Assembly (NCBI RefSeq): GCF_022814725.1 | Contig: NZ_CP093442.1 | Span: 1,240,001 to 1,304,000 of the forward strand | Reading direction: 5' to 3' | Length of the DNA stretch: 64,000 nt | Source: Bdellovibrio reynosensis | GTDB taxonomy: Bacteria; Bdellovibrionota; Bdellovibrionia; Bdellovibrionales; Bdellovibrionaceae | Shown here: positions 1 to 64,000 of the stretch, piece by piece | Layout of the letters: each line of letters begins with the position of its first letter | Numbering within the stretch: the stretch's first letter is position 1 | Program-made: the position numbers and the translations under genes | Notes under the pieces: model-generated | The model's input: only the letters and a program-made list of their open reading frames with translations | The model's database searches: none | What the model was told of the DNA's origin: nothing

Positions 1-53
1 TGAACTTTAAGCTCATCGGCTTCGCCGTATTTTTCGATTTGCACTGCCTTCAT
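1..53 (-). CDS. Medium-chain dehydrogenase/quinone oxidoreductase-like protein, N-terminus only
   Basis: The first 17 codons of a minus-strand gene that runs off the left edge, starting MKAVQIEKYGEADELKV. This opening is typical of zinc-type or quinone-oxidoreductase-like NAD(P)-dependent medium-chain dehydrogenases (GroES-like fold). A strong Shine-Dalgarno (AGGAGGGG, about bases 56-63) lies just upstream of the ATG at 51-53. Cofactor and catalytic regions are outside the window, so the family call rests on the N-terminus alone. Confidence 0.6.
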   Translation of the reverse strand, partial: MKAVQIEKYGEADELKV

Positions 54-201
54 CGGCCCCTCCTGAAGTTAAAAAGTGACCTATTCTAAATAAACCGTGG
101 CGCTTCGAAGCTCACTACTGCTTCGAAAAATACATTTAATTTTTGAAAACTCAGCGGGAAAAAGACCTGCTAACTAACAGCTCCTTTGCGATCACGGCGA
201 A

Positions 202-1326
202 TTATTTCTTTTGATACCAATTATGATTGATGAAGGGCTTACCAAATTCAAACCACTCCCCTACTTCGGGAGTAATGACTTCGGCGTTTTTTGATTTAGC
301 AGCGGATAGCGTGCGTAAGATCGGCTCTTCCCAAGCATGATAGGAAAGATCAAAGGTGGCCCAGTGAACCGGAAGCATGATTTTCGCTTCAAGATCTTTG
401 TGGGCTAGGACCGCTGATTCTGGATCCATGTGAATATCAAGCCATGTTTCACCATAGGCGCCGACTTTCATAAACGAGATATCAATGGGTCCATATTTTT
501 TACGGATGTCAGCGAAGTGACCAGCGTATCCCGTGTCGCCACTAAAATAAACCGAGTGATTGGGGCTTTTAACAATCCACGAAGCCCATAAGGTTGAATT
601 ATCCATCGCTTTACGACCAGAATAATGGCGGGCCGGAGTACAAATAATTTTTAATCCTCTAAAAGTAAACTCGTCCCACCAATCCATTTCATGGATTTGC
701 TCGGCAGGGATTCCCCACTTTTCAAGATGGGCACCCACACCAAGACCCACAAAAAAATGAGTGGCTTGTTTTGCAAGATACTTTACCGTCTCCATATCCA
801 GGTGATCATAATGGTCATGGGAAACGACGACAAAATCGATTCCTGACATGTCATTCAAGGGAATAGGCGTCGGATGAAAGCGTTTAGGTCCCACGCTTTT
901 GAATGGCGAGGCTCTTTCTGAAAGTACCGGATCCGTCATAAATCTAACGCCATCCATTTCAGATAACACCGTCGCATGTCCGAACCAGTTCACTCGAAAT
1001 CCTGGTGCAGCAGCCTTTTGCAATGAATTAGGATGAATCTTATTCACGGGAATTTCAAACTCAGGTTCACGCACAAAACCCTGACGATAAAGTTTAAAAT
1101 TCTTTATCAACGAATTATCCGTGTTTTGTTTCGGACTATTTTCAAAGCGCCCGTCTTGATACTCAGGGGAGCTTTTCATGCGCTCTAAACGCCGGCCTTC
1201 AAATGATCCGCCGAAGGCAGGCATTCTAAAAATAAAAAACGCGGTGACGGCTAATAGCAGAATTAAACCGACAAGGATAGAAATGGCAATGATGATTCGT
1301 CTTTTGATCTTACGCTGGATAGTCAT
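202..1326 (-). CDS. Membrane-anchored metallo-beta-lactamase-fold hydrolase (UlaG/NAPE-PLD-like)
   Basis: 374 residues. One N-terminal hydrophobic segment (about residues 10-33) predicts an anchor facing the periplasm. The metal motif HDHYDHLD is at about 170-177, followed by a TPARHYSGR segment, SGDTGY and PVHW. Together these give the ligand set of UlaG/NAPE-PLD-like metallohydrolases, which cleave phosphodiester or lactone substrates; the substrate here is unknown. The reading frame is open further upstream, to base 1428, but that extension would run across the metG terminator at 1386-1410. I therefore place the start at ATG 1326. No clear Shine-Dalgarno is visible there, so the exact start is uncertain. 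Confidence 0.8.
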   Translation of the reverse strand: MTIQRKIKRRIIIAISILVGLILLLAVTAFFIFRMPAFGGSFEGRRLERMKSSPEYQDGRFENSPKQNTDNSLIKNFKLYRQGFVREPEFEIPVNKIHPNSLQKAAAPGFRVNWFGHATVLSEMDGVRFMTDPVLSERASPFKSVGPKRFHPTPIPLNDMSGIDFVVVSHDHYDHLDMETVKYLAKQATHFFVGLGVGAHLEKWGIPAEQIHEMDWWDEFTFRGLKIICTPARHYSGRKAMDNSTLWASWIVKSPNHSVYFSGDTGYAGHFADIRKKYGPIDISFMKVGAYGETWLDIHMDPESAVLAHKDLEAKIMLPVHWATFDLSYHAWEEPILRTLSAAKSKNAEVITPEVGEWFEFGKPFINHNWYQKK

Positions 1327-1385
1327 TGTTGAAATGATATTTTGATGACCGTAGAAAGCAAGTATCCGTTCAAACAACAAATAAA

Positions 1386-1410
1386 AAACCCGAACACAGT
1401 GTTCGGGTTT
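1386..1410 (-). terminator. Rho-independent terminator of metG
   Basis: A perfect 12-bp inverted repeat (AAACCCGAACAC / GTGTTCGGGTTT) centred on one base. Read on the minus strand it is followed by a run of T. It lies 25 bases past the metG stop codon and before the start of the metallohydrolase gene, so it separates these two same-strand genes. Confidence 0.85.
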
Positions 1411-1434
1411 TAGGGTTTTTAAATACAATTGGAA

Positions 1435-3381
1435 CTATTCAGCAGCAGGTTCTGCGTCCTTTACTGCTGGGAAGTAAATTCCCTTTGGTCCAATCTTATG
1501 ACCAGCAGGAATCCCCGTTCCTAATTCTTCTGCGCGCAGCGAACTTTCTGGAAGATTCAAAGACTTTCGTAAAGCATCCACAGTCTCTGGCACGAATGGC
1601 GCTAGCATGATCATCAAGTTCTTTAAAACATAGAAACATGTGAACAAGGCATCTTTACGTTCTGCTTCATTAGCACGGTCATCATGGGGTTTATACTGAG
1701 TGAATAACGAGTTAATTTGTCGCGCATAGTTTTCAACTTGCCCCAACAAAATAGCATAATCGCCTTTTTGCATTGAACGTAGATACATCTGCACAAGCTT
1801 CACGGTTTCAGCTTCGGCCTTACCTATCAATTTACCTTCAGGAACAACGCCATTGAATTTACCGTTACAAGCTGAAATCGGTTTTTCAAATGCCGCGTTC
1901 ATTGGACCCGCCAAGAACTTGTTACGTTCAGCGAAATGCTCAAAATCAAAGTTCGAAGCTTTCACAGGCAAACTTAAAAGAGCTAAGTAATAACGAACTT
2001 GATCCGGCGAATAACCCATCTCAATCAGTTGATCACCGCTATAGAAATTGCCCTTAGACTTACTCATCTTTTCGCCATTCACCATCAAGTGATAGCAGCT
2101 TAGGATTTCAGTCATTTGCAAATCACCTTTAGCAGGCAACGCCAAAGCATTGTCCTTGTGACCAAGCCACATTGCCCCTTGCATGATCACGTAAAAGAAA
2201 ACGTTATCTTGCCCAAGGAATTGCACCACTGTCGCTTCCGGATCACACCAGAAGTCTTTATACATTTCAGGCGCGCGACCTGATTGCTTTAAAGCCACTT
2301 GCGTAAACACGATAGGCGCAATCAAAGAATCCGGCCACACGTAAAGTGTTTTACCTTTCATCTCTGCATCAAGTTCAGAAGGAACTGGAATACCCCAAGA
2401 TACGTCGCGAGTGATGGGACGATATCCCCACTTGTCAGTTACAGATGAAGGGATGCCAGCAGCTTCCAAAGTCGCTTGGGCTGTCGCCAAATCCGCTTTT
2501 GAATCAAACAAGCACTCTACCTTTTTACCCGCCACATAGCGAGATTTATGCTTAGGCAAAGTTGCTTTGATTTCTTTATATTTTTCTTCAAATTGATTTT
2601 CAAAGCGGCAGCCGATTAAAACTGTGTTCGTCACTTCTTGCACAACAGCTGTGCGCCATGCTTTTTGTTTGGTGTCGATCCAAGTTTTTAAAGGATCGGC
2701 GACCTTCCACATATCAAGCCACCAGTGAGCGGTGTCTTTAAGCTCTGGCTTAGCATCACTTAATTGGCTGCGTGGATTTTGCAATGTGCTTGGATCAAAT
2801 TGCGTACCGCAGGCATCACACTCATCAGAGTAAGCTTCGGTGTTACCACAATTAGGGCAAGTGCCGCGAACGAAACGGTCTTGAAGGAAACGATTCATCT
2901 TTGGATCGTACCATTGCTTGGTAATACGTTTTTCTAAAAGACCGTTTTTAAAAAGACGACGCAAGAAATCTTGCGAGTAAGCTTCATGCAAAGGATAAGT
3001 TTCAGGACGAGATGTGCCCGTGAACACATCCGTTTGGATGGAATACTTTTTTAGAGTCTCTTTTTGTTTTTCGTGAATTGTATCGATGAACTCACGAATT
3101 GTTTTTCCAGCTTGCACCGCCGCCACTTCACTGGTGGACCCGTGATCATCGTTGCCGTTTACGAAAAGAACATTTTCTGCACCAATTAACATACGCATCC
3201 AACGAGCGTAAATATCAGCAGGCACGTGGGCTCCGGCAAGGTGTCCTAAGTGCAAAGGTCCATTCGCGTAGGGCATCCCCGCAGTGACCACCACCTTTTT
3301 AGGCTTCTTAAACATTGAAAGAACCGACTTAACATCTGATGGTGGAGCGAACTTATTTTCTGGCTTTGATCCCGGCTGCAT
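1435..3381 (-). CDS. metG: Methionyl-tRNA synthetase
   Basis: 648 residues; a class I aminoacyl-tRNA synthetase that charges tRNA-Met in the cytoplasm. Visible marks are the HIGH-type motif HLGH (about 44-47) after the AGMPYANGPLHLG signature, zinc-knuckle cysteine pairs CPNC and CDAC (about 174-192), and KMSKSKGN (about 438-445). An alpha-helical anticodon-binding region follows. There is no obvious C-terminal tRNA-binding (EMAP-like) domain, so this is the shorter form. ATG 3381 is preferred over the upstream codon at 3429 because AGAGG sits at Shine-Dalgarno distance. The gene is transcribed divergently from the SleB-like gene and ends in its own terminator. Confidence 0.96.
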   Translation of the reverse strand: MQPGSKPENKFAPPSDVKSVLSMFKKPKKVVVTAGMPYANGPLHLGHLAGAHVPADIYARWMRMLIGAENVLFVNGNDDHGSTSEVAAVQAGKTIREFIDTIHEKQKETLKKYSIQTDVFTGTSRPETYPLHEAYSQDFLRRLFKNGLLEKRITKQWYDPKMNRFLQDRFVRGTCPNCGNTEAYSDECDACGTQFDPSTLQNPRSQLSDAKPELKDTAHWWLDMWKVADPLKTWIDTKQKAWRTAVVQEVTNTVLIGCRFENQFEEKYKEIKATLPKHKSRYVAGKKVECLFDSKADLATAQATLEAAGIPSSVTDKWGYRPITRDVSWGIPVPSELDAEMKGKTLYVWPDSLIAPIVFTQVALKQSGRAPEMYKDFWCDPEATVVQFLGQDNVFFYVIMQGAMWLGHKDNALALPAKGDLQMTEILSCYHLMVNGEKMSKSKGNFYSGDQLIEMGYSPDQVRYYLALLSLPVKASNFDFEHFAERNKFLAGPMNAAFEKPISACNGKFNGVVPEGKLIGKAEAETVKLVQMYLRSMQKGDYAILLGQVENYARQINSLFTQYKPHDDRANEAERKDALFTCFYVLKNLMIMLAPFVPETVDALRKSLNLPESSLRAEELGTGIPAGHKIGPKGIYFPAVKDAEPAAE

Positions 3382-3569
3382 ATTTACCTCTAAAGCGTTT
3401 AATTTAGCTAAAATACAAGAAGGTGGCAATGACCGACGGACATTTCCTTAAAGCTCTCAATGCGCCGTATCTATTCGATTTTACTGATCTTTACCACCCC
3501 ACCAGAGCTTTCGACCAAATATCCTAAATAAACTCAAAACTTCTACCGAAAGTATTTTAGGTTGTTAGA

Positions 3570-4124
3570 ATGGAATTTATGAAAATACAGATCGTTGCGA
3601 CATTGTTCATAGGCTTTTCTTTTTTTAGTTTTAATGCAGAAGCAGCACCCATCACCTGTAACGCTAGACAGTCCGCGACGACTTGTCTTCTGTGCAATTG
3701 CTATCATGAAACTCGTGGTGAATCCCGTGATGGCATGGTTGCGGTGGCAAAGGTCGTTCTATCAAGAGCGGATTCTGGGGTTTTCCCTAGCAGTGTCTGT
3801 GGAGTGATCTATCAACCCTATCAGTTTAGCTGGACCCAAGACCGCATTCGCAACAATATTAATGCAACTACTGTAGATGATAAAAAGGCATTAAATGAAT
3901 GCAAAGGCGCTATTACTACTGCAAATAATGAAGGAGCAAATGGCGTTCTTTATTATTATAATCCCAGCATAGCAAGCCCCGCATGGGCTCGCCAATTCAA
4001 TGATTGCGGCCCCCTTGGAAATCATGTTTTTATGACTCCTAAAGGAACAGCCTGCCCTAGAAAACTAGGTGCTTCAGGGATCCGTCCTCGTCAAAGACCT
4101 GCTAACAGCAGAGGGGTTCGATAA
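3570..4124 (+). CDS. Exported SleB/CwlJ-like cell-wall hydrolase
   Basis: 184 residues with an N-terminal signal peptide ending near AEA. The core CNCYHETRGES, then GMVAVAKVVLSRADSG and a later CGVIYQPYQFSW segment, match the SleB/Hydrolase_2 family. In that family the Glu of the E(A/T)RGE motif is catalytic, so Glu in HETRGE is the likely acid. Family members cleave peptidoglycan glycan strands. Several extra cysteines suggest disulfides in the periplasm or outside. ATG 3579 is an alternative start three codons in. The stop overlaps the next ATG by one base, implying translational coupling. Confidence 0.82.
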   Translation: MEFMKIQIVATLFIGFSFFSFNAEAAPITCNARQSATTCLLCNCYHETRGESRDGMVAVAKVVLSRADSGVFPSSVCGVIYQPYQFSWTQDRIRNNINATTVDDKKALNECKGAITTANNEGANGVLYYYNPSIASPAWARQFNDCGPLGNHVFMTPKGTACPRKLGASGIRPRQRPANSRGVR

Positions 4125-4708
4125 TGAAATCAGTACTAGCACTGTTACTTCTTACATCAGTTTGCAAAGCCGCACCTATTTCTATATCTGCAAATGGTTC
4201 TGCCGAAATTAAAATCAGCAATGGTGAAGCAGAGGTTTCACTACCAGCAGAAGCAAAAGCCGCTTTAAAAACTTGGAACCCTGAATTTGTGGTTTTCAAC
4301 GTTAAAGACTACAGCAAGTCTGTTTTAGATCTTTTTAAAGACATCGATCCAAAGGCTGTTCCGGTAGGCTTCATTGCGGATCTTGATGCAAACGGCGAAA
4401 AAGACGTGGTGCTTTTAGGTGCAGACCTACGCCATCAATACGCTGTTGCTTTATTAAAAAAGAATAAACAGTGGACGCCAGTGAAAGTTTATTCATGGAC
4501 TTTGACTGATATCAGATCCACGTCTTTGCCTTCTGCTTCCGACCCTAAACAAAAAGAAATTGGAATTCCAATCTACGTTCTTCCAGCACAAGGGGAACAT
4601 GCTAAAAAGCTTGCCAATAAAACCGGTATTCAAGTTGAAACCTATCTTGGAGCAGCCGAAGTTTTTGAAATAAAAGACGGCAAAGCTGTGAAGTTTGTTG
4701 TTAAGTAG
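4124..4708 (+). CDS. Exported protein of unknown function coupled to the SleB-like hydrolase
   Basis: 194 residues with a short cleavable signal (MKSVLALLLLTSVCKA). No family recognised. It has an acidic loop DLDANGEKDVVLLGAD like the calcium-binding loops of FG-GAP or dockerin-type repeats, but only once. The start overlaps the preceding stop (TAATG), so the pair is probably co-translated and may act together on the cell wall; that link is inference. A stem-loop follows the stop codon. Confidence 0.75.
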   Translation: MKSVLALLLLTSVCKAAPISISANGSAEIKISNGEAEVSLPAEAKAALKTWNPEFVVFNVKDYSKSVLDLFKDIDPKAVPVGFIADLDANGEKDVVLLGADLRHQYAVALLKKNKQWTPVKVYSWTLTDIRSTSLPSASDPKQKEIGIPIYVLPAQGEHAKKLANKTGIQVETYLGAAEVFEIKDGKAVKFVVK

Positions 4709-4712
4709 TCCA

Positions 4713-4742
4713 AATAAGGGTACGACCTTCGTATCCCTTATT
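4713..4742 (+). terminator. Stem-loop between the exported-protein gene and the histidine kinase gene
   Basis: AATAAGGGTACGA pairs with TCGTATCCCTTATT apart from one bulged T. The 3' side is only partly T-rich, so it could be a weak terminator or an attenuating hairpin. It ends two bases before the Shine-Dalgarno of the downstream TTG-started kinase gene. Confidence 0.5.
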
Positions 4743-4754
4743 GTGGAGTGAGTT

Positions 4755-6455
4755 TTGCGGCCAACCAAATCAAACGAACAAGTGAGCCCGAATAAGTTTT
4801 GGCAGAAGCAATACCAAAACATTTTCATTTCACTGTGCTTGATTCTTGTCGTCTCAATCCTTTTTGCCCTCGCAAACATATTTGCTAAGAATTCTTTAAG
4901 CCTTTATTTATCAATGGGATTCATCGTCTTAATCCCTATCTTCGCGTGCTATGGCTTAATGGTGTTTAACTGTGCACGCAACGATCTGCAGACTGCTTCT
5001 GAAGAGTACGAAAAAGTTTTAGCAACACTAAAAGAAGTCGAAGATTCCCAAGTCACACTGGATCGCTTTATGTCAATTTCAAGCGACCTCATGGCAGTGG
5101 CTGGTACAGATGGAAAGCTTAAAAAAGTCAGCGCTTCGTTAATTAAAACTTTGGGCTTTAGTGAGGAAGAACTTTTAAGTCGTCCTTTTTTTGAGTTCAT
5201 TCATCCAGAGGATCGCGAAGCGACGAAAAAAAACATCGAACTTCTACACCTGGGATTTCGTTCGATTGGTTTTGAAAATCGCTATATTACGGCCCAAGGC
5301 ACTTACCGCATTCTAAGCTGGAGTGCGGCGGCAGATAACGAAGTTGGCGTGCGTTACGCCTCTGCCCGTGATGTCACCGATGAACGAGATTTTCAAATAC
5401 GCATGCAACAAGTTATCGATGCGGCCCCAGTTTTATTGATCGTTAAAAATCGTGATGGCCAAATTACTAACTGCAATACTGCGTTTGCTTCGTCATTAGG
5501 GCTGCAGCGTTCGGTACTGATTGGTAAAAAACTGGAAGATTTTTTAAGTTTGACCCATGCCGACAACAGCCATTTAAAAGACCTAGAAGTTCTTAGCTCT
5601 GGAAAACCTATTACCTATGAAGAGTTGTTAATGAATAACGGTAAAGACGAGTGGCATCTTGCCACCGTCTACCCTATTCGGGATCAATCGGGCGATATCG
5701 TATCAATCGGTAAAGTCGCATTGAACATTCATGCCCAGCGAACGTTGACTAAGCAAATTGACGTAGAAAGAAGTCGTGCGATGTTAAACGCAAAGCTTGC
5801 TTCTATCGGTGAACTTGCGGCGGGCATCGCCCACGAAATCAATAATCCCTTGGCGATCATTGAAGGACAAATGTCTTTATTAGATCGCCACATGAACGAA
5901 CCCGAAAAGTGGGCGCAAAGATCTGCAAGCATTAAAAAATCAGTTTCTCGCATCAGTCATATCGTTAAAGGGCTTAAACATTATTCCCGAACCAATTCGA
6001 CCCGAGTTAGAAAGCTTGAATCCTTAGCGCATATTATTTCTGAATCATTAATTCTAACTGAATGGAAAGCTAAAAAGTTTGCAGTCACATTGAATGTCGA
6101 ACTTAATACGGTCGAAATGATTCACTGCGATCCGATTGAAATTGAACAGGTTCTGGTCAATTTGATTAATAATGGCATTGAAGCAGTAAAAGAAGAACCG
6201 GTGCGCGAACTGAAAATCGAGCTGAATAAAGAATCTGACAGTCTTATCGTTCGTGTGATTGATTCAGGCCCAGGCCTATCCACTGAGACCGAAGAAAAAA
6301 TGTTTGATCCTTTCTTCACCACGAAACCCGTCGGCGAAGGCACTGGTTTGGGTCTTTCCATTGCTAAAGGCATTGTCGACAGTCATGGTGCATCCCTTAG
6401 TTTAAATCGACACAATCCGGGAACTTGTTTTGAAATCCGTTTTCCTCAGCAGTAA
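4755..6455 (+). CDS. PAS-domain sensor histidine kinase
   Basis: 566 residues, beginning with TTG after GGAG at good spacing. Two adjacent hydrophobic segments (about 24-47 and 50-72) form a hairpin anchor with almost no periplasmic loop, so sensing is probably intracellular. Next come two PAS domains (about 95-205 and 215-325). The HisKA box follows, with the phospho-accepting His in AGIAHEINNP (about 360), then the ATPase with N box NLINNGIEAV (about 468), DSGPGLS and GTGLGLSIAKG. No receiver domain and no adjacent response regulator are present, so it is an orphan whose partner lies elsewhere. The ligand is unknown. Confidence 0.92.
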   Translation: MRPTKSNEQVSPNKFWQKQYQNIFISLCLILVVSILFALANIFAKNSLSLYLSMGFIVLIPIFACYGLMVFNCARNDLQTASEEYEKVLATLKEVEDSQVTLDRFMSISSDLMAVAGTDGKLKKVSASLIKTLGFSEEELLSRPFFEFIHPEDREATKKNIELLHLGFRSIGFENRYITAQGTYRILSWSAAADNEVGVRYASARDVTDERDFQIRMQQVIDAAPVLLIVKNRDGQITNCNTAFASSLGLQRSVLIGKKLEDFLSLTHADNSHLKDLEVLSSGKPITYEELLMNNGKDEWHLATVYPIRDQSGDIVSIGKVALNIHAQRTLTKQIDVERSRAMLNAKLASIGELAAGIAHEINNPLAIIEGQMSLLDRHMNEPEKWAQRSASIKKSVSRISHIVKGLKHYSRTNSTRVRKLESLAHIISESLILTEWKAKKFAVTLNVELNTVEMIHCDPIEIEQVLVNLINNGIEAVKEEPVRELKIELNKESDSLIVRVIDSGPGLSTETEEKMFDPFFTTKPVGEGTGLGLSIAKGIVDSHGASLSLNRHNPGTCFEIRFPQQ

Positions 6456-6464
6456 GCTGCGACA

Positions 6465-6893
6465 ATGAAAACTTTTATTTTTGCTATTGCCTGCTTTGTT
6501 CTTACCTCTGAAGCTCAAGCTGTTGAAACTTTTCACCTGCGCTGCCGTGGCGGAGGCAATCATGAATTTCAACTTTATGCCCAAGAATACGGAAACTGGC
6601 TGACGATGCATTTTAAAAGATCAAAAACAACTTACATCGCCCCTGGCGAATGTAGCTGGGATGATCGCCCTGTCAGAACTGATGAGCCCAGCAGAGTTTG
6701 CCAACACTCAAGCTATCCCACTGGTAAATTCAACATTTCCTTTTTTGCTCGCTACAATCAGCCGGCGGTGTTGTTACCAGTGACAGAAAACGTCAAATGG
6801 ATTCGAAAGATGGGCTATGATTACGCCTACCAATCTTTTTATGTGGCAAACAATCCAGCACTGCAATGTTTAGATATTCACGCCTTTGATTAG
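6465..6893 (+). CDS. Small exported protein of unknown function
   Basis: 142 residues with a signal peptide ending near SEAQA. The mature part is rich in aromatic residues and has four cysteines (CRGGG, CSWD, CQH, and a C-terminal CLD), suggesting two disulfides. It begins 10 bases after the histidine kinase stop on the same strand and is probably cotranscribed. No family recognised. Confidence 0.7.
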   Translation: MKTFIFAIACFVLTSEAQAVETFHLRCRGGGNHEFQLYAQEYGNWLTMHFKRSKTTYIAPGECSWDDRPVRTDEPSRVCQHSSYPTGKFNISFFARYNQPAVLLPVTENVKWIRKMGYDYAYQSFYVANNPALQCLDIHAFD

Positions 6894-6952
6894 GGTCTAG
6901 GACTTCATAGTCACGCACTGACTTCCTGATCTTGAACTGCTAGCCTAATTTC

Positions 6953-7846
6953 ATGACGATCAGGAACCTAAGCTTCTTTTTTATTGTGTCTACGATTCTA
7001 TCTTCACGTGCTTTTGCAATCGGTTATCCCGAATCAGCAGCCTTTGAAATGTCTATGGAGGCTGCAGGACAAATTCTTTCTTCCCCCGCCCTACCAAGTT
7101 TAGATAACGACGGAAAATCCCTTTCCCCACTTGTTGGGACAGTGAAAATGGAAGGGATCAGGGAAGAAGGAACTCTTGCTAATGGCGATCCATTGATCGT
7201 CGAAAATTCAGGGACAGTCACGGGTCACGTTGCTGGTTTGACCTTCAACTATTCTGGCAAAGGTGACTTAGGTTTTTTCGGAATGCTTGGTTATAGCAAA
7301 GTGCAAGGTGAAATGTCTTCAACCGTAAGCACGTTTGCCTATACAACTGATGTGCGCGACATATCTGCACAAAGCTTGGTGGGAGCGGCTGGATTAACCT
7401 ATCGTCTGATTGGTGATGACAAATCCACCTTCACATTAGGGGTTTTCGGTGGTCCTGCGTTTATAAGCTCTGAAGCTTCAGCCAACATTCACCATGATAC
7501 GGGCATCACCAAAGTGACAACGAAACCCAATATTTCAGGAATGTATTTTGGATTGCAGCTGGCGTTTCGCTTTGGCAAATTCCGCATCAACCCTTATCTA
7601 AATGCCCTAGGTAACTCGGATCCGCAATGTATAAAACCAGATTACTCTGGGGCTGACTATGCCGTCGGAGAATACAATCGTTGTGACGATGGCACCCCGG
7701 GGGTCACGACCTTTGCGCTGATTGGTGGAAGCGGGATCAATATTGGTTATGGTCGGTTTCAATTTGGTTTAGTACAAAGTGGCGGGACTGGAACACAGTC
7801 CCTGAAAACCACTCCATTGATGTTGTCTTTCCGCGCAAGTCTTTAA
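6953..7846 (+). CDS. Exported outer-membrane beta-barrel-like protein
   Basis: 297 residues with a signal peptide ending near SRAFA. The second half shows alternating hydrophobic/polar strands with glycine-rich turns (GLTFNYSGKGDLGFFGMLGY, LGVFGGPAF, MYFGLQLAFRFG). The last residues, PLMLSFRASL, fit a terminal barrel strand. This is the pattern of small outer-membrane barrels, but no named family is evident. It is convergent with the next gene, with only six bases between stops. Confidence 0.65.
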   Translation: MTIRNLSFFFIVSTILSSRAFAIGYPESAAFEMSMEAAGQILSSPALPSLDNDGKSLSPLVGTVKMEGIREEGTLANGDPLIVENSGTVTGHVAGLTFNYSGKGDLGFFGMLGYSKVQGEMSSTVSTFAYTTDVRDISAQSLVGAAGLTYRLIGDDKSTFTLGVFGGPAFISSEASANIHHDTGITKVTTKPNISGMYFGLQLAFRFGKFRINPYLNALGNSDPQCIKPDYSGADYAVGEYNRCDDGTPGVTTFALIGGSGINIGYGRFQFGLVQSGGTGTQSLKTTPLMLSFRASL

Positions 7847-7852
7847 AGATTC

Positions 7853-8377
7853 TTATTTGGCTTTTGTGGGTAACGAATCCACATAAGTCTGTGGCAGTCC
7901 AGACGCTTTTGCGCCGCGAACCAGAGCTTCAAGGTATCTATCACTTACAGGACCATCAAGACTTTGACGGCTTGGCGAAGTCACAAATACGGTGGCTTCA
8001 AATTCTTTTCCGTCGACTGTCACAGTTAAAATTTTTTCTACTGACATTCCTGTCACAACACCTTCTTTGTGTTGAATGATAGGCCATTCTTTCGCCGGAA
8101 TTTCAAACAGTCTTCCGAAGACAGAGGATCCTGTTTTTTCCGTCAATCCTGCCACACGACCGCCCCACCAGCGTGAAGGGAAATCAAAAATCAAATCAAC
8201 ACCTTTTGCTTCAGCCACTTGGCCTTCTGGCAATTTAAAAAATTGATAGCTGTGTTCTTCGGCCCAGATTTCAAAAGCCTGACGATCTAAAACACCAGAG
8301 TAAGCAAAATAGAGTCTGCTTCCGCCGTCTTTAATTTGATCTCGTGCTTGCATCACTTTGCCATAATGAGCGTCCAT
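7853..8377 (-). CDS. Gamma-glutamylcyclotransferase-like protein
   Basis: 174 residues. LYFAYSG near the N-terminus, a GGRVAGL segment, FGRLFEIP and HKEG resemble the GGCT/AIG2 fold, whose members turn gamma-glutamyl peptides into 5-oxoproline. The catalytic Glu would be in HKEG. The usual YGSN nucleotide-like loop reads AYSG here, so the activity may differ. An earlier ATG exists at 8398, but AAAGGA at correct spacing favours ATG 8377. Fold assignment is moderate and substrate unknown. Confidence 0.65.
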   Translation of the reverse strand: MDAHYGKVMQARDQIKDGGSRLYFAYSGVLDRQAFEIWAEEHSYQFFKLPEGQVAEAKGVDLIFDFPSRWWGGRVAGLTEKTGSSVFGRLFEIPAKEWPIIQHKEGVVTGMSVEKILTVTVDGKEFEATVFVTSPSRQSLDGPVSDRYLEALVRGAKASGLPQTYVDSLPTKAK

Positions 8378-8437
8378 ACTGATTCCTTTGCTATTCATTC
8401 TTTATGTATCAGATTTTTGCTTTTAAAACGAAGACTT

Positions 8438-9094
8438 TTACGCAATTCTTCCTCTTTGCACCCACAGCACATTCCAAGCGATATAAAAGCTGATTAATGC
8501 TGCAAAGAAGCACCAAATCGAAGTGCTTGCTTCGCGGTTAACGATGGCAGCGACCATCATTCCTAAAAATACTAATACACCGGCTATTTTCACTGTGCGC
8601 AGACTTGAAACGAAGAAGGGTACTAAAGTGGGAATATCGTAAAGAAGAAAATCAAGACTGGCGGGCCAGAATCTTCTGACATTGTGAAAAGTGTACCCCA
8701 AGCTATGGCCTGTTTGATAGGCATGAACTTCTGAAGCAGAAAGAACCCAAGCCGCCAAACAAGACACTATTAGGCCCATGATCCCAATGGCTTTTAATAT
8801 CCTTTTTCTTTTTTCGTTTTGCTCTATTTGATAAAGCGACCAGGGTAACCAGCTTGGCCAGATCACCAAAGCGACCGTCACGAAAAGAACACTGCCAATA
8901 TGCCCCAGAAAGGCTGCAGAATCGGTTCGTAGCGTTTGCCACACGATTCCCTCAGCCGCTTGTTGGATGCCAAATAAAAAAGGAATCGCCGCGATCATCC
9001 TTTGTTCTTTTAATTTGTTTTTTAGAGTGGTGATGGTGCCGGTCGCGACTAAAACTGTGGCGGCACCATAACTGACTGTCGCTGAGAAACACAT
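8438..9094 (-). CDS. Multi-pass membrane protein of the DUF6629 type
   Basis: 218 residues with about seven hydrophobic segments. The N-terminus MCFSATVSYGAATVLVATG matches the conserved opening I know for this family (MCFSAT plus a small-residue-rich helix). Function is unknown. ATG 9094 is chosen over the upstream codon because AGGAGG lies six bases before it. An inverted repeat at 9173-9191 sits in the promoter region, between this gene and the stop of the MarR-acetyltransferase gene, so the regulator may control this gene. Confidence 0.75.
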   Translation of the reverse strand: MCFSATVSYGAATVLVATGTITTLKNKLKEQRMIAAIPFLFGIQQAAEGIVWQTLRTDSAAFLGHIGSVLFVTVALVIWPSWLPWSLYQIEQNEKRKRILKAIGIMGLIVSCLAAWVLSASEVHAYQTGHSLGYTFHNVRRFWPASLDFLLYDIPTLVPFFVSSLRTVKIAGVLVFLGMMVAAIVNREASTSIWCFFAALISFYIAWNVLWVQRGRIA

Positions 9095-9172
9095 AGGTCG
9101 CCTCCTGCTTTTAAAAACAAAAGGCATTTTAAAAATAGACTTCAGAAAAAATCACGCGGCTTAAAGTTAAAT

Positions 9173-9191
9173 TTCGTAAAGGTTACGAAAA
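9173..9191. promoter_or_regulatory. Inverted repeat upstream of the DUF6629 gene, candidate MarR operator
   Basis: TTTCGTAA-AGG-TTACGAAA, two perfect 8-base arms. It contains GGTTACG, also present in the palindrome upstream of the MarR-acetyltransferase gene (10177-10188). It lies about 80 bases before the DUF6629 start. Operator function is inferred from symmetry and the shared core. Confidence 0.5.
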
Positions 9192-9198
9192 GAAAACC

Positions 9199-10158
9199 TT
9201 AGTTCCCCGTGTTTAATCTTAGTTCCATCTGAATATTGCAACGTTCATAGGGAGTAGGTGGTCCCACCACTTTTTTAAAACCTAATTTTTCGTAAAGTCG
9301 AATGGCAGGCTTTAAGATCGTATTACTTTCTAAGAAAAGACGATCCGTTTTTAATTCTTCCGCTTTTTCAATGCACGCTTTACCAAGTAAGTATCCGATG
9401 TTTTTCCCTTGGGCTTTTGGTGAAACAGCCATTTTGGCTAATTCAAAACAATTCAGGTCATCGCGTTTAATCAACGCACAAACTCCAACCGGTTCCCCGT
9501 TTAGAGTGGCTACAAAGATCGCCCCGCCCTTGTCCAAAATGTAACCTTTGGGATTTCCTAAAGCGTCACGATCCGGCTGTTCCATTTTAAAATATTTAGA
9601 GATCCATTCTTCATTGAGTTTAAAAAAGGCCTCTTTGTATTTTGGCTTATAGGATTCAATTTTAACCGAGATGGATTCCCGCTGCTTTTTCTTTTCGATG
9701 ACTCGTTCTAATAAAGACTTCTGCGCTAAGAAATATTCCCATTCTTCGATAGCGGCCCACAGATTGTGAGTGGTTTGGGCAGAGATTTCTTCAATTGCAG
9801 CGCCTACATCCTGAAACTGATCAGAGATATTGTTGGCGATCTCTTTGCCTTTTTTTGATAAAGAAATTTTAGTTTTTCTGCGGTCCTTTGGATCGGTCTT
9901 TTCTAAGACAAGGCCGGCTTTAGACATTTCGGCCAGGATTTTGCTGACGGAGGCATGGGAATGACCAATATATTCTGCAATAGCCGTAACCGTACTTTCA
10001 CCATCTGAAGATAAAACATAAAATACGGGGAACCACTTGGGCTGAAGAGCGTTGTCGTACACCTTATAAATCTGTGCCGCGTCTTGAGTTATTTTATCCC
10101 CAAGAAAACGTATCCGTGTCCCCATCGCCATTTTGCCAACTTGATCAAAGAATTTCAT
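9199..10158 (-). CDS. MarR-family regulator fused to a GNAT acetyltransferase
   Basis: 319 residues. The first half (about 1-150) is a MarR-type winged helix: SDGESTVTAIAEYIGHSH and SVSKILAEMSKAGLV form the helix-turn-helix, and DPKDRRKTKISLSKKGKEI is the wing. The second half (about 165-315) is a GNAT domain with VSPKAQGKNIGYLLGKACIEKA (acetyl-CoA loop) and a C-terminal YEKLGFKKV. MarR-GNAT fusions occur in bacteria, and the acceptor here is unknown. An upstream in-frame codon at 10194 would place a perfect palindrome inside the coding region; ATG 10158 leaves it in the leader, as expected for autoregulation. Confidence 0.88.
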   Translation of the reverse strand: MKFFDQVGKMAMGTRIRFLGDKITQDAAQIYKVYDNALQPKWFPVFYVLSSDGESTVTAIAEYIGHSHASVSKILAEMSKAGLVLEKTDPKDRRKTKISLSKKGKEIANNISDQFQDVGAAIEEISAQTTHNLWAAIEEWEYFLAQKSLLERVIEKKKQRESISVKIESYKPKYKEAFFKLNEEWISKYFKMEQPDRDALGNPKGYILDKGGAIFVATLNGEPVGVCALIKRDDLNCFELAKMAVSPKAQGKNIGYLLGKACIEKAEELKTDRLFLESNTILKPAIRLYEKLGFKKVVGPPTPYERCNIQMELRLNTGN

Positions 10159-10176
10159 GTCGGCCTTTATGTAACT

Positions 10177-10188
10177 GGTTACGTAACC
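10177..10188. promoter_or_regulatory. Perfect palindrome upstream of the MarR-acetyltransferase gene
   Basis: GGTTACGTAACC is self-complementary over 12 bases and is preceded by another GTAAC. It lies 19-30 bases upstream of the chosen start. It shares GGTTACG with the inverted repeat at 9173-9191, so both may be sites for the same MarR protein. Confidence 0.55.
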
Positions 10189-10263
10189 TGTCAACCAAAT
10201 TTTTTCGCCCTTGCCATTTTTAATAAGCCTAATAAAATTATTTAAAATAATTAAAGGAAGCTT

Positions 10264-10441
10264 ATGGACGGAATCGGAAAAACATCACTGCTGGTCGCTG
10301 CCATGCGTGCGGTAGAATCAAAACAAGCCTGACGTCGAAAGCCGCTTGTTCACCGACCCGTTCGCTGAAAAATTGGCGGGCGCTGAAGGTTTTGCCCTTT
10401 TAAATAAAGCCATTGAAGCTTCAGGGGATCAGCCAGCCTAA
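10264..10441 (+). pseudogene. Remnant of a TIGR00027/LCMT-type SAM-dependent methyltransferase gene
   Basis: After a good ribosome site (AAAGGAAG) the frame reads MDGIGKTSLLVAAMRAVESK and stops at a TGA (10330). One frame over, it continues without interruption as DVESRLFTDPFAEKLAGAEG and on to a stop at 10439-10441. A single extra base near 10330 explains the break. The combined 58 residues match the N-terminus of leucine carboxyl methyltransferase-like enzymes (SKTALLVAAARAAES, then FVDPYAAALAG in typical members). The SAM-binding body, normally more than 200 residues, is missing. It is therefore both frameshifted and truncated. Confidence 0.75.
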
Positions 10442-10449
10442 GTTATAGA

Positions 10450-11124
10450 TTATTTGCCAATCGTTCCCGGGATACCGTCTAACATGATACCGATGGTGAA
10501 ATAGGAACCCGACAGATCTACTTCATCCATGTTTGCGCTTACTGAGCCTGCACGGGTGAATCCAGAAACTTTATTTATTTCCATTCCACCTTCAAACATA
10601 AGGTATAACTGTTTGTAACCAATACCAGCGGAAACTCCGTAAGCGGCGTAAGGAGTTGAAAACCAACCTTCCGCTTCTTTTCTTGTGTATTCACCATCTT
10701 GGGTTGCAGACTTGACTGTGACGGTGGTATTCGTGCCCCCGAATCCTGCGAAAGCATCTACACGGAAAATACCTTCACGAAGTATCGGCACACGTCCCAC
10801 CAAAAGAACACCGTCTTGATCAATTTTGGTACTGTATTCAGTAATAATGTTATCCGTATCTTCAGTGTTCGTTTGAGAGTGTTTAGTATATCGAACGCCA
10901 AAGTCTAAATACTTAAGAACAGGATAAGTCACCTCAACCCCGAACTGCATCGCAGACTCAAACTTTTTAATGCCTTGTGCTTCAACAGCTGTGTTGAGTT
11001 GTTCAGGATCAATCGTAGAATTTCCGAAAAAAAATCTAGCTTGCACCGGAATCTCTTTAGCCTCTGAAATATTGGTTTGAACGACAAAAGAAAGAAAAGC
11101 TAAAAGCCCTAAGCGATACTTCAT
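10450..11124 (-). CDS. Exported outer-membrane beta-barrel-like protein
   Basis: 224 residues with a signal peptide ending near SEAKE. The rest alternates amphipathic strands and short turns (MQFGVEVTYPVLKYLDFGVRY, LLVGRVPILREGIFRVDAFAGFGG, YAAYGVSAGIGYKQLYLMFEGGM), the pattern of an 8-10 stranded barrel. GGTGAGG precedes the ATG. Gene remnants lie on both sides, so it occupies a rearranged spot. No specific family recognised. Confidence 0.65.
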   Translation of the reverse strand: MKYRLGLLAFLSFVVQTNISEAKEIPVQARFFFGNSTIDPEQLNTAVEAQGIKKFESAMQFGVEVTYPVLKYLDFGVRYTKHSQTNTEDTDNIITEYSTKIDQDGVLLVGRVPILREGIFRVDAFAGFGGTNTTVTVKSATQDGEYTRKEAEGWFSTPYAAYGVSAGIGYKQLYLMFEGGMEINKVSGFTRAGSVSANMDEVDLSGSYFTIGIMLDGIPGTIGK

Positions 11125-11157
11125 TACTACCTCACCTTATCTGTTAAGTATGGCTTA

Positions 11158-11256
11158 TTAAAATTCTGCATCAAGTTTATATACAGAAACTGACACACTT
11201 GCCGGACCAAGGTTGATAAGACCTTTAGCTTTCACCTCTACATTCGCCTGTGAAGT
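11158..11256 (-). pseudogene. Short open frame in line with the NmrA-like gene stop, possible C-terminal remnant
   Basis: Directly after the NmrA-like gene's TAA the same frame stays open for 32 codons and ends TAA. The peptide (TSQANVEVKAKGLINLGPAS, then VSVSVYKLDAEF) looks like real protein, with alternating beta-type residues. It has no start codon of its own and does not resemble an NmrA C-terminus. It may be the tail of a lost exported protein gene, or chance. Confidence 0.25.
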
Positions 11257-12096
11257 TTATACCCAAGATGATCGATATTCTTTGGCGTAATTTTTCATCG
11301 TGCGCGGCTCACGACCTAAGATTCGCTTCACTCCGTCAGTAATTCCCGCATTGTAGCCTTCTTTTAAAAAACCTAAGATCATCAATAAAAAGTCAGAATA
11401 GTCTTCAGGCATTCCTGCGACGAAAAAAGCTTTTTTAAGTTCCGCAGGTTGAATTTCAGAATAAACAATCTTTTTGCCTGTAGCTTCTGAAATCAGCGCT
11501 GCAACTTCATCATGATTTAAGGCTTCAGGTCCGGTGATATCAAAAGCTTGATTATTAAATTCATCACTTATTAGTAACTTTGTAACCACATCAGAAATAT
11601 CTTTGGCGTCGATAAAACTAGTTTTGGCTGTGCCCACAGGTAAAAGTATTTTTCCGTGCTGCTTGATCCCCTCAACCCAGAAAGTATTGAAGTTTTGCAT
11701 AAACCAGTTAGGGCGAACGATGTTATAAGCCAAACCTGATTTTTCTAATTCAATTTCAGCTTTGCGAAACGGGGCCGTTTCAACAGCGTTAGCACCCATA
11801 GCAGTCATTAAAACAACTTTTCTAAGACCACGGCGTTTCGCTTCTTGAATCAGCGGCGACAACATTCTGTATTGATCGGCGTATCCCGGAGGAGAAAGTA
11901 AAAAGGCACGATCCACACCTTCAAAGGCTGAATTGATGCCTTCGCCAGTAGCTAAATTTAAATAAACGGAATTTTCACCGCTCGCTTTTTTGCTGGTTGC
12001 AGATTTAACGGTGTAACCTTGAGCTTTTAATGAACTTCCGACCTCAGAACCTACAGTGCCTGAAGCACCAATGACTAAAACAGTTTCTTTTTTCAT
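11257..12096 (-). CDS. NmrA-like atypical short-chain dehydrogenase family protein
   Basis: 279 residues. The N-terminal Rossmann motif VLVIGASGTVGSEV binds NAD(P). The downstream pattern (YNIVRPNWFMQNF, DAKDISDVVTKLL, FDITGPEALNHDEVAALISEATGK) is that of NmrA/QorB-type NAD(P)H sensors or reductases. The classical YxxxK active site is not apparent, so it may be a redox sensor or quinone reductase. ATG 12096 follows AAGGAG at good spacing; the upstream codon at 12117 is unlikely. Divergent from a LysR gene that probably regulates it. Confidence 0.82.
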   Translation of the reverse strand: MKKETVLVIGASGTVGSEVGSSLKAQGYTVKSATSKKASGENSVYLNLATGEGINSAFEGVDRAFLLSPPGYADQYRMLSPLIQEAKRRGLRKVVLMTAMGANAVETAPFRKAEIELEKSGLAYNIVRPNWFMQNFNTFWVEGIKQHGKILLPVGTAKTSFIDAKDISDVVTKLLISDEFNNQAFDITGPEALNHDEVAALISEATGKKIVYSEIQPAELKKAFFVAGMPEDYSDFLLMILGFLKEGYNAGITDGVKRILGREPRTMKNYAKEYRSSWV

Positions 12097-12165
12097 AAAT
12101 GACTCCTTAATGAACACCTCTAGTATCTCTCATCATCGCATTGTTGATAAGAGGCATAAATTGAA

Positions 12166-12189
12166 ATACACTGTTTCCGTATAGAAACA
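12166..12189. promoter_or_regulatory. Candidate LysR-type operator between the divergent nmrA-like and lysR genes
   Basis: The 108-base divergent gap holds ATAC-N9-GTAT (12166-12182), a typical LysR-type T-N11-A form. Overlapping it is TGTTTC-CGTATA-GAAACA (12172-12189), with perfect 6-base arms. It sits 16 bases before the lysR ATG and 70-93 bases before the nmrA-like ATG. Confidence 0.5.
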
Positions 12190-12204
12190 ATAGGGGGGTC
12201 CCTT

Positions 12205-13101
12205 ATGGATTTACAATTGACTCGGATCTTTGTTAAAGTCGTACAAAACTCTAGTTTTTCAAAAGCAGCGGAATTACTAAAGATCCCGAAATCCACGGTC
12301 AGTAAAGCTGTCACTGCCTTAGAAAATAACACTGGAACTAAATTGCTTTTACGAACAACCCGCAGCTTGACTCTGACCCCTGCGGGAAAAGCTTTTTATG
12401 ATTCATGTGTCGGCCCTATCCAGACCTTAGAAGATGCGCAGCGATCGTTGCATGGTCAAGACAGTATAGTTTCTGGCTTGATTCGTATTACGGCTCCAGA
12501 AGATTTAGGTTCTCAAGTCATCGCCCCCACCATTGCCCGTCTTGGGCAGACTCACCCGGCTTTGAATTTTGAACTAGTTTATACCGATGAAGTTTTAGAT
12601 TTAGTCAAAGAGGGATTTGATTTAGCCGTTCGAATTGGCAAGTTAACTGAAAGCAGCCTTAAAGCCAAAAAAATTGGCGAAATCGTTCTAGTACCGGTGG
12701 CTTCGCCAACGTATCTAAGAAAAAAAGAAAAAATCCGCGGGCCGAAAGATTTAGAAAATCATGATTGTTTAACTTTGAACGACCCCAATTTGATATCAAA
12801 GTGGAGCTTAAAAAATGAAAGTAAGACAGCGCTGTTAAAAATTAAGCCACGTATTTCAAGTAACCAAATGACCAGTCTTTTAAATATGGCCATTGCTGGG
12901 GGTGGCATAGCCTTGGTCCCGAAATTTATTTGCCGCCAAGCGATCGAAGATGGAGCGTTAGCTTATGCCTTGCCTGGCTGGAGCAGTCCCGGTTTACCGG
13001 TGCATCTAGTTTCACCCCTTTCAGTTAGTTCATCGGTAAAATTAAAAATGACAGCAGAACTTTTATTCACAGAAATTCGTGGGGCCTTAAATTCAAAATA
13101 A
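12205..13101 (+). CDS. LysR-family transcriptional regulator
   Basis: 298 residues. The N-terminal winged helix-turn-helix (FVKVVQNSSFSKAAELLKIP, KSTVSKAVTALENNTGTKLL, LLRTTRSLTLTPAG) is diagnostic. The rest is the periplasmic-binding-protein-like effector domain. It is the CrgA/YafC-like type with LITESSLKAKKIGEI-like segments. It is transcribed divergently from the NmrA-like gene with operator-like symmetry between, so it probably controls that gene and itself. The effector is unknown; a redox or electrophile signal would fit the neighbours (NmrA-like protein, peroxiredoxin). Confidence 0.92.
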   Translation: MDLQLTRIFVKVVQNSSFSKAAELLKIPKSTVSKAVTALENNTGTKLLLRTTRSLTLTPAGKAFYDSCVGPIQTLEDAQRSLHGQDSIVSGLIRITAPEDLGSQVIAPTIARLGQTHPALNFELVYTDEVLDLVKEGFDLAVRIGKLTESSLKAKKIGEIVLVPVASPTYLRKKEKIRGPKDLENHDCLTLNDPNLISKWSLKNESKTALLKIKPRISSNQMTSLLNMAIAGGGIALVPKFICRQAIEDGALAYALPGWSSPGLPVHLVSPLSVSSSVKLKMTAELLFTEIRGALNSK

Positions 13102-13238
13102 TTTTTCTTGAGTCCATATAACTACCAAGTAATACATCACTGTTACAGTGAGAGCATACAAAGTTTTTCCCATTGTTTTCAGTGATGACTCCACTCAAAG
13201 TAAGTTCACCTAATTTAACAACTTTAGAGGAGCTTATT

Positions 13239-13898
13239 ATGGCTTTAAGAATAAATTCCGAAGCACCTAACTTTATAGCTGAAACCACCCATGGCAAAAT
13301 CACTTTCCACGATTGGATTGGCGATGGATGGGCGATTTTATTTTCACATCCCAAAGACTTCACACCTGTTTGCACAACTGAACTAGGTTGCATGGCTAGA
13401 ATGAAGCCTGAGTTTGACAAGCGAAATACAAAAATCATCGGTCTTAGTGTCGACCCTATTGATAATCATGCAAAATGGGCTAAAGACATCGAAGAAACCC
13501 AAGGGGCGGCAGTCACGTTTCCTATGATTGGTGATGCAGATTTAAAAATTGCAAAAGCCTATGATATGCTGCCAGCTGAAGAACAGCCTTCGGCAAATCG
13601 AACTCCATCAGACAACCAAACCGTCAGAAATGTATTCATCATTGGACCTGATAAAAAAATTAAAGCGATGTTAGTCTATCCGATGAGCAGCGGCAGAAAT
13701 TTTAATGAAGTTTTAAGACTTTTAGATTCTTGCCAACTTACGACGAAATACACAGTAGCCACACCAGTCAACTGGCACCCCGGCGATCAAGTGATCATTC
13801 CGCCATCAATTTCTGATGAGCAAGCTAAACAAAAGTTTCCACAAGGATGGAAAACATTAAAACCGTATCTGCGTATCGTAGACCAACCTAAAAACTAA
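13239..13898 (+). CDS. 1-Cys peroxiredoxin (Prx6 type)
   Basis: 219 residues. It reduces hydrogen peroxide and organic peroxides through a peroxidatic Cys in HPKDFTPVCTTELG (about residue 47). The long C-terminal domain with PVNWHPGDQVIIPPSISDE is characteristic of Prx6/1-Cys enzymes. There is no resolving-Cys motif of 2-Cys AhpC. The upstream frame is open to 13173, but AGAGGAG before ATG 13239 fixes the start. It follows the LysR gene on the same strand and ends in a strong terminator. Confidence 0.93.
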   Translation: MALRINSEAPNFIAETTHGKITFHDWIGDGWAILFSHPKDFTPVCTTELGCMARMKPEFDKRNTKIIGLSVDPIDNHAKWAKDIEETQGAAVTFPMIGDADLKIAKAYDMLPAEEQPSANRTPSDNQTVRNVFIIGPDKKIKAMLVYPMSSGRNFNEVLRLLDSCQLTTKYTVATPVNWHPGDQVIIPPSISDEQAKQKFPQGWKTLKPYLRIVDQPKN

Positions 13899-13905
13899 AG
13901 ACTGA

Positions 13906-13937
13906 AAAAAAACCGAGTTGCAAGACTCGGTTTTTTT
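13906..13937. terminator. Bidirectional terminator between the peroxiredoxin and glycosyltransferase genes
   Basis: AAAAAAACCGAGT / ACTCGGTTTTTTT with a six-base loop. The A run and T run serve both strands. It lies 8 bases after the peroxiredoxin stop and 2 bases from the end of the convergent glycosyltransferase gene. Confidence 0.9.
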
Positions 13938-13938
13938 C

Positions 13939-14925
13939 CTAAAGGCTTCTTTTTAATTCAACGATCACTTTGTCCATCATCATTTCAAGTTTTCCATTCC
14001 ATACGTCTGGTTCTAAGCGATAGCTTTGGTAAACATCTTTTATACGAAGTGCATTGGTTAACGCGGAATAGGCGTTGGGAATGTTTCCAAAAAAATACAT
14101 TTCCTCTGCCAGATGGGCCCAGGTTTCTCTTTCCCTTGGGGAGTTCGCTACAGCCTTCAACAAAGCTTCAACGATAAGATCGGGCCCTGCGTTTAACTGG
14201 CGATAACACCACGCCTGTATGCGATAGGAAAAAGCTTTTTCGGGCGCATCAAGATTAGGAAGATTAAAATATTTTTCTAAGACAGCAAGACATTCTTCGT
14301 ACTTCCCTTGATCAAAAAGATTTCTGGCTAAGTATTGTTGATAGCGTGGTTCGTCCGGTTCTAAAAGCGACCATTGGCGAATAATATCTAAGTACCTGTC
14401 TGGGGATCTTTCTTTAACTTCAAGATGTTCGATCTTAAAACCTTGGGTGAAAACTTCTTGGTGCTGGCCCACGGGTCTTAAGATTTCATGAATTGCGTAC
14501 TTCCAGCGATAGCCGTCACGCTTATGAACCTTATGCCCCCAACTGACTTGCGAAGGACTTCCATTTTGGTGGAAACCTGTGATGAAGGGATAACGGATCA
14601 TGGTTGTTCCGGGAATCCATGCTTTAATGACTTCGTCGCGCCAACCAGGACTTAAAACTTCATCAAGATCTAATGAGATACAAATATCCACATCCGCGGG
14701 GACTAAATCAAGGCTGCGATTGCGAGCTTCATCAAAACGCCAAGGCGTTATCAATGCCCTGTGAACTTCAACCCCGTTAGCGGCCAAAACCTGCACGGTG
14801 CGATCAGTGCTGCCTGTATCTAAGACGACCCTCACATCGGCTTCCGCAGCAGATGCTGCCCAACGAGCGGCCACGGTTTCTTCGTTTTTTGCGATTCCAT
14901 AAACTGCGATCTTTAAAGCCTTCAT
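13939..14925 (-). CDS. Family 2 glycosyltransferase with C-terminal TPR-like repeats
   Basis: 328 residues. The N-terminus (IAVYGIAKNEE, then VRVVLDTGSTDRTVQVLAANG) is a GT2 nucleotide-sugar fold; CISLDLDEVLSPGW carries the DxD-type metal site. After about residue 190, helical repeats (YQQYLARNLFDQGKYEECL, WAHLAEEMYFFGNIPNAYSA) look like TPR motifs. This arrangement is common in SunS-like or cell-surface GT2 enzymes. Acceptor and sugar are unknown. ATG 14925 is preferred to the TTG at 14961, which has no ribosome site. Same strand as, and just downstream of, the VOC gene. Confidence 0.85.
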   Translation of the reverse strand: MKALKIAVYGIAKNEETVAARWAASAAEADVRVVLDTGSTDRTVQVLAANGVEVHRALITPWRFDEARNRSLDLVPADVDICISLDLDEVLSPGWRDEVIKAWIPGTTMIRYPFITGFHQNGSPSQVSWGHKVHKRDGYRWKYAIHEILRPVGQHQEVFTQGFKIEHLEVKERSPDRYLDIIRQWSLLEPDEPRYQQYLARNLFDQGKYEECLAVLEKYFNLPNLDAPEKAFSYRIQAWCYRQLNAGPDLIVEALLKAVANSPRERETWAHLAEEMYFFGNIPNAYSALTNALRIKDVYQSYRLEPDVWNGKLEMMMDKVIVELKRSL

Positions 14926-14963
14926 AATTATATTAAATTCTGAAGGCCCTGGTTTCGTCAAAT

Positions 14964-15446
14964 CTATCCTCGATATGCGCTTTCAAGCCCTGCGATGTCG
15001 AGCTTTTTCATTTTAAGCATCGCTTGCATGACACGCTCTACTTTTTCTGGGTCTTTATCTTCCATCATTTTGTTTAATTGTTCAGGAACTATTTGCCAGG
15101 AAATTCCAAATTTGTCTTTCAGCCAACCGCACTGCTCGGCTTTGGGATCTGCGCTCATTTTTTTAAAAAGCTCATCCACCTCAGCTTGGGACTGGCAGTT
15201 CACCATTAACGAAATCGCCGGGGTGAACTGAAAAATAGGACCACCATTTAGCGCCGTGAAATATTGCCCCTCAATTTCAAACTCTACGGTAAGAACCGAC
15301 CCCTGGGGCATCCCTGACACTTCTGCCGCAGAGCGACCATAATAACTGGTTCTTAGGATCTTCGAATTCTTAAAAACAGAGGTATAAAATTTGGCTGCTT
15401 CCTCGGCTTGGGTGTTGAACCAAAGGCAGGGAGATATTTTTTGCAT
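14964..15446 (-). CDS. VOC-family protein (PhnB-like)
   Basis: 160 residues. The start MQKISPCLWFNTQAEEAAKFYTSVF and the FQFTPAISLMVNCQSQAEVDELFKKM segment belong to the PhnB-like branch of the vicinal-oxygen-chelate superfamily. CGWLKDKFGISWQIVP is the usual C-terminal signature. Proteins of this branch are often annotated as 3-demethylubiquinone methyltransferase-like, but the activity is generally unproven. AAAAAGGAG precedes the ATG. Confidence 0.88.
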   Translation of the reverse strand: MQKISPCLWFNTQAEEAAKFYTSVFKNSKILRTSYYGRSAAEVSGMPQGSVLTVEFEIEGQYFTALNGGPIFQFTPAISLMVNCQSQAEVDELFKKMSADPKAEQCGWLKDKFGISWQIVPEQLNKMMEDKDPEKVERVMQAMLKMKKLDIAGLESAYRG

Positions 15447-15670
15447 AGTGGCTCCTTTTTATATGAGGTTTTAGTGATCTTACTTAGCCCCTCAAAGGCC
15501 CACAATAAGCCGTGGGGCCCCCATGGGAAATTACAATTGAAACGGGCCCATTTTACGGGAATAAAAATTGACACCAGCAGGCCCGGCATGGTTCTTGGAT
15601 CACCGGCCGAGGTGGCAAAAAAGGTTCCGGGGTGGAGCCTCTTTGACACTGAGTCCACCAGGGGGGATCA

Positions 15671-18600
15671 ATGCACAAAAAGCTATCAACACTAGCACTG
15701 TCAGCACTTTTAATTTCAGGCTGCACTAACAGCAAACCCAGCGAATTTTTAAATACCGAATTCTTCCAAGGACTGTTTTCAAACCGTCCCACCACAGAAG
15801 AACCATTTACTGCCATCTTAAAACTACAAACTGAATCTTTGCTTGAATATTCGACGCGCGAAGAAGATGGCAGCATCGTTATCAACAAAGACATCATCAA
15901 GCAAATCGACGAAGAACAATCTGCAACTATTGCTGAGCTTCAGGCGCTTTCACCTAAAATCAAGATCTTGGAACGCTACCGTTTAGTTCTAAACGGTCTT
16001 GCTATTTGGGCCCCGGCAGATGCGTACGAAAAAATTAAAGCGTTACCGAACGTTGTAATGACTGAAAAGTCAGGAACTTTTGCCCGCCCTAAAGCTTTGA
16101 CCCAAGCGTCTCAGTTAGCCGTTCTTAACGATAAAACTTCTGTAAATTATATCGGCGTGGAAGAAGCTTATAAGCAAAACATCCGCGGTGAAGGCATGAA
16201 GGTCGGCATCATCGACACCGGCATCGACTACACCCATAAAATGTTTAATGGTGAAGGCACTTCTGAAGCCTATGAATCCATTGACCCAAGTCAGCCTAAT
16301 GCCGCTTTCCCTAATACTAAAGTTGTCGGCGGGATTGACCTTGCCGGCACCAACTACCATTCCGGTTCTGAGAATCTTGAACATCGCATTCCTGTTCGTG
16401 ATGCCAATCCTCTTGATGAGGGTGGGCATGGAACCCACGTGGCTGGAACCGTGGCTGGTATCGGTGATGGCGTGAACACTTATAGCGGCGTGGCTCCGGA
16501 AGCTTTGCTATATGCTATTAAAGTTTTTGGCGCTAAGGGCAGCACCAGTGACGAAGTGGTGATCGCGGGTCTGGAATACGCGATGGATCCCAATGGCGAT
16601 TTGCAATTTGATGACAAACTAGATGTCGTCAATCTTTCTTTAGGCAGTAACTACGGCAGTGCTCATATCATGTACAATCACGCAATTCGCAACCTTACAA
16701 AAGGGGGCGTGATCGTTGTGGCTTCTGGCGGAAACTCTGGCGACCTTCCTTATGTTGTCGGTGCCCCCGGTGTTTCTGATGAGGCGATTTCCGTTGCATC
16801 AAGCGTAGACAATAGCGACCTTAATACAACCTTTGCTGCGGCAGAATTTACCTTTGCAAACGACAGCCTTAAAACTGAATTCGTAGAAGGTGCGGTCACT
16901 AAACCTTTAGCAGACGTTGCTATTGCCCAAGGTGAAATCATCTTCTTAGGATTTGCTGATACTGATTTTGAACAAGAAGTAAAAGATCAAGTGAAAGGCA
17001 AAATAGCCTTTATTGATCGTGGTAAAGTGGCGTTCACTGAAAAAATCAAACGTGCGGCAGAGGCTGGAGCCATTGCCGTCGTCGTTGGCAACAATGCCCC
17101 GGGTGATGCGTTTGTCATGGGCGGTGAAGGTAAATTTGAAATCCCTGGCGTCATGATCACTCAAGAAGCTGCAAAAAAAATTAAGGAACACCTGCAAAAA
17201 GGTTCTGTGACTGCCAACTTAAAGCCTGCTTTCAAAATTGAAAAGCCTTGGTTAGCAGACACGGTTTCAGACTTTTCTTCCCGTGGTCCCCGTTCTGAAG
17301 ACGGTATGATCAAACCTGAAATTGCTGCTCCGGGATCCAATATCATTTCTGCGGCAATGGGCGGTGGAGCTAAAGGTGAAGCTATGTCTGGAACCTCGAT
17401 GGCAGGTCCTCACATGGCCGGAGTTATGGCTTTGTTAAAACAAAAATTCAGCGCACTGACTCCCCTAGAGCTAAAATCAGTTGCTATGGGCCACACCAAG
17501 CTCATGGTGGATGAAAAGAAAAATCAGTATAGCGTGAGCCGCCAAGGTGCAGGTCGCGTTCAAGTGGGTGCTTCGTTAAAAGCGCAAGTGATCAGTCTTC
17601 CAGCAAGCCTTTCATTTGGCATCACTGATGTTGAAAAGAAAAAGAGTCTTAAAAAAGACATCATTCTAAAAAATATCACTGCAGCAGAAATCACTGTGAG
17701 ACCAGTATGGACTGGGTCAGCTTCTTTGAACTTGCTTGCCCCGGCTGTGACCCTGGCTGCGGGCGAAAGCAAAACCATCACGGTTGTTGCAAAGATTTCT
17801 GCAGCAGGAATTAAAAACGCCACTGATGAACTAGATGGATATTTGGTCTTTGAAAACGCGCAAGGCGAAAAAGCTTTGCAAGTGCCAGCTCTGGTGGTGA
17901 CTCGTTTAATTTCCCAAGTTCAGGCTAAGGAAGTTGTAGTTCAGTCAACGTCTGCCAACGATGCACCAGGCAGCATGGCAGAGATCACGATTGAAAACAA
18001 AAGCGCAAACCCAGGCACTGCTTATCTTTTCAATTTGTTAGCGCAAGATGGTCGCAAAAAAGATAACAGACCTGACGTTGTTCACAATCGTCATTGTGAT
18101 CTTCAATCTGCAGGCTATCGTATTGTTGAACGCGATGGTGGCAAATTTATTCAGTTTGCTCTTAAACTTTTTGAAGGCATGACGACTTGGAATAACTGCG
18201 AAGTGAACGTGCAGTTTGATACAAACAACGATGGCATCATGGATCAAGAATTAGCAGGTTTAACCCAAGGGTCCTTGCCAGGCTTAAGTGGCGAGGTTTT
18301 CTCTAGCCTTCTATTAGATGGCACAAAAGCCCGTGAACTTCGCAAGAAGTTTGAAACTGATTCTGTAACCAATCCAAAAACAGAAGAAAACTACACGGCT
18401 GCGGTGATTGACCTGCGCGAAATGAAAGTTTTTGATAATTCAACACTTGCGATTATCGAAGCGGAACTTGCGCTTGTTGGGGTTAATGATACTGGTGAAT
18501 TAAGTCTGAAAATTTCAACAACTCACCAAGTGGGTTATGCGGTTGAATATGATGACTACCTTCAAACAAACGATGTACAATGGACGAAAATTTCTGCAAA

Positions 18601-18796
18601 TCCATTGGGCCAGGCTTTTGATGGAATCCCAGAAAAAATTGAACTCAAGGCTCAAGAATCAATCACAGTGCCTTTGCAAAAAGGCTACGCTGCAAACAAT
18701 TTGATTCTTTATGCGCCGAAAAATAAAGCCGTTCGTGATTTAGTGATTGAAGATACGCAATCACAGATCATTCCGATCACCTACAAAGCCGACTAA
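15671..18796 (+). CDS. Large lipoprotein subtilase (S8) with a PA-domain insertion
   Basis: 1041 residues. The signal ends in lipobox LISGC, so it is lipid-anchored. An I9-type propeptide region (about 40-140) precedes the S8 catalytic domain: Asp in GIIDTGID (about 181), His in GHGTHVAGT (about 254) and Ser in GTSMAGPH (about 576). Between His and Ser sits a protease-associated domain (about 365-505), recognised by GKIAFIDRGKVAFTEKIKRA. A long C-terminal part (about 640-1041) has beta-rich Fn3-like segments. GGGGGG precedes the start. It resembles cell-envelope subtilases, and a role in digesting prey or environmental protein is inference. A 224-base gene-free stretch precedes it. Confidence 0.93.
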   Translation: MHKKLSTLALSALLISGCTNSKPSEFLNTEFFQGLFSNRPTTEEPFTAILKLQTESLLEYSTREEDGSIVINKDIIKQIDEEQSATIAELQALSPKIKILERYRLVLNGLAIWAPADAYEKIKALPNVVMTEKSGTFARPKALTQASQLAVLNDKTSVNYIGVEEAYKQNIRGEGMKVGIIDTGIDYTHKMFNGEGTSEAYESIDPSQPNAAFPNTKVVGGIDLAGTNYHSGSENLEHRIPVRDANPLDEGGHGTHVAGTVAGIGDGVNTYSGVAPEALLYAIKVFGAKGSTSDEVVIAGLEYAMDPNGDLQFDDKLDVVNLSLGSNYGSAHIMYNHAIRNLTKGGVIVVASGGNSGDLPYVVGAPGVSDEAISVASSVDNSDLNTTFAAAEFTFANDSLKTEFVEGAVTKPLADVAIAQGEIIFLGFADTDFEQEVKDQVKGKIAFIDRGKVAFTEKIKRAAEAGAIAVVVGNNAPGDAFVMGGEGKFEIPGVMITQEAAKKIKEHLQKGSVTANLKPAFKIEKPWLADTVSDFSSRGPRSEDGMIKPEIAAPGSNIISAAMGGGAKGEAMSGTSMAGPHMAGVMALLKQKFSALTPLELKSVAMGHTKLMVDEKKNQYSVSRQGAGRVQVGASLKAQVISLPASLSFGITDVEKKKSLKKDIILKNITAAEITVRPVWTGSASLNLLAPAVTLAAGESKTITVVAKISAAGIKNATDELDGYLVFENAQGEKALQVPALVVTRLISQVQAKEVVVQSTSANDAPGSMAEITIENKSANPGTAYLFNLLAQDGRKKDNRPDVVHNRHCDLQSAGYRIVERDGGKFIQFALKLFEGMTTWNNCEVNVQFDTNNDGIMDQELAGLTQGSLPGLSGEVFSSLLLDGTKARELRKKFETDSVTNPKTEENYTAAVIDLREMKVFDNSTLAIIEAELALVGVNDTGELSLKISTTHQVGYAVEYDDYLQTNDVQWTKISANPLGQAFDGIPEKIELKAQESITVPLQKGYAANNLILYAPKNKAVRDLVIEDTQSQIIPITYKAD

Positions 18797-18799
18797 GGC

Positions 18800-19078
18800 T
18801 TACTCTAAAATCCTCTTTAATTCTTCACGGTCTTCCGGAGCTGGCACTAGCCACTCCGGAGGTACGTTTTCAATCACGTAAGCCCAGGATGCTTTCACCA
18901 TCTGTTTTGCCAACGGTTTCTGATGGAGGTCTTTTAGCAATTGCAAGTGCCGCAATAAAATCGTTCTGGTTGGCTTATAAAAACCTTCTTTGTCTTTTCC
19001 GGCATTGGTGATGGTGTCGGATTCTTCGACTCGTTGAATTAGATCTTGAAAGAATACTGCTAAACTCATGGGAATCAT
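18800..19078 (-). CDS. Small protein of unknown function
   Basis: 92 residues, predicted mostly helical and soluble (FFQDLIQRVEESDTITNAGK, ILLRHLQLLKDLHQKPLAKQ), ending with an acidic tail EDREELKRILE. No signal, membrane segment or known family. It is convergent with the subtilase gene, three bases apart. A second ATG at 19069 is an alternative start; neither has a clear ribosome site. Confidence 0.55.
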   Translation of the reverse strand: MIPMSLAVFFQDLIQRVEESDTITNAGKDKEGFYKPTRTILLRHLQLLKDLHQKPLAKQMVKASWAYVIENVPPEWLVPAPEDREELKRILE

Positions 19079-19180
19079 TTCATCAGCATTAGGCCCTTTT
19101 TGCCAAGTGTGTATTTTAGCGCCGGGGCTACTTTACCTGTTTAAGTTGATCGTAAAATAGCCGCTCATGAGGAGGATTTC

Positions 19181-19633
19181 ATGGATCGAAAAGCCAGTGC
19201 TATCTGGAGAGGCAACTTAAAAAAAGGCAAAGGTGAACTTTCAACTGAAAGTGGCGCTGTTAAAAATGTTCCTTACACCTTTTCAAATCGCTTTGAAGAT
19301 GTTCCAGGGACCAATCCTGAAGAACTTGTTGGCGCTGCCCATGCGGGATGCTTTTCCATGTTTTTAGCTGGAGCCTTAGAGAAAAAAGGATTTATTGCTG
19401 ACAGCCTTGAAACCAGTGCTGTCGTGACCATTGAAAAACAAGGAGACGGCTTTACGGTGACCTCTTCAAAACTTAAACTGCGCGCGCAAGTGCCAGACTG
19501 TGATGCTAAAACATTTCAAGCCATCGCTGAAGATTCAAAAGCCAATTGCCCTATTTCAAGATTGTTAAATACGAAAGTGACCTTGGAGGTGGATTTCCAT
19601 TCGCCGCTGCACGCTTCAAGTACAGCCCACTAG
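19181..19633 (+). CDS. osmC: OsmC/Ohr-family peroxiredoxin
   Basis: 150 residues. MDRKASAIWRGNLKKGKGEL opens the OsmC fold. The two redox cysteines are visible in AAHAGCFSM (about 60) and NCPISRLL (about 127). The enzyme reduces organic hydroperoxides using small thiols or lipoylated proteins. GAGGAGG before the ATG gives a strong ribosome site. Its 3' end overlaps the end of the large convergent lipoprotein gene by four bases. Confidence 0.92.
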   Translation: MDRKASAIWRGNLKKGKGELSTESGAVKNVPYTFSNRFEDVPGTNPEELVGAAHAGCFSMFLAGALEKKGFIADSLETSAVVTIEKQGDGFTVTSSKLKLRAQVPDCDAKTFQAIAEDSKANCPISRLLNTKVTLEVDFHSPLHASSTAH

Positions 19634-22600
19634 CGATAGGCTTTACCACGACCATTGTTCCAGAATTTAATTCCTGGCGGCGCACTGACATCAAGACTCG
19701 TTGTTGAACTGAAAGTCAGTGCTCTGTTATTCACATCACTATCTGACGTGACTGAAACTAGGTAAACGCCACTAAAGTCGTTCCACACACAACCCGCTAT
19801 TTTGCTTGTAGCCCCTGGGGTGATATCAATATTTATATCGCTAGGCGAATTCACGCTGGTCGGAACTTCAATTGCGGCGCCACCATGACCGCCATTATAA
19901 CCATTGGTGTCGGTATTCACGTTTCCCGCATCTTGATTGTCAGCTAGGCCCCCAGAACCACCGCCACCGCCATAATACCCACCACCGCCGCCACCGCCAT
20001 AGGTGACAGAACATGCCCCCGCCCCACCGCCGAAGCCGGCACCAAAACCACCTCGGCCAAAATAAGCTTCACCGGCGCTGTTTCCTAAAGCCGTTCCAAT
20101 TAAACAACTTGAACCACCCTGTCCTGCCATTCCATCCGTGGGACCGATTCCGTTTGAAGGCGCATAATCTGCCGCTGGTGTTGTTCCATAAATAAGGCTT
20201 GTGGCTTTGTTCCCACCAGATCCCCCGGCCAATGCCCCCGCAGTGCCATTGACGTTCGCGACTGCATCTTCACCACGTCCCCCGGCCCCGCCGGCGCCTG
20301 CATCTGTGTTGTCTGTTCCACCGCGACCGCCGCCACCGCCGCCGCCGAAAATAAATCCGTCATTCAGAATATCCACTTGGGCGTAAAGAGCTTCAATTTT
20401 AAATGCAGTTCCTCCATGCTGACCCATGCGTTGAGCACCAGTCGCTGCAAATGCAGAACTTCCACCAGCACCGGCAGCGCCTATTATCGATCCCTTATTA
20501 ATCAATCGCACACGCGCCCCAGCGACCAAAGAGCCCGTTCGCATGGCTGGCAAACTTGGATCTGCACTTGAAACTGTCACACCCGGATTTACGGTCACGA
20601 CAAAAGTTCGCGTAGAAGTAGCAACACCCGTACTGTACTGAGCAACCGCCTGGTCATAGATATTATAATTATTTGTGCTCGCAGCAATGGCCGATAATAC
20701 CACAGCATCCGTGACAGAAACATGGATCGTAGCCACGGTGGATTCATCCGTTCCTGCTGCGCTATCTTTGACTTTCACTGTCACTATAGCAGAGGTATCA
20801 AGTCCCGCTATCGCAGAAAGATTCACTGTCAAAACGCCATCACCATTGCGGTTTTGCGTGCAATCCACCGTCAACCTGGAAGTATTCGAATTTGTACAAA
20901 TCAACTGTAATGACTGGCTGTTTTCATTCGCTGGGCCCACGTCAATAGTCAGATTAAATGAGGATGTGGTTGCGCCGCTTGGATTTAAAAGAATTTCGTG
21001 GCTGGTTGGAATCGCTGTAATTTGCGGAGCATCGTTAACTGGATCCACAACAAAGGTCACTTCTTTAGTATCAATCGAATTGCCAGCCCCATTGCCATCA
21101 TCAAATTGAATATTTGCATAACAAGTTCCAAAGTAATCAGCACGTGGCAAAAAGGTGACAGCACCCGTGGTTGAATTAATGCTGAAATCCGAGGGGACAG
21201 CGATGACGGCAGCATCGTTACACGCAGTCCCTGTAAGCCCAGTAAAATCTAAAGAATATGTCCCATGGGTTTCATCCAGAGAAACGACTTGAACGTCAGT
21301 TAAGACAGTGGCTGGCATTGTTTCCACATCTTCAACCAAGGTGGTTGGAGCTGCGATTGTTAAAGTGGGCTCTGCATTATTCACTGTGATGGATAGTGAC
21401 TGCATGTGATTCGCCGCCAAAGGGTCTGCCGCTTCTAAAGCAAGTATGCAAACACCCACATCGCTATCATTAGGAGTTCCTGAAAAAGTCACGGTTCTAT
21501 TGTCGGCCCCATAGGTTTCAGAAATCCAACCGCAGGTGTCAGAGGCATGACGACTTAAAGTCAATACTTCAGGGTCTGGGTCTGTGATTGTGACAGTGCA
21601 AGTATAAGGTACGTCTTCTGTGATGGCAGCTGCACACGGGGTTAAATTAGTTGCTACCGCCGGGGCATCCTGCTGATTGTTCACTTGAATCGGAACGTCC
21701 AAATAACCCGTTGATGGAAAGCTATCTGTTAAATTGACTCGGATATAACAAGTGCCTTGATAGTTTGCTTGAGGTCTAAAGCTCACCGCTCCTGTACTTG
21801 AATCAATCGATAGGTTTGTCGCCAACGGCGCTGCCGTGTGATCTTCGCACAGATCACCAGAAACAGACGGCGTCGAAAGACTGTAGGTACTCGCTCCGCC
21901 CTCTTCGATGGAGGAAATATTTCCTGCCGGGATTACTGTCGCTAAGCCTGCATCTTCATTTATAGAATAGGGTCCGCCGGTTAAAATTATAATCGGAGGG
22001 GAATTTTCGATCGCTAAGCTCCAAGCAAAATGCTGGCTTTGACCACTTACATCGTCTTCAGCATAAACTTCCACCGTACATGAGGTTCCCACATCACTTC
22101 CAGCCGGTGTTCCACTAACGACTCCTGTGCTTGAGTCGATAGTCAACCATGGTCCACAGGTCGTCGCTGGATCTAACTGATAACTTAAGGTCAGCGGTGA
22201 TGGCAAATCCACATCTGTTGCACTTATAGTGCAGGAATAAAGAACGTTTTCGCCGGCCGAAGCAGCACAAGCAAGGGTCGTAATAACGGGGACGTCATTG
22301 AGTGGTTGAAGATCGAAATTCACTGTCCCAATGGCTGATTCATATCCAGCACGATCCACGATCTTATAAGTAAACTGATCATCAAGATCATTATCGGCAC
22401 TGGTGGTGTACACACACTGAAGCGTTGAACCACCATCCGTGCAACCCGTAAGGCTTCCTTTTGTCGGTGCTGATACAATAGAAAGAGTGTACTGATCATT
22501 TTCTACAGGAAGATTGATATCAAAGGTTTTTACCGTGTCTTCAGTGACCGAGATCGATTGATCAGCACCTACCACAGGAACTTGATTGTCGATAAAAATA

Positions 22601-22950
22601 GAGCCTAGAATAAAACGTTCTGAAGTGCCTTTAATGAAAGTGACCAAGGCCACTTTATAAGTTCCCGGAAGCAATGGACTAAGATCCCAATCATACAGAC
22701 CCGTAGGTTCAATATTCTCTTGATGAACGGTCCAAGTTTTTCCATCATCCGTAGAAACTTCAAGCTGCAAATATTCTGGCGCCTGATCACCTTTAGCGAC
22801 TTGCCACTGTAGGGCAATAACGTCCGTTGTTTTATATGCCGCTTTTAAAGTTGTCTTTAATTTCAACGCTGAAGAAAGAGTTTCAAAGCCGCCGTTCATG
22901 CAGCCCACTAAGACAAGCAACGATGTGATTAAAAAAGTACGTGCAAGCAT
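19630..22950 (-). CDS. Giant Ig/cadherin-like lipoprotein with a polyglycine adhesin-like C-terminus
   Basis: 1106 residues. Lipobox LVGC near residue 17 gives a lipid anchor. Then a Fn3-like module (about 25-130), a cadherin-like domain (about 130-220) and about five Ig/putative-binding domains of roughly 105 residues, each with the phrase SSTGAVxF or SSTGVVSG. From about 800 on the chain becomes glycine-rich (FIFGGGGGGGRGG, GGFGAGFGGGAG), preceded by VRLINKGSIIGAAGAGG. That organisation is like polyglycine-II adhesin tips of phage tail proteins. It probably projects from the outer membrane and binds something. The ATG at 22950 lacks a clear ribosome site (a GTG is directly before it). Confidence 0.8.
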   Translation of the reverse strand: MLARTFLITSLLVLVGCMNGGFETLSSALKLKTTLKAAYKTTDVIALQWQVAKGDQAPEYLQLEVSTDDGKTWTVHQENIEPTGLYDWDLSPLLPGTYKVALVTFIKGTSERFILGSIFIDNQVPVVGADQSISVTEDTVKTFDINLPVENDQYTLSIVSAPTKGSLTGCTDGGSTLQCVYTTSADNDLDDQFTYKIVDRAGYESAIGTVNFDLQPLNDVPVITTLACAASAGENVLYSCTISATDVDLPSPLTLSYQLDPATTCGPWLTIDSSTGVVSGTPAGSDVGTSCTVEVYAEDDVSGQSQHFAWSLAIENSPPIIILTGGPYSINEDAGLATVIPAGNISSIEEGGASTYSLSTPSVSGDLCEDHTAAPLATNLSIDSSTGAVSFRPQANYQGTCYIRVNLTDSFPSTGYLDVPIQVNNQQDAPAVATNLTPCAAAITEDVPYTCTVTITDPDPEVLTLSRHASDTCGWISETYGADNRTVTFSGTPNDSDVGVCILALEAADPLAANHMQSLSITVNNAEPTLTIAAPTTLVEDVETMPATVLTDVQVVSLDETHGTYSLDFTGLTGTACNDAAVIAVPSDFSINSTTGAVTFLPRADYFGTCYANIQFDDGNGAGNSIDTKEVTFVVDPVNDAPQITAIPTSHEILLNPSGATTSSFNLTIDVGPANENSQSLQLICTNSNTSRLTVDCTQNRNGDGVLTVNLSAIAGLDTSAIVTVKVKDSAAGTDESTVATIHVSVTDAVVLSAIAASTNNYNIYDQAVAQYSTGVATSTRTFVVTVNPGVTVSSADPSLPAMRTGSLVAGARVRLINKGSIIGAAGAGGSSAFAATGAQRMGQHGGTAFKIEALYAQVDILNDGFIFGGGGGGGRGGTDNTDAGAGGAGGRGEDAVANVNGTAGALAGGSGGNKATSLIYGTTPAADYAPSNGIGPTDGMAGQGGSSCLIGTALGNSAGEAYFGRGGFGAGFGGGAGACSVTYGGGGGGGYYGGGGGSGGLADNQDAGNVNTDTNGYNGGHGGAAIEVPTSVNSPSDINIDITPGATSKIAGCVWNDFSGVYLVSVTSDSDVNNRALTFSSTTSLDVSAPPGIKFWNNGRGKAYR

Positions 22951-23026
22951 CACATTTTATTTATCGGAAATTACCCAAAAAAACTGGATTGTTTCTCTGT
23001 AAAATTCCTGTCATGATTTTTAAATC

Positions 23027-23569
23027 ATGAAGGCCATCGGAATTTTCGGAGCTACTTTTGTTGCCTTAATTTTTCAAACGCAAATTACGCGAGCTAATTT
23101 GCTTAGCCCCTCTGTGTTTAGCGGTCAGAAGCAAAATAAAGTGATCTATGATGAGAAGCCGTTGGCATTCTCTCAAATAATTAATGCAAGCTTCACCAAC
23201 TCCTCTTTCATTTTAAATCACTGGCAGCAAATATCGGTCAAAAACAGCTCGTGGGTGAAATCAAAACTCGTAGGTACCAAAATAGTTTCAAGCTCAATAG
23301 AAGATGTGCAATTTTTCGAATCGGACCTTTCGGGAATCAAATGTTTCCACTGCCAGATTAAAAATGCGAAGTTTGAAAATGTAAAATTAGATGGCGCCCG
23401 CTTTTTTAACAGTCAGTTTGAAAACGTTGATTTTACGAATGTCCAGTTCAGCCGCACTGATTTTATCGCCTCCACTTTTAAGAACTGCAGTATGGATTCA
23501 CGATCGGCGAAGTTATTGCCGGCGGATTTTATAAAGAAATCAAAAATAGTCATTAGGTCCTCACCATGA
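23027..23569 (+). CDS. Exported pentapeptide-repeat protein (cassette 1)
   Basis: 180 residues with a signal peptide (IFGATFVALIFQTQITRA). From about residue 70 the chain falls into about 17 pentapeptides of the A(D/N)LxX class, for example GARFF-NSQFE-NVDFT-NVQFS-RTDFI, giving a right-handed quadrilateral beta-helix. Export argues against a cytoplasmic DNA-mimic role of the Qnr/MfpA kind. The stop overlaps the HTTM gene start (ATGA), so the two are translationally coupled. A second coupled pentapeptide-HTTM pair lies at 29498-31200. Confidence 0.82.
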   Translation: MKAIGIFGATFVALIFQTQITRANLLSPSVFSGQKQNKVIYDEKPLAFSQIINASFTNSSFILNHWQQISVKNSSWVKSKLVGTKIVSSSIEDVQFFESDLSGIKCFHCQIKNAKFENVKLDGARFFNSQFENVDFTNVQFSRTDFIASTFKNCSMDSRSAKLLPADFIKKSKIVIRSSP

Positions 23570-24726
23570 AGAAATATTTTTGCAGGAATATTTCAGAGAT
23601 CTTTCATTCTCGGGCTTTAAATCTGTATGGAGTTTTACTGGCACTGAGCCATGTACTAAGTGCCTACTTTTGGATGGAAAATTCTTTACGTTTAGTTAGC
23701 GCAGCTTTACCCCTGTGTTGGCCGATGATGCCCTTTTGCGAATCGTTTAGATTCAGTGACGGTAATAATGCGGCTTTGTTTTTATACTTTTATGCAGCTT
23801 TAGGTTTAATCACCGCCGTTGCTTTTTATTTACAAAAGCGGGTTGCTTACTTTCTTTTAGCTGGGCTGCTTGTTTTGAAAGTTTACTTTTTAAGTCTTAG
23901 TTATGGCCTTATGGGCAATTACCACTACATGGGTTTTATTGTGCATCTGGCATTTTTATTTGTTCCCCATAAAAAACAACTGATTCCATTTATAATTGGG
24001 ATTTTTTATTGGGGAGCAGGCCTTTTAAAATTCAATCCTGAATGGCTAAGCGGTGTCGCTTTAGTTCGCCCTAGTTTTTTAAGTCCGCTTTTACAGCATT
24101 TAAGTTTAATCTATGTCGTTATCTTGGAAACGATCCTAGTTTTTGGTTTATTCAGTAAAAAACCATTGCACCGTTACTTGATCCTGGGACAATTTTTCTT
24201 ATTTCATTTATTTTCCTGGCACATCGTTGGTTACTTTTATCCATTAACAATGTTTTTACTTTTAGGATTATTCATTTTAATTCCTCTGGGCAAAGAACCT
24301 TGGGAATCTTATTTAGATCAGAATTTGATAAAGAATAAGTCATCATTAGGTTTATTGCTTCTTCTGGCCAGTCTGCAATTCATACCTTATATGTTTTCAA
24401 AGGACCCAGCGACCAGTGGGGCCCCACGTCTGGTATCTTTAAATATGTTAGATGCAAACGTGCACTGTGAAACTGTTTTAATTAGAAATCTGAAAAATGC
24501 GGGCGAAATTTATGACCCGTTTATTCGTCCCCCTTCCACGCGCACGCAATGTGATCCGATTGTTTATTTAAATCAAATTCATCGCATCTGCCAAAATGAT
24601 GACGGCAATTTTGATTTTTGGTTGCAGTCCCGTCGCAGCACCGAATCGCAATTGCAAACACGGCTACATATTAAAGATGTCTGCAAAAAGTCTTTTATGG
24701 CTTTGTTCTGGGCGGAAATTTTATGA
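23566..24726 (+). CDS. HTTM-domain (vitamin K-dependent gamma-carboxylase-like) membrane protein (cassette 1)
   Basis: 386 residues with about eight or more hydrophobic helices through residue 285. The segment FYWGAGLLKFNPEWLSG matches the HTTM signature of gamma-carboxylase-like proteins, and GNYHYMGFIVHLAFL fits the NHYYL helix of that family. A polar C-terminal part (about 290-386) has TRTQCDP and further cysteines. Bacterial HTTM proteins are uncharacterised in most cases; carboxylation of glutamate on a partner is one possibility by homology. A paralogue at 29932 shares CWPxxxxCExF, NYHY, K-N-xWL-G and TRTQCDP. Coupled on both sides by 4-base overlaps. Confidence 0.78.
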   Translation: MKKYFCRNISEIFHSRALNLYGVLLALSHVLSAYFWMENSLRLVSAALPLCWPMMPFCESFRFSDGNNAALFLYFYAALGLITAVAFYLQKRVAYFLLAGLLVLKVYFLSLSYGLMGNYHYMGFIVHLAFLFVPHKKQLIPFIIGIFYWGAGLLKFNPEWLSGVALVRPSFLSPLLQHLSLIYVVILETILVFGLFSKKPLHRYLILGQFFLFHLFSWHIVGYFYPLTMFLLLGLFILIPLGKEPWESYLDQNLIKNKSSLGLLLLLASLQFIPYMFSKDPATSGAPRLVSLNMLDANVHCETVLIRNLKNAGEIYDPFIRPPSTRTQCDPIVYLNQIHRICQNDDGNFDFWLQSRRSTESQLQTRLHIKDVCKKSFMALFWAEIL

Positions 24727-25997
24727 AGAAGATAATTTTCATCGTCTATTGCATTTTAATCCTAGGTTTACTTACTTGGGTCGAATACAAAACTTTACCA
24801 TTGCTTAAATCGGATTTTAGTTTTGAAAAGTTGGCCACTGCCGTCACTGCAAGCCCTTTACAATACTCTGTCACGGACCCCTCGCAAGCGACTTCCATGT
24901 ACCGTGGAAATGCCGCGCGCTGGGGGCGAGTTGATATTTCTAGCCAAGATGAATTTCTACCTTTTTCTTTAAAGTGGCAGGTAAAAAATCTGAACAATGG
25001 AATTCACAGAGCTTCTAAAAGTTCCCCTGCTGTAGATGATGAAGGATTTTATGTCGCCGACGACACTGGTTTTGTAAGGGCCTATGATTGGCAAGGTCAA
25101 CTGAAGTGGCAGTTTGTAAGTGCCGTCGCTACCCGCGGTTTGCACTCAACCCCCCTTGTAGATAAGGACAGCATCTATTTTGGTGATTATGCTGGCTTTA
25201 TCTATTGTTTAAACAAACATGATGGCAGCATACGCTGGATAACGAAGGCCGGTATGACGATTGGGTCTTCACCGCTTTTGCATGATGGCGTCTTATATGT
25301 CGGCGTTGAACTTAACGGCCCCGATGGTTTTTTGCTGGCGCTGAATGCTAAAAACGGAGCCTGGCTTTGGAATTCAAATCTTATTGGAAATCATCCCCAT
25401 TCTTCACCTGCTTTAGATGATAGCAATAATCTGATTTTCATGGGATCTAACACAGGATTTCTTCAAGCCTTCGATCTTAAAAACGGCAAACACTTTTGGG
25501 ATTTCGCAAGTAAAGACGACATCAAATGCAGCCCCCTAGTGATGAATGAATCGGTTTATTTTAGTTCTTGGGACGGTTTTATTTATTCTGTAAAAGCAAA
25601 GTCAGGAAAGCTTAATTGGAAGACTGCTTTAGATGGGGGATCCATGTCTTGCCCTTCTATCAGCCGAGATGGCAAAACCGTCGCCATCACCGGGGCAAAA
25701 CAAAACTTTGTCCTTGACGCTGACACTGGCAAAATTCAATGGATCAGCAATATTGAAAATATCGCCAACCGCGCGCAATCAAGTCCGTTGATTTTAAGTT
25801 ACGAAAAAAAAGAAACCGTGGTGTTCCTGTGCGAAAACCAAGGGCTTTGCTTTTACGATTTACAGTCTGGAAAATTGCAACAGATGATAAAACTAACCGG
25901 TACCTTTTCAAGTTCTCCGGTTTATCATAAGGGTCATTTATTCTTGGCGACTTCAGGTGCAGACGGATTATTAGTTCTTACTCAAGAGTCGAACTAA
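24723..25997 (+). CDS. Membrane-anchored PQQ-like beta-propeller protein
   Basis: 424 residues with an uncleaved-looking N-terminal hydrophobic segment (about 3-20). At least seven blades of about 45 residues follow, each with a phrase of the type G-x-x-Y-A-L-D-x-x-(T/S)-G-x-x-x-W (e.g. GFVRAYDWQGQLKWQF, GFLQAFDLKNGKHFWDF, GFIYSVKAKSGKLNWKT). The fold is that of PQQ dehydrogenase or BamB-like propellers; no quinone-binding catalytic residues stand out, so a binding or scaffold role is likelier. Start overlaps the HTTM stop (ATGA). Its 3' end overlaps the convergent lipoprotein gene by 20 bases. Confidence 0.85.
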   Translation: MKKIIFIVYCILILGLLTWVEYKTLPLLKSDFSFEKLATAVTASPLQYSVTDPSQATSMYRGNAARWGRVDISSQDEFLPFSLKWQVKNLNNGIHRASKSSPAVDDEGFYVADDTGFVRAYDWQGQLKWQFVSAVATRGLHSTPLVDKDSIYFGDYAGFIYCLNKHDGSIRWITKAGMTIGSSPLLHDGVLYVGVELNGPDGFLLALNAKNGAWLWNSNLIGNHPHSSPALDDSNNLIFMGSNTGFLQAFDLKNGKHFWDFASKDDIKCSPLVMNESVYFSSWDGFIYSVKAKSGKLNWKTALDGGSMSCPSISRDGKTVAITGAKQNFVLDADTGKIQWISNIENIANRAQSSPLILSYEKKETVVFLCENQGLCFYDLQSGKLQQMIKLTGTFSSSPVYHKGHLFLATSGADGLLVLTQESN

Positions 25998-26616
25998 CCG
26001 GGCCCACATATAATTTCCAGCCACGATCTTCTGCTAGAACTTTTCCGTAGGAAGTTCCCACCGTACCTGACATCTTCCAGCCACGCGGGTCTGTCAGTTC
26101 TTGCATTTCTCCGCCGGAAGAACCAATCACGGTGGTTTCTTTCACAGGTGAATCAAAGACCAAGTCTTTTTCTACAACAAAACCGTTCAAGTTCGTGTAT
26201 TTAATTTTTTTCACTCCGGAATCAGAAGATTTTAGAGGGCACAGAACTATACCAAAGTTATCTGAAGCTGTGCACGGAGCTTTAATAACACCGGTTCCGC
26301 TAACGACTTCTAACTCTGGCACATGGCCTGCAACCACGGTGTTGTCTGAATTCATCAGCCGTACCACCACCATCAGTGGGGTTTCACCATCAGCCACGCC
26401 ATGGGACCCCACGAAGGCTTCACTTAATAAAAAGTCTGATGAGGCCGCATCAGTAACAACGCCTGAAATAGGACGAGTGGGTAAACTTACTCCCGCAGGA
26501 AGTTTGGGAGGAGACGACAAGGCCGTCTTTAATAGATCATCAATATTAGCTTCAAGACTACAGGCACTTGTGAGAAGTGCAAAAGGCAGTAGCAGCACCC
26601 AAAGGTTCCGAAACAT
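25978..26616 (-). CDS. Lipoprotein with an Ig-like (invasin/Big-1 type) domain
   Basis: 212 residues with lipobox LTSAC near residue 19. The middle part (ETPLMVVVRLMNSDNTVVAG, then ASDNFGIVLCPLKSSDSG and VKKIKYTN) looks like one bacterial Ig-like domain of the invasin type, with two cysteines that could bond. GAGGAGG precedes the ATG. It lies within a run of surface-protein genes and is transcribed toward the propeller gene. Function unknown. Confidence 0.72.
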   Translation of the reverse strand: MFRNLWVLLLPFALLTSACSLEANIDDLLKTALSSPPKLPAGVSLPTRPISGVVTDAASSDFLLSEAFVGSHGVADGETPLMVVVRLMNSDNTVVAGHVPELEVVSGTGVIKAPCTASDNFGIVLCPLKSSDSGVKKIKYTNLNGFVVEKDLVFDSPVKETTVIGSSGGEMQELTDPRGWKMSGTVGTSYGKVLAEDRGWKLYVGPVSSTLE

Positions 26617-26723
26617 GCTAACCTCCTCATGACATCTAATTTATCGGCGCTATTCATCGAACTATTAAATAGGAGCTCGAAGTAGATTTTAGAAAATTCG
26701 CGAAATGGCCGAAGCAAATTATT

Positions 26724-27350
26724 ATGCAAATCCGGAGCGTCCTATTAATTGTATTTGGCATCGTCAGCCTGTCCGTGGCTTCAAGTTTCATTACTTTTAA
26801 GATACTGCAAAATTCTAAGGAAGCTATTCAAACATCCAATGTTGAGCCAATGCATCTTGAACCGAAACTCAATACAGCTTTGCAAACGTCACAGACATTG
26901 ATTCCACCGCCACCGCCAGCACCGAAAGCAGAAGTCGCTGCACAAACTAATTCCACAGTAAAAAATATGGAGATTGTAGATCCATCGGCATTTGAAATGC
27001 CTGCAGAACTTGATCACAAAAAAGATCATCGCAAACCTTTATCTTCGAAAGAAGCGAAGGAAAAGCTTTTAAAAAATGCAAAGGCCTGCTGGGATGATTA
27101 CGAAACATTGTGTCGCAAAACGCGTTTTTTTTCAGAGAGTCCTTTGGCTTGCTTAAGACACAAGAAAGATGAAATTTCGGGGGCCTGCGCAAACCAAGTC
27201 GCCTCTATCCAAGCGGAATTTAAAAAAGACTGTGAATCTGATATTCAAAAATTTTGCGCAAATCAAAAGAGATACTTCGCTTGTTTGCGCGAGCAATTAC
27301 CCTTGCTAAGCGCTTCGTGCAGAAAAAATATTTCAGAATCGTCACGTTAG
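26724..27350 (+). CDS. Exported protein with GLG1-type Cys-rich repeats
   Basis: 208 residues. One N-terminal hydrophobic segment, then a proline-rich linker (IPPPPPAPKAE). From about residue 120 two copies of a cysteine pattern follow (CWDDYETLC...CL...C and CESDIQKFC...CL...C). This resembles the Cys-rich repeat of Golgi protein GLG1, which also occurs in scattered bacterial exported proteins. Eight cysteines suggest a disulfide-stabilised helical domain outside the cytoplasm. It sits between the two surface cassettes. Confidence 0.65.
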   Translation: MQIRSVLLIVFGIVSLSVASSFITFKILQNSKEAIQTSNVEPMHLEPKLNTALQTSQTLIPPPPPAPKAEVAAQTNSTVKNMEIVDPSAFEMPAELDHKKDHRKPLSSKEAKEKLLKNAKACWDDYETLCRKTRFFSESPLACLRHKKDEISGACANQVASIQAEFKKDCESDIQKFCANQKRYFACLREQLPLLSASCRKNISESSR

Positions 27351-27509
27351 GAATGCAAATTTCGGACTCCTAGCTGATCTCTAGATGGCGCACGTTTATC
27401 AAATTTTCTTAATAAGGCCAGGATGCCCTAAAATCCGTCACACATAAGTCCGATAAGAATTCAAGTAGCTTGGTTTTCTTTTATTGAACGTCTTTTAAAG
27501 GAAACTTTT

Positions 27510-29498
27510 ATGAACTTAAAAAGAACCTTGGTTTTGTTGGTTGTTCTTTTAACTTCGATCGCAACCCATGCGCAGATGGAACTTACCGAAGTTCCGCAAG
27601 GGTTGAGCCTTCAAGGTCGCATCATTAAGCCTGATGGTCTTCCGTTAGAAGATGCTAGCGTCACATTTAATCTTAAAATCATTTCGCCTAATGCGGAATC
27701 CTGCGTGCTTTGGGAAGAAAACCGCACAGTGAATATGACGAACTCTAAAGGTGTCATTAACTTTGTTATCGGTTCAAGTGAAGGCACAAAGGTAAATGTA
27801 GGTCACTCGTTAGCTATTCATCAAATATTAAAAAATTCCGCGGTCATTAATTCCTTAAGTTTCTGTGATAGCGGCAATAGTTATACGCCTCTCAGTGGTG
27901 ACACTAGAAAAATTCGCGTTAGCTTCACTGTAGGCACTGAGGTAGTTACTTTGGCTCCGGATTTAAACTTACGTTCTGTTCCTTATGCGATGGAGTCAGA
28001 AAATGCCGTTGCCTTAAATGGTAAGAAAGCTACCGACTTCATTCAAAATTCTGCGAATATCACTCAGACAAAAGTGGAAACACTTTTATTACCCGCTAAC
28101 TTTGACGGACTGTTGGCTTTATTAAATCCTACTTCTACAGCAGCGACAACCGGAGCTATTGGCATTCCGACGTCAGACGGTTCTACCACAGCTCCCCCGC
28201 GTGATGGTTTAATGAGATTTGATGAAGCCACGAAAACAGTTCAGGTCGCAGCAAACGGTCAATGGCAAAACATCGTCACTAGTTCTGCGGGTATTCAGAC
28301 AAATGACCTAGCAGATGAAGCGATCACCGAAGAAAAGATTTCAGATGAAGCTATTACATCTGACAAAATTATGACAAGTGCTGTGACCAATTCAAAAATC
28401 GCTGACGGTGCAATTACGTTTAATAAAATCGCTAACGGTGCAGTCAGTACAATTAAGATCGTCGACTCGGCCATTACGACGGCTAAGATTCTTGATGGAA
28501 CTATCAATACAGTGGATTTAGCAAATAACGCTATCACCACAGTGAAGATCTTAGATAGCAATGTCACTACATCAAAGATTGCTGATCAAAATGTGACGAC
28601 AGCCAAAATTGCCGATTCCAACGTAACTACTAGCAAGATTGCTGATTCGAACGTAACTACTAGCAAGATTGCTGATTCGAACGTAACCACAAATAAATTA
28701 GCTGATTTAAATGTGACAACAGGTAAACTAGCTGATGAAGCTGTGACAACAGCTAAAATTGCAGATCTTAATGTTACGACTGCAAAGCTTGCCGACAACA
28801 GTGTGACGACAGCTAAGATTTTGAATTTAAACGTAACAACAGCCAAGATCGCTGACCAAAATGTGACGTCAGCAAAGATCGCCGATGGAAACGTAACGAC
28901 AATTAAAATCGCAGACGGCAATGTCACTGACGCGAAAATTGCTTCGGTTTCGGGGGCGAAGGTTTCAGGAAATATATCTGGTAATGCCGCGGGATTTTAT
29001 GGTGCTTTAGCAGGCGACGTGGTCGGTGGACAAACTGGAACCACAGTTCAAAGAGTTCAAGGTCGCTGGGTTGCTAACGTCAACCCTGGTGTTGGCCAAG
29101 TTTTAAAATGGGATGGCGGCCAGTGGGTTCCCCAAGCCGATAACAATTCTGGCGGTACGATCACTTACGTAGGACCAAGCACGGGACTGCAAGGTGGTGG
29201 CGGCAGCGGTGCTGTTTATCTTGGACTTACAAATACCGGTGTCGGTGCTGGATGGTATGGGAATGGCTCTTATATCCCGCAATTCTATGTGGATGCCCAG
29301 GGTCGCATCACGGCGGTGAACCATGTCGCTGTTGCTGCAGCCGGCAGCGCCTGCGGTGGTAATGGTCATGGGTTGGTTTACGCCACTGCAGGTTCTTGTG
29401 GAACGTCGACACTTTATCAATGTTATAATGGTTCAACCCGCACCATTGGTTATATCAACAACGGAACAACCTGTGACGGTGACGGCGATGGCTTCTAA
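27510..29498 (+). CDS. Trimeric-fibre-like surface protein with tandem decapeptide repeats
   Basis: 662 residues with a signal peptide (ending near THAQ). An N-terminal beta-rich domain (about 20-170; SLQGRIIKPDGLPLEDASVT) is followed by a short QWQNI segment. Then come 21 perfect-length decapeptides of the type VTTAKIADxN (about 272-481). A beta-rich, glycine-rich C-terminal region follows, with a CGTSTLYQCYNGS end that may form the tip. The order domain-repeat-tip resembles tail-fibre-like and chimeric trimeric fibre proteins reported in Bdellovibrio predators; trimerisation is inferred. AAAGGAAAC precedes the ATG. Stop overlaps the next start by one base. Confidence 0.8.
   Translation: MNLKRTLVLLVVLLTSIATHAQMELTEVPQGLSLQGRIIKPDGLPLEDASVTFNLKIISPNAESCVLWEENRTVNMTNSKGVINFVIGSSEGTKVNVGHSLAIHQILKNSAVINSLSFCDSGNSYTPLSGDTRKIRVSFTVGTEVVTLAPDLNLRSVPYAMESENAVALNGKKATDFIQNSANITQTKVETLLLPANFDGLLALLNPTSTAATTGAIGIPTSDGSTTAPPRDGLMRFDEATKTVQVAANGQWQNIVTSSAGIQTNDLADEAITEEKISDEAITSDKIMTSAVTNSKIADGAITFNKIANGAVSTIKIVDSAITTAKILDGTINTVDLANNAITTVKILDSNVTTSKIADQNVTTAKIADSNVTTSKIADSNVTTSKIADSNVTTNKLADLNVTTGKLADEAVTTAKIADLNVTTAKLADNSVTTAKILNLNVTTAKIADQNVTSAKIADGNVTTIKIADGNVTDAKIASVSGAKVSGNISGNAAGFYGALAGDVVGGQTGTTVQRVQGRWVANVNPGVGQVLKWDGGQWVPQADNNSGGTITYVGPSTGLQGGGGSGAVYLGLTNTGVGAGWYGNGSYIPQFYVDAQGRITAVNHVAVAAAGSACGGNGHGLVYATAGSCGTSTLYQCYNGSTRTIGYINNGTTCDGDGDGF
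28323..28952 (+). repeat. Twenty-one tandem in-frame 30-base repeats coding for decapeptides
   Basis: The DNA encodes 21 successive 10-residue units from ITEEKISDEA to VTDAKIASVS with no insertions or deletions. Units 9-13 are most alike, and two neighbouring units around 28620-28680 are nearly identical at DNA level, which suggests recent unit duplication. Repeat number could vary between strains. Confidence 0.9.
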
Positions 29499-29935
29499 TG
29501 ATCAATTTTAAGATCTATTATTCTTTGTTAGGGATTTTTTTGGTAGCAACTCAACTCTTCCCGCAAGGAAGAGTTTTGTTTCCGCCACCAAAGATCAACT
29601 CTTTGTACTTTCCTTCCAAAGATCAGGTCTTCTCGCCTTCTTTTCCGGTGTTAACTCCTGGGACAGAACCACGTTTTCCTGATGCCAACGTTATTCTGCA
29701 AGAAAATCTGTATGCACCGTTTTCCGTCTTAAATGGTAAAAATCTATCTAAGCTAAATTTAGAAAAAGCCCATTTAGGTTTCGCTGACCTACGCTTTGCT
29801 GATCTTAAAGACACTAATTTATCAAAAGCTCTTTTGTATGGTGCGAACTTGGAAGGCGCCATTTTCAACTCTGAAACCCGCCTGCCCTTTTCAAAAGAAA
29901 CGGCTTTTTCTTTGGGAATGAAGGAATCGCCGTGA
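29498..29935 (+). CDS. Exported pentapeptide-repeat protein (cassette 2)
   Basis: 145 residues with an N-terminal signal-like helix (YYSLLGIFLVATQLFPQG). After a proline-rich stretch, about nine pentapeptides follow (NLSKL-NLEKA-HLGFA-DLRFA-DLKDT-NLSKA, then NLEGA). It is shorter than the cassette 1 protein at 23027. The start overlaps the fibre stop (TAATG) and the stop overlaps the HTTM GTG start (GTGA), so fibre, pentapeptide protein and HTTM protein form one coupled unit. Confidence 0.8.
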   Translation: MINFKIYYSLLGIFLVATQLFPQGRVLFPPPKINSLYFPSKDQVFSPSFPVLTPGTEPRFPDANVILQENLYAPFSVLNGKNLSKLNLEKAHLGFADLRFADLKDTNLSKALLYGANLEGAIFNSETRLPFSKETAFSLGMKESP

Positions 29936-31200
29936 AAAAACTCATCCTCGAAGTGCAAAAACATCCGGCCCTAAGAATTATCGGGGTTATATTCTGCCTT
30001 GAACATCTTCTGACGATTTTGTTTTGGTTGACCGAAAGACCCTTGCATTGGATTTTATCGCCTTCCAATGCCCCCATCTGTTGGCCGTTCTTTTCTAGCT
30101 GCGAGTTATTTAAGCCATCACCAGGGATTCTAAATTTTATCCTTGTTCTGTATGGTCTTTTTGCCATTGCGGGCGCTATCGCTTGGTGGAACAAGAAAGT
30201 TCGGCTTGCTACGAGCCTGCTATTGATTCTGATTCTTTTTAAAATTTCTATTATCGCGTTAGATTATCGACTGACTGGTAACTACCACTACCTTCCGACA
30301 ATGTTAGCACTGGTTTTTCTTTTGATTCCGGAAAGAAGATTTAGCCTGACCGTTTCTTTTTTCATTATTTATTTTACAGCCGGTGTACTAAAAATAAATA
30401 GTCAGTGGCTTACCGGTACAGCTATCAATGACCATATCATGCCAAGCTATATGACGACGCTTGGAGTTTGGTATGTGCTTGTTCTTGAATTGGGTTTAAT
30501 TTTCTTCCTTTTTTCAAAAAAAGATCGTTGGTTTTATTTTCTTTTTTTTCAGCTGGTTTATTTTCACCTATACTCTTGGCATTTAACTCGTTTTTTCTAC
30601 CCCGTCGTCATGCTTTCCCTGTTAGGAATACTTTTGATCGTCAGGCCGACGGTCGAAGAGTGGAATATTAAAGAATCCTTTAAAAAAGCTTTTAGCACTA
30701 AAACAGCACAAATCCTGCTTTTGATTTTTCTTATTTTACAATTGCCTCAGTACCTGATTCCTGGAAACTCCGCTTTAACTGGCGAAGGGCGCATGTACGC
30801 CATGATCATGTATGATGGCCGAGTTCAATGCCAGCCTCACCTATCAATATGGAAAAAGGATGGCAGCAAAGAAGATCTTTCTTTGCAACCGCCGTGGTTG
30901 ATGACGCGTACTCAGTGTGATCCACTTATTTACTGGCGACTGGCGCAAAAAACCTGTGAGTGGGTTAAAAATGATAACAGCATCATACAGGTCGACTTGG
31001 CTATTCCCATCCGCAACGACAAAAATTCGCCGTGGCATCCCCTTGTTTCGACGATTGATGTGTGCCGAAACAACTATGCCTACTACAGTTTCTTCCCAAA
31101 CTCTTGGATCAATAAAATAGATCCAAGCTCCTATACAGAGGCTGTGGAGCCCGAGGAAGAAGGCGGTGGCGCCGATGGGGGCGAAATTTTAGGTGATTGA
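29932..31200 (+). CDS. HTTM-domain (gamma-carboxylase-like) membrane protein (cassette 2)
   Basis: 422 residues starting at GTG. It has the same plan as the protein at 23566: CWPFFSSCELF near residue 55, GNYHYLPTM, YFTAGVLKINSQWLTG (HTTM signature), about eight to ten helices, then a polar domain with TRTQCDPLIYW and a second Cys. The C-terminal 20 or so residues are acidic and glycine-rich (EPEEEGGGADGGE). These tail codons overlap the end of the convergent reductase gene by 70 bases. The partner protein is unknown; the adjacent fibre and pentapeptide protein are candidates. Confidence 0.78.
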   Translation: MKKLILEVQKHPALRIIGVIFCLEHLLTILFWLTERPLHWILSPSNAPICWPFFSSCELFKPSPGILNFILVLYGLFAIAGAIAWWNKKVRLATSLLLILILFKISIIALDYRLTGNYHYLPTMLALVFLLIPERRFSLTVSFFIIYFTAGVLKINSQWLTGTAINDHIMPSYMTTLGVWYVLVLELGLIFFLFSKKDRWFYFLFFQLVYFHLYSWHLTRFFYPVVMLSLLGILLIVRPTVEEWNIKESFKKAFSTKTAQILLLIFLILQLPQYLIPGNSALTGEGRMYAMIMYDGRVQCQPHLSIWKKDGSKEDLSLQPPWLMTRTQCDPLIYWRLAQKTCEWVKNDNSIIQVDLAIPIRNDKNSPWHPLVSTIDVCRNNYAYYSFFPNSWINKIDPSSYTEAVEPEEEGGGADGGEILGD

Positions 31201-32759
31201 TTCATCTTTCTTTCAAAAGTTCGAATGATGTCTTTCACGGCATCATCATTAAAATGTGCAAGGGCTTCTTCCACCATCAGGCTTTCCATATCTCGGCCAA
31301 CAGTCAATAACGCTGCAATTCTTTGATCTTCGTAATAAGCCACTGCGAAATTTTCGCTATTCATATCCCCAATCACATCCATGCGATCAAAGCGGTCTGA
31401 AAAGCCAATGTAGCCAAAGGTAATTCCATAGTGAGTTGTCCAAAAGAACGGGACATCATGAAAGCGCACACGGTCCCCTAACATATTTAAGGCCGCCACT
31501 TGCCCTTGGCGTTCGGCGACTTCCCAGTGTTCAACCCTGATCGGTCGGGCACTTCGACGATCCGGCCAGCGCGCGATATCCCCGGCAGCAAAAATGCCAG
31601 GGACGCTGGTTTCAAGATATTCATTTACTAAAACACCATTATCAATCCAGCACCCAGCTTGTTCGGCCAGTTGAATGTTAGGTCGAATCCCTGTCCCTAC
31701 GACAATGAAGTCACATTCAATGGTCTGCCCTTCATCAAGAATAATACTGCGTTCACGGATTTCTTTTACCGAATGACCTAAGTGAAAATGGACGCCATTA
31801 GATTCATGCAAATGCTTAATGTGGCTTCCGACGTGCACACCAAGCTGCTTCATGAGTGGCTCCCCTTCTGGCGCAACCACATGCACTTCCATATTGCGCA
31901 TTCTTAAAGACGCTGCCACTTCCAACCCGATAAAACCAGCCCCAATAATCACAACCTTGTTAGCCCAAGAGGTACGCGCAATAATTCTGCGGGAATCCTG
32001 CAAAGTTCTTAAAAAATAAACTTTGTCGGTGTTGATACCCGGGATCGGCGGAACAATGGGTGATCCACCTGTCGCAATTAAGCAGCGGTCATAGCGCAGG
32101 GTTTTTCCATTCGACAAATGAATGTTGCGACGGTGAGGATCCACCTTATCGGCTTTCGTAGAAAGCTCTAACTGAATTTTATTAAGCTTATAAAAATCTT
32201 CATCATAAAGAGGAATCCAACTTTCTGGAGCGTTCCCCGCTAAATAATCTTTAGACAGATTCGGCCGGTCATAGGGAGGGTTTTTATCTTCGCTGATGAT
32301 ATGAATGCTTCCTTGAAAGCCTTGGCGCCGTAACATCACAGCCGCGGCAGTCCCAGCAGCACCACCACCGATAATAACGAAGCGCTGAACTTCGGTTCCT
32401 GGACGTGGTTTCACCACCGGTGCTTTTTTATCGGTGACATAAACTTTGCCTTCGCAAATTTCTGCATGCCATGCTGCTATAGGATTTAATGCCGGTGCTT
32501 TTAATGCTTCCCCGGTGCGAAGATCAAAACAGGAATGATGCCAAGGACAGTGGACTGTTTCCCCGGTGATCAATCCTTTTTCTAAGGGGCCCCCATAGTG
32601 GGAACACTGGGCACCGATGGCGTGATATTCCCCATTTTGGCGGACCAAAAGAACTGCTTCATCGCCAACATGCCCTAGCAAGCTTTCGCCGTCTTGAAGA
32701 ATTTCAATCTGCACACCTTTGGTAAAATCCGGTCCGCTGGTTTTTGCACTGATTGCCAT
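31131..32759 (-). CDS. Rieske-domain FAD/NAD(P)-dependent reductase (AIFM3-like)
   Basis: 542 residues. The N-terminal Rieske domain binds a 2Fe-2S cluster through CSHYGG and CPWHHSC (about 47-70). A pyridine-nucleotide-disulfide-type reductase follows: FAD GxGxxG motif VIIGGGAAGTAAA (about 128-140), NAD motif VVIIGAGFIGLEVA and IFAAGDIARWP. This order is that of AIFM3-like and ferredoxin-reductase-type oxidoreductases; an electron acceptor is not evident. GGAGG precedes the ATG. The C-terminal tail (SPPSAPPPSSSGS) is low-complexity and lies in the 70-base overlap with the HTTM gene. Confidence 0.92.
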   Translation of the reverse strand: MAISAKTSGPDFTKGVQIEILQDGESLLGHVGDEAVLLVRQNGEYHAIGAQCSHYGGPLEKGLITGETVHCPWHHSCFDLRTGEALKAPALNPIAAWHAEICEGKVYVTDKKAPVVKPRPGTEVQRFVIIGGGAAGTAAAVMLRRQGFQGSIHIISEDKNPPYDRPNLSKDYLAGNAPESWIPLYDEDFYKLNKIQLELSTKADKVDPHRRNIHLSNGKTLRYDRCLIATGGSPIVPPIPGINTDKVYFLRTLQDSRRIIARTSWANKVVIIGAGFIGLEVAASLRMRNMEVHVVAPEGEPLMKQLGVHVGSHIKHLHESNGVHFHLGHSVKEIRERSIILDEGQTIECDFIVVGTGIRPNIQLAEQAGCWIDNGVLVNEYLETSVPGIFAAGDIARWPDRRSARPIRVEHWEVAERQGQVAALNMLGDRVRFHDVPFFWTTHYGITFGYIGFSDRFDRMDVIGDMNSENFAVAYYEDQRIAALLTVGRDMESLMVEEALAHFNDDAVKDIIRTFERKMNQSPKISPPSAPPPSSSGSTASV

Positions 32760-32989
32760 GGTGAACCTCCAAATTTAAAAATCATAAAACCATTCGGCGC
32801 TAGTCGCAGGTCCAGTCAAAAAGTTATGCAGAAAAACAGCAATCTTCGGGTAAAGACCATGTGCGAGCGCACAGAATCTCGGAATGACACAGTGAAATTT
32901 CAGAATCAAGAAGTGTTGATATTAACAGAGCAACAAAAAATTCCGAAAAGAAAGTAACTAGTTGGAACTTGAAGCCCCGGAGGCTGTCC

Positions 32990-34096
32990 TTGAAAACGTG
33001 GATGAAAAAACTTGTCGAGCAATTTGATATGGACTGGGGTTCTTCACCGGAAGGTAAAGAATCAGCAACACCGATGTTAACTGAAGACCGCGCAACGTTG
33101 TTATATATCTTGGATGTCTATAATAAACATCTTTTTGAAATTCAAAATCATTCCGTTAGAAAAGTTCGTAACAAACTAGATACATTTGCAAAAGAACTTG
33201 TTCAGCCCGATTCAGAATCTACTGAAAAGACGCTATTTAAGTTACGCCAATTTATATCTAGCTACCGAATTGATGAATACACTTATGTACAAAACACTTT
33301 TGATGATTTTAAACGTATCATCTGGGACTTCGCTGACCATTTGGGTGAAGAAGCCCAAGTGGAAGATGCAGCCCAAGCCGACATCAATCAAAGTCTTGAA
33401 CAACTTCGCGAAGCTGTGGAATCAAATTCCATCGAAGACTTGCGTGCCAAGTCCCGCGAGTTCATTAACTTCTATTTAAAACATCAAAGCACCAAAGATG
33501 AACGCCGATCTAAGCGCATGGAATCCATCAAAAAGAATTTAACGACGGTTAAAAAGCAATTGATGGAAGCCAATCAAACCATGCGTCGCGATCATCTAAC
33601 AGGGGCGCACAACCGCCGCAGTTACGATGAACAAGTACGTCGTTACTTACAGCTTCATGAGATCGATGGTGATCCAATGAGCTTGATTATCTTGGACATC
33701 GATTTCTTTAAAAAAATCAACGACAACTATGGCCATGATATCGGCGACTTTATCCTTAAAGAATGCGTGCGACTTCTAGAGGAAGCTTTCAGTCGTGAGG
33801 AAGACTTTATTGCCCGCCTAGGGGGTGAAGAGTTTGCGGTGATACTGCCTGGCTGTGACGAACAAGCTGCGATTAAAATGGCTGAAGAAGCCATGAATCG
33901 AATCCGCAAAGAAGTCTTTGTTCATGAAAACGCAGAGATCCGCTTCACTGTTTCAATGGGTATTGCTGAAATTACTAAAAACGAAATTGCCGACAACTGG
34001 TACAAAAGAGCGGATGAGGCTCTTTATGAATCTAAACAAACCGGTCGTAACAAGTACACCTTGGCAAAAGCCCCTGGTATCAAACGAGTCGCTTAA
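32990..34096 (+). CDS. Diguanylate cyclase (GGDEF domain)
   Basis: 368 residues. The N-terminal ~200 residues are helical, probably a sensory or dimerising coiled region (KNLTTVKKQLMEANQTMRRD leads into the catalytic part). The GGDEF domain starts at DHLTGAHNRRSYDE; the active site reads LGGEEFAVILPG. An inhibitory RxxD site (REED) lies exactly five residues before it, so product inhibition by c-di-GMP is likely. The frame is open to a TTG at 32969, but GGAGG fits TTG 32990 best. c-di-GMP controls the switch between predatory and independent growth in Bdellovibrio. No membrane segment, so it is cytoplasmic. Confidence 0.92.
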   Translation: MKTWMKKLVEQFDMDWGSSPEGKESATPMLTEDRATLLYILDVYNKHLFEIQNHSVRKVRNKLDTFAKELVQPDSESTEKTLFKLRQFISSYRIDEYTYVQNTFDDFKRIIWDFADHLGEEAQVEDAAQADINQSLEQLREAVESNSIEDLRAKSREFINFYLKHQSTKDERRSKRMESIKKNLTTVKKQLMEANQTMRRDHLTGAHNRRSYDEQVRRYLQLHEIDGDPMSLIILDIDFFKKINDNYGHDIGDFILKECVRLLEEAFSREEDFIARLGGEEFAVILPGCDEQAAIKMAEEAMNRIRKEVFVHENAEIRFTVSMGIAEITKNEIADNWYKRADEALYESKQTGRNKYTLAKAPGIKRVA

Positions 34097-34166
34097 ACAC
34101 TCTGTTTTCAGAGGGGAACTGTCTAAACTTTTGACAGTTGTCGAAAGATTAAAACTGACTAAAAAA

Positions 34167-34193
34167 GCCTGAACAACCGTTCGGGCATTTTTT
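34167..34193 (+). terminator. Terminator after the diguanylate cyclase gene
   Basis: GCCTGAAC-AACC-GTTCGGGC, eight pairs including one G-T, followed by ATTTTTT. It lies about 70 bases after the stop. Confidence 0.8.
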
Positions 34194-34290
34194 ATGTTCA
34201 GAAAAAATTGATCAGTCTGAAAAAAATTTCAGACAAAATACATTTTAAGAACTGCTGAGCCTGGCCCCATCATTGCTTTGTGTATTAGTC

Positions 34291-35217
34291 ATGAAGACGA
34301 CGCAAAGATTTTCAAAGAAAATATTGTTACTGATCATCCTACTTCACATCTGCGCAGTGGTTGCTGCAAAGGCAGAAGAAAATCGCGACGTCATCGTTGC
34401 GATCATTGATACAGGCGTCGATACGACTCATCCCCTTATAAGAAATCATCTTTGGGTGAATCCGAAAGACAGTAAAAATTTGAACGATGATGATGGCAAT
34501 GGATATGCCGATGACCTCCATGGATGGAATTTTGTTTCTAATAATAATGATCTTTCTGACAATCATGGGCATGGCACCCATGTGGCTGGCATCATTCTGC
34601 AAAAAGCTCGCACCGGCAAAGTCAAATTCATGATCTTAAAGTATTTTGATCCCGATCAGTCGGGCGAAGAAAACCTTTTAAATACAGTAAAAGCCATTCG
34701 TTATGCGATTCAGATGAAGGCGGATATTATTAACTATTCTGGTGGTGGGGATTTTAAAAGCCCGCTGGAAGAAGCTGCCATCCGTGATGCACAAAAAAAG
34801 GGAATTCTTTTTGTTGCAGCGGCCGGTAATGATGGGCGCAATACCGATCGCGTCGGCTACTATCCAGCGGGTTACCGTTTAAGCAATATTCTTTCCGTGG
34901 CCGCGATGGATTCACATAAAAAACTTCTGGATTCTAGTAATTATGGTATCGAAACTGTGGATATCGTTGCCCCGGGTAAGGACATTCATTCATCATTGCC
35001 CGGTGGGAAGTATGGTGCGATGACAGGAACTTCCCAGGCCACCGCGTGGGTGACGGGATTAGTAGCGGCTATTTTAGTAAAAACAGAGCGCTCGTGGAAA
35101 CCTGAAGATATCAAGAAGTTTTTAGATAAAATCGCTGTGAAAGACCGACTGCTTTCAAAGAAAGTGCGCAGTCACGCTAGAATTTCGAATTTAGCAGCTT
35201 TGAATAGCATCCCGTAG
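34291..35217 (+). CDS. Small exported subtilase (S8)
   Basis: 308 residues with a signal peptide (ILLLIILLHICAVVAAKA). The triad is Asp in IDTGVD (about 39), His in GHGTHVAG (about 96) and Ser in GTSQATAW (about 248). The oxyanion Asn appears in AAAGNDGR. No clear propeptide is visible, and the length is near the minimum for the catalytic domain. The open frame begins at TTG 34273, but signal-peptide shape favours ATG 34291; neither has a Shine-Dalgarno. An 8-bp inverted repeat (GTCTGAAA-AAAA-TTTCAGAC, 34215-34234) lies upstream. Confidence 0.9.
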   Translation: MKTTQRFSKKILLLIILLHICAVVAAKAEENRDVIVAIIDTGVDTTHPLIRNHLWVNPKDSKNLNDDDGNGYADDLHGWNFVSNNNDLSDNHGHGTHVAGIILQKARTGKVKFMILKYFDPDQSGEENLLNTVKAIRYAIQMKADIINYSGGGDFKSPLEEAAIRDAQKKGILFVAAAGNDGRNTDRVGYYPAGYRLSNILSVAAMDSHKKLLDSSNYGIETVDIVAPGKDIHSSLPGGKYGAMTGTSQATAWVTGLVAAILVKTERSWKPEDIKKFLDKIAVKDRLLSKKVRSHARISNLAALNSIP

Positions 35218-35253
35218 TTGACCCCTGCCTTCTGGCGCCATTAGGCTTAAAGC

Positions 35254-35721
35254 ATGAACATCTTGATTTCTGCTTTAAGTTTTTTCTTAGTTTCTTCACT
35301 TTCTTTTGCCAACCCTTGCAACCATGACGACACCACCTTTCGCTGTGTGAAAGTTTTAAAAAATTATGATGGTGATACCATCACCGTTAATATTCCAAAT
35401 GTGCCGGCGCTTATTGGAAAAAACATTTCTGTGCGCGTTCACGGTATAGACACCCCCGAAGTGAAAACCAAAGATCGCTGTGAAAAAGAAGCCGGTCGTG
35501 TGGCAAGAAACTTAGTATCAACGACACTGAAAGGCGCGAAGTCGGTAGAGCTTCACAACGTCCAACGTGATAAGTACTTCCGCATTTTGGCGGATGTGAT
35601 GGTCGACGGAAGATCCCTAAAAGACATTTTGCTAGCAAACAACCTAGCCTATGCTTACGACGGTGGGACTAAAAGGCATCCTGACTGGTGCAAGGCTTTA
35701 CGCCGTCCTGCAAATCATTAA
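35254..35721 (+). CDS. Exported thermonuclease (staphylococcal nuclease-like)
   Basis: 155 residues with a signal peptide (LSFFLVSSLSFA). The SNase core is clear: YDGDTITVNIP, then VRVHGIDTPEVK with catalytic Arg, and RDKYFRILADVMVDG with the second Arg. NNLAYAYDGG ends the fold. Calcium-dependent nucleases of this kind degrade DNA and RNA outside the cytoplasm. It follows the small subtilase at 36 bases, and both are degradative exoenzymes. Confidence 0.92.
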   Translation: MNILISALSFFLVSSLSFANPCNHDDTTFRCVKVLKNYDGDTITVNIPNVPALIGKNISVRVHGIDTPEVKTKDRCEKEAGRVARNLVSTTLKGAKSVELHNVQRDKYFRILADVMVDGRSLKDILLANNLAYAYDGGTKRHPDWCKALRRPANH

Positions 35722-35813
35722 AGCTCTGCCTAGCTACAAAACAAGTCACGAAAACTTGCGCCCAAAGTCCTCTAAATTGAAAATATCAGAGGACATAAAA
35801 GTGGGAGCATTTG

Positions 35814-36473
35814 ATGGAAACTGAAAAAATGGCGCCGACTTTTGATGAAAAAAAATGGTTCGAATTATTCAATAACAAGGCGCGGGTACTTTATCCTCAC
35901 ACGGATCCTGCCCATGATTATTTGCACGTTAAAAGAGTCGTCAATACCGCCAAAAATCTTTGCACCTTAGAAAATGCAGATTGGCGCATTGTTATGCCGG
36001 CGGCGTTCTTTCATGATTACATTAATGTGCCGAAAGATGATCCAAGACGCCCCTATGCTTCGCAACTATCAGCAGAGGCGACAATTGAGTACTTAAAAAG
36101 CCTTCAATACCCTGAAGACACCTTTGAACCTATTCGCCACGCCATTGAAGCCCACAGTTATAGTGCGCAAATTCCGGCAACCACCCTTGAAGCTAAAATC
36201 GTCCAAGACGCCGATCGTTTGGATTCTTTAGGTGCTATCGGCATTGCCCGTTGTTTCGCTACCAGCAGCCTTATGAGCCGGCCTTTTTATTCTGGTGAAG
36301 ATCCATGGGCCGAAGCGCGGGATCTTAATGACAAGCATTATGGGATCGATCATTTTTTCCAGAAGCTTTTTCGCTTGGTTGACCACTTAAATACCGAAAG
36401 CGCAAAAAAAGAAGGCGAACATAGGATCGCCTTCATCAAAACTTACTTAGAACAAATTAAACGGGAAATTTAG
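35814..36473 (+). CDS. HD-domain metal-dependent hydrolase (YedJ-like)
   Basis: 219 residues. H...HD...D motif: HDYLHVKRVVNTA (first His), AAFFHDYIN (HD) and VQDADRLDSLGAIGIAR (Asp). These match the YedJ/uncharacterised HD phosphohydrolases; the substrate is unknown, possibly a nucleotide. ATG 35814 is preceded by GGGAG at good spacing; the TTG just before it is unlikely. The stop overlaps that of the convergent MarR gene by four bases. Confidence 0.88.
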   Translation: METEKMAPTFDEKKWFELFNNKARVLYPHTDPAHDYLHVKRVVNTAKNLCTLENADWRIVMPAAFFHDYINVPKDDPRRPYASQLSAEATIEYLKSLQYPEDTFEPIRHAIEAHSYSAQIPATTLEAKIVQDADRLDSLGAIGIARCFATSSLMSRPFYSGEDPWAEARDLNDKHYGIDHFFQKLFRLVDHLNTESAKKEGEHRIAFIKTYLEQIKREI

Positions 36474-36943
36474 TCTTTAATTCCTACGATGCCTGCTGAA
36501 TTCACAAACTCTTTCATCAGGGTCGCAAGCATCGTGGTTTTTTCTTCTGGCATTTTTTCTAGCGATAAGATCATTTGATCTTGGACTGTGCTAGGGATGG
36601 TATTTAGACGATTCATACCTTCGTTTGTTAAAGACACCACGACACGGCGGGAATCTTCTTTAGAAATAGATCGGCTTACAAGGCCATGTTCTTCTAATTT
36701 TTTTACGACCACAGAAACAGAACTTTGATGAGTAGTCGTGCGAACGGCAAGATCGTTGATGGATAGACCTGGCTCTTCTTTTAACTTTTGCAGGACAAAA
36801 ATTTGCGCAGCACTAAGTCCCAAAACTTTTTCGAGATGACTTGAAGACACACGAAGTGCTTTAAAAATATGGCGAATGCAGTCCATGAATTCGCTAATTT
36901 CTTTCCTACTTACTTTTTCACCAATACCACTAACAGGATTCAT
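36470..36943 (-). CDS. MarR-family transcriptional regulator
   Basis: 157 residues. Winged helix-turn-helix: GLSINDLAVRTTTHQSSVSV, VVKKLEEHGLVSRS and SKEDSRRVVVSLTNEG. The flanking helices form the dimer. The target is not known. A small dyad (TTAGACTGACTAA, 36953-36965) lies 10-22 bases upstream of the start and may be its own operator. No adjacent efflux or enzyme gene is obviously controlled. Confidence 0.9.
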   Translation of the reverse strand: MNPVSGIGEKVSRKEISEFMDCIRHIFKALRVSSSHLEKVLGLSAAQIFVLQKLKEEPGLSINDLAVRTTTHQSSVSVVVKKLEEHGLVSRSISKEDSRRVVVSLTNEGMNRLNTIPSTVQDQMILSLEKMPEEKTTMLATLMKEFVNSAGIVGIKD

Positions 36944-37018
36944 GTTTAATATTTAGACTGACTAAGTAAAATAGGGCAAATAAAATATTATATGCGTACT
37001 CATACATGATTAGCGAAG

Positions 37019-37702
37019 TCAGAATTCGGCTTCAATCTCCACTGCGGGTGGAAGCCCGAAAGCCTTGGCGGATGGAGCTTTTGAGAAGTCGATTTTGTAA
37101 GAACGAAGTGCGATTTTGTTTTCACCAAATGGAACTTTCGAACCATAAAGCGCATCACCAACGATCGGAAATCCGTGCCGACTTAACTCGTACCTCAGTT
37201 GATGGGGTCGTCCCGTCACGGGTTGAAGATCCCACAACAAAAAATCTTTAGTCGTACCTAGAAAGGCCGCCAAAGTCAGACTGGGCTTGCCTTGGGGGCT
37301 TTCGTAAGTACGCTTTTTCCCTCGTAAAAGTTGAGATTTCCAGTGAAGAGTTTCGTTTGCTTTTGGCTCAAAAGTAATTCGTGGATTAGAAATATTCGCT
37401 GGAATATGGGAAAAATCTTGAGGAGTCGTTAGCGCCCGATAAGTTTTTTGCACGAGTTTATTTTCAAACCAAGCGTTACTTTGACGATGGGCTTCTGCGT
37501 TTTTTGCAAACATCACTAGGCCTGAAACTTCGAAATCTAAACGATGAACTGGATAAATTTGTTGCTTCATTTCCGCCTGTAAAGCGGTTCCTAAACACAG
37601 TCTTATATCTTCTTCTTCAAACCGACTGGGCGTTGTTAACACACCAGCAAGTTTGTCAATCAACACAAAATCATCGCTCTCAAATATCCGACGAATGATC
37701 AT
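37019..37702 (-). CDS. RluA-family RNA pseudouridine synthase
   Basis: 227 residues. The catalytic motif HRLDFEVSGLVMFAKN holds the Asp that attacks uridine. Further motifs are VQKTYRALT and TGRPHQLRYELSRHGFPIVGDALYG. No S4 domain is visible, so it is a short RluA-type enzyme whose rRNA or tRNA target cannot be named. The start overlaps the rlmE stop (ATGA), so the two RNA-modification genes are coupled. Confidence 0.9.
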   Translation of the reverse strand: MIIRRIFESDDFVLIDKLAGVLTTPSRFEEEDIRLCLGTALQAEMKQQIYPVHRLDFEVSGLVMFAKNAEAHRQSNAWFENKLVQKTYRALTTPQDFSHIPANISNPRITFEPKANETLHWKSQLLRGKKRTYESPQGKPSLTLAAFLGTTKDFLLWDLQPVTGRPHQLRYELSRHGFPIVGDALYGSKVPFGENKIALRSYKIDFSKAPSAKAFGLPPAVEIEAEF

Positions 37703-38289
37703 TTTTTACTGATGCCCACTAAAAAAATCTCTTTAGAGATCTTGCGAGTCGAATCTGGTTTTACGGCTTCGAACTTATGAAAGGTTTTTTTAATTTCATC
37801 ACGCAGCTTTGTGAAGTCATCGCTGTGAAAAAGCTTACATACAAAGTGCCCGTCTTTTTTCAAGAAGCGGCGGGAAACATCGAGCGCAAGTTCACAAAGC
37901 TCCATGGAACGAGCTTGATCAGTCATGCGAATTCCTGTGGTTTTCGGCGCCATATCGGAAAGCACTAAATCAAACGGAGGTTGGAAGCCATGTTCTTTAA
38001 AAATTTCTTCTAAATTCAAATCACGTAGGTCGGCTTGAATGAAAACAGCATTTTTTAACTTCACTGTGACGGGGCTTAAATCCACACCCAACACTCGGCC
38101 TGAGTCGCCGACTTTTTGCGAAGCGTATTGGGACCATGACCCCGGAGAAGCACCCAAATCCAAAACAGTTTGGCCTGGCTTAAAAAGTTTCAGCTTTTTA
38201 TCAATCTCTTCAAGTTTAAAAACAGAGCGGGCCGCGAAGTTTTCTTGCTTGGCCTTTTTAAAATAGTGATCCCGTGGATTGTAAGTCAT
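37699..38289 (-). CDS. rlmE: 23S rRNA 2'-O-methyltransferase RlmE (FtsJ/RrmJ)
   Basis: 196 residues. The order MTYNPRDHYFKKAKQENFAA, RSVFKLEEIDKKLKLFKPG, VLDLGASPGSWSQYA (SAM motif) and LVLSDMAPKTTG is that of RlmE, which methylates U2552 of 23S rRNA. The K-D-K-E catalytic tetrad is formed by Lys in SVFKLEEID, Asp in LSDMAP, Lys in HFVCKLF and Glu in SKEIFLVG. Length fits the family. Confidence 0.93.
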   Translation of the reverse strand: MTYNPRDHYFKKAKQENFAARSVFKLEEIDKKLKLFKPGQTVLDLGASPGSWSQYASQKVGDSGRVLGVDLSPVTVKLKNAVFIQADLRDLNLEEIFKEHGFQPPFDLVLSDMAPKTTGIRMTDQARSMELCELALDVSRRFLKKDGHFVCKLFHSDDFTKLRDEIKKTFHKFEAVKPDSTRKISKEIFLVGISKK

Positions 38290-38396
38290 ATTAAAGGGTT
38301 ATCGGGCTAATAAGGGGCATTGTCCAACACTAAGTTTTAATTCCCTTTGGTCGTTAGTTATTATAAAAAAGATTCATTCTTGCCAAGGGGTTTAGC

Positions 38397-38567
38397 ATGT
38401 CATTGGTCCTTACTATGAGCATCTTTTTCATCATAGTGACCCTTATTTTTATCGTGATCGCTATTTTCTTACCAGAGTGGATGGGTATCACTGGTAAGAA
38501 GGCAAAAAAGATTATCGAAGAACAGCAAGAAGACAGCAAAAAATCAGACGACGAAAAGAAGCACTAA
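38397..38567 (+). CDS. 56-residue single-pass membrane protein
   Basis: An ORF shorter than 60 codons. One transmembrane helix (about 4-25, rich in Ile/Phe/Leu), then PEWMGITGKK and a highly charged tail (EEQQEDSKKSDDEKKH). AAGGGG six bases upstream gives a good ribosome site. It is divergent from rlmE and its stop overlaps the convergent UMF1-type gene by four bases. Function unknown; codon pattern and ribosome site support it. Confidence 0.65.
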   Translation: MSLVLTMSIFFIIVTLIFIVIAIFLPEWMGITGKKAKKIIEEQQEDSKKSDDEKKH

Positions 38568-39829
38568 CGGGTTTGCTCCCCTGGTTCTTTCACTAGAGTC
38601 AAAAGCATTCCGCCGCTGATAAATAAGATCAAAAGACCGATCATACCCATACGTGAACTTCCCGTTGTCGTTACACCAAAGGCAACGACGAGTGGACCTA
38701 AAATTGAAGCAAATCTTCCGACCAGATTGAACAGCCCGAAATACTCTCCACTTTCTTCTTTTTTGATCATGCGCCCAAACATCGAACGGCTTAAAGACTG
38801 AACACCACCTTGCACAAGACCGATGATGGTTGCGAGCAGATAAAAGTGCCAGGCTTGGGACATGTAAGTCGCAGCTATCACGGTGATAGAGTAAACCCCG
38901 ATACAAAATAAGATCGGTTTTTTTGTACCGAATCTACCCGTTACTTTTCCAAAATAATAGGCGCACGGAAAACCAATAAACTGAGTTATCAGAAGTGCTG
39001 CTATTAAATCTTTTGCTTCAAAGCCGATGGACACCCCAAAGTCCACGGCCATGGTCATTACGGTGTAAACCCCATCGATATACAGCCAATAGGCCACCAT
39101 AAAATAAAGCAGATTTTTTTCGCGAAGCAACGACTTGAAGGTGCGTTTTAAAGTTTTTAAACTTTCTTTAGACAATGAAAAGAAAGTTCCTTCTTTAAAT
39201 TGCACTGCGGGTTCTGGGATATTTTTAGCAAGAGGAAGGGAAAAGGCCAACCACCATGCGGCCACCATGATAAATGATATACGCACGGCTAAGACGCCGT
39301 CACTGATCCCAAACTTTTCTGGGAAAAGATACATCAAGACATTGATGGCAAATAGAACTCCGCCCCCCAAGTATCCGGCTGCATATCCCAGGGACGAAGC
39401 ATAGTCCATGTGTTCACGGCGTGCGACAAAAGGAAGAAGCGATTCATAGAATACAGTAGCGGCATTAAACGCCATCATCGCAATTCCATAAGCTAAAATG
39501 GCGTTCCACCAATCCCCTGCCGGAATAATTCCCATCCACGCGCAAGAAATCACGCCGATGAAAGTGAACAGCAGACAGAAGAGTTTTTTAAAGCCTTTTA
39601 AGTCAGCAATCACACCTAGGAACGGACTTAGGATTGCAATCAGAAGAGAGGAAACGGAAATGGCAGTACCCAAGCGAGCGGTGGTGACTACGGCGTCAGT
39701 ACCTTGACTCCAAAAGTTCTTAAAGAAGATCGGAAAAAATCCGGCCATGACGGTTGTAGAATAAGCGCTGTTACCGAAATCGTACCAAGCCCAGCTATTG
39801 ACTAATTTCTTTTCGCTCTTCTGCATGTT
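38564..39829 (-). CDS. UMF1-family major facilitator (Atg22-like) transporter
   Basis: 421 residues with about 12 transmembrane helices. WAWYDFGNSAYSTTVMAGF at the N-terminus and VQGGVQSLSRSMFGRMIKKE match the UMF1/Atg22-like group, suggested to export amino acids or other metabolites. GGGG precedes ATG 39829, which lies 35 bases inside the 3' end of potC, so it is cotranscribed and probably coupled with the polyamine transporter genes. A functional tie to polyamines is inference. Confidence 0.85.
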   Translation of the reverse strand, partial: NMQKSEKKLVNSWAWYDFGNSAYSTTVMAGFFPIFFKNFWSQGTDAVVTTARLGTAISVSSLLIAILSPFLGVIADLKGFKKLFCLLFTFIGVISCAWMGIIPAGDWWNAILAYGIAMMAFNAATVFYESLLPFVARREHMDYASSLGYAAGYLGGGVLFAINVLMYLFPEKFGISDGVLAVRISFIMVAAWWLAFSLPLAKNIPEPAVQFKEGTFFSLSKESLKTLKRTFKSLLREKNLLYFMVAYWLYIDGVYTVMTMAVDFGVSIGFEAKDLIAALLITQFIGFPCAYYFGKVTGRFGTKKPILFCIGVYSITVIAATYMSQAWHFYLLATIIGLVQGGVQSLSRSMFGRMIKKEESGEYFGLFNLVGRFASILGPLVVAFGVTTTGSSRMGMIGLLILFISGGMLLTLVKEPGEQTR

Positions 39830-40634
39830 TTCCCCTGCCTTGTTCAAAGAAAACACGGAAAGCGCTAGAACGGAAGAAGAAAATCAGTCCTGACAAAGTC
39901 ATCAAGAACATCAAACTGGAAAGGGCATTCAGCTTGGGTGTAATTCCCATTTTCATCGAGCTATAAAGCTTCACTGGCAATGTGTCTTGGCCGACACCGT
40001 TGACAAAATAAGTGATAAGAAAATCATCAAAGGACAATAGGAAACTTAAAATAAATCCACCAAGAATCGCGGGTTTTAAAAGCGGCAGAATGATTTTTCG
40101 ATAAATCTGCCAGTCACTGGCACCCAGGTCTTTTGCAGCTTCCTCGAAAGACAGATCTAAACTAGCAAGGCGAGCCAACACCGTCATCATGGCAAAAGCC
40201 AATGTGAAACTAATATGGGCAAGCACCACGGTGAAAAGTCCCAATTCCATTTTTAAAACAAAAAACCAAGACAGTAGCGAAAGTGCAAAGACGATTTCAG
40301 GGAAAATCAATGATAGTAGCGAAAGCCCATGCACTAGGAAGGTCATGGCATTTTTTTGACGATGCAGGCCTAGTGCCGCCAATGTTCCAAGAATTGTAGC
40401 AAGAAGACTAGAGCCTAAGCCGACGATGAAACTGTTTTTCAGAGCGTCCATGAGGGATTCATCTTGGAAGACCTCGAGGAAATATTTGAACGTAAAGTTA
40501 AGCTCGCCTTCAGTACGCACTAACACCGCGCTTAAAAGCATGACTGCAATAGGCACATACAGAAAGACGATAGTGATAATCAAGAGGACTTTAGCCACAA
40601 GCGGCGCTGCAGGTCTTCTTTTTTCATGCGCCAT
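39795..40634 (-). CDS. potC: Polyamine-type ABC transporter permease PotC
   Basis: 279 residues, about six transmembrane helices. The EAA loop FEEAAKDLGASDWQIYRKI contacts the ATPase. LSFDDFLITYFVNGVG is typical of PotC-type permeases. It overlaps potB by 11 bases and the UMF1 gene by 35. The operon order on the minus strand is potA-potB-potC-UMF1. Confidence 0.92.
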   Translation of the reverse strand: MAHEKRRPAAPLVAKVLLIITIVFLYVPIAVMLLSAVLVRTEGELNFTFKYFLEVFQDESLMDALKNSFIVGLGSSLLATILGTLAALGLHRQKNAMTFLVHGLSLLSLIFPEIVFALSLLSWFFVLKMELGLFTVVLAHISFTLAFAMMTVLARLASLDLSFEEAAKDLGASDWQIYRKIILPLLKPAILGGFILSFLLSFDDFLITYFVNGVGQDTLPVKLYSSMKMGITPKLNALSSLMFLMTLSGLIFFFRSSAFRVFFEQGRGKHAEERKEISQ

Positions 40635-41460
40635 GTTTGGTCCTTTTTCTTAACAGCACCACAAGCGCAGAAAACATTAAAAGTATCGCCATTAAAATCA
40701 CGGATAACGCAGAACCCATAGGCCAATCACGGGACTTCAGAAATTGTTCTGTGATCAAATTTCCAAGTAACATATTTTTGGCGCCACCAAGCAGATCAGG
40801 AATTACATACTCCCCCAGTGCTGGAACAAAGACCAAAATAAGACCTGTGCCCATCGCCGTTTTCAAGTTTGGCAATAAAACTTTGAAGAAGACTTGTAAT
40901 GAATTAGCGCCAAGATCTTGGGCTGCTTCCACTAGGTTGAAATCAAACTTCTCAAAGGCTCCGTAAAGAGGAAAAACCATAAACGGCAAATAAGTCGTCA
41001 CCATCCCATAAAGAACTAAGACTTTATTTTGGGTAAAGGCATAGGGATCAAAATTGATTCCTAAATGTGACAAGGTCATTTGTAAAGGTCCGTCCACGCC
41101 AACAAAAAGGCGAATAGCATAAATGCGGATGATAAGATTCGTTAAAAAAGGCAGTGCCAACGCCATCACATAAAAAGATCGAAGGCGCGCATCCGCAGTC
41201 GCCATGGCCCAGGCAATCAAAACACCAAGCGCCAAACAGATAAGTGACGTCACAGAAGCAAGCTTTAGACTTTCAACTAAGATCCCAGAGTATCTAAGGT
41301 TGAAAGCATTGAAATAATTTTGAAGACCAAAGGTCCACTGAATTATGCCATAGGGACCACGCTGCGCCAAACTCACGATCATCACAATGATCAATGGAAT
41401 AAGAACGAAAAAAGCAAACCAAAGAAAAGGAGCGACTAGCAACCTAGGGGCTAATCTCAT
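40624..41460 (-). CDS. potB: Polyamine-type ABC transporter permease PotB
   Basis: 278 residues, about six helices. The EAA loop NLVEAAQDLGANSLQVFFKV and the following VFVPALGEYVIPDLLGG are hallmarks of PotB/PotH-type permeases for spermidine/putrescine. Its ATG overlaps the potA stop (ATGA). Confidence 0.93.
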   Translation of the reverse strand: MRLAPRLLVAPFLWFAFFVLIPLIIVMIVSLAQRGPYGIIQWTFGLQNYFNAFNLRYSGILVESLKLASVTSLICLALGVLIAWAMATADARLRSFYVMALALPFLTNLIIRIYAIRLFVGVDGPLQMTLSHLGINFDPYAFTQNKVLVLYGMVTTYLPFMVFPLYGAFEKFDFNLVEAAQDLGANSLQVFFKVLLPNLKTAMGTGLILVFVPALGEYVIPDLLGGAKNMLLGNLITEQFLKSRDWPMGSALSVILMAILLMFSALVVLLRKRTKHGA

Positions 41461-42335
41461 TTATGGCGCTCCCCAAAAATCATGGCTTTATTAACAAAAG
41501 CATCAAGGCTCATTCCCAAAATCAAATCCTGCGGTGGCATATTGGTTTTACTTTTAATCAGGCTGCCATCACCAAGACGGATGGTGACAAGATCGCTACT
41601 GACTTCAACCAGCTCGCCACGAAGTTTCGAGGTCGCATCCACGAACTGAGCAGAAAAAATAGAATCGGGCTTTTCAAAAATTTCCCGCGGTGAACTGACT
41701 TGTTCCAAAACTCCACGGTTCATAATCCCGATGCGATCTGAAAGAGCAAAAGCCTCTTCCTGATCATGGGTGACACAAATAAATGTTAAACCCAGTTTTT
41801 GCTGCAATTGACGAAGCTCTTTTTGCATATGCTCGCGCATACGATAATCCAAAGCTGACAGGGGTTCGTCCAACAAAAGTACTTTCGGTTCATTGACCAA
41901 AGCCCGCGCCAAAGCAATACGCTGCGACTGCCCGCCAGATAAAGTTTCAGGCATTCGCTCGCGAAACTCTGACATGTCAACCAGAGCTAAGACTTGGGCT
42001 ACCTTCGCTTCAATTTCTTCTTTGGGTAAAGCTTTGATCCTAAGCCCAAACGCAATATTGTCAGCAACACTCAGATGCGGAAATAGAGCGTAACGCTGAA
42101 ACACCATATTAAAAGGCCGCTTCTGCGCGGACAAATGATCAATAGGTTTTCCATCCAAAAAAATCTGCCCGGTAGTGGCTGACTCTAAGCCTGAGATAAT
42201 CCGCAAAAGCGTTGTCTTCCCACAACCACTGGGGCCGAGCAGAGAGAAAAACTCTCCCTCATCGATCGAAAGATTCACCCCCGTTAAGGCCGTTTGACTG
42301 GAAAAAGTTTTACCGATATTTACTAACTCAAGCAT
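41457..42335 (-). CDS. potA: Polyamine-type ABC transporter ATPase PotA
   Basis: 292 residues. Walker A GPSGCGKTT, Q-loop, signature ETLSGGQSQRIALARAL, Walker B VLLLDEPLSAL, and a switch His in THDQEEA. The last ~55 residues form a partial TOBE-like regulatory domain, shorter than in classical PotA (about 370 residues). Only 28 bases separate its start from that of divergent potD, and no clear Shine-Dalgarno precedes it. Confidence 0.93.
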   Translation of the reverse strand: MLELVNIGKTFSSQTALTGVNLSIDEGEFFSLLGPSGCGKTTLLRIISGLESATTGQIFLDGKPIDHLSAQKRPFNMVFQRYALFPHLSVADNIAFGLRIKALPKEEIEAKVAQVLALVDMSEFRERMPETLSGGQSQRIALARALVNEPKVLLLDEPLSALDYRMREHMQKELRQLQQKLGLTFICVTHDQEEAFALSDRIGIMNRGVLEQVSSPREIFEKPDSIFSAQFVDATSKLRGELVEVSSDLVTIRLGDGSLIKSKTNMPPQDLILGMSLDAFVNKAMIFGERHK

Positions 42336-42363
42336 GTTTTAACAATAAGAAGGATTTAAAAAA

Positions 42364-43410
42364 ATGTCGAGAATATTGATCCTATCCTGCGTTCTAATTT
42401 CATTCCTCCTTGGCGCCTGCACTAAAAAAGAAGAGACGTCTTCGGCACCAGTAAGCAAAGAAGTGAACCTATCTATTTGGGGTAACTATTTGTCCTCAGA
42501 AATGAAAGAAGCCTTCGAAAAAGAAAGCGGAATCAAGATCAACATCTCAAACTATTCTTCAAATGAAGAGTTACTGGCAAAAATCCAAGCCGGAGCCTCG
42601 GGCATCGACGTAGCAGTCCCATCCGACTACATGGTGGAAGTCCTAGCAAAAATGGATCAACTAGAACCACTAAACATGGACCAAATCCCCAACAAATCCC
42701 AAATCGACGAAAAATTCCTAAAACAAAGCTACGACCCAGAAAACAAATTCTCAGTCCCCTACACATGGACCACAGCCGGCATCGCTGTAAATAAAGAACT
42801 ATACAAAGAAGAAATCAAAAGCTGGAAGGACCTATTGGCCAACCCAAAATTAAAAGGCAAATTTGCCTTACTAGATGACGTCCGCGAAACAATGGCAGCG
42901 GCCCTAAAAATGAACGGCCACAGCGTCAACACCACAAACGAAGAAGAAATCAAAAAAGCCAAAGCAGTTCTTCTTAAAACAAAAAAAGACGTAAAAATGT
43001 TCAGCAGCGACACCATCGACATCCTAAACAACAAAGAAGTAGCAGCAGCGCAAACATATTCATCTGACGCCCTACAAGCAGCAGCCAAAAACAAAAACAT
43101 AGCCTACATCCTTCCAACAGAAGGCGGAACAGTAGCAATTGATAACTTAGTAATTCTAAAAGGCAGCAAAAATAAAGAAGCCGCTCACAAACTAATTAAT
43201 TTCCTAATGAGCGAAAAAGCCGAACAAAACAAAGTATCAACAATCTACGGTGGCCCAGTACTAAAAAACACCAAAGCCACCCTTGCTGAGGATTTAAAAG
43301 CCAACAAGGCACTATTCCCAGAAGACACCAGCAAACTAGAAAGCTTGAAAGACCTAGGCGATAAAACAAAACTATACGAAGACGCCTGGACAGAAATCAA
43401 AACGAACTAA
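42364..43410 (+). CDS. potD: Polyamine-type substrate-binding lipoprotein PotD
   Basis: 348 residues with lipobox LLGAC near residue 19. NLSIWGNYLSSEMKEAFEKE, GIDVAVPSDYMVEVL and the C-terminal KLINFLMSEKA match PotD-type spermidine/putrescine-binding proteins, which feed PotABC. AAGGA precedes the ATG. After about residue 30 its codon use differs from its neighbours: third positions are mostly A or C, and by hand 19 of 32 leucines use CTA. It ends in a strong terminator. Confidence 0.92.
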   Translation: MSRILILSCVLISFLLGACTKKEETSSAPVSKEVNLSIWGNYLSSEMKEAFEKESGIKINISNYSSNEELLAKIQAGASGIDVAVPSDYMVEVLAKMDQLEPLNMDQIPNKSQIDEKFLKQSYDPENKFSVPYTWTTAGIAVNKELYKEEIKSWKDLLANPKLKGKFALLDDVRETMAAALKMNGHSVNTTNEEEIKKAKAVLLKTKKDVKMFSSDTIDILNNKEVAAAQTYSSDALQAAAKNKNIAYILPTEGGTVAIDNLVILKGSKNKEAAHKLINFLMSEKAEQNKVSTIYGGPVLKNTKATLAEDLKANKALFPEDTSKLESLKDLGDKTKLYEDAWTEIKTN

Positions 43411-43432
43411 AATCCAGCGAAGCAAAAAAACG

Positions 43433-43456
43433 AAAAGGCCCCGAAAGGGGCCTTTT
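43433..43456 (+). terminator. Rho-independent terminator of potD
   Basis: AAAAGGCCCC-GAAA-GGGGCCTTTT with a GAAA tetraloop, then a further T. A textbook terminator 22 bases after the potD stop. Confidence 0.92.
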
Positions 43457-43512
43457 TCATTTCTCGTAGAAGCGTAAAAGAACTAAGTCTTGCAGTTTTT
43501 TATTAGATCCAG

Positions 43513-43664
43513 ATTTGAAATTGCCAGTGGGCTTGGGAGATTTTCGGAGTAAGGCCTTTGCCGGCGCCACGATGGCGCGAACCGCTCCGCAGGAGCGGCG
43601 GCAACCGAGCCCGGATGGCGTGCCTTACGCAGAAAATACCCCAAGCCCACTGGCAATTTCAAAT
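43513..43664. repeat. Long imperfect palindrome with branched inner hairpins
   Basis: In the 397-base gap between potD and a small membrane-protein gene, 25 bases at 43513-43537 are perfectly inverted at 43640-43664. Partial pairing continues inward (GATTTTC-type and GTAAGGC-type blocks). The apex holds two more perfect hairpins: GCGCCA-CGA-TGGCGC (43564-43578) and CCGCTCC-GCA-GGAGCGG (43582-43598). The result is a roughly 150-base cloverleaf-like fold with no credible coding frame. It may be a structured RNA or a mobile palindromic repeat; type unknown. Confidence 0.75.
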
Positions 43665-43686
43665 CCCGCGATCGAAGCAAAAAATG

Positions 43687-43793
43687 AAAGGTTCTAGACG
43701 GCACAGGGTCCACTGCCAAGCTTCAGGAAATCCCCCTAAAAGGCCATAGGCCAATACCCGGCGAAGCACCACCCTGTGTCCTGTAGAACCTTT
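43687..43793. repeat. Second imperfect palindrome beside the first
   Basis: AAAGGTTCTA (43687-43696) pairs with TAGAACCTTT (43784-43793), and CACAGGG (43702-43708) with CCCTGTG (43772-43778), with a five-base mismatch between. Inside is GGCC-ATA-GGCC (43742-43752). It lies just past the stop of the minus-strand membrane-protein gene. No clear T run, so it is not a standard terminator. Confidence 0.6.
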
Positions 43794-43807
43794 GATTTAA
43801 GAAAAGA

Positions 43808-44071
43808 TTATTTCTGCGCAGGCTCCACAGCCAAAGTCTCCGCCGCCTTCTGGCTTCGTTCTGCACTCATGGGTTCTAAGTGAAACCCCGAATACAGGCA
43901 CGCCATGCCGACGAGCGTGAAAACAGTCCCCGTTGCAAGATAGAAGATAACACTTTTTCTATCTTGCTTAAAAAGACAGTAACTTGCGCCTATTAATAAC
44001 ATAAGCGGTCCAAGGACCACAGTTGACGACAGCACTTGCCTTAAGGCAAATGAGCCAAGCTCTATACTCAT
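43808..44071 (-). CDS. Small membrane protein of unknown function
   Basis: 87 residues with two hydrophobic helices (VLGPLMLLIGASYCLF and IFYLATGTVFTLVGMACLY) joined by a basic turn (KQDRKS), so the loop is probably cytoplasmic. A polar tail follows. AGGTGG fits ATG 44071 better than the GTG at 44080. No family recognised. Confidence 0.65.
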   Translation of the reverse strand: MSIELGSFALRQVLSSTVVLGPLMLLIGASYCLFKQDRKSVIFYLATGTVFTLVGMACLYSGFHLEPMSAERSQKAAETLAVEPAQK

Positions 44072-44224
44072 AACCACCACCTACGTTCAAATATTTTGGT
44101 TATTCTGTAGAACTATTCGGCAGAACTTTTAGGTAGCTAAAGTTTTTACTTCAAACTAATGATCCCTGAGAAAATTATTTCGCTAGGGTAAGGAACACTC
44201 ATTTCTGGGATAATCATATTGAGA

Positions 44225-44252
44225 CAAAAAAAGGAACCCAAAAGGGTTCCTT
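44225..44252 (-). terminator. Terminator of the ABC-F gene
   Basis: AAGGAACCC-AAAA-GGGTTCCTT; on the minus strand it is followed by a T run (complement of the A run at 44225-44232). It lies 7 bases past the ABC-F stop. The interval 44081-44224 shows nothing else I can support. Confidence 0.9.
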
Positions 44253-44258
44253 CATCAA

Positions 44259-45893
44259 CTAGCGAGCCGCAAGTTCTTCCTGTTTCTTGTGAGCGTAGTA
44301 TTCATAGTTTCCTTCGTAAATACGCAGCTGACTTTTATCCACTTCAAACACCCGAGTGGTCACTTCACGCAAGAAATGGCGATCATGGCTTACGATCATC
44401 ACTGTGCCTGGAAAGTTCTTAATGGCTTCAAGTAATACTTCACGGGATTTGATATCCAAGTGATTCGTCGGCTCATCCAGAATCAAAAGGTTCACGGGTT
44501 GCGCTAGGATACAAGCAAGTACCACGCGGGATTTTTCACCCCCCGACAAGATAGAAATTTTCTTTTCAGCTTCTTCGCCAGAAAACTTGAATGCGCCCAG
44601 CAAGCTGCGCACAAAGCCCATCCCGGCATTGGGAATGCGCGAATGCACTTCATCTAAGATCGTCGCTTTAGGATCTAAAACATCTAATGAGTTCTGAGAA
44701 AAATAACCTACATTGATCGAAGCACCTAATGTCGATTTACCGTTAGTTGCTTCGGTGTGACCCGCGATAATTTTTAACATCGTGGATTTACCAGCACCGT
44801 TCACACCGACAACCGCAATCCGGTCCATGCGTTTTACTAAAGCGTTAGCTCCAGAAAATACCAGCTTTTCTTTGCCATCATCCCTTTGCCAGATTTTTCC
44901 AAGTCCTTCTAATTTAACAACCTCGTCACCCCCACGCGGAGGAACGGGCCATTCAAATTTAATCTCGGCCTCTTCAGGTGGAATTTCAATACGATCAATT
45001 TTTTCTAATTTCTTTACGCGAGACTGAACTTGCGCGGCATGGGAAGCTCGGGCTGCGAAGCGCGCGATGAATTCCTCTTCCTTAGCAAGCATGTCTTCTT
45101 GCCGTTTCGCTGCCGCGATCAATTGTTCTTTGCGGATATCACGCTCACGCTCATAGAAATCATAGTTGCCACCGTAAACAGTGATGGTTTTATTTGCGAT
45201 CTCAACGATTTTTGAAACCAAGCGATTCATGAAGTCACGATCATGCGACGTCATTAGGATGGCACCTTTAAAATTCACCAACCATTCTTCTAGCCACACG
45301 ATGGATTCAACATCCAAGTGATTCGTCGGCTCGTCCATCAAAAGAACTTCAGGATTTAGTACAAGGATTTTGGCAAGAGCGATACGCATCTTCCACCCGC
45401 CCGAAAAGCTTTCAGAAGGACGGTGATAATCATCAGGACCGATACCAAGACCGGTCAAGATTTCAGCAGCACGGGATTCTAGGTCATAACCACCCAAGCG
45501 TTCAAACTCCGCTTGCAGTTCGCCGTAGGTCTCAAGAATTTTATTCATCTCATCGGGATCTAAATCAGGATCGCAAAGTTTTGCTTCAAATTCTTGCATG
45601 CGAGCTTGCATGTCACCGATGTTGCCGACAGCTGATTTCACTTCTTCAATTGCTGAGCGGCCTTTCATTTCTTCGATGTTTTGCGAGAAATAACCAATCA
45701 CTGTACGATCGGATTTGGAAATCGTTCCGCCGTCAACACCTTCTTCGCCCGTGATGATTCTGAAGATAGTTGTCTTACCGGCACCATTGGGACCGACAAG
45801 ACCGATCTTTTCACCTGCGTTGATTTGAAAGGATCCGTTTTTATAAAGGATCTTGTTACCGTGTTGCTTCGAAATATTCGATAAATGGATCAT
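44259..45893 (-). CDS. ABC-F family ATPase
   Basis: 544 residues with two ABC ATPase halves and no membrane segments. Walker A GPNGAGKTT and GVNGAGKS, signatures FSGGWKMRIALAK and LSGGEKSRVVLA, Walker B LLMDEPTNHLD and LLILDEPTNHLD. Between them lies the charged linker (AARASHAAQVQSRVKKLEKI) typical of ABC-F translation factors, which act at the ribosome E site. Closest in arrangement to YbiT; the exact subfamily is uncertain. The open frame reaches 45923, but MIHLSNISKQHG at 45893 is the natural family start. Confidence 0.92.
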   Translation of the reverse strand: MIHLSNISKQHGNKILYKNGSFQINAGEKIGLVGPNGAGKTTIFRIITGEEGVDGGTISKSDRTVIGYFSQNIEEMKGRSAIEEVKSAVGNIGDMQARMQEFEAKLCDPDLDPDEMNKILETYGELQAEFERLGGYDLESRAAEILTGLGIGPDDYHRPSESFSGGWKMRIALAKILVLNPEVLLMDEPTNHLDVESIVWLEEWLVNFKGAILMTSHDRDFMNRLVSKIVEIANKTITVYGGNYDFYERERDIRKEQLIAAAKRQEDMLAKEEEFIARFAARASHAAQVQSRVKKLEKIDRIEIPPEEAEIKFEWPVPPRGGDEVVKLEGLGKIWQRDDGKEKLVFSGANALVKRMDRIAVVGVNGAGKSTMLKIIAGHTEATNGKSTLGASINVGYFSQNSLDVLDPKATILDEVHSRIPNAGMGFVRSLLGAFKFSGEEAEKKISILSGGEKSRVVLACILAQPVNLLILDEPTNHLDIKSREVLLEAIKNFPGTVMIVSHDRHFLREVTTRVFEVDKSQLRIYEGNYEYYAHKKQEELAAR

Positions 45894-46143
45894 GAATTCA
45901 CTCGCTCCGCTCTGTGCGCACATATATGCAGGACTTTTGTATAACGCGAAAATATCGAAGATGCGCCAAAAATTTTAAAATTTTTTGCCTAGTTTGTATG
46001 CACAGAAAAGAGTGTACACAAAAAATCGCAGATTCGCGAATTTTGGGGTGAATCAAGACGTAAGGATTTCAAATACTTCCACGAAGAATAGAGCACCTCA
46101 CATGGCCTTAGCGTTGCTCTATAGGCTCTGCGGGGGTATTTAC

Positions 46144-46944
46144 ATGATCTTAAAACAAAACCACAACACGCCAAACGCAAGCCTGTTCGCGCTGACAGCG
46201 ATTTTTGCTTTCGTCCTGTCGACAGGATGTGCGAAACAAGGGCAATTCCCAATCACTTCCATCGATGATTCCAACCAAAGTTCAGGTGCTACTCCAGACA
46301 CAGGTACAGACGAAGGAACGACGGAAACTCCGGCAGAAACAACTCCACCAGCGCCGATTGAAAACTCATACAAAATGCAGGCGCTGGCTTGGGAAACGGA
46401 ATCAAAACCAGAACGCAAACAATGGTCGGAGCACTTACAAAAAATCATTCTTAACGAATGGAGCAGTTTGCTTCCAGGGGCCGATGACATCACAAGCTTC
46501 TGCCCACGTTATAATCAATTGGACAATAACGAGCGTGCCAATGCATGGGCTCAGATTTTCGTAGCGATTGCGAAGTTTGAAAGTGCTTATTCGCCTGTAT
46601 CGCGTATGCAGGAAACGACAATGGGTTCAGACCCCGTCACACGCAAACCTGTTTACTCTGAGGGTCTTTTGCAGCTTTCTTATCAGGATATTCAGTGGGC
46701 ACCGTGGTGTAAATTTGACTGGAACAAAGATAAAAACCTAAGCCCTACAGACCCAAAGAAAACTATTCTTGATCCCTATCTAAACCTTGATTGCGGTGTA
46801 GGTATCATGGCTTTGCAAATCAAAAACAAAGGTCGCATTGTGGTGAGTTCAGGGGTCTATTGGGCTGTAATCAAATCTGGTGGCCGCTATCAACAAATCA
46901 GCTCTATTCAGAGTATGGTTAAAGCACTTCCTTTGTGCAAATAG
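46144..46944 (+). CDS. Transglycosylase-like lipoprotein (paralogue A)
   Basis: 266 residues with lipobox LSTGC near residue 27, then a Thr/Pro-rich linker. IAKFESAYSP carries the Glu-Ser of SLT lytic transglycosylases (Glu is catalytic), and YSEGLLQLSYQD stands for the GLMQ motif. A paired-Cys segment (WCKFD, LDCGVG, LPLC) follows. The same plan occurs at 49167. ATG 46144 has GGGGG before it and starts the signal peptide; the open frame upstream to 45985 has no ribosome site. The upstream gap (45924-46143) contains an AGAGCA/TGCTCT stem but no gene. Confidence 0.75.
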   Translation: MILKQNHNTPNASLFALTAIFAFVLSTGCAKQGQFPITSIDDSNQSSGATPDTGTDEGTTETPAETTPPAPIENSYKMQALAWETESKPERKQWSEHLQKIILNEWSSLLPGADDITSFCPRYNQLDNNERANAWAQIFVAIAKFESAYSPVSRMQETTMGSDPVTRKPVYSEGLLQLSYQDIQWAPWCKFDWNKDKNLSPTDPKKTILDPYLNLDCGVGIMALQIKNKGRIVVSSGVYWAVIKSGGRYQQISSIQSMVKALPLCK

Positions 46945-46982
46945 TTCATACGCATTACAGGGTTAAAATATAAAGAGCTTTT

Positions 46983-47019
46983 GCGCCCAAGATCGTTTAT
47001 CTTGGGCGCACTTATTTTT
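46983..47019 (+). terminator. Terminator after transglycosylase-like lipoprotein A
   Basis: GCGCCCAAGAT-CGTTT-ATCTTGGGCGC, eleven perfect pairs, then ACTTATTTTT. It separates this gene from the helicase gene. Confidence 0.85.
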
Positions 47020-47083
47020 ATATTGGGCCTTGCGACCTCGGCGTTTCTGACCGACTTGATGGGCCCTTCGAAAGGTCCCTATA

Positions 47084-48958
47084 ATGACTCCAATTACAAC
47101 TGTAGATTCGTTTGAAAGCTTTGGCCTAAGCGCGCCCGTTATGGCGGCTATGCAGGACATGGGCTTCACAACGCCGACTCCTATTCAACGCCAAGCCCTT
47201 CCGCTTCTACTTGCTGGTGCCCAAGACTTTATCGGTCTTGCTTCCACTGGTACTGGTAAAACTGCTGCTTTCGGTATTCCTCTTGTTGAAAACATCGATG
47301 CAACCATCAAAGACACTCAAGCTCTTGTCATGAGCCCGACTCGTGAACTTGCTTTGCAAGTGGCTGAACAATTAACCCTTCTAGGTAAGAAAAAAGGCAT
47401 CCGCGTAGTTACGATTTACGGTGGTGCTAGCTACCGCACGCAAATGGATGGTATCAAACGTGGCGCACACATCGTAGTTGCGACTCCAGGCCGTTTGGTT
47501 GATTTCATTGAACAAAAAATCATCAAACTTCAAAACGTAAAAACCTTGGTACTAGACGAAGCCGATGAAATGTTAAACATGGGCTTTAAAGATGATTTGG
47601 AAGTTATCTTAAAAGCGACTCACCCTGAAGATCAGGATTCACACCGCGCTGCTTGCCGTACTTGGTTGTTCTCGGCAACTATGAGCACAGAAGTTCGCCG
47701 CATTTCTAACAGCTACCTTGAAAATCCAGAAACTGTTCAGGTCAATAAAACTGGTGGCACTGCTGAAACTATCGAGCAAGTTTACTTCACTGTTAAAAAT
47801 TCCTACAAAACAGAAGTGATCTCTCGCCTTTTACAAACTCTTCCAGAATTTTACGGCATCATTTTCTGCCAAACTAAAATGGAAGTGGCAGAACTTGCTG
47901 ACATTTTGACTCAACGTGGATTCCCAGCGGATTCTTTGCATGGTGATAAATCCCAAGCAGAGCGTGAGCAAACTTTAAAGAAATTCAAACAACGCCAAGT
48001 AAAAGTGATCGTAGCAACAGACGTTGCTGCCCGTGGTCTTGATATTAAAGACCTGACTCACGTTGTGAATCATTCACTTCCTTGGGATGCTGAGTCTTAT
48101 GTTCACCGTATCGGTCGTACGGGCCGTAACAACCAAAAAGGAACTGCCATCACTTTGGTAAACCCTGAACAGCTTCACCTTCTTCGCCGTGTTATGCAAA
48201 GCACGAAAGCAGTGATGACTAAAGGTGTGGTTCCTTCTGCTGATGAAGTGGCTGGTTTAAAAATCAAAGACGTTATCGATAAAGTCAGCACGATGAAAGC
48301 GGACAACCCACAGTTGCAACTAGCTAGTGATTTGATCACCGACCTTACGCAAAGTGACGACATCAATCTTAAGGAATTCACGAAAGAAGAAATGCTTGCG
48401 CGTTTCATCGTCGCTTACTTCCCGAATGTATTCGTGAAGAAAGACTTAATGCTTGATTATATGGGCGACAAGATTCCTCGTGAACTTTTACCTCGTGATC
48501 CAAGAGACAATCGCTTCACAAGTGGCCGTGGTTCTGACCGTGGCGATCGCGGTGGTGACCGTGGTCCTCGCCGTTTCGGTCGTGATCGTGGCCCGCGCCG
48601 TGATGACCGTGGTGATGACAACTTTGACCGTGGCAGTGAAAGATTCGCAGAACGCCGTGGCTCTTCTTCAGGCGGCGGTTTCCGTTCTTTCCGTAATGAA
48701 TCAGAAGGCTCTGACCGCCCTCAACGCACTGAAAGAGCTGAAAGATCGGATCGTTCAGAAAAACCATCATTCCGTGGTGGTGATCGCAGCGAAAAGCCTT
48801 CTTTCCGTTCAGAGCGTTCGGAGCGTTCAGAAAGAGCACCAAGATCCGAAAGATCAGAGCGCGGCGAGCGTGGCTCTGGAGAGCGTCGCGAACACAGCGG
48901 CATCAAGCGCTTCCGTCCAAGCGCTAACAGCAGCTCTAAGCGCGCCCCTCGCGATTAA
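47084..48958 (+). CDS. DEAD-box RNA helicase with a long Arg/Gly/Ser-rich tail (DeaD/CsdA-like)
   Basis: 624 residues. Q-motif TPTPIQRQALP, Walker A ASTGTGKT (about 52-59), PTRELALQ, VLDEADEML (about 158), SAT (about 197), ATDVAARGLD and HRIGRTGR (about 341). A middle segment (about 380-465) follows, then about 145 residues of RGG/RSERSE repeats that should bind RNA nonspecifically. Such helicases remodel RNA in ribosome assembly and mRNA decay, often in the cold. AAAGG lies eight bases before the ATG. Confidence 0.93.
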   Translation: MTPITTVDSFESFGLSAPVMAAMQDMGFTTPTPIQRQALPLLLAGAQDFIGLASTGTGKTAAFGIPLVENIDATIKDTQALVMSPTRELALQVAEQLTLLGKKKGIRVVTIYGGASYRTQMDGIKRGAHIVVATPGRLVDFIEQKIIKLQNVKTLVLDEADEMLNMGFKDDLEVILKATHPEDQDSHRAACRTWLFSATMSTEVRRISNSYLENPETVQVNKTGGTAETIEQVYFTVKNSYKTEVISRLLQTLPEFYGIIFCQTKMEVAELADILTQRGFPADSLHGDKSQAEREQTLKKFKQRQVKVIVATDVAARGLDIKDLTHVVNHSLPWDAESYVHRIGRTGRNNQKGTAITLVNPEQLHLLRRVMQSTKAVMTKGVVPSADEVAGLKIKDVIDKVSTMKADNPQLQLASDLITDLTQSDDINLKEFTKEEMLARFIVAYFPNVFVKKDLMLDYMGDKIPRELLPRDPRDNRFTSGRGSDRGDRGGDRGPRRFGRDRGPRRDDRGDDNFDRGSERFAERRGSSSGGGFRSFRNESEGSDRPQRTERAERSDRSEKPSFRGGDRSEKPSFRSERSERSERAPRSERSERGERGSGERREHSGIKRFRPSANSSSKRAPRD

Positions 48959-48980
48959 TTAGCAGCGATCTAGAATTTAT

Positions 48981-49014
48981 AAAAAGCCAGTGAGCAACCT
49001 CACTGGCTTTTTTC
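48981..49014 (+). terminator. Terminator of the DEAD-box helicase gene
   Basis: AAAAAGCCAGTGAG-CAAC-CTCACTGGCTTTTT, fourteen perfect pairs, then more T. It lies 22 bases past the stop. The interval to 49166 contains a CTGTCT/AGACAG pair but no gene. Confidence 0.92.
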
Positions 49015-49166
49015 GTTTTAAGCCGGCTGTCTCAGATTAAGACAGAGCGCATTTTTGGCTTTTCATCGTTAGTAAGTTCGACAGCTTTTTTGCTGAAATC
49101 AGTTTTATTTGAATCTCATTCTGCGGCATCATCATTGCTTTACAAGCTTCTTATACGGAGAAACAT

Positions 49167-49886
49167 ATGAGAAGCATTCTATTGATTGTGTTGTCAATTG
49201 TTGTGACCATTCCTGGTTATGCAAATGTTCATAGAACATCATTAACCGAAGCGAACACAAGCTGTGTTGATTGCGTTAATACCCAACACAAAACGGTCTA
49301 CCAGCTTCAACAGCTTAGCCATATCCTAGTTTCTGGTGGAAATGTTCAAGAACTTTCAGATGCTAACAGAGAGCTTGGTCTTGCTCCTCGGTGTGAATTC
49401 GTTCAAGGCAACGAATTAGGACCGTGGGGCGAAATCATCATCACCGAAATGAGAACAAATAAAAGTGAATATTCAAATCTGTATCGCGGCACCCAAGATC
49501 TTTATGACGATTGCCCTAGATATCCGCGCTTAGAAGATAAAGACAAAGAACTTGTTTGGGTAATGATCTTAAATACGATGTCTCATTTAGAAAGTACCTG
49601 TGACGAAAACGTAGAAGCTCGCGGTATTAAAGGAAGAACAGCAATTGGTTTGCTTCAACTTCACAAAAATGCAGAAAACAGAAATGGATGCACTAAAGGT
49701 GACGGCGATGAAGCTGAAACAACCTTGCCTTGCGGTTTAGATATGATCAATTCACAGCTGCAAAGAGAAGGTGAATTGTACGGCGAGCGTGGCGAAACTT
49801 ACTGGGCGGTTTTACGTGGTGATCAAAGCAAACATAACACCATCCGCAAAGCGATCAGAAAACTTGAATTCTGCCACCAAGGCTAA
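49167..49886 (+). CDS. Transglycosylase-like exported protein (paralogue B)
   Basis: 239 residues with a signal peptide (LIVLSIVVTIPGYA). MSHLESTCDE carries the SLT-type Glu-Ser, GRTAIGLLQLHKN the GLMQ-type motif, then CTKGDGDEAE and LPCGLDMI. The end YWAVLRGDQSKHNTIRKAIR matches YWAVIKSGGRYQQISSIQSM of paralogue A. Family assignment is by motif, and it may hydrolyse peptidoglycan in the periplasm or in prey. GGAG precedes the ATG. Overlaps the convergent STAS gene by four bases. Confidence 0.72.
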   Translation: MRSILLIVLSIVVTIPGYANVHRTSLTEANTSCVDCVNTQHKTVYQLQQLSHILVSGGNVQELSDANRELGLAPRCEFVQGNELGPWGEIIITEMRTNKSEYSNLYRGTQDLYDDCPRYPRLEDKDKELVWVMILNTMSHLESTCDENVEARGIKGRTAIGLLQLHKNAENRNGCTKGDGDEAETTLPCGLDMINSQLQREGELYGERGETYWAVLRGDQSKHNTIRKAIRKLEFCHQG

Positions 49887-50248
49887 GCGGCCACTTTCAC
49901 AAAACTCATCAAAGCGGACTTGAGGTCTTCAGTGACCTCGGTCCCGCGGACCACACCCATTTTAATAAATCTTTCTTTGCAGCTTGAGTTCAACGCCACC
50001 AGGCGAACTTCGGCCTTACGCAGGCGAATGTCCCTTTGTATTTGCGCAATCCATGGTACGGCATCAGAACTGATTTCTGGTACACCTTGAAAAAATAAAA
50101 TGACCTGACGAACATCTTCCTTAGAAAATAGTTCGTGCCGGCAAGCTTCTAACGCGGGTAAAACAAAACCATTCATTTCACCTGACAAAGAAACAACGAT
50201 CATTCCATTTTTTTGGGCAAAGGAATACTGAAACGACTTCTGCTCCAA
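49883..50248 (-). CDS. STAS-domain protein
   Basis: 121 residues. KNGMIVVSLSGEMNGFVLPA, VILFFQGVPEISSDAVPWIA and VRLVALNSSCKERFIKMGV follow the anti-sigma-factor-antagonist/STAS pattern, with ISSDAV at the position of the phosphorylatable DSSGL serine. No adjacent anti-sigma kinase is seen. It starts at TTG 50248, supported by GAGGAG seven bases upstream. Confidence 0.82.
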   Translation of the reverse strand: MEQKSFQYSFAQKNGMIVVSLSGEMNGFVLPALEACRHELFSKEDVRQVILFFQGVPEISSDAVPWIAQIQRDIRLRKAEVRLVALNSSCKERFIKMGVVRGTEVTEDLKSALMSFVKVAA

Positions 50249-50418
50249 CGTACAACTCCTCGAAATCGACTCTTGAAATCAAGATTAGCATAGCGGTTTT
50301 TTTTCGCAAAAATTCTCGCTGCGCTTTCCCGTCGTGAAACACTTCTAGACAAGAATTTTTTTAATAATAAGAATGGAGCTTATTTAGTAAACCTTAAGGT
50401 ATCAGAACGAGGTGATTT

Positions 50419-51696
50419 ATGCGCACAAGACCGGTCTTTGTTTCAGGAGGCTTAAGAACTCCTTTCGTTAAATCAATGACGACTTACATGGACGTGACAA
50501 GTTCAGAACTGATGTCAGTCACTTTACAAAAGCTTGTGCAAAAATATAAATTAGAAGGTCAACTTTTAGGTGACGTCGCATTTGGTGCCGTCATGCAAAG
50601 TGCATCTGATTGGAATTTCACGCGAGAGGTTGTACAGAACTCGGGCTTAAATCCCCACACTCCTGGTTACAACGTGCAAAGAGCTTGCGGCACTAGTTTA
50701 GAAACTGCCAATCATATGGCACTAAAAATTTCTGCCCACCAAATTGATATTGGTATTGCCGGTGGTGTTGATACCAACAGCGATTTGCCGATCATGGTTT
50801 CAAAAAGTCTGTCCCATAAGCTTGTTGAGTTAAACGCAGCAAAAAGCGGAATGGAAAAAGCCAAAATTTTGGCATCACTGCGTTTTTCAGATTTGAAACC
50901 GCAGCTTCCAGCAGTGGTCGAACCCCGCACTAAACTTTCTATGGGTGAACACACTGAAAAAATGGTGAAAGAATGGATGATCAGCCGCGCCGAACAGGAC
51001 GAGCTGGCTTATCAAAGTCATCAAAAGGCCGCTAAAGCTTACGATGAAGGTTTTTATAAGGATCTTGTTTTCGAATTTAAAGGTTTGAATCGCGATGGCA
51101 TTCTTCGCGCTGATACAACGATTGAAAAATTAGGAAAGTTAAGACCTGCTTTTGATAAATCAGATAAAGGAACATTGACTGCGGGGAACTCTACCCCGCT
51201 GACTGATGGTTCTTCGGCTGTGATCATGACTTCTGAAGACGCAGCCAAACGTTTGAACCTTCCTTTGTGGGCGCGCTTCGTGGACTGCCAGGCTTCTGCC
51301 GTCAATTATGTGGCCGGTGAAGGTTTACTGATGGCACCCACTATCGCTGTCAGCGAAATGCTTAAAAGAAATAACTTAAGCTTTGATGATTTTGATTATT
51401 TCGAAATCCATGAAGCCTTCGCAGGCCAAGTTCTTTGCACCTTAAAAGCCTGGGAATCTGATGATTATTGTAAAAAAGTCTTAGGCAGATCTATTGCGTT
51501 AGGGCCCATTGATCGCTCTAAAATGAATGTGAAAGGCGGCAGTGTGGCGGTAGGTCATCCGTTCGGCGCCACTGGGGCAAGGATTGTTGCAAGCTTATCG
51601 AAAATGCTGCACGAAAAAGGCAGCAAAGGCCGAGGATTAATCTCGATTTGCACGGCTGGAGGAATGGGCGTCGCTGCTATTTTGGAGTCCGTATAG
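50419..51696 (+). CDS. Thiolase / acetyl-CoA acyltransferase (FadI-like)
   Basis: 425 residues. The acylated Cys is in VQRACGTSLETANHM (about 89), the His in IHEAFAGQVL (about 331), and the second Cys in SICTAGGMGVAA (about 411). It degrades or condenses acyl-CoAs in fatty-acid beta-oxidation; length and sequence resemble FadI rather than short acetoacetyl-CoA thiolases. GAGGTG precedes the ATG. No fadJ-like partner is adjacent. Confidence 0.92.
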   Translation: MRTRPVFVSGGLRTPFVKSMTTYMDVTSSELMSVTLQKLVQKYKLEGQLLGDVAFGAVMQSASDWNFTREVVQNSGLNPHTPGYNVQRACGTSLETANHMALKISAHQIDIGIAGGVDTNSDLPIMVSKSLSHKLVELNAAKSGMEKAKILASLRFSDLKPQLPAVVEPRTKLSMGEHTEKMVKEWMISRAEQDELAYQSHQKAAKAYDEGFYKDLVFEFKGLNRDGILRADTTIEKLGKLRPAFDKSDKGTLTAGNSTPLTDGSSAVIMTSEDAAKRLNLPLWARFVDCQASAVNYVAGEGLLMAPTIAVSEMLKRNNLSFDDFDYFEIHEAFAGQVLCTLKAWESDDYCKKVLGRSIALGPIDRSKMNVKGGSVAVGHPFGATGARIVASLSKMLHEKGSKGRGLISICTAGGMGVAAILESV

Positions 51697-51712
51697 TTTG
51701 CAGGGATCTTCT

Positions 51713-51740
51713 AAGGGCCCACTCCTTGACAAGGGCCCTT
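51713..51740. other. Stem-loop between the thiolase and TolC-like genes
   Basis: AAGGGCCC pairs with GGGCCCTT across a 12-base loop; no T run follows. It may be an mRNA structure or a weak terminator. Confidence 0.4.
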
Positions 51741-51787
51741 CATCCTAATAACTCTTAATGCGTCCATAAATGGAGGAGGGTCCTTTT

Positions 51788-53113
51788 ATGAAATTTCTTA
51801 CTCTGATTTTCACCGCGTTCTTAACCGCTTCTTCGGCATTTGCTGCGCCAAAAACAGTGGTTGTGAATCCCACTTCTTTACGCACTCATTACCTAAACCG
51901 CAACGTCGGCCTTGCCATCGCCTTAAACGATGTTCAACAAGCAAAGGTTCAAGTCATTCAAGCCCGCGCAAACTTACTTCCATCCGTTAACTTGGGGGGA
52001 GTGATTTCTAGCGGCGCTGGTTTTATGTTGAACAGCGTTTCTATGCTTTTGCCATTTTTAATGCCAAGCAATTGGATGGATCTGAAAGAAAGCTCTCACC
52101 TTCTGAATGCTCAAGGCACATCTTACTATTTGGCGCAATTAAACGGGTATGCTTCAGCTTATGCGATCTACCAAACAATCATTGGTGACATGCAATTACG
52201 CTCGGCATTGTTTAAGCAATACCAAAATTTTAAAGCCATCGAAGAACAACTTCGCTTACCGGCTGAATCAGGGATCATTCCAAAAGAAGATTACCTTCAG
52301 GCGCAAGCCCAAGCACAAATGGCATTAGTTCAAGTTTCACAAATTGACGAGTTGCTAAAAAAAGAAAAAGCCTCTGTACGCCAAATGTTGGGTTTAGAAC
52401 TTGATCAGGAAATCGTTTTCGAACCAAGTCGCGTTACAAGTTCTGCAGCGGAATCACAAACTCCGGTGGCTTTACTAGAAAAAATCCATGAAAGTTCGCC
52501 AGAAACTCAACAAATTAAGTCTTTGATCACAGCGGCTCAGTACAATAAATGGAGTAAAGGTTTTAGCTTCCTTAACGGCGCTTCCCTAAATTCAAACCGC
52601 ACGGGTGGATCATTTAGCTCCATCGCAGGTTCTGGTTCTGTGAACCTTGGTTTTGGCTACTTCCCAGCTTTGGAGCTTAGCAACTTGCACATTGAACAAA
52701 TGCGCTTAAGAAAAAAAGAACTGCGTTTAGATCAAGCAAACTTGATTGAAACCACTTTGGGCTCCCTGGAAGAGGCACAAAAACAATTACAAGCCGCTAT
52801 CATCGCTGAGAATAACCTTCGTAAAGTTTATGATGCTGAATTCATGCGTTACCAAAACGGTATCACGGATATCTTGCACGTTCTGCAAGCGGGTAACTCA
52901 TTAACAAATTCAATTGTAGCAAAAGTAAAAGCGGAAACAGCTGTGGATACATTGCGCGTGAGCTTGCACCGTATGATGATCAGTGATCAGTTTGCGAAAA
53001 TCGAAAATTGCAAAATCGAACGTCAAACTGGTGGCGGCATCAAAGGAAAATTAGGTCGTATCTTTAAGCCAGAAAAATATAAAGTCAGCCTAGATCAGGT
53101 CTGCGGAAACTAG
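51788..53113 (+). CDS. TolC-family outer-membrane protein
   Basis: 441 residues with a signal peptide ending near SSAFA. Long amphipathic helices (VQQAKVQVIQARANLLPSVN, EDYLQAQAQAQMALVQVSQI, ETTLGSLEEAQKQLQAAIIA) with a short barrel part give the TolC plan of two helix-strand repeats. KVYDAEFMRYQNGITDILHV is the common second repeat. Inner-membrane partners of an efflux or type I secretion system are not encoded nearby. GGAGGAGGG supports ATG 51788. Confidence 0.85.
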   Translation: MKFLTLIFTAFLTASSAFAAPKTVVVNPTSLRTHYLNRNVGLAIALNDVQQAKVQVIQARANLLPSVNLGGVISSGAGFMLNSVSMLLPFLMPSNWMDLKESSHLLNAQGTSYYLAQLNGYASAYAIYQTIIGDMQLRSALFKQYQNFKAIEEQLRLPAESGIIPKEDYLQAQAQAQMALVQVSQIDELLKKEKASVRQMLGLELDQEIVFEPSRVTSSAAESQTPVALLEKIHESSPETQQIKSLITAAQYNKWSKGFSFLNGASLNSNRTGGSFSSIAGSGSVNLGFGYFPALELSNLHIEQMRLRKKELRLDQANLIETTLGSLEEAQKQLQAAIIAENNLRKVYDAEFMRYQNGITDILHVLQAGNSLTNSIVAKVKAETAVDTLRVSLHRMMISDQFAKIENCKIERQTGGGIKGKLGRIFKPEKYKVSLDQVCGN

Positions 53114-53137
53114 TTCCACAGACCTTCCAAGTGTTCT

Positions 53138-53464
53138 TTATCTTACGCCGCTACCTTCCCTATCTTCTGGTGGCGGCCCGTGGTGCCCGCCTCTACCGCC
53201 TCGGAATTTTGGCGGCTCAAAACCTTTTTCTTTCAAACACTCATCAATCTTAGTGCGCAGCTCTTCATCAGGAGCTTGGGGCCGCTGACCTTTTTCAGGC
53301 TTTTCTACACCTAGTTCCGCTAAACAAGCATCAAAGGCAGCACGATGCTCTTCGTGGGATTTGCGGGCTTCTTCCTGAGCAAATGCTGGCGGAGCAAAAG
53401 CCAATACCAAAGTGGTCAAGATATACAATTGAACTTCTGCGATTCGGTCTTTCTTAAGGATCAT
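53138..53464 (-). CDS. Small exported protein with a proline/glycine-rich tail
   Basis: 108 residues with a signal peptide (LTTLVLAFAPPAFA). Two similar segments, FDACLAELGVEKPEKGQRP and IDECLKEKGFEPPKFRGG, each with one Cys, form a short internal repeat. The end HGPPPEDREGSGVR is disordered. GGAGGG precedes the ATG. No family recognised. Confidence 0.65.
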   Translation of the reverse strand: MILKKDRIAEVQLYILTTLVLAFAPPAFAQEEARKSHEEHRAAFDACLAELGVEKPEKGQRPQAPDEELRTKIDECLKEKGFEPPKFRGGRGGHHGPPPEDREGSGVR

Positions 53465-53646
53465 AGATCCCTCCTTTGTTTTAAATAAGCCTAAAGATTA
53501 AGTATGGAGTCAGAGTGGAACTTTCCCATTTTTAAACGGGATTAAAGCCGAGATTTAAGTTTAATGGCAGTTTGTCGATTCAATAGTGTTTCCATGATTG
53601 GTCTAAGCTTTAAGCTATTGCATAATAAAACAAAGAGGGCGCATTT

Positions 53647-54204
53647 ATGAAAAACATCGGGTTGATATCTTTCCTATTGCTCTTAGCTGGTTGTACGACA
53701 ATGCAGGAAAGACCTACGACTCAACAGCCGAGCGCTTCAGCAACACCAAGCCCCGAAGAAGAAACGACTTCCCGGATTGATTACCCAGCTTTGCAAAATC
53801 ACTTAGACATGGATCGCGATAAAGAATCATTTGGTTATAAAGAAAAATCATTTAACACCTGTGAAGTGGGCTATGGATTTTCACCGTCAAAGGATTGTCA
53901 CAAAGAACAGTTCGTCGTTATTAACTTCAGACTGCTGTGCCGGGAATCTGAAGGAACAATTTCAACTATTCTTACCGATGATGACTTAAGACCTTTAGAA
54001 CGCAGGAACATTCGCTGGAACTTAAAAGGCATTCAAGGTGTCACTTACACCGACAACGATGGTTACGCACAGATCGTTACTTCTTCCCGCCAATCACAAA
54101 GTGGCCAAAGACTTAGACTTGCCATTGGTAACGAGTTTCTTTATATGCGCAGTAATGAAATCAAAAAAGTCATCACTCCCAACTCTTGGTGTGATGAATA
54201 CTAG
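53647..54204 (+). CDS. Lipoprotein of unknown function
   Basis: 185 residues with lipobox LLAGC near residue 16 and a Thr/Pro-rich linker. The rest is beta-rich with four cysteines (NTCEVG, KDCHKE, LLCRES and a C-terminal WCDEY). GAGGG precedes the ATG. It ends one base before the end of the convergent coiled-coil gene. No family recognised. Confidence 0.65.
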   Translation: MKNIGLISFLLLLAGCTTMQERPTTQQPSASATPSPEEETTSRIDYPALQNHLDMDRDKESFGYKEKSFNTCEVGYGFSPSKDCHKEQFVVINFRLLCRESEGTISTILTDDDLRPLERRNIRWNLKGIQGVTYTDNDGYAQIVTSSRQSQSGQRLRLAIGNEFLYMRSNEIKKVITPNSWCDEY

Positions 54205-55164
54205 TTATTGAATCGTTGATAATTGATCGGCTTTTTCTTTTAATGAGGCTTCAATGGTTTTGACTCGATTGTTGGCCGCCTCAAAATCCCTTTGGGCTCG
54301 GTTGATTTGACTTAAAATAGAATTTCTTACCGTGCGAATTTGGGTTTGCTCTCTTTCCATCGCTAAAATATTTTGGCGAAGCTCATTGATGGTTTCTTGA
54401 ATGTCTTCTCGTTGCTGAGCTATTTCACTTAGACGTTGATCTTTTTCACTTAAAACGGCTTGATTGTTTGCTACGACTTGCGAAGAAATCAACACACGTT
54501 CTTGGCGAAGAAGTTCTAATTGTTCCCGTTGTAAATTAATTAAAGATTGTAAATCCACGATGCGGGCTTCGCGTTCTGGGGAAAATAAGATCACGTTTTG
54601 CCAATAGTTTAGCTGTTCTTCGACCTGGCGAATGGTACTTTCTTGATTACGAATATCTTCGTCAATCTGCAGGCGGGCTGCTTGCGCCTGGCTATCTTGC
54701 AATTTCAATAGATCTTCTGCTTTCCGGTTGATCTCACTTTCACGGCGATCAAAATTTTGCAGATCGGTGACAAAGTCATTTATCTGCATCCCGGTATTTT
54801 GTACCTGCGCTGTGAAATTAGCAGGAGTACGCTGCTGTTCTGTTTGAACTCGTTGTTGCGAACGAAATCCTTCTAAGGTTTGGCGCCGGTCTTCGCGTGC
54901 TTCCCTAGCGGCAGCAAGCTGATCTTGCAAAGCCAAAATTTCAGTAGCGAGTTGTTCTTTTTCAGCACTGGGTATGGCCGGAGAGCTAGTGGTCTGTGCG
55001 TTACTTACAACCACCGGCAGTCGAACTTCACGGCGCGGAAGACTTTCCGCACGTTCGATAAGAACGCTCTGAGTTTCCTTCATGCCGCGATTGACATGGT
55101 AAAGCCACACGGAAACTCCGATAATAAAAGCGATTACAAGAAAGAACAGATTTTTTCTTGTCAT
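54205..55164 (-). CDS. Membrane-anchored coiled-coil protein
   Basis: 319 residues: one N-terminal transmembrane helix (about 6-23), then almost continuous coiled coil from about residue 65 to the end, rich in Gln, Glu, Arg and Leu (LQSLINLQREQLELLRQERV, EINRKAEDLLKLQDSQAQAA). No enzymatic motif. It probably projects into the periplasm as a structural or scaffold protein. GGGAG precedes the ATG. Confidence 0.72.
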   Translation of the reverse strand: MTRKNLFFLVIAFIIGVSVWLYHVNRGMKETQSVLIERAESLPRREVRLPVVVSNAQTTSSPAIPSAEKEQLATEILALQDQLAAAREAREDRRQTLEGFRSQQRVQTEQQRTPANFTAQVQNTGMQINDFVTDLQNFDRRESEINRKAEDLLKLQDSQAQAARLQIDEDIRNQESTIRQVEEQLNYWQNVILFSPEREARIVDLQSLINLQREQLELLRQERVLISSQVVANNQAVLSEKDQRLSEIAQQREDIQETINELRQNILAMEREQTQIRTVRNSILSQINRAQRDFEAANNRVKTIEASLKEKADQLSTIQ

Positions 55165-55212
55165 AGTGGCTCCCTATTCAGGTTAGCCACTACGCTGAAG
55201 TTTTTCAGTGTG

Positions 55213-56052
55213 TTATTTGGAACCAGTTAAAAGTCGGATGCCCTTATCCTCAATGGCGATAAGGCGTTTTTTATAAAGCCCACCCAAAGCGATCTTATAT
55301 TTCTTTTTACTGACGCCAAATAGTTTATAGATTTCTTCCGGGTCTGTCTTATCCGTCAAAGGCATAAAACCACCGTGATTTTTTAGCGCCTCTATGATTT
55401 TTGGTCCGATATCTTCAGCACCCTTATGTCCAGTCTGTTGTAGACTAAGATCGATCTTTCCGTCCGGGCGTAATTTCTTAATGAACCCTTTAATTTTTTG
55501 ACCGTGGTAAAGTGGTTCAAAAACTTCATTGGCGTACAGAATACCCCAGTGCTTGCCGTTAATAAGGGCTTTAAAACCCAAATCAGTTTTAGAGGCGATG
55601 AAAAGATCAACGGCTTCACCTTCCGTGTATTTGCCAGGCTCTTTATCGACAAATCGATCTAAACGCATGGAAGCAGAAATGCGATCACTTTTATCAAGGT
55701 AGATATAAACGACGACGTATTGGCCCACTTTAAGTTCGCGGGTTTGTTCGCTGTAAGGCAAAAACAAATCTTTTGGTAAACCCCAATCTAAAAATGCACC
55801 GACGCGTTCGATTGCCTTGATTTTTAGGTGAGTGAAATCCCCCACCTTGGCAAAAGGCATTTCAGTCGTCGCTATCAAGCGGTCTTCAGAATCAAAACAG
55901 ATAAAGACTTCGACGGTGTCCCCGGGCTCACATTGATCCGGCATATAACGTAAAGGCAAAAGAATTTCGCCATCAGAGCCTCCGTCTAAAAAGACGCCGA
56001 ACTCAACATGTCTTAAAACTTTTAACTTATTAACCTGACCAATTTCGACCAT
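55213..56052 (-). CDS. cvfB: CvfB-like S1-domain RNA-binding protein
   Basis: 279 residues. Three S1-like modules: LRHVEFGVFLDGGSDGEILL, VGAFLDWGLPKDLFLPYSEQ and IKGFIKKLRPDGKIDLSLQ, then a winged-helix C-terminus (IYKLFGVSKKKYKIALGGL). The order is that of CvfB (conserved virulence factor B), which binds RNA and regulates expression in Staphylococcus. AAGGATTC precedes the ATG. Confidence 0.9.
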   Translation of the reverse strand: MVEIGQVNKLKVLRHVEFGVFLDGGSDGEILLPLRYMPDQCEPGDTVEVFICFDSEDRLIATTEMPFAKVGDFTHLKIKAIERVGAFLDWGLPKDLFLPYSEQTRELKVGQYVVVYIYLDKSDRISASMRLDRFVDKEPGKYTEGEAVDLFIASKTDLGFKALINGKHWGILYANEVFEPLYHGQKIKGFIKKLRPDGKIDLSLQQTGHKGAEDIGPKIIEALKNHGGFMPLTDKTDPEEIYKLFGVSKKKYKIALGGLYKKRLIAIEDKGIRLLTGSK

Positions 56053-56186
56053 GGGGAATCCTTCAAAAAAATGCTGCTGCTTAAAGCGCTGCTAACATAG
56101 CGTAATTAAGCCTAAAAAAGCAGGAAAAACTACATTCCAAGCCTAAGCCCGTGACAATACTCACGTGACCGCACAATATTTACCTT

Positions 56187-57587
56187 ATGACAACGCCTCA
56201 GACCTTTGAGTTTTCTTCACTTCAAATTTCAAGTGATCTAATAACCGTCGCCCAAGAATTAGGTTTTAAAAACCTGACACCTATTCAGGCGGCCAGTATT
56301 CCCTATTTGCTTCAAGGAAAAGATCTTATCGGTCAAGCGCAAACCGGTAGTGGAAAGACAGCTGCGTTCGCGTTGCCTATCTTAAACAACATCGATCTTG
56401 AAAATCGTCAGGTGCAAGCTTTAGTGCTTTGCCCTACGCGTGAACTAGCAACCCAAGTCGTTGCAGAGTTTAGAAGATGGGGCCGGCGTCACAATGGTTT
56501 GCAAGTGCTAGCCCTAGTAGGCGGAATTCCAGGTCGTGAGCAAGCAGAAGCCCTAGATAAAGGTGTCCACATCGCTGTAGGCACTCCAGGTCGCGTGATG
56601 GATATGTTAGAGCGTGGTCGCATGGAATTAGATTCTCTAAAGACATTGGTTTTAGACGAAGCTGATAAAATGCTGGATATGGGTTTTGAAAACGAAATCA
56701 AAACCGTGATGAAGTTTGCTCCAGCTCAACGCCAAACAGTGTTCTTCTCAGCGACCTACCCTGATTCGATCCAAGCTTTAAGCAAACGTTATCAAAAAGA
56801 TCCAAGATCTGTTGTGATAGATGAAGCTAAAGATGGGGCTGCGCAAATTGAACAAATTATTTATGAAACAACCCCAGATGATAAGCACAGCACTTTGATG
56901 CGCATCTTGCAGCAGCACCCTGCTGAAACCACTTTGGTTTTCTGCAATATGAAAAACACTGTGAGTGAATTAGCTCAAAGTATCGAAGAGCAAGGTGTCA
57001 GCTGCGCAGCTTTGCATGGTGATTTAGATCAAAGAGCCCGCGATCGTATTCTGGCTCTTTTCCGTAACGGCAGTTACCGCATTCTTATAGCAACGGACGT
57101 CGCAGCCCGAGGACTTGATATTGAAAACTTGGATCTTGTCGTAAATTATGACTTCCCGTTAACTCCAGACACCTATGTACACCGCATCGGCCGTACTGGC
57201 AGAGCAGGTCGTAAAGGTACCGCAGTAACAATGTGTTATGCAAAAGACACATTAAAGATCCTCGAGTTAGAAAAAGCCGCTGGCGCAAAATTCCTGCGTA
57301 AAAACCTAGGATTTAAAAATCAGCATGGCTTAGGAAAATCTTTTCAAGAAACGGCCATGAAGACCTTGGTTATTTCAGGTGGCCGTAAAGATAAACTTCG
57401 CCCTGGCGATATCTTAGGTGCCTTAACGGGTGACGCGGGATTGGAATCCTCTGACATCGGAAAAATCGAAATTCAAGATCGATTTGCCTATGTGGCGATC
57501 AACTCTAAAAAAGTCGACGACGCTTTAGAATATCTGCGCGGTGGAAAAATCAAAGGCAAAAAGTTTCCGGTGAAGCTTGCCAAGTAA
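56187..57587 (+). CDS. dbpA: DEAD-box RNA helicase DbpA
   Basis: 466 residues. TPIQAASIP, AQTGSGKT (about 55-62), PTRELATQ, VLDEADKMLDMGF, SATYP, ATDVAARGLD and HRIGRTGRAG are all present. The C-terminal ~75 residues (RKDKLRPGDILGALTGDAGL, then RFAYVAI and GGKIKGKKFPVKL) are the DbpA RNA-recognition fold, which binds hairpin 92 of 23S rRNA. This places it in 50S assembly. It precedes the TPP riboswitch by about 45 bases. Confidence 0.93.
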   Translation: MTTPQTFEFSSLQISSDLITVAQELGFKNLTPIQAASIPYLLQGKDLIGQAQTGSGKTAAFALPILNNIDLENRQVQALVLCPTRELATQVVAEFRRWGRRHNGLQVLALVGGIPGREQAEALDKGVHIAVGTPGRVMDMLERGRMELDSLKTLVLDEADKMLDMGFENEIKTVMKFAPAQRQTVFFSATYPDSIQALSKRYQKDPRSVVIDEAKDGAAQIEQIIYETTPDDKHSTLMRILQQHPAETTLVFCNMKNTVSELAQSIEEQGVSCAALHGDLDQRARDRILALFRNGSYRILIATDVAARGLDIENLDLVVNYDFPLTPDTYVHRIGRTGRAGRKGTAVTMCYAKDTLKILELEKAAGAKFLRKNLGFKNQHGLGKSFQETAMKTLVISGGRKDKLRPGDILGALTGDAGLESSDIGKIEIQDRFAYVAINSKKVDDALEYLRGGKIKGKKFPVKLAK

Positions 57588-57632
57588 CTAGACACTGCTT
57601 GACTCTCAACAAAGGGTCTCGCATAACTAACC

Positions 57633-57724
57633 ACAGCTAGGGGTGTTGTTGGATATTTAACTCCAACATCTGAGAAAAACCCTTTGAACCTGACAGAGAT
57701 AATGCTCGCGCAGGGAAGCAGTAA
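57633..57724 (+). promoter_or_regulatory. Thiamine pyrophosphate (TPP) riboswitch upstream of a TonB-dependent receptor
   Basis: The THI-box consensus is well kept: GGGGTG at the 5' side, CTGAGA (57670-57675), ACCCTTTGAACCTGA (57679-57693) and GATAATGC followed by GCGCAGGGAAGC (to 57719). Downstream, AGACCTT (57726-57732) pairs with AAGGTCT (57760-57766), enclosing GTGAAT-C-ATTCAC (57740-57752). This is probably the expression platform. With no T run, control of translation or an unseen terminator is more likely than simple termination. It should lower receptor synthesis when TPP is plentiful. Confidence 0.93.
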
Positions 57725-57799
57725 AAGACCTTATCAACCGTGAATCATTCACAGCGCAGAAGGTCTGCCATGCTCCCCGCCCGACTATAAGGATGGAAC

Positions 57800-59896
57800 A
57801 TGGTAAAAAGAAAAAGCCCGTCAATTTTGACCGCGCTACTAATCGCCTCTTCAAGTTTCGCCAATGCGCAAACACCTGAAGAATCAACTCTTAACACGAT
57901 TTCAATTAAAGATAGCAGCTATCTTTCAGACGTTGCCGGTTTTGGTGATGCCACCGATCAAGAGCTTCCTTTATCTGCAAAAGTAATCACCGCTAAAGAG
58001 ATTCAAGAAACTCGTGCGCACCGTATGGCCGATCTTTTGCGCTTAGATGCTTCAACGACGGATAGCTACAATGCTGCAGGATACTGGGACTATATTTCCA
58101 TTCGTGGTTTTACTTTAGATAACCGCACAAACTTCTTGCGTGAAGGTTTACCAATCAGTTCTGAAACTTCCATCGCTTTAGAAAATAAAGAGCGTGTGGA
58201 AATCCTAAAAGGCCTTAGCGGTATTCAAGCCGGCACAAGCGCGCCAGGCGGTATGGTGAATTATGTTGTAAAAAGACCGACACAAAATGATTTAAGAACC
58301 TTGCGCACAGACGTGACTGATAAAGGCAATGTCTTAGTTGCGGCTGATGCTGGTGGACGCTTTAAAACAGCTCCGCAATTTGGTTATCGTTTTAACGTGG
58401 CCCATGAAGAGCTGCGCCCGCACTTAAAATCTGCAAATGGTTCGCGTTCTATGATCAGCTTAGCAAATGACTGGCAGATCAATTCCCGCTCGGTACTTGA
58501 AACAGATATCGAGTGGTCTTTGCGCTCTCAACCAAGTCAACCGGGTCTCAGTCTTTTAGGAAACACTCTGCCGGACCCTGTAGATCCGACGATCAATTTA
58601 AACAATCAAGATTGGACAGAGCCTGTACGCTTTGAAGGATTAACAGCAACAGCTCGGTATTCATTGCAAGTGTCAGAAAATTTAAGTTGGTCCACCATCG
58701 TTGGAATCCAAAACCTAGCGACAGATGATTACTTAGCATATCCTTATGGCTGCAGCGCTGAAGGCAATTACGATCGTTATTGTTCAGATGGAACTTTCGA
58801 TATCTATGACTATCGCAGTTTGGATGAAAGCCGCAAAACAAACTCTTTAAAAACGGGACTGCAATTTAATGCACAGACTGGCGAAGTTCAGCACAAACTG
58901 AATGTCGGTATTTTGGCTAGCACGCTCAAGGAAGATAATAACCCCCAGGCTTACAATCAGACGACAGGAAGTGGTAACGTCGATGGTACTGCTAGAGTTC
59001 CAGCAGAACCTGCGATGGACGAAACAGGTACGGACAGAGAGTCAAAAGTTGGCGAGCTTTTCATTTACGACTCAGCCCAATTTGGTTCATGGAAAGGCTG
59101 GATTGGCTTTCGATTCAGTGATGTCGAAAGAAGCAGCGTTAAAACAGACGGATCTGAAGAAACAAGCTTTCATAAAAACTTCACCACACCATGGGCGGCT
59201 CTTTCCTATGACTTTGATGGCATCACCTCGTACATCAGCTACGGTCAAGGTGTAGAAGCGTTTGTAACGCCTAATAAGCCGGGCTACACGAATCCAGGTC
59301 AATTCATCCCTGACGTCGTTAGTAAACAGCTTGAAGTCGGTGTTAAAGGCGAAACGAACTTTAAGTGGAGTGCGGTATACTTCCACATCACTCGTCCTAC
59401 TGTGACCGATGCTGAGCCCATCTATCGCATTGATGGAGATGCAATTCATCAAGGCTTAGAACTGTCTGGTGCAAAAGACTTTGGAAATTGGAACGTCGAA
59501 GGTTCAGGAATGTACCTTCAGGCTAAGCGCGAAGGCAGCACTTTAGCGCCGCAAGTAAACGGCAATAAACCAGTAAACGTTCCTAATTACACACTACGTG
59601 CGCAAACGAACTATCAAGTGACGCAAGCAAATGGATTAGCTTTAAACGCCCGCCTAACCCACGAGGGTGAGCGCGCAGTCTTAGCTGATAACTCTATTAT
59701 GCTGCCCGCTTGGACAAGATTGGATGCAGGTGTCAGCTATAAACTAAACACTGAAAAACAATCGTCAGTAAGATTTGCTGTAGATAACATCGCAGACACT
59801 CGTTACTGGAAGGAATCACCAACTCAATACGGGCACATCTACTTGTACCCGGGTGAAGAAAGAACATTCTCTTTAAGTTACTTCACAAACTTATAG
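57800..59896 (+). CDS. TonB-dependent outer-membrane receptor under TPP control, probably for thiamine
   Basis: 698 residues with a signal peptide (ending near SFANAQ). The plug has KVITAKEIQETRAHRMADLL, YISIRGFTLDNRTNFLREGL, VEILKGLSGIQAGTSAPGGM and NYVVKRP, the form usually called siderophore receptor. The rest is a 22-strand-type barrel, ending FSLSYFTNL. Because a TPP riboswitch precedes it, the ligand is more likely thiamine or a precursor than a siderophore. AAGGATGG lies before the ATG. Confidence 0.92.
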   Translation: MVKRKSPSILTALLIASSSFANAQTPEESTLNTISIKDSSYLSDVAGFGDATDQELPLSAKVITAKEIQETRAHRMADLLRLDASTTDSYNAAGYWDYISIRGFTLDNRTNFLREGLPISSETSIALENKERVEILKGLSGIQAGTSAPGGMVNYVVKRPTQNDLRTLRTDVTDKGNVLVAADAGGRFKTAPQFGYRFNVAHEELRPHLKSANGSRSMISLANDWQINSRSVLETDIEWSLRSQPSQPGLSLLGNTLPDPVDPTINLNNQDWTEPVRFEGLTATARYSLQVSENLSWSTIVGIQNLATDDYLAYPYGCSAEGNYDRYCSDGTFDIYDYRSLDESRKTNSLKTGLQFNAQTGEVQHKLNVGILASTLKEDNNPQAYNQTTGSGNVDGTARVPAEPAMDETGTDRESKVGELFIYDSAQFGSWKGWIGFRFSDVERSSVKTDGSEETSFHKNFTTPWAALSYDFDGITSYISYGQGVEAFVTPNKPGYTNPGQFIPDVVSKQLEVGVKGETNFKWSAVYFHITRPTVTDAEPIYRIDGDAIHQGLELSGAKDFGNWNVEGSGMYLQAKREGSTLAPQVNGNKPVNVPNYTLRAQTNYQVTQANGLALNARLTHEGERAVLADNSIMLPAWTRLDAGVSYKLNTEKQSSVRFAVDNIADTRYWKESPTQYGHIYLYPGEERTFSLSYFTNL

Positions 59897-59902
59897 GACA
59901 CA

Positions 59903-59932
59903 AAAAAAGGGAGTCATCTGACTCCCTTTTTT
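59903..59932. terminator. Bidirectional terminator after the TonB-dependent receptor gene
   Basis: AAAAAAGGGAGTCA / TGACTCCCTTTTTT around a very short loop, with A and T runs for both strands. It serves the receptor gene and the convergent nitronate monooxygenase-like gene. Confidence 0.9.
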
Positions 59933-59953
59933 ATTACAAATTTTCTTAAAAAA

Positions 59954-61393
59954 TTACTTCAGCAAGTAATCAATAACTTCAGTTGCTGAGTATGAAAGCT
60001 GGCCTGGTTTTAAGATACGACCCAGCAAGTTCAAATCATCCCCTGCAGTTAGCATTGGCTGTTCAACTTCACCGCCCGCTTGAACCTGAGGCATACCGAT
60101 GTCTGCCATCAAAGCATTACACAAGCATTTACGGCCGATGGTGTCTTCCATCTTTCCGCCCTTTTTAACGTAGTCGTCAACTGGTTCTGCCGGACAACGT
60201 AAGCCTACAGTGTTATCTGGTTTTTTGTAGGCATGGCGAAGGTAACCAAGGTCACAGATACGTTTACGTTTTTGATAAATGTCTTTATCAGAAATCGTGC
60301 GACCCAGGCGAACTGCTTTAAACGGAAAGCCTGTCGGTGAAGACAATGGATCCGTAAAGATGAATCCTTCTGGTGGAACATCATTTTTAGCGATCAATTG
60401 AACAACTTCATCGCGGATGCTGTCAGCAAGGCCTGACTCTTTTGCAAAAGCAAACAAAGTACCAGCTTGGATACCAACGGCACCTTGATCTTGAACTTCT
60501 TTAAGACGTTCTGGAGTCGCGTAAGAACCTGCCATCCAGAATGGTAAACCTAAGGCTGCCATTTCTTTTAAATCAACAACGTCACGCTCACCGTAAATCG
60601 GCTCACCACGTTCGTTTAATTTCATCGGTCCACGCGGAGGCGCATTGTGACCACCGGCCAAAGGACCTTCCACTACGAAGCCATTGACTTCGCCAGTTGC
60701 TTTCTTTTTCAAGTTCGCAGCAAGCACGCTTGATGAAACGATGGGGAAGAAATAAGGACGCTTCAATTTTGCTGGCATTACATTATCCATAACCGCCGCT
60801 GGATCAAGTGAAGTGATAGTTTCATCACCAGTCACCGCTCCTTCAACAGGAACTTTCAACGAAGCCACTTTGTTTTCAGAAAGTAAATCTAGTGCGCCTG
60901 GGATTTCACGAGGAATACCCGCACCCATGATAACGTAATCCACGTCAGCAAGCAGAGCGCCGTACAAGCAAGAAAGATTTGGCAAAACTACTTTTTCAAG
61001 CAAGTTGATGCCCACTGGATTTGAATGGCCTTCTTTTGCTAGCCAGACTTCAACGAATGAAGCCATGATATTCAATTGCAAAAGAGCTTTCGGAGAATTC
61101 ACCGTGAACATTGGAGGACGTTTGTAAGCTTTAGTAGCTTCCTTGCCGCCCTCAATGAAATATGTAGCAAGAATTTGATTTGCGATAGCTTGATTCGGGA
61201 ACGCCTTCATCGCACGACGAGTGTCGCCATCTTTATCGCCATCTTGAAGTCTACGAACTAAAACTGAATTGATTGCCGTACCAGAAACAACGCCAAGTTG
61301 TCCTGTTAACGAAACTGTTTTTGCAAGTTTCCAAGAAGAAACCGCAATACCCATTCCACCTTGAATTATGATCGGATGTTTTTGCATAGACAT
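59954..61393 (-). CDS. Nitronate monooxygenase-like FMN oxidoreductase
   Basis: 479 residues, TIM-barrel NMO/2-nitropropane dioxygenase family. IIIQGGMGIAVSSWKLAKTV opens the FMN barrel; NGFVVEGPLAGGHNAP carries the active-site His region, and FWMAGSYATPERLKEVQDQG and AVGIQAGTLFAF bind phosphate. It is longer than class I NMOs (about 350 residues): an extra C-terminal part has several cysteines (RCPAEP, RKCLCNALM). This is a less studied group, so the substrate is unclear. Start at ATG 61393 (a second ATG is two codons in). Confidence 0.85.
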   Translation of the reverse strand: MSMQKHPIIIQGGMGIAVSSWKLAKTVSLTGQLGVVSGTAINSVLVRRLQDGDKDGDTRRAMKAFPNQAIANQILATYFIEGGKEATKAYKRPPMFTVNSPKALLQLNIMASFVEVWLAKEGHSNPVGINLLEKVVLPNLSCLYGALLADVDYVIMGAGIPREIPGALDLLSENKVASLKVPVEGAVTGDETITSLDPAAVMDNVMPAKLKRPYFFPIVSSSVLAANLKKKATGEVNGFVVEGPLAGGHNAPPRGPMKLNERGEPIYGERDVVDLKEMAALGLPFWMAGSYATPERLKEVQDQGAVGIQAGTLFAFAKESGLADSIRDEVVQLIAKNDVPPEGFIFTDPLSSPTGFPFKAVRLGRTISDKDIYQKRKRICDLGYLRHAYKKPDNTVGLRCPAEPVDDYVKKGGKMEDTIGRKCLCNALMADIGMPQVQAGGEVEQPMLTAGDDLNLLGRILKPGQLSYSATEVIDYLLK

Positions 61394-61543
61394 TTATTAA
61401 TTTGCTCTCCTACCTATTACAAGACTTTAACTTACAGAACCTTTATCTTTGTGGATTTTCCTATAGTGCGTCATCGGTCTTAAGCCTTTATTTGGACATT
61501 GGTTTCACAAAAAAGGGCCTAAGCCTTGTGAGTTTTGACAGTG

Positions 61544-62137
61544 TTAGTCCCCGGGAAGACCAGTAAAGCACTGAACCCAATACGGCGCCCCCTTAGAGTC
61601 CACGGCATATCCAACACCTAAAGATTTATAATAAGTGCTGACGATATTCTTTTTGTGCCCAGGAGAATTCATCCATCCCACCATAACTTCAGCGGCTGTC
61701 AGATAACCAGAAGCGATATTCTCACCCCAGGAAACTCCAGAAAGACCAAAGCGCGCAAACCGCTCGGAAGTGGTTTCGTTACGCCCATCGTGAGAGAAAT
61801 AACCATATGTCGCCATATCTTGGGCGTGGTATTGGGCTTCATTAATGCACTTTGAATTTGCTAATAAAGACGGCAGTCCTAAGGCCGCTCGTTCCTTATT
61901 CGTGATCATCAATACCTGACAAGCTGACACGTTCATATCGCCACATAGGGACATATCAAGAACTTCCTCTGGAGTTTCAGGCGGAGCCGCTGGTGTTTCC
62001 GTCACTGGATCTGGTGTCACAGTTTGGCTTGAATTGGGGACTTCTAGATTTTTCGCCGGTACAAAAGAATTGCCGCAGGCTGAAAGAGAAAGGCCTAAGG
62101 CAAAACTTAAAAGTACTCGCATTTTAGAACTTCGCAT
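61544..62137 (-). CDS. CAP/SCP-domain lipoprotein
   Basis: 197 residues with lipobox LSAC near residue 21 and a Pro/Thr linker. The CAP (SCP/PR-1) fold is marked by NKERAALGLPSLLANSKCIN, AQYHAQDMATYGYFSHDG, GVSWGENIASGYLTAAEVMV and WMNSPGHKKNIVSTYYKSLG, with the CAP-site His in FSHDG and SPGHKK. Bacterial members are usually exported and of unknown role. GGAGG precedes the ATG. Confidence 0.9.
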   Translation of the reverse strand: MRSSKMRVLLSFALGLSLSACGNSFVPAKNLEVPNSSQTVTPDPVTETPAAPPETPEEVLDMSLCGDMNVSACQVLMITNKERAALGLPSLLANSKCINEAQYHAQDMATYGYFSHDGRNETTSERFARFGLSGVSWGENIASGYLTAAEVMVGWMNSPGHKKNIVSTYYKSLGVGYAVDSKGAPYWVQCFTGLPGD

Positions 62138-62242
62138 TGATGTTCCTCCATGGGAGTACTCTAGGTAAAAAAGGTTTTAATAGAAGGCTTTTGCCCCATT
62201 CTCTGGCCCTAAGATGGGAAAGTTTTTGCGCTAACTAAAGGA

Positions 62243-64000
62243 TCATTTCAATCCAAGCAAAAGATCAAAGTCTTCCTTAGTTAAAGCTCCACTGCCCGGT
62301 CCAATCTCTGATTCCTTTTCTGGGGTAGCAAAAAGAGATTTAAACTTTGAATCTTTGCGATTCTTTAGAAGCTCAATTTTTTCTTCTAAGGATTCATGCA
62401 TGATGTAGCGGAAAACCTGTACGGCTTTGTTCTGACCAATGCGGTGGGCACGGTCGGTGGCTTGATTTTCGACGGAAGGATTCCACCACGGTTCTAAATG
62501 GAATACGTAGCTGGCTTTGGTCAAATTCAAACCGACCCCGCCCGTTTTTAAAGTCATAACTAAAACAGCGCCACCTTCCACTTTATTAAAGTCGGATAAA
62601 ACTTTTTGACGCTGTTTTGTTGGCACCCCGCCATGCAAAACAAAGACAGGGATATTTGCGGCTTTCAGGATTTTTTCGGTGTGCTCTAAAGTTTGTAAGA
62701 ACTGTGTAAATACCAAGGCACTTTCACCAGAAGAAACAATTTCTTCTAACGAATCCATCAGCGCCTCTAACTTCGGCGGCACCTTATCGTAACGAATATT
62801 CGGAAGATTCGCGGGATCCGAACATGCCTGACGAAGACGCAACAAGGCTGTTAGCATTTGCAACTGCACTGCCGTTTCCCCTTGGGTCAGAAGACTGTCC
62901 TGAACTTTTTGGTTATAAGCCAGGGCAATATCGCGATAAATTTCTTTTTGCTGTTCTTCAAAAGCAATACTGACTTTCGTTTCTTGCTTTTCAGGCAACT
63001 GATCTAAGATTTCTTTTTTCGTGCGACGTAAAAGCAACGGCTTAATCTTAAGTTTAAGATCTTCAATTTCTTCACGGCTTACGATATCGGTATTCACAAA
63101 TTGACGACGGAAGTCTTCGATTTTTCCTAAACTGCCTGGAACTAAAAGATCCACTAGTGAATAGAATTCGCCATAATGGTTTTCCATCGGTGTACCAGTT
63201 AAACAGATTTTAAACTGCGCTTTTAATGAACGCGCAGAACTGGTGCGTTTTGTCGTAATGTTTTTTAGGTTTTGCGCTTCATCGAAAATCAGAATCTGCC
63301 ACTGGTATTGTGACAAGAAGGCTTCATTTTCCATCAGCAACCCGTAGGTAGTGATCACTACAAGTTCTTCTTTAAGTTCTAAGCGGCGGCCCAGCTTATC
63401 CATGTCTTTACTTGAAAACACGGTTAAAGGAATTTCCGGAGTGAATTTTTCCACTTCCGTTTGCCAGTTAAAGATTAATGATGAAGGCACCACAATAAGA
63501 ACCTGACGAAGTTCTTTTTTAGCGCGCAAGCTTTCTAAGAAAGTTAAAGTTTGAAGGGTTTTACCTAAACCCATATCATCAGCTAACAAAGCACCCAGTT
63601 TTAAGTTATACAAATCCTGAAGCCACTGGAAGCCTTCGGCCTGATAGGGCTTTAAGTCTGCCTTGATGGTCTTTGGAACTTGAATAGTTCTTTCTGATTT
63701 TCCAAGCTGATCATAGAAATCACAAAGTTTCTTCCATTCTTCATCACCACGGATGCCGTAGCCAGAAGAACGCAAAGCCAAAAGTTCAAGAACTTGGTGG
63801 CGTGGCAGATGATAAATCTTTTCAGCCCCAAATTTTTGACTGCTTTCCTTTTTTCCTTTTTGCAGTTTACGCCAGAAATTTTCTAAACGGCGTAACGATG
63901 GCATTTGTTTACGAGGAACGACGTAAAGCTTGCCCTCATGTTCAATGACTCCACCGCTACCGAAGCTGCCCATTTCTTGCGGGTCAATTTCTTGACCTTT
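62243..64000 (-). CDS. SNF2-family ATP-dependent helicase, C-terminal part (cut at the right edge)
   Basis: The frame is open to the window edge, so the N-terminus is missing. Visible are LLADDMGLGKTLQTL (Walker A), VVPSSLIFNW, IFDEAQNLKN (DEAQ box), LTGTPMENHYGEFYSLVDLL, and the C-terminal motif VMTLKTGGVGLNLTKASYVF with DRAHRIGQNKAVQVFR. It matches SNF2/HepA-like helicases, many of which carry an N-terminal SWIM zinc finger; that part cannot be seen. An ATG at 63973 is in frame but residues continue upstream of it. Confidence 0.9.
   Translation of the reverse strand, partial: KGQEIDPQEMGSFGSGGVIEHEGKLYVVPRKQMPSLRRLENFWRKLQKGKKESSQKFGAEKIYHLPRHQVLELLALRSSGYGIRGDEEWKKLCDFYDQLGKSERTIQVPKTIKADLKPYQAEGFQWLQDLYNLKLGALLADDMGLGKTLQTLTFLESLRAKKELRQVLIVVPSSLIFNWQTEVEKFTPEIPLTVFSSKDMDKLGRRLELKEELVVITTYGLLMENEAFLSQYQWQILIFDEAQNLKNITTKRTSSARSLKAQFKICLTGTPMENHYGEFYSLVDLLVPGSLGKIEDFRRQFVNTDIVSREEIEDLKLKIKPLLLRRTKKEILDQLPEKQETKVSIAFEEQQKEIYRDIALAYNQKVQDSLLTQGETAVQLQMLTALLRLRQACSDPANLPNIRYDKVPPKLEALMDSLEEIVSSGESALVFTQFLQTLEHTEKILKAANIPVFVLHGGVPTKQRQKVLSDFNKVEGGAVLVMTLKTGGVGLNLTKASYVFHLEPWWNPSVENQATDRAHRIGQNKAVQVFRYIMHESLEEKIELLKNRKDSKFKSLFATPEKESEIGPGSGALTKEDFDLLLGLK

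Follow-up and report, generated by a model that had tools for sequence, protein, structure and literature searches.

The described systems closest to the palindrome studied here are REP/BIME repeats with their RAYT transposases, miniature elements (MITEs) derived from IS1-family insertion sequences, and the attC sites of integrons. REP elements are 20–40 nt long and have a 5' GTAG/GGAG tetranucleotide, while attC sites have RYYYAAC/GTTRRRY boxes and stand in cassette arrays. We know of no earlier account of the hairpin family reported here, and the literature that we searched, the coverage of which was incomplete, yielded no description of such repeats in Bdellovibrio.

The DNA analysed, referred to as the window, is a 64,000-nucleotide stretch of the Bdellovibrio reynosensis genome, and the palindrome occupies its positions 43512–43665. 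We consider it probable that this palindrome is one copy of a non-autonomous, interspersed, REP/MITE-like family of palindromic DNA, a giant hairpin of 150–200 nt found in Bdellovibrio and its relatives. In common with REP/BIME repeats, the elements are interspersed, palindromic and mostly intergenic, occur in many copies, stand singly or as inverted pairs and likely act as folded DNA. Unlike them, they measure 150–200 nt, lack the GTAG/GGAG tetranucleotide at the 5' foot (by inspection of alignment A1, below), and have a cloverleaf apex and locus-specific arms; no linked RAYT gene was found. With the MITEs of IS1 they share dispersal, a non-autonomous character and an IS1-like carrier that makes 9-bp target duplications, but solitary copies are without the terminal repeats of the carrier, and their long stem does not constitute a conserved terminal repeat. 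The attC sites form an attractive analogy in their recognition by structure, variable stem and small conserved base boxes (here TTCGAAC/GTTCGAA). These boxes, however, differ from those of attC, the Bdellovibrio copies are dispersed and not arrayed, and the apex is conserved where that of attC is variable.

Structure and surroundings of the palindrome

The gap that holds the palindrome is flanked by potD (42364–43410, +), the product of which is a polyamine-type binding protein, and by a convergent ORF for a 90-residue membrane protein (43808–44080, −). Nearly every Bdellovibrio genome that was searched has this ORF in conserved form, and it is therefore a real gene. The inverted repeat has arms of 44 nt (43512–43555 and 43622–43665, +) that are 91% complementary and enclose an interior of 66 nt (Table 1). 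A reading of the sequence alone had described a perfect inverted repeat of 25 bases and two inner hairpins, with no T run and no credible ORF. That description held: the perfect repeat measures 26 bp, both hairpins (P3 and P4) were recovered, no ORF in the palindrome found support, and the T tract that follows the GC hairpin of an intrinsic terminator is absent from 43513–43664. A 6-bp stem, P2, which that reading had left unnamed, encloses P3 and P4. Folding of positions 43513–43662 gave −94 kcal/mol for one strand and −96 kcal/mol for the other; dinucleotide shuffles gave −52 and −54 kcal/mol (z = −10.7 and −9.6), and none of 200 shuffles was equally stable.

Table 1. Features of the palindrome and its neighbourhood (window positions), with the copies upstream of pilM in the last line
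Feature	Position	Strand	Evidence or remark
Whole detectable palindromy, outer part weak	43489–43690	+	Opposite-strand self-match, 72%
5' outer box GATCCAGATTTG; family form TTCGAACAGATTTGG	43506–43517	+	Recurs in oriented B. reynosensis copies
5' stem arm, locus-specific	43512–43548	+	Not common to paralogous copies; 43512–43537 pairs perfectly with 43640–43665
Conserved core	43539–43644	+	Covariance models R1 (109 bits, E 4e-25) and R2 (107 bits)
Apical structure	43549–43628	+	Stem P1 is 43549–43555/43622–43628; 5 of 7 pairs changed on both sides in 14 B. reynosensis copies
P2 stem TTGCCG/CGGCAA, enclosing both hairpins	43558–43604	+	43558–43563/43599–43604
P3 hairpin GCGCCACGATGGCGC	43564–43578	+	Every pair kept in 14 of 14 copies
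P4 hairpin, variable tip, CCGCTCC GCA GGAGCGG	43582–43598	+	3 pairs changed on both sides, 100% paired
Conserved 17-nt segment CCGAGCCCGGATGGCGT	43605–43621	+	Unpaired or 3-bp hairpin GCC/GGC; invariant alignment columns
3' stem arm, locus-specific	43629–43665	+	Folding, inverted-repeat search
3' outer box CAAATCCCGCGATCGAAGC; family form CCAAATCCCTCGTTCGAAGC	43660–43678	+	Recurs in oriented B. reynosensis copies
potD intrinsic terminator, outside the element	~43432–43459	+	Sequence GGCCCCGAAAGGGGCCTTTTT; stands between potD and the palindrome
Second imperfect inverted repeat adjoining the element	43682–43798		28-nt arms, 86%; 61-nt interior; absent from the sequence-only reading; no further copy found in a search of the B. 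reynosensis genome
Copies upstream of pilM (L042, L043, L044, L045, L066)	around 1501–1606 in these loci

A family of hairpins with a conserved apex

A single copy, with stem changes left uncompensated in relatives, had been named among the outcomes that would refute the sequence-only reading. Searches by DNA and by covariance model gave the opposite, a multi-copy family with covarying stems and two-sided stem changes. The DNA search of the B. reynosensis genome returned further copies, matched over the apex only, and covariance model R1 found 21 copies in this genome and 2–29 copies in each of 22 of the 24 Bdellovibrio genomes. A broader model, R2, extended the family to 33 of 141 genomes and to 11 of the 66 genera of the order. 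An exact DNA pattern also matched in other phyla and in one viral contig; none of these matches scored with the model, and spread beyond the order was rejected. On the 3.58-Mb chromosome of B. reynosensis, 18 of the 21 copies lie within 0.33–1.85 Mb.

Pairs were counted in alignment A1, which comprises 14 B. reynosensis copies. Stems P1, P2, P3 and P4 include 14 pairs changed on both sides; paired cells reached 91.8%, compared with 78% in shuffles, and the covariation score was 0.388 as against 0.122. Within P2, C-G is replaced by T-A in 5 of the 14 copies and T-A by C-G in 2.

Read from the outside inwards, a copy consists of the outer boxes, a stem of about 35 bp that is specific to the locus, an asymmetric internal loop below P1 (CGAAG opposite CGNAGNRG), the short and variable P1, P2 around P3 and P4, and the 17-nt segment ACYGAGCCNGGANGGCGT before P1 closes. 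Conserved across the family are the outer boxes, the internal-loop motif and the apex; the last of these, two hairpins inside a short stem together with the 17-nt segment around GAGCCNGGANGGCGTG, is common to every copy, and the segment recurs elsewhere in the order, in further genera and families. Copies occur in three arrangements: singly, as divergent pairs 280–730 bp apart (many copies), and inside an IS1-like insertion sequence, where the copy forms the terminal hairpin on the 3' side. Four B. reynosensis copies (L032, L034, L035 and L036) carry about 65 extra nucleotides between P3 and P4, which form two more hairpins, CCAAAAATAGCAGGATGCTATTTTTG and GTTGAGGGCAGGAGCCCTCAAC.

Occupancy of orthologous sites

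Nine genomes have an interval of 8–42 bp between potD and the 90-residue gene, and a tenth has 102 bp; in B. bacteriovorus HD100, G002 and G023 it measures 448–507 bp and holds a divergent pair of hairpins; B. reynosensis has one hairpin and the second inverted repeat. Presence and absence at orthologous sites could in part reflect loss. Among the three possibilities that the sequence-only reading had offered, the other two being a structured RNA and a nucleoid-binding site, a REP-type or miniature mobile element came through best. The hairpin is multi-copy and dispersed, most relatives lack it at the orthologous site, and some copies are paired or borne by an insertion sequence. It is far larger than a REP and shows no link to a REP transposase.

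The site downstream of the fusA terminator is an insertion hot spot: it carries a hairpin in 9 of 23 genomes (L282, L283, L287, L289, L294, L301–L304), always in one orientation and with several unrelated arms. Many copies lie at gene ends, with a stop codon within 60 nt. Such positions, and the occupancy of the fusA site, would suit an element that stops transcription in both directions, or acts as an insulator, at the 3' ends of genes, benefits the host and was spread by selection. We regard this as very unlikely, since the element has no T tract, terminators already lie between fusA and its hairpin, facing terminators are not enriched overall (128 copies, strict detector), and copies also occur upstream of pilM. 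The same lack of enrichment led us to reject a general tendency to insert behind terminators, which the fusA site had suggested.

Five Bdellovibrio species have a family member just upstream of pilM, in the type IV pilus operon, and all five copies are oriented alike relative to pilM.

Y1 transposases and IS1-like insertion sequences

Y1 transposase genes occur in 21 of the 24 Bdellovibrio genomes. Together with the interspersed palindromes, their intergenic sites and their BIME-like divergent pairs, this would agree with a relative of REP/BIME repeats that is moved by Y1 (RAYT-type) transposases acting on a single-stranded hairpin. We consider such an origin unlikely and rejected Y1/RAYT as a linked mobiliser. 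None of 30 Y1 genes had a hairpin within about 1.5 kb, the three genomes without Y1 matches contain 6–15 hairpins, and hairpin number does not correlate with Y1 number (rank correlation 0.21, p 0.32); the difference in size (about 150–200 nt versus 20–40 nt) also argues against it.

A palindromic word, AGGTGCCTGCTTCTTTTTT or GGTGCC...GGCACC, recurs near elements (flanks of L002 and L068). It is also found beside the single Y1 transposase gene of B. reynosensis (L176, 863–1135), with perfect inverted repeats of 36 nt.

Clustering of ORFs around about 57 loci brought out no recurrent neighbour gene. An IS1-like transposase was revealed by near-identical copies in G013, where four related copies of up to about 1.23 kb are 92–98% identical over aligned pieces and show recent movement of an IS1-like element. 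This insertion sequence has the ends AACTGATCC...GGATCAGTT and encodes a 292-residue IS1-like transposase (P0001). Transposases of the IS1 family have an IS1-type zinc ribbon, an HTH and a DDE catalytic domain; P0001 matched the NCBIfam model of the IS1 transposase at E 2e-11 and 44 bits (cut-off 100) and Pfam DDE_Tnp_IS1 at 0.0098, both below cut-off. The hairpin of the insertion sequence follows the transposase stop and precedes the right end, and relatives with transposases 58–63% identical have a hairpin at the same place, about 45 nt past the stop. Hairpin-bearing insertion sequences are bordered by 9-bp target duplications, GAGTGCTTT (L255, in which the apex is altered), GAAGTGATC (L254) and TTAATCTTT (L256). 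Around solitary copies the palindromy extends into the flanks, so that no target duplication can be delimited there. To our knowledge, a giant terminal hairpin is unusual for the IS1 family, which is otherwise simple-ended.

The constant place of the hairpin behind such divergent transposases, and the movement seen in the G013 copies, would suit hairpins that are the ends or decayed remnants of IS1-like insertion sequences, MITEs moved by the IS1-like transposase. Several observations make us rate this explanation as rather unlikely. The elements of more distant transposase relatives (35–43%) end right behind the transposase and have no hairpin, which is thus possibly a captured passenger. The right end of the insertion sequence, GATCAGTT, was found at only 2 of 121 solitary copies, as compared with 5 occurrences in control flanks. 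The B. reynosensis genome contains no IS1-like transposase of this type, yet has 21 hairpins, and hairpin and transposase numbers are uncorrelated. Since solitary hairpins lack the insertion-sequence end and B. reynosensis lacks the transposase, the hairpin is perhaps a module that the insertion sequence has captured, and not a remnant of it.

Coordinated change of the stem arms

Among the arm pairs of 128 copies, 6365 of 7448 are Watson–Crick, 178 are G-T and 287 are A-C; isolated mismatches inside clean helices comprise 53 G-T, 31 A-C and 118 others. Paralogues with cores 95–97% identical have an arm identity of 0.61–0.63, near background (about 0.55 for flanks), and most orthologues with cores 97–100% identical keep their arms. 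Between the orthologues L222 and L231, nine pairs have changed on both sides, grouped in four clusters, and none on one side only, and the copies upstream of pilM in HD100 (G006) and G023 differ by ten two-sided and two one-sided changes. At L218 and L230 the site and flanks are the same and the cores 93% identical, yet the arms are entirely different and perfect in each; these arms were not found elsewhere in the genus. L064 and L065 are identical or nearly so in core, 3' arm and 3' flank, and the 5' arm is perfect in one and about ten bases off in the other. At one site G002 and G023 carry the core in opposite orientations, and HD100 retains one arm only.

A structured RNA, also among the original suggestions, would here be a dispersed small-RNA or 3'-UTR family with an apex that binds a protein or target and a stem kept by compensatory mutation. 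The conserved, covarying apex, the RNA-type internal-loop motifs and the mapped attack-phase transcript that includes the HD100 copy at the potD site (below) all speak for it, and to that extent the suggestion stood. A selected RNA stem is expected to favour G-U clearly over other mismatches, and in the arms this preference is weak at most. G-T makes up 2.4% of arm pairs and is not commoner than A-C overall; in clean helices it is only 1.7 times as common as A-C, and other mismatches dominate. Covariation is strong but takes the form of clustered, two-sided Watson–Crick replacement, with one-sided G-U steps rare by comparison. Both orientations and divergent pairs occur, and the element has no demonstrated promoter or terminator of its own. 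In Rfam, the window copy matched no family at cut-off (the best hit, VA RNA, at 32.8 bits against 62, is a generic long stem), nor did family copies in 13 further loci. Taking these observations together, we judge an RNA family to be quite unlikely.

Template switching between inverted repeats is known to leave such marks: two-sided changes in clusters, correction of whole blocks and inversion of the core (PMC8794818, PMC8604942). Judged from aligned copies, the clustered two-sided arm changes and the unfavoured G-T pairs appear to fit template switching better than selection on an RNA. The likeness to quasipalindrome template switching (PMC8794818, PMC8604942) lies in arms re-matched in one step, two-sided clusters and spacer inversion; the difference is that here the process would act time after time across the copies of a family that conserves its apex. 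Gene conversion of the core could instead account for some of the arm pattern, as could a constrained core with fast, neutral arms.

Inverted similarity of the flanks continues beyond the arms, over 40–120 nt, at 34 of 120 loci compared with 1.2 expected, and is gone by 200 nt. In G005 and G008 the end of fusA is among the sequences repeated there in inverted and decayed form, and B. reynosensis has a weaker inverted copy of the end of rpoD. As most of the genus has an identical protein end, the gene side is the original. Arms made everywhere from the ends of neighbouring coding regions were rejected: the strong arm mostly ends close to the stop codon, and only about one-quarter of loci have a significant inverted copy of host sequence, within about 120 nt.

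Our preferred reading, an interspersed family of palindromic DNA, draws on dispersal, presence and absence at orthologous sites, divergent pairs, carriage by IS1-like insertion sequences, a locus-specific and near-perfect stem, and coordinated arm evolution. We propose that the element acts as folded single-stranded or cruciform DNA, that its conserved apex may be recognised by a recombinase or transposase, and that the stem would need complementarity only and not a fixed sequence. Template switching between the arms during replication might then re-match them repeatedly, so that they diverge fast and in concert, and the element would spread selfishly. More tentative, and in our view doubtful, is a new class of mobile element in which a cloverleaf apex of about 90 nt is the mobile and recognised part and the stem is rebuilt at each site by copying of the flank. 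If so, structure would be passed on and stem sequence would not, a mode of inheritance that could set the family apart from known interspersed palindromic mobile elements. The hairpin family would be the first Bdellovibrio repeat family described, as far as we know. With well over 100 orthologous and paralogous copies, a conserved apex on unrelated paired arms amounts to a natural experiment on the making and keeping of long perfect stems, and bears on the open question of how compensatory changes come about, through selection or through the copying of a template. The hairpins can also serve as markers for tracing how the genome of a bacterial predator has been rearranged.

Transcription across the HD100 copy

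Locus L332 of HD100 (1338700–1339600) is orthologous to window positions 43403–44140. An attack-phase 'small RNA' of this strain, APsRNA6, has been mapped to 1,338,787–1,339,441 on the + strand (PMC3627812, Table 2). It starts 26 nt ahead of the ORF for the membrane protein of about 90 residues (GTG at 1338813) and spans the hairpin at 1339142–1339247. Probably, then, this transcript is an mRNA that carries the hairpin in its 3' end, not a non-coding RNA. In the same genome, the c-di-GMP-I riboswitch of merRNA lies on the correct strand inside the published interval 1,073,741–1,074,185 (PMC3627812).
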